A stretch of 24,026 bases of DNA from a virus. A model generated the notes under the pieces. The model saw nothing but the letters and a program-made list of their open reading frames with translations, had not been told where the DNA came from and searched no databases. Below are positions 1 through 24,026 of this stretch, piece after piece; position 1 is the stretch's first letter; each line of letters starts with the position of its first letter. Location: the IMG/VR virus record IMGVR_UViG_3300032282_001595, positions 1 through 24,026 of that record. One strand, given 5' to 3'. A program made the position numbers and the translations under genes.

Positions 1-389
1 GTAATGATTGGTTGTGCGGCTGTTCTAATTGTACCTGTCAGATTGGCGGCTACAATATTAGAAGTACTTAATGTGTTGGCTATTTTAAGAGAAAATATAT
101 TGTTGCTACTATTCGCTGTGGCTGCATTTCCAGTGGCAGTGCCAATACCAACTAAAATATTTTCATCTGTGTTAATGGTTACTTTAGCAATATTTGCTTT
201 AAGTGTTACGATTCCGGTTTGTGATGTTTGATTTAATCCTTCTCCACCTATAACTCTCACTACACCCGAAGAAAATGTAGTCTCATATAATTCTGAGAAA
301 TTGTTTTGTGCTTTTAAAAACGCAATTCTAACTGGATCCGCTGCCGGATCGTTTGGAAATGCGCCTACGTTAATATTTTCTTGTGCCAT
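1..389 (-). CDS. Tail-fibre-like protein, N-terminal part (runs off left edge)
   Basis: The reading frame opens with ATG at 389-387 and stays open for 129 codons to the window edge, so the gene is partial here. The protein starts MAQENINVGAFPNDPAADP and continues with VRIAFLKAQNNFSELY. This is the usual opening of phage fibre/appendage proteins of the type 'INVG..PND..GDP.R.AF.K.N.NF.ELY'. The rest is Asn/Thr/Ala-rich and beta-prone, and ends in the window with GTIRTAAQPIIT, which resembles GTITTNAQPNIT in the fibre gene at the right end of the window. An AGGG ribosome site lies 8 bases upstream and a late-promoter box lies at 406-415. It is separated from the upstream 1552-aa gene by a terminator, so it is its own transcription unit. 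The role as a distal fibre or adhesin is inferred; the receptor-binding end lies outside the window. Confidence 0.8.
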   Translation of the reverse strand, partial: MAQENINVGAFPNDPAADPVRIAFLKAQNNFSELYETTFSSGVVRVIGGEGLNQTSQTGIVTLKANIAKVTINTDENILVGIGTATGNAATANSSNNIFSLKIANTLSTSNIVAANLTGTIRTAAQPII

Positions 390-405
390 AATTATGCCCT
401 ATATT

Positions 406-415
406 GTATTTATCG
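406..415 (-). promoter_or_regulatory. T4-type late promoter box for the left fibre gene
   Basis: On the minus strand this reads CGATAAATAC, one base from the T4 late consensus TATAAATA in its core. If the box sits at about -13 to -6 as in T4, RNA would start near 401, giving a leader of about 12 bases that contains AGGG. The same box recurs upstream of other late genes in this window. Confidence 0.7.
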
Positions 416-424
416 TTTTTAAAG

Positions 425-456
425 CCAAAAAAATAGCCCGAGAACATCGGGCTATT
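425..456 (-). terminator. Rho-independent terminator after the 1552-aa gene
   Basis: On the minus strand ATAGCCCG and CGGGCTAT (448-455 and 433-440) form an 8-bp stem with a 7-base loop, followed by an uninterrupted run of T. It begins 16 bases after the stop codon of the 1552-aa gene and lies upstream of the next late box, so it separates the two units. Confidence 0.88.
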
Positions 457-471
457 AAATGCGAGAATTAC

Positions 472-3400
472 TTAGATTCCGCTTAGTTTCCTAAAATCAG
501 ACAACAAATCTGTGCTGTCTTTCATCAGTGTACCTTCTGCTGTAACAATTTTAATAATTGGTCCTGTAGATTGGTCACGTTTTTGACCATTCAAACCACC
601 ACTTATAGTTTTCATCATGTACTCTAAGTCTTGGTCTGCTGTATCATCAGCACTGTTAGCAAATTCTTCTAATGGTTCAGAACCACATGTATGACCTTCG
701 TACATACTGCCACCACATTCGTTACAAGTTTCATGTCCTTCGTCAACTTCTTCCTTACCACCTTGTTCATCGTTACCCAAACGACCAGCAACTACGTCAC
801 CTTGAGTAATTTCATCATACGGTTCAGCATTGTTAGCTAGGTTTCCGTCATTAGCTTCATCTACTTCTTCAGATTCTTCACTATCGTGTTCACTGTGTTC
901 TTCATGACCATGTTCTTCACCGCCTTCTTCTTGCTCATAGTCATGTGAACCTTGTTCTTCGTGACCTTCTTCGCCACCAACTTCAATACCAGTCATTTTC
1001 TTAATCAATGCCATCATGTCATCGCCACCTTCATCACCCATTGAATCACGTGCATGAGGATCACCAACTGCAATTAGTTGTGCTTCTGGACCTTGATGCT
1101 CGTCACCTGACATTGGTAAGCCATAGTTGTTAACTTCTGGACCATGTTCTTGTTTTGCGCCACCTAAACCACCTAGACCTGCATTACGCAATAGTTCAAT
1201 GATTTCATGTGCATTGCCTTCAGTAGCACTTACATTTACACTGTCATGACCTTGGTCATCAATTGTTGTACTGATTGTAAGATTTTCATTCAATAATGAA
1301 TTTAAATCTTGTTCCCAGCTTTCTAACTGTACATCTTTCATATTTTTTCCTTCAAATGCTCTACGTGAGCCTGCTAAGTTTCTGATAAAGCTACCTGCTT
1401 CTTTAACACCTTCAGGATCACTGACTGCTGTCTTGAATGGACCTTTTGATGTGTCTGGTACTAATGGTTTGTAATCATCTTTGCCCCAACCTGGGCTTGC
1501 TGTACGTGCTGCCGGAGCAGGTGTATTTGGATTAACTCTTGCCGGATCAGGTAAGCCGCGACCACCGGGTAGTTCTCCTATTCCTCGACCAGCACCTGTG
1601 TGTATACTGATATCTCTTTTCGACAACCCGGCCGCTGGATCGCTTTCTTCATCAATTTTATTATGTTTTACATAATGTTCGTATGCGCTAGCAACATCAC
1701 CCAAGAAGTCTGGATCATGGTTTAATTTATTATGTGCAGACTTTGGTGTCATTCCCATTTGAATCATTTCGTGATATACTTCGTTAGCAAATTCATCAGA
1801 GTTAACCGCTAGTGTAGGATTTTCATGTGCTAATGTTTTACCAATAGCTTCATATGTATATTCGCTTTCTTCCATTACACGTGCTTCAGAAACTTTTTTC
1901 TTCTTACGCAATGCTTCAAAGTCAGCCTTTGTTAATTTACCTTTTGGTGGTGCAACATCTAAGTTATCTTGGTCACCTGGTAAGTCTTTTGTCTCTTTAA
2001 CGTTCTTAGCAAATGGATTCTTCTTTTTGTCAGCAACAGCCTTCTTAAAAGACTCTTTTTTGTTCTTATCTTTGTCAACATATAAGAAGTCTGGTTTCGC
2101 ACCTTCTTCTACTGAACGTCTATTATGATTCATTCTGAAAACTTGTTTAAACTCTTTAGATATTGGTGACTGTGGTGTATTTTCTTTTTTCTTTTCTTCT
2201 TCACCTTCTTCAATCTGTGGATCAAATGCACGATTCTCTGCACTATCTTTACCTCTACCAAAACGTGTTAATGTTTGGTCACCAACTTTAGCTGTATCAC
2301 CTACAGCTAATTTTTGTCCTGATGCTCTTAAACCTTTTAGTGCCTTTGCTGTATCATCTCTATGTTGTTGATACTGACCTCCGCCACCCATGTGCTTTTT
2401 TCCATACCAGCTAGCAGAGTTACCGTCTTTTGCTCGCATAACATGTGTGTCTTCCATTGTTATATCTTCAGCTTCATTAATCATATTATCAGATACCGCT
2501 TCAATCCAATCTTTAAGACTATGCTTAACAGACTTCTTACCAACTTCACCTTTTGGTTTGCCGCCTAACATGCCTTGTAAGCCTGATGTGTCAAACTTAG
2601 TATCATTACCGTGTTCATCTTTATCACCTTTTGTCGGGCGACCACGACCACGTTTAGGAGCATCTTTACTAGCTTCTGCGCCTTTATTGACTTTACCAAT
2701 TTTATGTCCATATTGGTCACGAACAACTTCAGGTTCATATTTGTTACCATAGTCACCTTTGTGTACAGTAACGTCTGATTCTGTGATTTCAGATAAGCCT
2801 GAAAATTTCTTAAGTAAGTTTAGTTCCATAGTTGATTCTCTCATAATTGATTCTTCAAAGTCTCTGGTTGCCTGTGTCTCAGGACCACCTTGATTTGGTT
2901 GAACACCTTTACCGTTCATATCTGCTTTATCTCGGTTAAATTCTTCCATATCAGCATCATACGGTACTTCTTGCATTGGTTTACCGTCTCTTCCTAAAGG
3001 TGCAGCAAGTCCTGATTTAATACCTGACAACGGACTACCTGAAGTTGTTGCGGCTTGAGTATTACTTGCTATATTCATTGCTGATTGAGCCGGTGCTTGT
3101 TGTGGTGCCATTGTAGTGTTATTAGCAACACCAGAACCAGCAGTTGATGTTGTTGGGAAATTAGCACTTGCTTGATTCATTGCTGATTGAGCAGGTGCTT
3201 GTTGTGGTGTTACTTGTGCTGAACCGGAACCAGCAGTTGATGTTGTTGCGGCTTGTGTTGGTGCTGGATTTCCTTGATTAAAAGCTACATCCTTTTTATA
3301 ACCAACCCCTGCCATTGGGTTAGCTGGTTGCGTTGGATCTTTACCTGCCAAACCTTGTGCTTGATTAGTAGTGCTTGGACCCACAGTTGAGAAGTTACCA

Positions 3401-5130
3401 CGTAACGGATTTGCTGCCGGTGCCTTTGTTCCTAAATTTCCTTGATTGAATGCAACACCTGCCGCCGGTGTTGCTGGATTCGCTGCCTGAGAAGGTGCGG
3501 GTTGACCGCCCATGATACCTCTTTTAGCTAATTCATTTGCACCACTTGCGGTTTGTGCTTGACTACCAACTGCTGGACCTGCTGGTTGAGCAGGCTTAGT
3601 TGTAGCTGCCTGCGTTTTCGGCATTGTTGGATTAACAAACCCACGTCCACCACCTGCTGATGGAGCTGGTGTTGTTGTAGCTGCCTGTGTTGTTGGCATA
3701 GTTGGATTGATTGAACCACGACCTCCACCTGCTGATGCTACTGCCGGACCAGTTGTTCCTTTTTGCATCCCTGCATTGTTTTGTGCTGTTCTCAATGAAG
3801 ATGCATTCATTGCTGTACTTGGTGCTGGAGTTACTGCTGGTTTAGCTGCTGGTCCAGTTGTTCCGGTTTGTATGCCTGCGTTGTTTTGCATTGTTCTTAG
3901 TGAAGATGCATTTGTTGCGGTAGTTGGTGCAGGTTGAGCCACCGGAGCTTCTGTTAATTTAGACATTCCTGAAAGTGTTCTTATTCTGTTTAATTCTTCC
4001 GTTGATTCTTTAAACCAACCTTTAACTTTATTACCAAAATCTTTTACAGCTTGTAAATTCTTTTCGCCATTTTCTCTGTTCTTATCAAAGCTGCCAGGAG
4101 TTACTCTACCAAATCTATCAGTATCACCGATCTCAGCATCACTACGTGTTCTTACTGCATTACCTTCACGGTCTTTCCATGTTTCACCTGATGTAGTGCT
4201 CTTAACTTCAGGTCCCTTATCATAAGGATTTTCTGGAGTACCTTTTACTGGGGGAGGAGATGTTTGGTCATTGGCGGCTGCAATACCTGCTTCACGTGGT
4301 TCAGGTAATGTAGTTGTAGCTGCCTGAGTTGGCTCTGGCTCTGGTGCAGGTGGAGTGTATGGTAAATCATTTGCGGCTGCAATACCTGCTTCACGTGGCT
4401 CAGGTAGCGGGGTGTTTACTACTGGTGCAGGTTCTGGATTATTTACGACTGGTGCAGGTTCTGGAGGTTTTTCTAATTCTCTAGGTAATACTGAATCTGG
4501 TTTATCTAGTTCTGCTCTAGCTTGTCCAGATTGTCTTGTCATACGTTGTGCAATCTTGTCTAGTGTGTCGCCTTTTTGTATTTTGTACATATTACCGCCA
4601 CCTAAATCAATACTGTCACCGGCACGAATTTGGTTAACGTTTTTAATTTTATCTGGGTTCAATGCCATCAATGACTGTGAGCCTTCACTACCTTTGTAAT
4701 TTAAATTAGGTTTTGGTTTAACTGGGGACGGTGTCACTACGTTTGTCGGTGTTGTAGTAGTGGTAGTTGCAGGTTGTGTGTTTGCTGTAGGATTTTGTTT
4801 GTTTGGTGACATTAAGCTAGCTGCACCAAGACCAACTAATGCGCCTGTTGCGAGTCCAGCTGCTCCTCTACCACGAGGACCTTTTTCAGCTGCCGCAGCA
4901 TTTTGAGTCTTTAAATCAACTGCTGGTTTATTAGGAACGTCTTTAGGCTTGACATCAGTTATATCGGCGACTGGTTTTACGGTTGGATTTGGTTTTGCGT
5001 TTACTTTTGGTTCAGGTGCTGTAAAAATAGTAGACGGTGGAGTAGGTTTTACTACCGCCGGCAAATGAGTACCTCTTGCCCCGGGTGGTAAATGCGGTGC
5101 ACCTGCTTCATTAAGTTCGTTAATCTTCAT
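472..5130 (-). CDS. Large multidomain virion protein with LysM halves, AT-hook and prohead-protease-like sites
   Basis: 1552 residues, not matched to a single T4 gene. It starts MKINELNE, then AGAPHL, like a T4 capsid-targeting peptide cut after (L/I)-x-E. In order: a Gly/Ala hydrophobic stretch (~89-106); a LysM C-half (LNPDKIKNVNQIRAGD, ~157-172) ahead of a LysM N-half (YKIQKGDTLDKIAQRM, 182-197); Pro/Ala/Thr repeats (~220-720); an AT-hook-like KRGRGRPTK (~825); a conserved-looking segment NLTISTTIDDQGHDSVNVS (~1280); an acidic His/Glu-rich stretch (~1385-1430); a CNECGG/GHTCG Cys cluster (~1465); and a C-terminus ending DFRKLSGI. Related 'LSG' units occur near 385 and 778 and are followed by LTE or ITE. 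It is last in a block with the 503-aa gene (2-base gap) and ends in a terminator. A capsid-internal or prohead-core protein is the favoured inference; a tail-associated protein acting on peptidoglycan is possible because of LysM. Confidence 0.75.
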   Translation of the reverse strand: MKINELNEAGAPHLPPGARGTHLPAVVKPTPPSTIFTAPEPKVNAKPNPTVKPVADITDVKPKDVPNKPAVDLKTQNAAAAEKGPRGRGAAGLATGALVGLGAASLMSPNKQNPTANTQPATTTTTTPTNVVTPSPVKPKPNLNYKGSEGSQSLMALNPDKIKNVNQIRAGDSIDLGGGNMYKIQKGDTLDKIAQRMTRQSGQARAELDKPDSVLPRELEKPPEPAPVVNNPEPAPVVNTPLPEPREAGIAAANDLPYTPPAPEPEPTQAATTTLPEPREAGIAAANDQTSPPPVKGTPENPYDKGPEVKSTTSGETWKDREGNAVRTRSDAEIGDTDRFGRVTPGSFDKNRENGEKNLQAVKDFGNKVKGWFKESTEELNRIRTLSGMSKLTEAPVAQPAPTTATNASSLRTMQNNAGIQTGTTGPAAKPAVTPAPSTAMNASSLRTAQNNAGMQKGTTGPAVASAGGGRGSINPTMPTTQAATTTPAPSAGGGRGFVNPTMPKTQAATTKPAQPAGPAVGSQAQTASGANELAKRGIMGGQPAPSQAANPATPAAGVAFNQGNLGTKAPAANPLRGNFSTVGPSTTNQAQGLAGKDPTQPANPMAGVGYKKDVAFNQGNPAPTQAATTSTAGSGSAQVTPQQAPAQSAMNQASANFPTTSTAGSGVANNTTMAPQQAPAQSAMNIASNTQAATTSGSPLSGIKSGLAAPLGRDGKPMQEVPYDADMEEFNRDKADMNGKGVQPNQGGPETQATRDFEESIMRESTMELNLLKKFSGLSEITESDVTVHKGDYGNKYEPEVVRDQYGHKIGKVNKGAEASKDAPKRGRGRPTKGDKDEHGNDTKFDTSGLQGMLGGKPKGEVGKKSVKHSLKDWIEAVSDNMINEAEDITMEDTHVMRAKDGNSASWYGKKHMGGGGQYQQHRDDTAKALKGLRASGQKLAVGDTAKVGDQTLTRFGRGKDSAENRAFDPQIEEGEEEKKKENTPQSPISKEFKQVFRMNHNRRSVEEGAKPDFLYVDKDKNKKESFKKAVADKKKNPFAKNVKETKDLPGDQDNLDVAPPKGKLTKADFEALRKKKKVSEARVMEESEYTYEAIGKTLAHENPTLAVNSDEFANEVYHEMIQMGMTPKSAHNKLNHDPDFLGDVASAYEHYVKHNKIDEESDPAAGLSKRDISIHTGAGRGIGELPGGRGLPDPARVNPNTPAPAARTASPGWGKDDYKPLVPDTSKGPFKTAVSDPEGVKEAGSFIRNLAGSRRAFEGKNMKDVQLESWEQDLNSLLNENLTISTTIDDQGHDSVNVSATEGNAHEIIELLRNAGLGGLGGAKQEHGPEVNNYGLPMSGDEHQGPEAQLIAVGDPHARDSMGDEGGDDMMALIKKMTGIEVGGEEGHEEQGSHDYEQEEGGEEHGHEEHSEHDSEESEEVDEANDGNLANNAEPYDEITQGDVVAGRLGNDEQGGKEEVDEGHETCNECGGSMYEGHTCGSEPLEEFANSADDTADQDLEYMMKTISGGLNGQKRDQSTGPIIKIVTAEGTLMKDSTDLLSDFRKLSGI
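3040..4460. repeat. Degenerate tandem/direct repeats inside the 1552-aa gene
   Basis: Several protein-level duplications are visible, with matching DNA repeats. LPEPREAGIAAAND occurs twice (about 4270-4310 and 4370-4410). NASSLRT.QNNAG with the following GTTGPA occurs twice (about 3745-3930). SAGGGRG..NPTMP.TQAATT occurs twice (about 3600-3730). TSTAGSG followed by APQQAPAQSAMN occurs twice (about 3065-3240). The linker probably grew by local duplication; repeats of this kind also make assembly errors likely. Confidence 0.85.
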
Positions 5131-5132
5131 CT

Positions 5133-6644
5133 TTAGTTCCTATAATTCATTAAGTGTTTTACTCTATCTAACTCAGACATACTTTCATTTGTCTTGAATG
5201 TTTCTTTACTAAACATATTGCCGTTATCAGTATCTGTGTTTTGCGGAGTGCTAATAGTATTTATTGCTGGTGTTTGTTCTTTGTTTGGATTTGTACCTGC
5301 ATCTCGTTCAGGGTGCTGTTTTTTAACAAATTCATCATAATCATCTGTATTTGCCCACTTAGAATCAGGTGTCAATTTATCTTTAAGATACAAACCACCG
5401 GCTGCTAAACCAACACCAGTTGCTATCTTTATATTTCTTGACCTAGCTTTAGCATCTGATGCAGCCTTTTCTTGTGCTGATATCTTATCAGATAATGCTT
5501 GAATTTGTTTTTGCTGTGCCGCTTGTTGTGGGTTATCAATAGCTTTTGGATCTACTGGGCCAGATTTTTTTACTGCATCTTTTTGTTGTTGTGCGGCTCT
5601 TACTCGGTCTTGATAACTAGCATTATTTGGTTCTGTAGATGTTGCTTGCGCTTTTCTTACATTGGGATCTAAATTACCTATGTCAACTCCATGAGGAGCA
5701 GATACATGCGGGGAGCCAGGTACTTTGAAGTGAGGTGCACCTTCTTTAATTTTTTGTCCAGACAATCTTTTTATATCTGTTAATTCATCTTCTTTAACAG
5801 TTTCGGGTTCTTGTATTGGCTTACCTTGTAATTTATCAGATGCATCCCATGCCGCTCTACTACCGGTAAAACCACCGGCTGTTTGAGCTCCGAAATTAGC
5901 TGTTCCAGTTGCCGCTTTACCAGTCCTTGTAGTAGCCTTAGGTAATAGTTTAGTTGCCGCTTTACCAGTTAGTTTAGCGCCTGCTATAAATGCAGGGTCT
6001 AACATACTTCCACCAATTGTACCTGCCATACTAGCATTAGGACTTCTCTCCCATGCTGCTTTTGTTTCTGCATCCTGTGCTTTTGCTTCGTCATCGTATT
6101 TGGTACCTTTACGAACAGAATCTACACCAGCAACTGCTTTATCAGCAAGGTCCCATGTTGCGGCATTAGAGACTGCTCTCATTGCGTCATCAACCGTTTG
6201 TGGAATGCTGGCTGCAATAGGACTACGTGCATAAGCATTACGTGATATCTGCTGTTGCTTTTGAAATTCTTTGTCGTAATCAGTGCCTTTAAGTTTTGAA
6301 CTACCATATGCAAGAGCCTTATCAAGACCTTGATTTGTAAAGAAATTACCAGCACTTCTTCCATAGTCAAGATATGCTTCTCCCGCATCTTTTGCTACTT
6401 TTCCTGGATTGTCATAGGCATATTTAGCTCCGGATGCAATAGTGTTTCCTGCTTTTTTATATGTTTCTGGATCTGTTGCTGTTTTATAAGTATCAGCTAC
6501 AGCATTGCCGACCATTTTACCAGTACCAACTATATCTGAACCAACTCTACCGGCAAAATCACCAATGTCTCGGAAGGCACTATATGGATCTTGATTACCA
6601 CTTGAACCGCGACCTTCGTTGACTATGATTTCTTTTATATTCAT
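5133..6644 (-). CDS. Gly/Ala-rich virion protein, probable internal or ejected protein
   Basis: 503 residues, not assignable to a named T4 gene. It begins MNIKEIIVNE then GRGSS, again like a capsid-targeting peptide ending in x-N-E. Residues ~104-146 and ~164-205 are a duplicated segment (KGT.YD.E....Q...-A..RSP.AS). Residues ~206-270 are Gly/Ala-rich (AGTIGGSM and onward), a make-up often seen in phage proteins that meet or cross membranes. DELTDIKRLSGQKIKE (~286-301) followed by GAPHF echoes both the 'LSG' units and the GAPHL start of the 1552-aa protein. A Gln/Ala coiled-coil-like part lies near 370-400, followed by a short hydrophobic stretch (ATGVGLAAGGLYL, ~405-420), and the C-terminus is SELDRVKHLMNYRN. 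It overlaps the 70-aa gene by 4 bases and sits 2 bases before the 1552-aa gene, so all are translated together. Packaging inside the head and ejection with DNA are inferences. Confidence 0.7.
   Translation of the reverse strand: MNIKEIIVNEGRGSSGNQDPYSAFRDIGDFAGRVGSDIVGTGKMVGNAVADTYKTATDPETYKKAGNTIASGAKYAYDNPGKVAKDAGEAYLDYGRSAGNFFTNQGLDKALAYGSSKLKGTDYDKEFQKQQQISRNAYARSPIAASIPQTVDDAMRAVSNAATWDLADKAVAGVDSVRKGTKYDDEAKAQDAETKAAWERSPNASMAGTIGGSMLDPAFIAGAKLTGKAATKLLPKATTRTGKAATGTANFGAQTAGGFTGSRAAWDASDKLQGKPIQEPETVKEDELTDIKRLSGQKIKEGAPHFKVPGSPHVSAPHGVDIGNLDPNVRKAQATSTEPNNASYQDRVRAAQQQKDAVKKSGPVDPKAIDNPQQAAQQKQIQALSDKISAQEKAASDAKARSRNIKIATGVGLAAGGLYLKDKLTPDSKWANTDDYDEFVKKQHPERDAGTNPNKEQTPAINTISTPQNTDTDNGNMFSKETFKTNESMSELDRVKHLMNYRN
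5256..5265 (-). promoter_or_regulatory. Possible late promoter box inside the 503-aa gene
   Basis: The minus strand reads AATAAATACT, a near match to the late consensus, about 125 bases upstream of the 1552-aa gene. It lies inside coding sequence, so it may be chance. If active it would give the 1552-aa gene extra transcription. Confidence 0.3.
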
Positions 6645-6853
6645 TTTCTCTTGTCTAACTTATCTTCAATGCGTTGCAATTGTGATTGAAGTTCGGCTAC
6701 CTTGTCAGATACAGCATCCATTTTAGTACTGTTGATTTCAACTTTCTTATCTATTGTTACCATGCTAGAATTGACGGTGAGGTAACCAGTACCTCCTAGA
6801 CTACATGCACCGATAACTATCCACGTTAGTTGGCTTGTATTAAAGTCAATCAT
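6641..6853 (-). CDS. Small membrane protein with coiled-coil tail
   Basis: 70 residues. Residues ~9-28 (LTWIVIGACSLGGTGYLTV) form one hydrophobic span with small residues. Residues ~33-68 are charged and heptad-like (VAELQSQLQRIEDKLDKRK) and should form a coiled coil. No signal-peptidase or lipobox site is evident. It overlaps both neighbours by 4 bases (ATGA type), so it is translationally coupled within the 201-70-503-1552 block. The shape would suit a small inner-membrane protein, a spanin or holin accessory, or a minor virion membrane-contact protein; nothing in the sequence decides. A similar one-helix protein is commonly seen near structural genes of uncultured T4-like phages, from memory only. 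Confidence 0.7.
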   Translation of the reverse strand: MIDFNTSQLTWIVIGACSLGGTGYLTVNSSMVTIDKKVEINSTKMDAVSDKVAELQSQLQRIEDKLDKRK

Positions 6854-7455
6854 TTGTTAGCTCCAGTAGACGGCTTAGGAGGACGCTTCATGTTAGACAT
6901 TGGACTCTTAGTCTGAATGCCGTCTTTTGATGTGTTCTTGATTGTTGCTGTTTTCTTACCAGAGAAAGGAATATCAATACTTGGTTTCTTTGGTAGTACT
7001 TTGTCTAAGTACTGATTTGCATATTCTTTGCTTGCTTCTTTGCCGTTATCTTCTAGTTCAGGAGTGTCTAGCAGGGCTTTTTTCTTCTCATCACTGATTT
7101 CATTAGCATACTTGTCATTCTCTGCATTGATACTATCATCGTAATCAGTAGTTAGAACTCTAACTGTATTGATGTTCTTACCTAATAATTGAGCAATTTG
7201 TTGAATCATTGGCTCAGTTGCTGGATACTTGAACTCTGCTTTGATGATGTGTACTGCTTCATTTGCCAAGTCAGGGAAACCTGATGGGGACTTAACGATA
7301 GGGGTAGACTTTGGGTCACTGACTGATACTGGGTCAAACTTGTTCAAGTTGTATTTGAACATTTCAACAAAGTTTTTGTCAATATCACCGGCGATTTTGA
7401 TAGTGTAACGGTATGTACGTACACTTTCAGTTAGATAAGAGCGAAGGCTTTTCAT
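6850..7455 (-). CDS. Virion/prohead-associated protein with capsid-targeting-like N-terminus
   Basis: 201 residues. The start MKSLRSYLTE then SVRTY closely follows the pattern of T4 capsid-targeting peptides (MKTYQEFIAE then A in the T4 internal proteins), which the gp21 protease cuts after (L/I)-x-E. Residues ~16-110 look like one alpha/beta domain with YRYTIKIAGDIDKNFVEMF, FPDLANEAVHIIKAEFKYP and IAQLLG. I associate this arrangement with a head/scaffold-linked protein family of T4-like and other phages, but cannot name a Pfam entry. The C-terminal third is Lys/Pro/Ser-rich and likely disordered. It is first in the four-gene block, 31 bases after the small terminase stop codon, with its own late box at 7475-7482 and an AGGA ribosome site 9 bases before ATG. 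Confidence 0.75.
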   Translation of the reverse strand: MKSLRSYLTESVRTYRYTIKIAGDIDKNFVEMFKYNLNKFDPVSVSDPKSTPIVKSPSGFPDLANEAVHIIKAEFKYPATEPMIQQIAQLLGKNINTVRVLTTDYDDSINAENDKYANEISDEKKKALLDTPELEDNGKEASKEYANQYLDKVLPKKPSIDIPFSGKKTATIKNTSKDGIQTKSPMSNMKRPPKPSTGANK

Positions 7456-7482
7456 ATTATGTTTTCCTATGTAATATTTATC
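7453..7482 (-). promoter_or_regulatory. Late promoter box with weak hairpin over the start codon
   Basis: On the minus strand GATAAATA (7482-7475) is a late box. ATATTA (7477-7472), which overlaps it, pairs with TAATAT (7459-7454), whose last two bases are the AT of the start codon. AGGA lies in the 12-base loop. The stem is six A-U pairs only, so it may not be stable, but it copies the layout seen at 7971-8000 and 16059-16092. Confidence 0.5.
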
Positions 7483-7486
7483 TTTT

Positions 7487-7972
7487 TTACGTTTTTTTAT
7501 TGTTGGCTAGGATAGACTTTAGTAGTTCGTTTCTGTCTACTAAGCTACCTTCTCCTAAAGGAGTAGACTCAATTTCTTCAGTTTTACTGTTAATCTTATG
7601 GTCTAATTGTGCTTTCTTAAGCTGTAAATCAAGCATTTTCAGTTTTTTATTAATCTTTGCTGTCTTAGCAGTAATAGCATGTCCAAGCATACTGCTTGCA
7701 CTATTGAATATCTCACTAGCAAAGCGACTGTCTACTTGCATACCTAAATCCATCAAGTCTTTATAACTGCTAGTAGCTAACTCAGCTAATGAATCCATCT
7801 CAGTATCGCTAGCTTCTAAGCCACGTACTTGAGGTAATGCATTTTCAATCTTAGATAATGTATCATATGTTTCTGTGGTGATGATATCCATTTCGGCATG
7901 TTGTATTAATTCCTCATTTACAGAGGAATTGTCTTCTTCTAATTCAAATAATTCAGTGAGTTTTTTGGTCAT
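7487..7972 (-). CDS. 16: Terminase small subunit (T4 gp16-like)
   Basis: 161 residues, close to the 164 of T4 gp16. The core TETYDTLSKIENALPQVRG, then SSYKDLMDLGMQVDSRFASE, SSMLGHAITAKTAK and KLKMLDLQLKKAQLDHK, follows the family pattern of the T4-type terminase DNA-packaging small subunit: a helical hairpin that oligomerises into a ring. The last ~35 residues (SLVDRNELLKSIL) match the usual conserved tail. The protein recognises or licenses concatemeric DNA and stimulates the gp17 motor ATPase/nuclease. The gp17 gene is not next to it or anywhere in this window, unlike T4 where 16 and 17 are adjacent. It follows the gp4 gene closely, with a late box overlapping the gp4 stop codon and an inverted repeat that covers its own ATG. 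Confidence 0.88.
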   Translation of the reverse strand: MTKKLTELFELEEDNSSVNEELIQHAEMDIITTETYDTLSKIENALPQVRGLEASDTEMDSLAELATSSYKDLMDLGMQVDSRFASEIFNSASSMLGHAITAKTAKINKKLKMLDLQLKKAQLDHKINSKTEEIESTPLGEGSLVDRNELLKSILANNKKT

Positions 7973-8000
7973 ACTGCTTTTCCATATAGCAGTATTTATT
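7971..8000 (-). promoter_or_regulatory. Late promoter box plus hairpin hiding the gp16 start codon
   Basis: On the minus strand AATAAATA (8000-7993) is a late box. ATACTGC (7995-7989) starts within it and pairs exactly with GCAGTAT (7977-7971), which includes the first two bases of the gp16 start codon. The 11-base loop carries GGA. A late transcript starting near 7987 would lack the left arm; RNA reading through from the gp4 gene would contain the whole 7-bp hairpin. Confidence 0.6.
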
Positions 8001-8436
8001 ACTTGTTTTTGCCGTTGTAAAACAAGTCGTTTTCTGTGATTACTCTAAAGCTAAAACCCTGTGCTTTACAGTATGCATTGGCTGCTGTCCACTTAGCATG
8101 GTTGATTGCTACTACCATCTTATCTCTTGCACTTGCCACTTTGCTTTCAATAAGACTTTGTTTCTTGGGTTTGATTTCAACTACTTCAGCAATAGTTTTG
8201 CCATGTTTGTTTTGATATACTATAAAAAAGTCAGGTATATATGTAGTGACTTTACCGGTGAATGGATGACGATAGGGGATTCTAATTGATTCACTTGCCC
8301 ATTTAATAACACTCTTGTTGTTATCACAGAACATCATAAATGTCATTTCCCAACCCGATCTGAATCTAGGTTTACCGTTACCTAAATATTTTTCAGGGTT
8401 TCTTACTTCAAAGATACCTTGGGCAAATTTGCTCAT
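7999..8436 (-). CDS. 4: Head completion nuclease-fold protein (T4 gp4-like)
   Basis: 145 residues; T4 gp4 is of similar size. The protein has the layout of a PD-(D/E)xK nuclease: E30 in FRSGWE, P68-D69 in TYIPDF, and E87-x-K89 in VEIKPKK, followed by a basic, Lys/Gln-rich segment. The start MSKFAQGIFEVRNPEKYLG is typical of this phage head-completion family, which is distantly related to TnsA/VSR-type folds. In T4, gp4 acts with gp50/65 after DNA packaging and before tail joining. It overlaps the 116-aa gene by 4 bases and is followed at once by the small terminase gene. A nuclease activity is inferred from the preserved catalytic pattern. Confidence 0.85.
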   Translation of the reverse strand: MSKFAQGIFEVRNPEKYLGNGKPRFRSGWEMTFMMFCDNNKSVIKWASESIRIPYRHPFTGKVTTYIPDFFIVYQNKHGKTIAEVVEIKPKKQSLIESKVASARDKMVVAINHAKWTAANAYCKAQGFSFRVITENDLFYNGKNK

Positions 8437-8783
8437 ACCACGATGTTGCGTTGTACTGGTTGATTAGGAGTTGGTAATTGAGTAATACCATACAATGTAG
8501 CATTAGACTTCATTGTGTTCAGATAATACGCCATATCACCAGTAACTTCAAATGTAGGTTTGCCTCTGAAATTATCTAGTAATTCAAGTACTGATATTCC
8601 TGTTGCGGCTGAAATTCTAAACAAATATAATGTAAAATTACTTGCTATTGCAGTTGTATTAGATATTGTTCTGAAATAACTATAGACAATATCATACTCT
8701 GCACCATTGATATTCAAGGAATCATTATAAACTTCATCAAATGTTTTGATTTTTTTAGTACTTGAATCTATTGTATTTGCCAT
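8433..8783 (-). CDS. Conserved-looking small structural-region protein, function unknown
   Basis: 116 residues, not recognised as a named T4 gene. The middle is mainly helical (YDIVYSYFRTISNTTAIA, then FTLYLFRISAATGISVLELL). It is followed by GDMAYYLNTMKSNATLYGI and a defined end PVQRNIVV. No signal peptide, membrane span or catalytic motif is visible. It sits between the tube-junction gene (4-base gap) and the gp4 gene (4-base overlap), so it is translated along with late morphogenesis proteins. Its ordered, low-complexity-free sequence and coupling suggest a real minor virion or assembly protein. From memory, similar proteins occur at this place in other aquatic T4-like phages. Confidence 0.7.
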   Translation of the reverse strand: MANTIDSSTKKIKTFDEVYNDSLNINGAEYDIVYSYFRTISNTTAIASNFTLYLFRISAATGISVLELLDNFRGKPTFEVTGDMAYYLNTMKSNATLYGITQLPTPNQPVQRNIVV

Positions 8784-8787
8784 AATA

Positions 8788-9909
8788 TTACATTATTGAT
8801 GATGGGTTATTTGTGCTATTTTTTCCTGAGGGGAATAAAGCTTTCGCACCTGATTGTGCTTGTTGAGTTATTGCTGGAGTTACATAACTTTTTACATCAC
8901 TCTTAATAGCATTAACAATTCCGGATTTACTATTGAATGTTTGTGCAATACTACCTGCTTTCTTCAATGCACCCAAGTAATTACCATTTTGAATGTCGGA
9001 TAACACTCCACCTGCACTATCTAATAATCCACCAGGACCCATGATGCTTGAAGAGGTTGCTGAACCCAATGGACTTGGAGTCTTGTCATATCCGCCACCT
9101 GTAACAAAGTCATCAGTAGTATTATTTCCACCCCCACCACCGGAGAGTAATGCCTTACCATCAATACCACCTTCATAATATTTTACTGACTCATATGCTA
9201 TAGTCATTGTATTAGTCATTGTGCCATTAGCCTGTGAATAGTCGTAGTTATCGTGTTTAAAACTTGTAATGATTGGATTAATTAACTGGTAGCAAACAAA
9301 ACTATTTTGATTGAAGCCATAGATGTTGATTACGTTAAAGAAATCTTGTTTAAAGCCATCACCGTTTTCACTGCGACTACCATCATAACCCCAAGAAATA
9401 CCTTCATTGGCTGAGTCTAAATTATCGTATATGTTTCTTTGTTGATTTAATCTAGGTCCATGATAACTAGTTTTGGCTTTGCCATCAGTTGTAAAATTAC
9501 TTGGATCTTTGTAGTTATATGTGTAGTAATTATACCACATATTACGCACTGTATTAGCGTTATCGTCATGGAACGTGATATTGATATCACTATATTTTAT
9601 TTTAGTTTGCACTACACGTTTACGATTATATTGATTCATAACATGAGTATCAAATGTAAAGCTAGGCAAATCAACTGATTTTACTGTTAATCCATAAGGA
9701 ATATTTGTAGCATTCAGTTGAGGATTTATATCAAAATATACGTGAAAGAGAAATTTGAATTTAGGGCTGTTTGCATACCCTGCTGTTCTGAATGTAGTTG
9801 ACGCATGTTGGTAATCACGTACATAGTCTGTACTAAAAAATCCCTTAGCAATTCCATGAATGAAACTACTAGGGGATTCTCCTATGATTTGCTCAAAAAG
9901 ACCAGCCAT
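8788..9909 (-). CDS. Tail-tube-fold baseplate/tube junction protein (gp54- or gp48-like)
   Basis: 373 residues. The conserved front, FVRDYQHASTTF-like here as VRDYQHASTTFRTAGY, then SPKFKFLFHVYFDI, VKSVDLPSFTFDT, NQYNRKRVVQTKIKYSDI and FHDDNANTVRNMWYNYY, has the signature of tube-fold proteins of T4-like phages that form or start the tail tube on the baseplate. Residues ~240-373 are Gly/Ser/Ala-rich (GGGGGNN, TGGGYDKTPSPLG), with a longer Ala/Gln tail, and are probably flexible or inserted into the tube lumen. It directly follows the tube gene (13-base gap), as expected for partners with a common fold. I cannot decide between gp54 and gp48, so no symbol is given. No clear ribosome site precedes ATG; the start is chosen because the protein begins MAGLFEQIIGESP with no upstream alternative. 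Confidence 0.72.
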   Translation of the reverse strand: MAGLFEQIIGESPSSFIHGIAKGFFSTDYVRDYQHASTTFRTAGYANSPKFKFLFHVYFDINPQLNATNIPYGLTVKSVDLPSFTFDTHVMNQYNRKRVVQTKIKYSDINITFHDDNANTVRNMWYNYYTYNYKDPSNFTTDGKAKTSYHGPRLNQQRNIYDNLDSANEGISWGYDGSRSENGDGFKQDFFNVINIYGFNQNSFVCYQLINPIITSFKHDNYDYSQANGTMTNTMTIAYESVKYYEGGIDGKALLSGGGGGNNTTDDFVTGGGYDKTPSPLGSATSSSIMGPGGLLDSAGGVLSDIQNGNYLGALKKAGSIAQTFNSKSGIVNAIKSDVKSYVTPAITQQAQSGAKALFPSGKNSTNNPSSIM

Positions 9910-9922
9910 TTGATATTAGATA

Positions 9923-10552
9923 TTAGCTACCAAAACCAGTGACTGATGTACCTACACCTCTACCAACATTAATACCAACACCAGCTGAATCAACCGGAGA
10001 TTGAATTGCGTTATCAAAGCGAACTGTTAATGCGATAGTAACTGGTTCGTTTGTTGCATAGTTTAATGTGTTGTAGTTAACTGTTTGTAAGAAACATCCA
10101 TATAATTCCCATGTTTCTAATACACCAGGAGCACTTGCACCGTTGTTACCATCAAGTACTTGATAACGAACTGTGAACTTATAGTCTTGTCCGCTGCCTG
10201 CACTTGCTTGATTAACAAAGTCCATTTGTTTCTGTAATTGTTGTCCAACTAATTTAGCAACGTTGCCTTGAGCATCATCACGTAAATTGATAGTAGTTGT
10301 TTGCCAATTGTGTTTACCAGCCAAATACAACGTTGAGTTGTAAATTGGTACTGTAATTTCTGTGAATTGAACTTGAGGTCTTGCAACGTCAATAACTTGT
10401 TTAGTTAATTCTGATGTTGCACCGCCCAATCCAAATCCATCAAACAATACTCTGAAGCGATATTGTAATTTGGGCATCAACAGACCCTGGGCGCTAGGCG
10501 CATTGTCTGCCCCCACTGTCATGTTAAATAATGCCGCTGATACTGATGCCAT
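9923..10552 (-). CDS. 19: Tail tube protein (T4 gp19-like)
   Basis: 209 residues, against 163 in T4 gp19. PKLQYRFRVLFDGFG at ~27-41, VARPQVQFTEITVPIYNSTLY, the W-T-TINLRDDAQGNVAKLV segment and TWELYGCFLQTVNYNTLNYA with ALTVRFDNA are the usual blocks of T4-type tube proteins, which stack as hexamer rings inside the sheath and conduct DNA. It lies 27 bases after the sheath gene, in the normal 18-19 order. The start is fixed by a strong AAGGAG eight bases upstream. A late box at 10572-10579 would put RNA start almost at the ribosome site, so tube can be made independently of, and in excess over, sheath. Confidence 0.9.
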   Translation of the reverse strand: MASVSAALFNMTVGADNAPSAQGLLMPKLQYRFRVLFDGFGLGGATSELTKQVIDVARPQVQFTEITVPIYNSTLYLAGKHNWQTTTINLRDDAQGNVAKLVGQQLQKQMDFVNQASAGSGQDYKFTVRYQVLDGNNGASAPGVLETWELYGCFLQTVNYNTLNYATNEPVTIALTVRFDNAIQSPVDSAGVGINVGRGVGTSVTGFGS

Positions 10553-10560
10553 GTTTATGT

Positions 10561-10580
10561 CTCCTTAAATATATTTATCT
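10561..10580 (-). promoter_or_regulatory. Late promoter box and strong ribosome site for the tube gene
   Basis: On the minus strand GATAAATA (10579-10572) is followed by AAGGAG (10566-10561) and, eight bases on, the tube ATG. The box overlaps the last codon and stop region of the sheath gene. Confidence 0.7.
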
Positions 10581-13500
10581 TATTTTAATTTAGCGATTCC
10601 ACCAGTGTTCAAAATACGAACTGGAATGTAAATAAATTCTGCTGCCTTAACTGGTTCGATTGCAATATCAATATACAATTCGTTACGGTCAATACGGTCA
10701 GAAGTATTATTACTGTCATCACATACAACTAAGAAGTCATATAAACCACGTTTTGCAATTAAGTCAATAAACAATGTTTGTACAACACCTTGTATTTGAC
10801 TACGTGTTAATGCATCGTTTGGTTCGAATACGAACGGACGAGCAACAACTTGTAGACGCTCACGGATATAACATATCAATCTAGCTACGTTAATACGATC
10901 CAATGCACTCATTGTGTCTTTACTTGTCTTGTTACCATAATTTAGTAAGCCGACACCAGTGAAGAACGCCATTGGGTTAATTTGATTTGTGTACAATACG
11001 TCACGGATACTGTTACGATTCTTAACTACTTGGAATTCACCAGTAGCCGCGTCAATGTAACCGATGTTAGTACAATTATCAATTGTACCTCTACGTGTAC
11101 CTGCTGGAGCTAACCAAGGATAAGCGATTGTATCGTTACGCAACATGGTACGTAAAATCATGTGACTTGCCGGAACAACTGCTTGTGCACCTGTTAAATC
11201 TGTTGAGATACCGCATGGATAGAAAATACCCATATACTCACTACGTCCAACTAGACCATCTTCACCTGTTGCTGTTGCCATCTTGGTGTTATTAGCCCAT
11301 GCTGTAATTTCAGTAGCAGAGTCTGGTAAACGCATTGGTGTGTCACCAATAACGAATGCAGTGTTGTTTCTCTCATTACTCAATTCAACCATGTCAGGTT
11401 GTAGTTCTGGGTAACCAGGAGCTGCAATTAGATTTAAGAATGTATCTTCTTCACGTATTGCCATGTTAGTACCAATAGCTGCCTTCATTGCTTGAACAAC
11501 TAGATTACGTTGTGCCTTACGACCCATGTAAGCTGAACCATCTGATTTCAATCCACTTACTGTTACCCATGCATTTGTTACAACAGGTAATGTATCGTCT
11601 GGGAACTTGGCTGCTGAGAACCAATCTTTCTTAAATGCTTTTACATTGTAACCTGAACGGCGTGTGTTGAATAACAACATACCTTGTGGATATGAAGTAG
11701 CACTCGGTGCATCTAAGTCTAAGTAGTTGCTTGTTAGCAAACTCTTAGTTGTTGGAATAGGATCATTGACTGGATCAACTGAACCAGAACCTGCCCAACG
11801 TGCATCAGCAAACAAGATACCTGCTGAACTTGTTTGGTCTGTGTTGTCAATAGCTACCCACTTGTCAACACCTTCAACTTGTTGCCAGCGATATAGTGCT
11901 GGATAGTTTTCTAAGTCGTTGCTATCTAACCATAAATCACCATATGCTAATGCAGTCAATCCATTGCTTTGTGTTTCTGGAGCATCTGTTGCAATAATTA
12001 CGCCGTTAACATCGGTTGCATTTGATGCTGGGTTACCAGCAGATACTGGATGTCCTGTACTTTCGTATGCTACGTTTCTGTAACCCTTCCACACACCGTT
12101 ACGTTGAACCATGATATCAACTTGGTCAACTGCACTGTAATACCAGTTAGTATTTGTTGGAGGATTTGCATAAGGAGCACCTTCATTTGCAGTGTACTCA
12201 ATTCTCTTCCAGTTTGTTAGTTGATACACATAACCCATGCTAGGTGCACCTGACACATATGCCACTGATTGAATTGTAGTTGTGGTTGGTACTAATTCTA
12301 TGACTTTAACTACTAAGTCGTTTGTTCCATTGCTACCAAATAAACTGCTACCTCTAATAGTGATAGTATCACCAATACCGTAACCAGTACCACCGGATAC
12401 AACGCTATTTACATTGTAATAATTACCAATTGCACTAACATTGAAGTATGCACCTGCACCTGAATTATTAGTTGAGTATTGAGGAGCATTAGTAGCTGTT
12501 CCACCACCAACTGAACCTTTAATAACTTTAGGATTTACACCTGGTTGAAATCCTGCAGTATTTAATACTGTTGGATTAGTAGTATTACCTGCTAAAGCCA
12601 TCAATATGTCGCCGCCCGCAGTGTGAGTTAATTGAATGTATCCATTGACTACTTTAGCAGTTGTATAAGGAATATTTTGTTGTGTCCAAGCTGTTACAAA
12701 CTCGTTTGCACCAGGTGTACCTGAGCTTGGTAAAGTAACTGTATAAGTATCACTTCCGGAAGCAGAATTAGGAATACTTACTACAACAATGAAACTTGCA
12801 CTTTGTGCAAATGTTGGATTTGGTGTAGTACCAGTAACAATTGTAGGACCTGCAAATGCTCTTTCGTAGAAGTACATTGGACTTCCAGGAGAAACTGATT
12901 CAAAACCGAAGTCTCCAATCATTGTGCCGGCAACGATATTTTTACCACCAGCTGAATCTAATTTGTAATTAGCTTCACCAATTGAACTATAAACTGTTAA
13001 TTTCTTAGAAACAAATACACCTGAAGATTTCTTAAATTGAGATAATACTAAATTAACACCTGCACCTGCTGCGCTTGTTTTGATCCATACACTGCCTGTT
13101 GGTCTTGGTGTATCTTGTTTAGATGTCCATAATGGCATTTGACTTGAAGTACCATATGATACTGCTGGTTGCCAGTAAACTACTGTTGAACTAATACCTA
13201 GATAATCTGCATCTAAAATGTTAGGGGAAGATTCATCGGCTTCAAAAGTCATTTTAGTGTATGATTCAGGACTACTTGAATATATGCATAAGCGACCTTG
13301 AACTACGTTAGCACTTAAATATGAAATACCTAAAGCATTGATAGCATCTGCAACATCTCCTACTGTAGTGCCGCCACCGATAGTTACTGTAGCAGTAAAT
13401 TCATCTACACCGTTGATATTGTATGTAATATAGAAAATACCATTTTCTAGTGATTGAGTAGGGACAGCAGAAGTTACTGCCGGTACTGATTTTTTCCAAT

Positions 13501-14158
13501 CTTTAGAACCCAATCTTACCCAAACATTACTAGGTGCTTTGTACCAGTATTGTCCGTCATCAATTGGGTTGCTAGATACTTGATACATTGAATTGATTGC
13601 GTAGTCGCCAATATTACCTATGCTAGTTAGAGGAGCATTACCATCACCCAAATATGCATCTTCTGTGATTACGAGTGGAGCCTTATTACCGAATTTGCCT
13701 GTTGCGGCATTAAATTCATAGATACCCCAAGTTGAGTTAGTTGTATCTAACCAATATGTACCGTCTGCTGGATCACCTTTTGGACGAGCCAAAGTACCAA
13801 CTAAGCTTCCTAAGTCAATGTCTGCACGTAGAACGTAGCAACGATTAGAGATACCCATTAATGAATAAGCGGCTAACAAACCGTATTCATTTAATTCGTA
13901 ACCGTGAATTGGTGTACCTGATGTTGTTTTATAGAAGAACGGATTGCCAAACAATGTAGTCAAGTCACGTTGACTTGTAATCTGATATAATTTGCCAGCA
14001 TTAGCCGGTGTTGTACCGGCAGCGATTGCTGTTCCGGCTGCATTTAATTTGTTTGTGGCTGTTGCTACTACTAATAGTGGAACTGAGCTAGAGGCTGCGG
14101 GTAAATATTGACTTTGGTCAATGATTGTTACTTGCGTTCCTGGTGATACTAATGCCAT
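10580..14158 (-). CDS. 18: Tail sheath protein (T4 gp18-like), enlarged by a ~650-residue insertion
   Basis: 1192 residues, nearly twice the 659 of T4 gp18. Residues ~1-122 are the N-terminal sheath part (MALVSPGTQVTIIDQSQY; LYQITSQRDLTTLFG; NEYGLLAAYSLMGISNRCYV). Residues ~860-1192 are the C-terminal core (KAQRNLVVQAMKAAIG; LIAAPGYPEL; YPWLAPAGTRRG; INPMAFFTGVGLLNYGNKT; TRSQIQGVVQTLFIDLIAKR), which packs on the tube and drives contraction. The middle holds several beta modules: Trp-rich 'GTYWLDTTNSTWGIYEF' and similar units, two related parts with AINALGISYLSANVVQGRL and WTQQNIPYTTAKVVNGYI, and a GGTGYGIGDTITIRG module near residue 590. These probably decorate the outside of the sheath. AAGGAAA precedes the ATG and a late box lies at 14212-14219. 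Sheath identity is firm; the role of the insertion is not known. Confidence 0.92.
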   Translation of the reverse strand: MALVSPGTQVTIIDQSQYLPAASSSVPLLVVATATNKLNAAGTAIAAGTTPANAGKLYQITSQRDLTTLFGNPFFYKTTSGTPIHGYELNEYGLLAAYSLMGISNRCYVLRADIDLGSLVGTLARPKGDPADGTYWLDTTNSTWGIYEFNAATGKFGNKAPLVITEDAYLGDGNAPLTSIGNIGDYAINSMYQVSSNPIDDGQYWYKAPSNVWVRLGSKDWKKSVPAVTSAVPTQSLENGIFYITYNINGVDEFTATVTIGGGTTVGDVADAINALGISYLSANVVQGRLCIYSSSPESYTKMTFEADESSPNILDADYLGISSTVVYWQPAVSYGTSSQMPLWTSKQDTPRPTGSVWIKTSAAGAGVNLVLSQFKKSSGVFVSKKLTVYSSIGEANYKLDSAGGKNIVAGTMIGDFGFESVSPGSPMYFYERAFAGPTIVTGTTPNPTFAQSASFIVVVSIPNSASGSDTYTVTLPSSGTPGANEFVTAWTQQNIPYTTAKVVNGYIQLTHTAGGDILMALAGNTTNPTVLNTAGFQPGVNPKVIKGSVGGGTATNAPQYSTNNSGAGAYFNVSAIGNYYNVNSVVSGGTGYGIGDTITIRGSSLFGSNGTNDLVVKVIELVPTTTTIQSVAYVSGAPSMGYVYQLTNWKRIEYTANEGAPYANPPTNTNWYYSAVDQVDIMVQRNGVWKGYRNVAYESTGHPVSAGNPASNATDVNGVIIATDAPETQSNGLTALAYGDLWLDSNDLENYPALYRWQQVEGVDKWVAIDNTDQTSSAGILFADARWAGSGSVDPVNDPIPTTKSLLTSNYLDLDAPSATSYPQGMLLFNTRRSGYNVKAFKKDWFSAAKFPDDTLPVVTNAWVTVSGLKSDGSAYMGRKAQRNLVVQAMKAAIGTNMAIREEDTFLNLIAAPGYPELQPDMVELSNERNNTAFVIGDTPMRLPDSATEITAWANNTKMATATGEDGLVGRSEYMGIFYPCGISTDLTGAQAVVPASHMILRTMLRNDTIAYPWLAPAGTRRGTIDNCTNIGYIDAATGEFQVVKNRNSIRDVLYTNQINPMAFFTGVGLLNYGNKTSKDTMSALDRINVARLICYIRERLQVVARPFVFEPNDALTRSQIQGVVQTLFIDLIAKRGLYDFLVVCDDSNNTSDRIDRNELYIDIAIEPVKAAEFIYIPVRILNTGGIAKLK

Positions 14159-14210
14159 TTTGAATTTCCTTTATGTTATGATTGTGAGGGTTAACGCCCT
14201 AGTCGTATTA

Positions 14211-14220
14211 ATATTTAGCA
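14211..14220 (-). promoter_or_regulatory. Late-type promoter box for the sheath gene
   Basis: On the minus strand TGCTAAATAT matches the late consensus except for two bases at the front. RNA would start near 14206 and have a leader of about 48 bases with a small AGGG/CCCT hairpin (14187-14200) before AAAGGAAA and the ATG. The same TGCTAAATAT occurs on the opposite strand at 14266-14275. Confidence 0.55.
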
Positions 14221-14240
14221 ATAATACTAAAAAACGGGTG

Positions 14241-14275
14241 TTTAGCGTACCTTCGAAGGTTATTGTGCTAAATAT
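14241..14275 (+). promoter_or_regulatory. Palindromic control region with late-type box next to the HNH-like gene
   Basis: ACCTTCGAAGGT (14249-14260) is a perfect 12-bp palindrome, flanked by TTTAGC (14241-14246) and GCTAAA (14267-14272). The plus strand then reads TGCTAAATAT (14266-14275), and the gene's ATG starts at 14279. With T4 spacing the RNA would begin at about 14280, so the message would be leaderless or the box is not the real promoter. It lies between divergent genes and may bind a dimeric regulator. Confidence 0.45.
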
Positions 14276-14278
14276 AGT

Positions 14279-14620
14279 ATGAGACCAATATGCAAGACAT
14301 GCGGCAAGAACAATACTGCTGTAAATTACAAACGTGAATGGGTCACACATTATCGTAGCATGTGTGATGAATGTGGTCGTAAGAAGAATAAGCTTAAGCC
14401 AAGAGAACCTAGTTGGCAAAAAGCGGGGTACAAGAAAAAAGCCACATGTGATTTATGTGGCTTTAAGAGTTTATATCCTAGTCAAACTACAGTGTTTCAC
14501 ATAGACGGAAACTTAGAACATACTACATTTACGAATCTACGTACAGTATGTCTCAATTGTATTGAGGTAGTTAAGCGAAAAGACGTTCCTTGGCGTCGTG
14601 GCGACTTAGAAGTTGACTGA
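14279..14620 (+). CDS. Zinc-binding HNH-like protein
   Basis: 113 residues with four CxxC pairs: C5/C8, C29/C32, C57/C60 and C91/C94, enough for two zinc ribbons. FHIDGN (H74, D76, N78) followed by NLRTVCLNC (N86) has the look of an HNH beta-beta-alpha-metal site. The usual double His and the His after the last Cys are absent, so cleavage activity is uncertain. YKKKATCDLCGFKS before it is typical of a small zinc-ribbon family that, from memory, is widespread in cyanophage-like T4 relatives, normally as a lone gene. It is on the opposite strand to its neighbours and overlaps the end of the dNMP kinase gene by 50 bases, tail to tail. No ribosome site is visible upstream. It could be a homing-type endonuclease remnant, a late-transcription cofactor, or another DNA-binding protein. 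Confidence 0.8.
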   Translation: MRPICKTCGKNNTAVNYKREWVTHYRSMCDECGRKKNKLKPREPSWQKAGYKKKATCDLCGFKSLYPSQTTVFHIDGNLEHTTFTNLRTVCLNCIEVVKRKDVPWRRGDLEVD

Positions 14621-15233
14621 TTGTATTGTGTAAATCGTCAATTGATCCGTTGTTATCAATATGGTAATCATATTCTAAGCCTACACTTGAATATTCACTT
14701 GCATGGATCTTTGCTCTGTCTAGTTTTGATTTACTAATAGACCATAGACTATTGCCATTTGGTCCTTTATTATATGCTTTGGCAGCATCATACCATTCAG
14801 GTTCAGGGCCTCTGTTCGCACGTAATGTAATTCCTCCAGCGCTTTTTATAGCATTTACTTCATTAGGGAATCTACAATCAGTAATGACAATATCATCCTT
14901 AGTTTGTCGTAGTTTGTTCTCTACACTTGCAACCCAAATATCATCATGGAAGTTAGAACGACATACTTCTGTACCCCATTGTTGCAATACCCAACGCGGT
15001 GTAAGTTCGGGGATGCCTAATCGGACACTCCACCAAGGATCAACTTGCTCACGCCATTTACGACTAGATTTAGTTGTACCCTCAAGCATGTCTCTGTCCC
15101 AGCCAAAGACATTTGCTACTGCATCTTTAAGACTTGCCGCAAAACTTATTCGTTTGAATTTATGATTGGTTACTAGATAGTCAGCAATAGTGTCTTTGCC
15201 GCTACCAATCAATCCTGTCACCCCTATAATCAT
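14571..15233 (-). CDS. 1: Deoxynucleoside monophosphate kinase (T4 gp1-like)
   Basis: 220 residues from the chosen start. It transfers phosphate from ATP to dNMPs for phage DNA synthesis. The P-loop GLIGSGKDT is at residues 7-15 (numbered from the chosen start), directly after MIIGVT. It is followed by ISFAASLKDAVANVFGWDRD, then PRWVLQQWGTEVCR with a phage-kinase-type substrate region, and VITDCRFPNEVNAIK (Walker-B-like). The C-terminal YDYHIDNNGSIDDL is standard for the family. A longer reading frame opens at 15275, but AGGAGA (15243-15238) lies four bases before the ATG at 15233-15231 and the P-loop then starts at the usual place; the upstream ATG has no ribosome site. It follows the gp13 gene and carries a CCTAAATA box upstream, suggesting late re-expression. 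Its end overlaps the plus-strand HNH-like gene. Confidence 0.9.
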   Translation of the reverse strand: MIIGVTGLIGSGKDTIADYLVTNHKFKRISFAASLKDAVANVFGWDRDMLEGTTKSSRKWREQVDPWWSVRLGIPELTPRWVLQQWGTEVCRSNFHDDIWVASVENKLRQTKDDIVITDCRFPNEVNAIKSAGGITLRANRGPEPEWYDAAKAYNKGPNGNSLWSISKSKLDRAKIHASEYSSVGLEYDYHIDNNGSIDDLHNTISQLLSRHDAKERLFA

Positions 15234-15280
15234 ACGTTCTCCTGTAGCACTGATTGTATTACTTTGAGATGACATATGCT

Positions 15281-15290
15281 AGTATTTAGG
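15281..15290 (-). promoter_or_regulatory. Possible late promoter box for the dNMP kinase gene
   Basis: On the minus strand CCTAAATACT lies 48 bases before the chosen start codon, right after the gp13 stop codon, and overlaps the palindrome GGTTAACC (15289-15296). It is a weaker match (two consensus positions differ). Confidence 0.4.
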
Positions 15291-16055
15291 TTAACCTTGA
15301 ATCCATGTCATCGGTTGACTATGGTCAACATATCGTTTTAACTCATCAATGAGTTGGGTTTGCATTGCCGAGCCTTCTGCTTTAAGTGCGGTACCGTTTA
15401 ACGTTGTGCCGCCGCCGGGACCGGCTAGACTAGCAAACTTTTCACGTGCTTCACCTAAAGTTAGTTTTAGTGTAGCTAAGGTAAAGTCCCCAATCCAAAC
15501 ACCTGATCCCGAATCCTGTAATAATTCTGCCTCCGGACGTTGTAAGTCACCCCAAATCAATATCTGCTCACCAGTTGCCTTTACATCACGTACTAATTTG
15601 ATTTGCTTTGTTACTGGATTGAATGTATATACAATATACCCACCAAACATACGTGCGGCTAATTCAATATATCCTGCGTAAAAGTCATAGGTTGCTAAAC
15701 CACCTGCATGATTATAATTAAGCAAATATGTATTAAGAATTGCACTGCTAAATGGATCGAAACTACTGGAGCTTGGTCCTGTTTCTAACCCAATAGTTCT
15801 GCGAAAAACTTGTCTTATGTTGATAAATTCGTCGGGAAGAGTATAAGTGTTAACGTGTGCAGTTAAACCCATCAATGTATAAGATTCTACTGTTGAATTT
15901 TGGGCACGTTGACGATAAACTTGAAGTGCATATTTGTATGCGGCTTCGTAATGTGCAGGATCAAGTTCAATATCTATCATTCCGCCGCCAAGACGCAATT
16001 CTAGATTCTTAAACAATCCCTCTTTTAATTCTTGTAGTGAAAGTGCTGTTGCCAT
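15291..16055 (-). CDS. 13: Neck / head-tail connector protein (gp13-like)
   Basis: 254 residues (T4 gp13 has 309). LGGGMIDIELDPAHYEAAY, ALQVYRQRAQNS, YTLPDEFINIRQVFRR and LGEAREKFASLAGPGGGTTL followed by LNGTALKAEG are blocks I recognise from the gp13-type neck or adaptor protein of cyanophage/pelagiphage-like T4 relatives. There it closes the packaged head and seats the tail together with gp14. An IELAARMFGGYIVYTFNPV beta segment and a Gly-rich loop lie between. The assignment to gp13 rather than another adaptor is from memory of family patterns. Its ATG is preceded by an AGGT ribosome site held in the right arm of a 12-bp inverted repeat that follows the MazG gene. Gene 14 is nearby but on the other strand, unlike T4 where 13 and 14 are co-transcribed. 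Confidence 0.72.
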   Translation of the reverse strand: MATALSLQELKEGLFKNLELRLGGGMIDIELDPAHYEAAYKYALQVYRQRAQNSTVESYTLMGLTAHVNTYTLPDEFINIRQVFRRTIGLETGPSSSSFDPFSSAILNTYLLNYNHAGGLATYDFYAGYIELAARMFGGYIVYTFNPVTKQIKLVRDVKATGEQILIWGDLQRPEAELLQDSGSGVWIGDFTLATLKLTLGEAREKFASLAGPGGGTTLNGTALKAEGSAMQTQLIDELKRYVDHSQPMTWIQG

Positions 16056-16058
16056 GTT

Positions 16059-16092
16059 GTTTACCTGATATGTATGTATTTATCAGGTAAAC
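16059..16092 (-). promoter_or_regulatory. 12-bp perfect inverted repeat overlapping late box and gp13 ribosome site
   Basis: On the minus strand GTTTACCTGATA (16092-16081), ten bases, TATCAGGTAAAC (16070-16059), then AAC and ATG. The late box GATAAATA (16084-16077) begins in the left arm and ends in the loop, so RNA started there (near 16071) has only the right arm. RNA coming through from the MazG operon has both arms, and AGGU, eight bases before AUG, would be base-paired. Confidence 0.75.
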
Positions 16093-16099
16093 AGGGATA

Positions 16100-16534
16100 T
16101 CAAATATCGTTATGTTGACGATTCTCACTATTAAACACATTAAACTCACCACCGGGATAACGTGCTTTGAGTTTCTCTACGTTCTCAGCAATCACATCAT
16201 TAGGATCTAGTCGGAGTGCCCTGCAAGCATTAATCCAGTACCACATGATATCGCCGAGTTCTCGTTTCATGTGAAATACGTTATCCTCACTTAGTGCTTT
16301 ACCCTGAAAGAATATCTTCTTAGGAATCTCAATAAATTCACCTGACTCTGCGGCTAATCCTAGACATGCAGTAAGTAACAAAGGAACGTTAATATCTGGA
16401 CCATGTTCTTGTGTTGCATCGTCAAAGTTACCGTCTAGTTCATCACATCGGTCCATGAAGGTTGTTAAGTCGTTGCTTGGTTTACTTGTCACAGCCTTTA
16501 CAAAATCGCTATATTTGTTTAAATCTACACTCAT
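16100..16534 (-). CDS. mazG: MazG-type nucleotide pyrophosphohydrolase
   Basis: 144 residues in the all-alpha NTP-pyrophosphatase fold. The metal-binding pattern is clear: E63-x-x-E66 in AAESGEF, then E92-x-x-D95 in KRELGDIMWY, then a helix ending NVEKLKARYPGG, which is the usual MazG tail. IPKKIFFQGK between the two motifs is typical of the phage subgroup. Such enzymes hydrolyse (d)NTPs to monophosphates; phage MazG has been proposed to alter host nucleotide pools or (p)ppGpp signalling, though for cyanophage enzymes dGTP/dCTP are the better-supported substrates. It is third in an operon read from a sigma-70-type promoter and overlaps the 60-aa gene by 4 bases (ATGA). The dNMP kinase downstream could act on its products, although it is separated by gp13. 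Confidence 0.9.
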   Translation of the reverse strand: MSVDLNKYSDFVKAVTSKPSNDLTTFMDRCDELDGNFDDATQEHGPDINVPLLLTACLGLAAESGEFIEIPKKIFFQGKALSEDNVFHMKRELGDIMWYWINACRALRLDPNDVIAENVEKLKARYPGGEFNVFNSENRQHNDI

Positions 16535-16713
16535 ACTTTATCCTTTAACATTGTTTTTCTACCTTCTTCTCCAATAAGCATATCAAAGAGTTCAATCACA
16601 CGTTGTAGCATAGCGCAATTAAGCATAAGCAAATCACGTCGGTCATCGCACATCATAATTTGTCGGTCGATAGGTTCTATCAACTCTGACATTCGTTTTT
16701 CAATATCTGTCAT
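16531..16713 (-). CDS. Small conserved-looking helical protein, unknown function
   Basis: 60 residues with no recognised domain. The sequence MTDIEKRMSELIEPIDRQIM, then CDDRRDLLML, IELFDML and a Lys-rich end, predicts two or three helices and a soluble protein. It has one base between it and the 383-aa gene and overlaps mazG by 4 bases, so it is translated with them. Coupling to mazG and the early-type promoter suggests a host-takeover or nucleotide-related role, which is inference only. Confidence 0.7.
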   Translation of the reverse strand: MTDIEKRMSELIEPIDRQIMMCDDRRDLLMLNCAMLQRVIELFDMLIGEEGRKTMLKDKV

Positions 16714-16714
16714 G

Positions 16715-17866
16715 TTAGAATGCTTTCAAAATAATCATATTCTCATTGAACCTACCATTAGGCGCAGTTGCTACTGCTTTAATCTCTTTAAAGTACTTAC
16801 GTGCCGCAGGTTTGCTACCCATTAGTTCTTTAATCTGTTCACCCGGCTTACGCAATGTTTTGACTTCGCTTGCATTACTGTCAAAGCCTAGGATTGTATT
16901 GCCCTTAACTGTAAAGGACTTGCTGTACTCGTCAGCAATGTAATGATGCACTTTGCGTTTTGCGGTGTCATAAACCCACGCCTCGCTTGCACCTTGCAAC
17001 TTAGTAGGATGCACACTAATCAAATCAAGTTTGTTAACTGGATCCTTGAATTCTTTCAAATACTTCAACTTAGCAACAATCTTCTCAACAGGAACTGCTT
17101 TACGTTTGCGAGGTGCTTTGCTTGCTTTCTTAATTGAGATATAGCTGTTCAAGTCACCTAGGACACTATCTACAAATTTGATAAGATTACGCACTTGAAC
17201 CTTACCTAAGAACGCATAAGCCTCGTTCAGGTCTTTATCTGTACCTTCACTCAGTTCATTGAATTCTTCTGCTTTGCGCTTCCAAATCTCAACAATGATA
17301 GGGATATGTTGTGGCATGACATTAAATTTTGCAACAATGTCAACTGTCTTTTGTGTAGTCTTACCTGTAGTAATGTACTCGTCAAGCAAACCTTCAAGTT
17401 CACCTGCGGCTTCGCCTGCTTTTTCACGCATCAGTTCCTGAATGTTAGGACGATTCGTAGGCTCTTTTTCAACGACTTCTGGCTTGTGAACCAATTTCAA
17501 CAGTCGGCTAATTTCATTCTCTAATGTAATTGATTCATGTTCGTTCAGTTCAAGACCACGCAAACTCATACGTGATAACCAGCAAATTGTCATAATAAAT
17601 TCTGACTCATGCACCTTACGCAAATATTTTGCATCACCGGTTCGTTCATGGCTATCCAAATACTGACACAATAGTTCTTTAGCATCCTTTTTGCCATAGA
17701 AACGATTGTACCATGTGAAACTGTTAACTAGTGCTAACTTACGACCATCAGAATCAGGTTGCAACGGAAAGTAGGGCTCGTCACCCATGTACTTTTGGTC
17801 TGCGTCCCGAGGATTCAGTGCTTTAATAAAGTGGTCTGATGTTGCTTTGGGTTTACGTGTTGCCAT
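16715..17866 (-). CDS. Conserved-looking protein of the early mazG operon, unknown function
   Basis: 383 residues. Residues ~1-60 include KALNPRDADQKYMGDEPYFP and LALVNSFTWYNRFYGKKDAK, a soluble, charged N-terminal domain. RPNIQELMREKAGEAAGELE (~145-165) begins a long helical part. Residues ~245-260 are very basic (SKAPRKRKAVPVEK), which could contact nucleic acid. A beta-rich C-terminal part contains AWVYDTAKRKVHHYIA and GNTILGFDSN. I do not recognise a catalytic motif. From memory it belongs to a family found in aquatic T4-like phages without assigned function. The ATG is preceded by AGGAG at five bases and by a full-consensus sigma-70 promoter at 17891-17919. It is the first gene of the operon with the 60-aa protein and MazG. 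Confidence 0.8.
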   Translation of the reverse strand: MATRKPKATSDHFIKALNPRDADQKYMGDEPYFPLQPDSDGRKLALVNSFTWYNRFYGKKDAKELLCQYLDSHERTGDAKYLRKVHESEFIMTICWLSRMSLRGLELNEHESITLENEISRLLKLVHKPEVVEKEPTNRPNIQELMREKAGEAAGELEGLLDEYITTGKTTQKTVDIVAKFNVMPQHIPIIVEIWKRKAEEFNELSEGTDKDLNEAYAFLGKVQVRNLIKFVDSVLGDLNSYISIKKASKAPRKRKAVPVEKIVAKLKYLKEFKDPVNKLDLISVHPTKLQGASEAWVYDTAKRKVHHYIADEYSKSFTVKGNTILGFDSNASEVKTLRKPGEQIKELMGSKPAARKYFKEIKAVATAPNGRFNENMIILKAF

Positions 17867-17890
17867 AGTTACTCCTGTTACGATTTCATT

Positions 17891-17919
17891 ATTATATATG
17901 ATTGACCATTAATTGTCAA
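17891..17919 (-). promoter_or_regulatory. Consensus sigma-70 (early) promoter of the mazG operon, with overlapping palindrome
   Basis: On the minus strand TTGACA (17919-17914) and TATAAT (17896-17891) are separated by exactly 17 bases, a full-consensus host promoter, with RNA start expected near 17884. TTGACAATTAATGGTCAA (17919-17902) is an 18-base palindrome with one mismatched pair, covering the -35 box and half the spacer, so a repressor site is possible. AGGAG and ATG follow within 30 bases. Confidence 0.88.
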
Positions 17920-17940
17920 GCACAAAATGGTAATACTTTA

Positions 17941-17950
17941 CGATAAATAC
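17941..17950 (+). promoter_or_regulatory. Late promoter box for gp14-gp15
   Basis: The plus strand reads CGATAAATAC. RNA would start near 17955, giving a leader of about 75 bases to the first ATG at 18030. It lies back to back with the early promoter of the mazG operon, so this 160-base region separates early and late divergent units. Confidence 0.68.
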
Positions 17951-18029
17951 TAGTAATCTGCCGAAACTATCCCTTTACCGTAGCCAAAAATCCAACGATT
18001 ATCGCTTTTTTGATAAGAATATATCAGAA

Positions 18030-19598
18030 ATGTTTGATGTTGGCGGGACCGACTTGTACATACACAAATACTTAGGGGTGACAGATTCAGGTCCGTCTAA
18101 GGATTTATCACAACCCAGACATGATAGACTTGATCCTACAAGCATACAAGATTTGTTGTTCTTAGAGAACCGTGACCGCAAATATGACAACAACATTTAC
18201 AGATTACGCGGACATTACAATGTACAAAATCTAGACTTTGATTTAAGTCAGTTTGGATTGTTTTTAAACAATGACGTTATCTTCGTCACAGTTCATTACA
18301 ACAAGATGATAGAGTTAATTGGTCGTAAGTTAATGGTTGGTGATGTATTTGAGTTGCCGCATTTAACAGACTATCATCCATTAAATGAGTTAGTTCCTAC
18401 ATCATTGCGTAGATATTATCAAGTAACAGACGCTAACTTCGCAAGTGAAGGGTTCAGTAGCACATGGTATCCTCATCTATGGCGCATCAAATGTGAACCA
18501 TTAGTAGATAGTCAAGAGTTTAGTAATATACTTAAGACACCAACTAACACAGATACCTACTTAGGTGACTGGGATAAGACAACTATATATCCTCCTGGAT
18601 ATGTAGTAAGCTACGGTGACAAGAATTATGTTGCTAAGTCAAATGTACCTGTAGGTACACCTTGCACTGATACTACATACTGGGAGTTAGATACTGTTGA
18701 TAACTTAAAAGATATATTAGGACGTTATAATAAAAATATTGCAGTAAATGAAGCAATGATTGCAGAGGCTAAGCGTCAGTTACCTACATCAGGATACAAT
18801 CGTAGTCAATTATATGTTGCACCAACTGATGACAACAATAAACCGGCTAGTCCAAAGAATGTTACATTGCCCAAATTAGCACCTAGACCCGGAGTTGTCA
18901 CGCTTGACCAATATGGTGAGGCACCTGTTATTAGAATTACAATTGCCGCATTGAAAGATGTTAATGAGCAGGCTAAAGTATCATCTGCACTTAAAGCATT
19001 TGTTAAGTTAAGTTTAGAGTTAGCTAAAATAGAACCTGACAAAACAGCGAGTGGTAGTGGTAGCATGGAACCTACTATTGTGTTAACTGCTAAAGCACTA
19101 GGTGATATCGTTGCACCTTATGGTACAACTGACAACACATACTCTACTGCTGACCAAGACCCGACATTGGATAGTTTTACTGGTACTATCGTTGACCGCA
19201 ATGTTATGGACTTTAGAGCAGATGCTGATCCAAGATTTGTATTTGTTGAACAGGCTACACCAAGAGGATTAGGATATACAAGTGGTTATATGGTAGGAGA
19301 TGGCACAGCACCAAACGGTGTACCTTTCGGCTCAGGAATTACATTCCCAGACAATCCAAAAGTAGGAGATTACTTCTTACGTTTAGATTATGCGCCGCAG
19401 AAACTATTCCGTTGGGATGGTAGCTTATGGATTGGTATATCTGAGAAAGTACAAACAGACACTGGCTTCGGTAGTACCGAAAATCAGAACCAGTTGAATA
19501 GCTTCATAAATAACAACAATCAAACAACATTGATTGATGGTACGACTATTAATGAGTTACAAGGTCTATCAACAATACTAACAATCACGCCTGATTAA
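18030..19598 (+). CDS. 14: Neck protein (T4 gp14-like) with inserted chitin-binding-type module
   Basis: At least 522 residues (T4 gp14: 256). VGGTDLYIHKYLG, LLFLENRDRKYDNNIYRLRG, FDLSQFGLFLNNDVIFVT and IGRKLMVGDVFELPHL (~4-111) are the conserved gp14 front. Residues ~178-220 (DWDKTTIYPPGYVVSYGDKN, YVAKSN, YWEL) have the three-aromatic layout of a type-3 chitin-binding/CBM5-12 module. The end has VGDYFLRLDYAPQKLFRWDG and FINNNNQTTLIDG, a C-terminal block typical of aquatic gp14 versions. It completes the neck with gp13. The first ATG at 18030 has no ribosome site; the same frame is open upstream to at least 17943 and reads KSNDYRFFDKNISE just before MFDVGG, which looks coding, so the real N-terminus may lie upstream at a non-ATG codon. 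AAGGA after its stop serves gp15. Confidence 0.85.
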   Translation: MFDVGGTDLYIHKYLGVTDSGPSKDLSQPRHDRLDPTSIQDLLFLENRDRKYDNNIYRLRGHYNVQNLDFDLSQFGLFLNNDVIFVTVHYNKMIELIGRKLMVGDVFELPHLTDYHPLNELVPTSLRRYYQVTDANFASEGFSSTWYPHLWRIKCEPLVDSQEFSNILKTPTNTDTYLGDWDKTTIYPPGYVVSYGDKNYVAKSNVPVGTPCTDTTYWELDTVDNLKDILGRYNKNIAVNEAMIAEAKRQLPTSGYNRSQLYVAPTDDNNKPASPKNVTLPKLAPRPGVVTLDQYGEAPVIRITIAALKDVNEQAKVSSALKAFVKLSLELAKIEPDKTASGSGSMEPTIVLTAKALGDIVAPYGTTDNTYSTADQDPTLDSFTGTIVDRNVMDFRADADPRFVFVEQATPRGLGYTSGYMVGDGTAPNGVPFGSGITFPDNPKVGDYFLRLDYAPQKLFRWDGSLWIGISEKVQTDTGFGSTENQNQLNSFINNNNQTTLIDGTTINELQGLSTILTITPD

Positions 19599-19606
19599 GG
19601 ATATCA

Positions 19607-20977
19607 ATGGCAAATTACTTTTATGACAATCAAATACGCAGATTCTTAATTCAATTTGCTAGAATCTTTAGTGACTGGCAAGTTACAAAAGGTAAAGACC
19701 CTGCAGGAAATGATATCATTGTCCGTGTTCCTATTCAATACGGTGATAGTAGCAGACAAGCCGCAGTGATACAAGCGAACAACAGTCCTAGCAGTATGCC
19801 TAGCGCACCGTTAATCACATATTATGTGACCGGACTTGAATATGACCAAAGACGTACACAGGATCCTACATTCGTTGACAAAATGACTGTTCGCCGTAGA
19901 GCATTCAATCAGGACACACAAACATTTGAAAATGTTCAGGGTGATGCGTTTACAGTTGAACGATTGATGCCTGTACCGTACACACTACGTATTAATGTAG
20001 ACTTTTGGACGACAAACTATCAACAAAAACTAGAATTAATTGAACAACTTGGTATATTGTTTAATCCAAGCATGGAAATACAAAGTACAGACAATTTCAT
20101 TGACTGGACATCGTTGTCAGTGGTATATCAAGACGGATTAACATTCAGTAGTAGACAGATTCCAATGGGTTCAGGTAATCCAATTGATATTATGAGTTGG
20201 AAATTCTATATGCCTATCTGGATTAGTGCTAGTGCTAAAGCTAAGAAAATGGGTGTTATTCATAAAATCATTGCAAGTATCTTTAAAGGCAATGCATTGA
20301 CTGACATGCAAGATGACCATTTGTTATTAGGTACAAGACAAAAAGTAACACCATATGGATATAAAATATTCTTAATTAACAACACGTTACAAATCTTACC
20401 TGACGGTGTTCCCTTTACACCATCTAACAATGATATCAATTTCCCCGAAGAGAATCCAAACACAGATATTAAATGGAGTTCTTTTTTAAACGTCTACGGT
20501 AATGTACAATCAGGTATCAGTCAGATTTGGTTGCAGAATCCATATATGTCTACTGACATTGTGGGTACAATTAGTTTAAATCCAATTGATGACAGATTAT
20601 TAACATACACTATTGATGTTGATACTTTGCCGCAAAATACACTTGATTCCGTTAATAGCATTATCAATCCACAACACAAAGGTCCTGAATCAGGATTACC
20701 AACAGCAAGTGCCGGTCAACGATATCTAATCATTGATAGCATAGGATCAGAAAACTCTGAGTTTTCTCCTGCTTGGGGTGATGTTATTGCTAATGCAAAT
20801 GATATTATTGAATACAATGGTACAAAATGGAATGTAAGCTTTGATAGTCAAGCTGAAGCGAATGTCCAGTTTGTAACTAATTTAACAACTAATGTACAGT
20901 ACAGATATACTGATGGTGTTTGGGTTAAATCATATGAAGGCTGGTATGCAGCCGGAGATTTCTCAGTAGTAATTTAA
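19607..20977 (+). CDS. 15: Tail completion / sheath terminator protein (T4 gp15-like)
   Basis: 456 residues against 272 in T4 gp15. MANYFYDNQIRRFLIQFARI, RVPIQYGDSSRQAA, RTQDPTFVDKMTVRRRAFNQ, FTVERLMPVPYTLRINVDFW and ILFNPSMEIQSTDNFIDWTS are the gp15 signature blocks (to ~residue 230). The protein caps the tube and sheath as a hexamer and provides the surface for joining the neck. The last ~120 residues are extra: GQRYLIIDSIG, AWGDVIANANDIIEYNGTKW and YRYTDGVWVKS look like the small beta module found on phage fibre and other surface proteins. AAGGA six bases before ATG fixes the start. It is 8 bases after gp14 and is co-transcribed with it. Confidence 0.88.
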   Translation: MANYFYDNQIRRFLIQFARIFSDWQVTKGKDPAGNDIIVRVPIQYGDSSRQAAVIQANNSPSSMPSAPLITYYVTGLEYDQRRTQDPTFVDKMTVRRRAFNQDTQTFENVQGDAFTVERLMPVPYTLRINVDFWTTNYQQKLELIEQLGILFNPSMEIQSTDNFIDWTSLSVVYQDGLTFSSRQIPMGSGNPIDIMSWKFYMPIWISASAKAKKMGVIHKIIASIFKGNALTDMQDDHLLLGTRQKVTPYGYKIFLINNTLQILPDGVPFTPSNNDINFPEENPNTDIKWSSFLNVYGNVQSGISQIWLQNPYMSTDIVGTISLNPIDDRLLTYTIDVDTLPQNTLDSVNSIINPQHKGPESGLPTASAGQRYLIIDSIGSENSEFSPAWGDVIANANDIIEYNGTKWNVSFDSQAEANVQFVTNLTTNVQYRYTDGVWVKSYEGWYAAGDFSVVI

Positions 20978-20992
20978 GCACACTGCTCATAT

Positions 20993-21433
20993 ATGATAAA
21001 TCAATGTATGAGTAAAAAAGAAAGTATATCAGCAGGCGTATTCTTCTACGCTAATAATACCAATAGATTTTTATTCCTTCTTCGCAATGAAGAAAGGGGT
21101 GTAAACATTTGGGGTATCCCCGGCGGTAAATTAGAAAAAGATGAAACACTATTTCAAGGTCTAGAACGTGAATGTATTGAAGAAATAAATTATTTCCCTA
21201 GTGATGCTAAACTCATACCCATTCAAAAGTTTGTTAATAACGTATTCACATATCATACATTCTTTTGTAAGATAGATGATGAATTCATCCCTACATTAAA
21301 TGAAGAACATTTAGGTTACTGCTGGGTAGATGTACATCATTATCCAAAGCCATTACATAGTGGATTATTCAATACAGTTAACTTTGATATAGTAAAAGAT
21401 AAACTAGAAAGTCTCATAAAAAAAGCCGCATGA
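20993..21433 (+). CDS. Nudix hydrolase
   Basis: 146 residues. The Nudix box is complete except for one position: G45-x5-E51-x7-R59-E60-C-I-E63-E64-I-N66, where the usual Gly is Asn66. The preceding WGIPGGKLEKDE and the beta-rich flanks fit the fold. Nudix enzymes hydrolyse nucleoside diphosphates linked to other groups (ADP-ribose, NADH, capped RNA, oxidised dNTPs); the substrate cannot be read here. The HHYPKPLHSG segment near the C-terminus is likely in the active-site entrance. The start may instead be Met6 (21008), since no clear ribosome site precedes either ATG and a late-like TGATAAATC overlaps Met1. It is 15 bases after gp15, and its stop codon lies in the loop of the terminator. Confidence 0.88.
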   Translation: MINQCMSKKESISAGVFFYANNTNRFLFLLRNEERGVNIWGIPGGKLEKDETLFQGLERECIEEINYFPSDAKLIPIQKFVNNVFTYHTFFCKIDDEFIPTLNEEHLGYCWVDVHHYPKPLHSGLFNTVNFDIVKDKLESLIKKAA

Positions 21434-21445
21434 TGCGGCTTTTTT
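21418..21445. terminator. Bidirectional Rho-independent terminator between convergent genes
   Basis: AAAAAAGCCGCA, TGA, TGCGGCTTTTTT form a GC-rich 6-bp stem extended by A-T pairs, with T runs on both strands. The three-base loop is the stop codon of the Nudix gene. It ends the plus-strand gp14-gp15-Nudix unit and, 16 bases after the stop codon of the 419-aa gene, the minus-strand unit. Confidence 0.92.
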
Positions 21446-21461
21446 GTTGGTTGAGTTAAAA

Positions 21462-22721
21462 TTAAGCGTTATTGATTTTAACTGTTATGTTTACTGTTGC
21501 CGCATCTAATGTCCATGGAACACTTGAATCAGTAGCAAATTGTGTACCACCACTGCCACCTGCTTTACGAACAACTGTGCAACGACGGTTATTGATTTTC
21601 TTAACCCAATATTCACCACCAGCACTGTCATAAGCAGTCAAATCCATTTCACCGGCTGCATTTGCCGCGGCTGATGTTTTTAAGTTGCACAATCCTACGT
21701 TTGAGCCGTCTGTTACTTTGTAACGGCGTGCGCCTTTTTGACCGATAATATCAACAATCTTACGACTTCCACCGATGTATGCGTATGGAATCAAAGCATT
21801 TTCTTGATTACCTGCGCTATAAGGAACACCGTCATCAGTAGTTAATACTGGAGTTGCGGCTGCGGCACCACTACTGAAAGTGATTGCGGCATCTGCTACT
21901 GTTGTGTAACCAGAACCTTTTTCTGTAACTACAATACCGCTAACACCGTAAGTAATAGTTGCGGCTGCACCTGTACCAGTACCACCTGAGAAACTAGCTG
22001 GATTGCTTGCCGCTACAGTATAGTCACCTTGAACTACCACAGTACCAAATGAGTATAAGCCCCAGTTTGAACCAGTGAAACTCAATACTAGACCGGTACC
22101 GTTATTATCGCCACCACTTCTAGCTGTTGTTGTAGCAGTAAAACCATTTACCCCACCTGCCATGCTTGTTGGGAAAGCGCCTGTGCCTGTCCAGATACCC
22201 TGTTGTTCAACTGCAATACTAGTTGCAGTGCTACCAGAAACTGCTGTAATACGAACACGCAATGCTTGTGATAAGTTAGCGTGAGTGAATGTAACTCTGT
22301 CACCTTCAGTTCCGTTTGTAACATCATACAATGAACCACCGTTAGTAATACCTGGTGTACCAAGACCTACGATAGCTGAAACTGGGAAAGTGGCTGCCGC
22401 TACCTTTGTACCACCTACTACAGTCAATACATCACCTACATAATATCCTGTACCATTGGTTGTTGTAGCTGATGATAATCCATTACCATGAACGATACCA
22501 GTAGCACGAACACCACCCGGAAGATCAGGAGTGCTGAATGTTGCTGTCGGTAAACCAGAAGTATATGCGCCTACTGTGTTAACTGTTACGCTTGCTACGC
22601 CTTCACCACCAATACGGTCATCATTGTAGTTTTGACTGTTTGATAGATTGCCAGTAGTCTGGTCGCCACCGGTACCGATGTTACGGTTACCGAAAAATTT
22701 CTTGTTTAATCTTGCTGCCAT
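21462..22721 (-). CDS. Gly/Thr-rich beta-repeat virion structural protein
   Basis: 419 residues; no T4 gene name. The start MAARLNKKFFGNRNIGTGGD resembles a short conserved opening of structural proteins in marine T4-like phages. The middle is made of beta units: TNGTGYYVGDVLTVVGG (~86-104) and EKGSGYTTVADAAITFSSG (~265-285), which resemble modules in the sheath insertion and the right-end fibre. The C-terminal domain (SRKIVDIIGQKGARRYKV; YDSAGGEYWVKKINNRRC; TLDAATVNITVKINNA) is a distinct, Cys-bearing fold that, from memory, recurs in uncultured phage structural proteins. AAAGGAAAA precedes the ATG. With its own late box at 22805-22812 and a terminator after the gene, it is a single-gene unit. 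A decoration, whisker or fibre-associated role is inferred from composition and neighbours. Confidence 0.72.
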   Translation of the reverse strand: MAARLNKKFFGNRNIGTGGDQTTGNLSNSQNYNDDRIGGEGVASVTVNTVGAYTSGLPTATFSTPDLPGGVRATGIVHGNGLSSATTTNGTGYYVGDVLTVVGGTKVAAATFPVSAIVGLGTPGITNGGSLYDVTNGTEGDRVTFTHANLSQALRVRITAVSGSTATSIAVEQQGIWTGTGAFPTSMAGGVNGFTATTTARSGGDNNGTGLVLSFTGSNWGLYSFGTVVVQGDYTVAASNPASFSGGTGTGAAATITYGVSGIVVTEKGSGYTTVADAAITFSSGAAAATPVLTTDDGVPYSAGNQENALIPYAYIGGSRKIVDIIGQKGARRYKVTDGSNVGLCNLKTSAAANAAGEMDLTAYDSAGGEYWVKKINNRRCTVVRKAGGSGGTQFATDSSVPWTLDAATVNITVKINNA

Positions 22722-22813
22722 TTTATTTTTCCTTTAAGTTAGTTGGCGTTCTAGGCCTACGCGGTTGACCTCCGCGTAAACTCTCATTTAAGAGCGAACA
22801 CTCTTATTTATCT
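22722..22813 (-). promoter_or_regulatory. Late promoter box and structured leader of the 419-aa gene
   Basis: On the minus strand GATAAATA (22812-22805) overlaps the stop codon of the upstream fibre gene. AAGAG/CTCTT (22805-22790) form a 5-bp inverted repeat around the expected RNA start near 22799. Further down, TACGCGG/CCGCGTA (22778-22758) form a 7-bp stem with a 7-base loop, then AAAGGAAAA and the ATG. The ~78-base leader is the longest in the window with clear structure. Confidence 0.6.
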
Positions 22814-24026
22814 TATTCTCCTAGGGGAGTAGGTCCACCTGTCGGTACTGCTGTCATTGTTATCTTATACTTATTGCCATTGTCATTATTACGCAAGTAT
22901 ATTCCATCTGCACCGGCCATCAATGTCCAATCACCAACTCCATTGTTTAAGTTAACATCACCTACATATAGATTTCTCCAATATGCATCCCATGTTTGTG
23001 AGACCGAAAAGGTTACGTCATGTGACCGATTTCCACCTAGTTGTGTACCGTTAATTCTGACAGTATCACCTTCTAAATAACCATGACCGGTATTAGTTAC
23101 AAGAACAGAGTATGCATTGCCACCTATAGCGGGTACAGTAAATACTTCAAATAATGCACCTGTACCACTGCCACTAGTATAATCTTGTGAAAGACCGTAA
23201 TAATCACTTGCAAACGAAACCGCCGCTATCGGTGTTCCGGTTATGTTATATACGTAATCGACGCCTTGTGCCTTACCACCTAAACTACCTGTTAAACTTC
23301 CACCATTTACACTTGTCTTTGGTTTCAAATCACCATGGGGATTAGTATATATAGTTTGATATCCACCATTTAGGAATGTAACTTGATTGATATCGTGTGC
23401 AATTTCAAAACCAGATCCAACATTTGCCGGACCTGAACTACGGTCAGGATTGATAGAATTAGGAGCAGAAGTTATCCAAAAACTAGTATCAGTTGTTGAA
23501 AAGTAACCAGCTTGACTGGTACCTACAACTGCAAATGAATCAACTTCATTATACCCTGCATTACTGATACGTAAACGTTTTAATGTACCGACGCTAGTGA
23601 TATTTGGTTGAGCATTTGTTGTGATTGTTCCTGCTGTTGTAGCACTGGTTGCAGTCCCTGCACTTGTTGCATATGTTGCGTTAGCCACTGTTCCGGATAC
23701 ATTTGCAGCCGCTAAGTTTGTTAAACTTGCACCATTACCTTCAAATAATGTTGCTTTCAATTTACCAGTAGACTTAGTAAATGTAAATGCAGAATTACCA
23801 GCAAATGCGCCACCGTCATTGAATTGAACTTCTGTTGTGCTACCGCTTGCAGGTGTACTAGGTGTGCTGATCCAAGATAAATTACCAGTACCGTCTGTTT
23901 TAAGAATATACCCGTCATTACCACCAGTAATACTAACATTAGAAACAGGACCTAAGTTTGTTAGTTTTCCTACATTTAGATTACCCACGTTTGCATCATC
24001 AGTAACTGTGACATTACCTAATGTAC
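22813..24026 (-). CDS. Tail-fibre-like protein, C-terminal part (runs off right edge)
   Basis: At least 404 residues. A GTG at 23988 could be read as the start, but the frame stays open to the window edge and reads TLGNVTVTDDANVGNLNVGK across that point, a fibre-type 'GN.(T/L)V' repeat, so the gene most likely begins outside. The N-terminal visible part has YILKTDGTGNLSWIS and TEVQFNDGGAFAGNSAFTF, the standard opening of phage fibre shafts. It is followed by an Ala/Thr/Ser triplet-rich segment (YATSAGTATSATTAGTITT), AQPNITSVGTLKRLRISNAG, and a C-terminal part with GYLEGDTVRINGTQLGG and WTLMAGADGIYLRNNDNGNK. It probably forms a trimeric fibre or collar whisker. AQPNIT is shared with the left-edge fibre gene. 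Confidence 0.82.
   Translation of the reverse strand, partial: TLGNVTVTDDANVGNLNVGKLTNLGPVSNVSITGGNDGYILKTDGTGNLSWISTPSTPASGSTTEVQFNDGGAFAGNSAFTFTKSTGKLKATLFEGNGASLTNLAAANVSGTVANATYATSAGTATSATTAGTITTNAQPNITSVGTLKRLRISNAGYNEVDSFAVVGTSQAGYFSTTDTSFWITSAPNSINPDRSSGPANVGSGFEIAHDINQVTFLNGGYQTIYTNPHGDLKPKTSVNGGSLTGSLGGKAQGVDYVYNITGTPIAAVSFASDYYGLSQDYTSGSGTGALFEVFTVPAIGGNAYSVLVTNTGHGYLEGDTVRINGTQLGGNRSHDVTFSVSQTWDAYWRNLYVGDVNLNNGVGDWTLMAGADGIYLRNNDNGNKYKITMTAVPTGGPTPLGE

Follow-up and report, generated by a model that had tools for sequence, protein, structure and literature searches.

The leader of a gp13-like neck protein gene, found in a viral DNA stretch of 24,026 nucleotides (hereafter the window), very probably acts as a stage-specific translational switch of the kind described for genes e, soc, 49 and I-TevI of phage T4. 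The evidence comes from sequence comparison and folding: a hairpin would cover the Shine-Dalgarno (SD) sequence in early read-through messages and would be absent from late ones, so that the neck protein appears to be made only late. The hairpin recurs in a large group of T4-like jumbo phages, and its pairing is preserved among relatives by compensating changes.

Architecture and predicted folding of the gp13 leader

The minus strand of the window carries, in this order, a 383-aa gene, a 60-aa gene, mazG, the gp13-like neck gene and a dNMP kinase gene (Table 1). The best match of an isolate to the window's gp13 clade stayed below 60% identity, and no cultured member of this clade was found in the phage collection. 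Elsewhere in the window, positions 22719-22795 (minus strand) match the Rfam freshwater-2 RNA (RF02980; 53.5 bits, gathering threshold 49.9), a cis-regulatory motif that immediately precedes a gene with its start at 22721.

Table 1 Features of the gp13 locus and its surroundings (window coordinates)
Feature	Position	Strand	Basis
5′ arm of hairpin, TGTTTACCTGATA, complementary to SD region	16081-16093	-	sequence; compensating changes in relatives
3′ arm of hairpin, TATCAGGTAAACA, with Shine-Dalgarno AGGT at 16066-16063	16058-16070	-	sequence; folding
Hairpin loop AATACATACA, with predicted late +1 A16071	16071-16080	-	sequence; +1 inferred by T4 rule
Late promoter box GATAAATA (T4 TATAAATA type), 29 nt before AUG	16077-16084	-	invariant in A1/A2
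gp13-like neck / head-tail adaptor Ad2 gene, 254 aa	15291-16055	-	phrog_211, E 3.8e-24; tblastn to annotated neck proteins
mazG, upstream, co-directional, presumed early	16100-16534	-	phrog_229, E 1.4e-44; PF03819
60-aa gene, upstream operon of mazG	16531-16713	-	
383-aa gene, upstream operon of mazG	16715-17866	-	phrog_11903
Host-type promoter TTGACA-N17-TATAAT, 12/12, driving upstream operon	17891-17919	-	promoter pattern
dNMP kinase gene	14571-15233	-	phrog_139, E 4.4e-49; start by comparison with relatives
-10-like TACAAT of dNMP kinase leader, in weak hairpin (stronger in relatives)	15253-15258	-	

A perfect inverted repeat with fully (100%) complementary arms, separated by 10 nt, occupies the gap between mazG and gp13. 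An earlier reading of the sequence alone had recognised the repeat and measured it as 12 bp, while its length is 13 bp. Within the window no second perfect repeat of at least 13 bp with a loop of 3-15 nt exists, and none arose in 40 dinucleotide-preserving shuffles. An Rfam scan gave no match at the hairpin. The SD sequence AGGU, 7 nt before the gp13 AUG at 16055, is located in the 3′ arm, and the box GATAAATA shares its first four bases with the end of the 5′ arm and continues into the loop; both placements agree with the sequence-only reading. The box deviates from the T4 form at one position and is the dominant late-box form of the group, accounting for 116 of 206 start-associated ATAAATA sites on 8 contigs. 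The total number of ATAAATA motifs in the window equals the chance expectation; the minus-strand copies lie mostly just before gene starts, and four further minus-strand boxes (413, 7481, 7999, 10578) stand 24-28 nt before such starts.

By the T4 rule the late gp13 RNA is predicted to begin at A16071, 13 nt after the start of the box, where a late 5′ end had also been anticipated. Given this predicted start site, late RNA would lack the 5′ arm in nearly all window-clade leaders, as the box overlaps the end of the arm. T4 late promoters require no -35 element. The bases just upstream of the box would thus be free to form a 5′ arm. That the phage uses gp55-type late transcription is indicated by contigs of its relatives, the window itself being a 24-kb fragment: three of six (G001, G002 and G004) encode a gp55-like late sigma factor (phrog_234). 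For the phages CBB and GAP32 an ATAAATA late motif has been described, for CBB also a gp55-like factor (PMC5259590).

The operon of the 383-aa gene, the 60-aa gene and mazG is preceded, as the sequence-only reading had proposed, by a host-type promoter; it matches at all 12 positions, and we infer from it that the operon is early. Of the 57 relatives whose flank was long enough, 46 have such a promoter upstream with at most one mismatch, and 2 have one on the opposite strand. A pattern scan of the minus strand from this promoter to gp13 detected no terminator-like site. The putative late gene gp13 thus follows a co-directional unit without a terminator, a unit whose early timing is deduced from its host-type promoter.

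Folding of the two alternative leaders, a check suggested beforehand, gave the expected difference. In read-through RNA of the window the SD is predicted to be buried (-16.9 kcal/mol, z -4.25), while the late RNA is predicted to be open (-0.7 kcal/mol). The 88 distinct leaders that follow a co-directional gene have a median predicted SD accessibility close to zero (0.0004) in the RNA started upstream and of 0.53 in the late RNA. As a control, the same analysis recovered the hairpins of T4 genes e and 49. Most of the top scores among the 206 start-associated boxes of the 8 contigs belong to gp13. A hairpin as a general feature of late promoters was therefore rejected, most other start-associated boxes on these contigs being without one.

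According to the switch model, early RNA from the promoter at 17919 would extend over all three genes of the operon and enter the neck gene. In this RNA the SD segment would pair, as covariation and folding indicate, with the 13 nt that precede and partly cover the late box, and ribosomes could not initiate translation of the neck protein. At the late stage, transcription by a gp55-type polymerase would begin from GATAAATA; the RNA, beginning about 13 nt after the start of the box, would carry no 5′ arm, its SD would be unpaired and it would be translated. Nevertheless, only a few nucleotides separate the mazG stop codon from the 5′ arm, and a ribosome terminating there could partly open this arm, which argues against a tight switch.

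Covariation, gene orientation and alternative explanations

A scan of IMG/VR with the neck protein of the window yielded 80 related loci, and gp13 proteins of isolates as queries added 49 more in all, mostly PA5oct-like and CBB-like. Among the 94 distinct gp13 leaders, the SD is hidden in a hairpin in most of those with a co-directional upstream gene. Across the leaders of the 80 loci the box GATAAATA is constant and the bases before it vary (CTCCA, TTACCT, TTTCCT, TCCCC, CTCCC), with the SD-bearing bases changing to match. Since a MAFFT alignment with mixed loop lengths placed some arms wrongly, a fixed-geometry set of 30 leaders with one loop length was used instead. Here 89.5% of the cells pair and 8 of 13 pairs show double compensating changes; compensated cells number 53, compared to 18.4 ± 3.5 after shuffling (0 of 500 shuffles) and 4 to 13 in slid registers. 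RNAalifold recovered the identical helix unprompted. When arms were swapped among 44 distinct hairpins, own arms matched at 0.85 and arms of others at 0.57 (z = 11). Paired changes in relatives, the comparative test named in the sequence-only reading, are therefore strongly supported by both covariation and the swap control. Within the variable core G.U mispairs outnumber A.C mispairs (12 vs 3), which favours pairing in RNA of the gp13 strand.

In a tree, three deep clades carry hairpins with different arms. RaK2, 121Q, CBB, GAP32, XaC1, Munch and Hallingskeid, all co-directional, possess a gp13 hairpin of unrelated arm sequence, and the PA5oct-like clade has a downstream arm form (AATACTCTA / TAGAGGTATT). 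In RaK2 (locus L123, 2941-2980) and 121Q (L194, 2402-2420) the annotated gp13 probably starts inside the hairpin. Because the SD lies in the 3′ arm, the start should be located further downstream (ATGTACGAT and ATGTCTTAC, respectively), and the hairpin thus helps to correct start codons. Two other loci (L020, approximately 2484-2990, and L015, same region) have mazG and gp13 separated by about 480 nt in which no gene is convincing, with a long hairpin at the beginning; the gp13 hairpin is weaker there, and an Rfam search of the region gave no match.

A hairpin that protects from read-through would not be expected at loci with a divergent upstream gene. Indeed, the median hairpin z is -4.0 for co-directional and -0.5 for divergent leaders (88 vs 6 leaders, p 4e-5), a p value that overstates independence since orientation and hairpin are both inherited. 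With one vote for each 70% protein cluster, a hairpin is present in about 4 of 7 co-directional and in 0 of 8 divergent lineages (about p 0.03, calculated by hand), a modest contrast. In this vote L177 was counted with a hairpin on the basis of accessibility, L125 without one (SD partly open), and L149 was left out, its upstream orientation being unknown. Divergent loci, e.g. those of Agrobacterium phage Atu_ph07, Sinorhizobium phage Phosso and Vibrio phage 2.275.O, keep a late-type box and have no comparable hairpin; in the divergent SCTP-2 a weak interrupted stem is possible (z -0.7). In the tree the divergent lineages fall within or beside hairpin clades. Co-directional exceptions with an absent or weak hairpin are PA5oct (L122), L166, L171, L033, L035, L054, L071 and L076. 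The rule that no hairpin is found where the upstream gene points away represents a testable general principle.

Four other explanations were weighed against the switch. The hairpin could be an intrinsic terminator that ends the early operon before the neck gene, the late promoter merely lying inside it. We consider this unlikely: the window has ACATGG after the stem and no U-tract, a pattern scan finds no terminator at the hairpin, and 49 of 57 window-clade leaders are devoid of a run of at least 4 T before the ATG. A T-run often follows the stem in the RaK2/CBB/XaC1 clade (XaC1 AGAGGATTTTTTTT, 121Q AGGTGCTTTTTT), although RaK2 itself lacks it. A double role is thus plausible in that clade, and termination could be an additional function in the CBB clade.

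Somewhat less probable still, the repeat could act as a palindrome in the DNA to which a regulator protein binds, either repressing or assisting the late promoter. A near-perfect palindrome over a promoter is a common operator form, and in T4 I-TevI binds over its own late promoter (PMC2988022). Nevertheless, arm sequences vary freely among close relatives (CTCCA, TTACCT, TTTCCT, CTCCC) with pairing kept, which makes an operator unlikely; apart from the box and the GG of the SD nothing is constant, leaving no conserved recognition sequence in the arms. Moreover, G.U pairs are tolerated more than A.C, and divergent lineages keep the late-type box without the arms.

It is very improbable that pairing aids translation or stabilises the message without hiding the SD, as in T4 genes 25 and 38, where structure sets the SD-AUG spacing. 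Structured helper leaders are known in T4 (PMC3014915), but a spacing device is improbable for gp13 because the SD itself is paired, and the spacing is already 5-9 nt in most leaders, so there is nothing to shorten. A chance repeat, or shared ancestry without function, might be suspected in an AT-rich region with arms common to related sequences, but this least probable explanation is already refuted at the sequence level by the shuffles, the double compensating changes, the swap control and the different arms of three deep clades.

Leaders of the dNMP kinase gene and of other genes

In most window-clade loci the dNMP kinase gene directly follows gp13. Its longest open reading frame in the window begins at 15275, and its true start is likely ATGATTATAGGG at 15233. 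The end of the gene is overlapped by a 113-aa open reading frame on the opposite strand (14279-14620, plus) with many Cys/His pairs, for which searches of Pfam and PHROG gave no match.

Many relatives (L022, L041, L017 and others) show a strong hairpin around a host-type -10 element in the dNMP kinase leader (e.g. ACTCCTGTAGTATAATATATACTACGGGAGT), where the loop contains or adjoins the -10, the 3′ arm holds the SD and in some cases a T-run is present; in the window (15233-15290, minus strand) this hairpin is weak. A -10 with at most one mismatch is present in 54 of 55 dNMP kinase leaders, the fold z is below -2 in 41 of 55 and the SD is paired in 39 of 50. We tentatively suggest that a promoter placed in a hairpin over the SD of the next gene may be a repeated device, combined with a late box at the neck gene and with a host-type -10 at the dNMP kinase gene. 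If true, each such gene would be translated only from RNA of its own promoter, whatever transcribes through. The idea that early RNA has to cross gp13 to reach the dNMP kinase gene was dropped, as many relatives carry an own host-type promoter before this gene.

Other leaders with a late box also contain inverted repeats. Before a 161-aa gene of the window (start 7972; leader 7972-8000, minus strand) AATAAATA is followed by a stem, CTGCT...AGCAG, that immediately precedes the ATG and differs in sequence among relatives (CTACT/AGTAG). The SD is located in the loop and the 5′ arm lies between the box and the predicted +1. This leader was also found at G001:296639, G002:40533, G004:121295 and G006:15024. 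A gene for a 53-55-aa protein of unknown function (G001:270962, G003:119403, G005:87155) has a leader resembling that of T4 gene 49, AAATACTC / GAGTATTT over the SD, with the 5′ arm beginning inside the late box. At G002:128301 (minus strand) a late-box leader before a 101-aa gene can form a hairpin over SD and AUG (GGTGTTCATTATAAATACTCTCAGGAGTATATAATGGACACC).

Comparison with T4 and other known systems

T4 genes e, soc, 49, I-TevI/II/III and segB as well as Aeh1 mobE are late genes carried on long early or middle RNAs, in which the ribosome binding site is hidden by a hairpin that is absent from late RNA (PMC3014915, PMC2988022). The I-TevI leader hairpin was tested by mutation, and the mechanism was also shown for mobE (PMC3014915, PMC2988022). 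Leaders of this type with embedded late promoters had so far been described for a small number of T4 genes and for homing endonucleases, and their conservation was patchy.

The gp13 leader resembles that of T4 gene e in the hairpin over the SD (in e also over the AUG) of early read-through RNA, in the position of the late promoter in the 5′ strand of the hairpin and in a late RNA predicted to lack the 5′ arm (PMC3014915). In contrast, gp13 is a neck protein that is not homologous to lysozyme. Gene e has two boxes, at the base and at the loop end of the arm, while gp13 has one, at the loop end, with the arm extending upstream. Furthermore, the e hairpin is reported to be absent in Aeh1, 44RR, 25 and 31, whereas the gp13 hairpin is kept across dozens of lineages. 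With soc (compared by description only) and 49, gp13 shares the position behind an early or middle unit and a ribosome binding site hidden in read-through RNA. Gene 49 (AATAAATACCCTTAT / GTAAGGGTTTATT) and the distal box of gene e share a 5′ arm that extends from within the box in the downstream direction. The window clade resembles the proximal box of e, its 5′ arm comprising bases before the late box together with the first half of this box. The sequence-only reading had described the logic as exactly that of T4. This holds for function and not for geometry, since the arm of T4 e and 49 is mostly at or downstream of the box and that of gp13 extends upstream.

I-TevI/II/III, segB and mobE likewise have a ribosome binding site sequestered in early or middle RNA and freed late, but they are selfish homing endonuclease genes and gp13 is a structural gene. 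A T4-type late motif before structural genes is shared with the late promoters of CBB and GAP32 (PMC5259590). A search of that article for "hairpin" gave no match, and the gp13 leader structures of the two phages are not discussed there.

Covariation over dozens of environmental lineages and isolates such as RaK2, 121Q, CBB and XaC1 provides strong comparative support for such a leader on a structural gene. In some jumbo T4-like phages it is probably RNA structure, and not termination, that silences a virion gene within an early operon. The gp13 switch is best read as the working principle known from T4 applied to a new, non-homologous gene, with unusually wide conservation.
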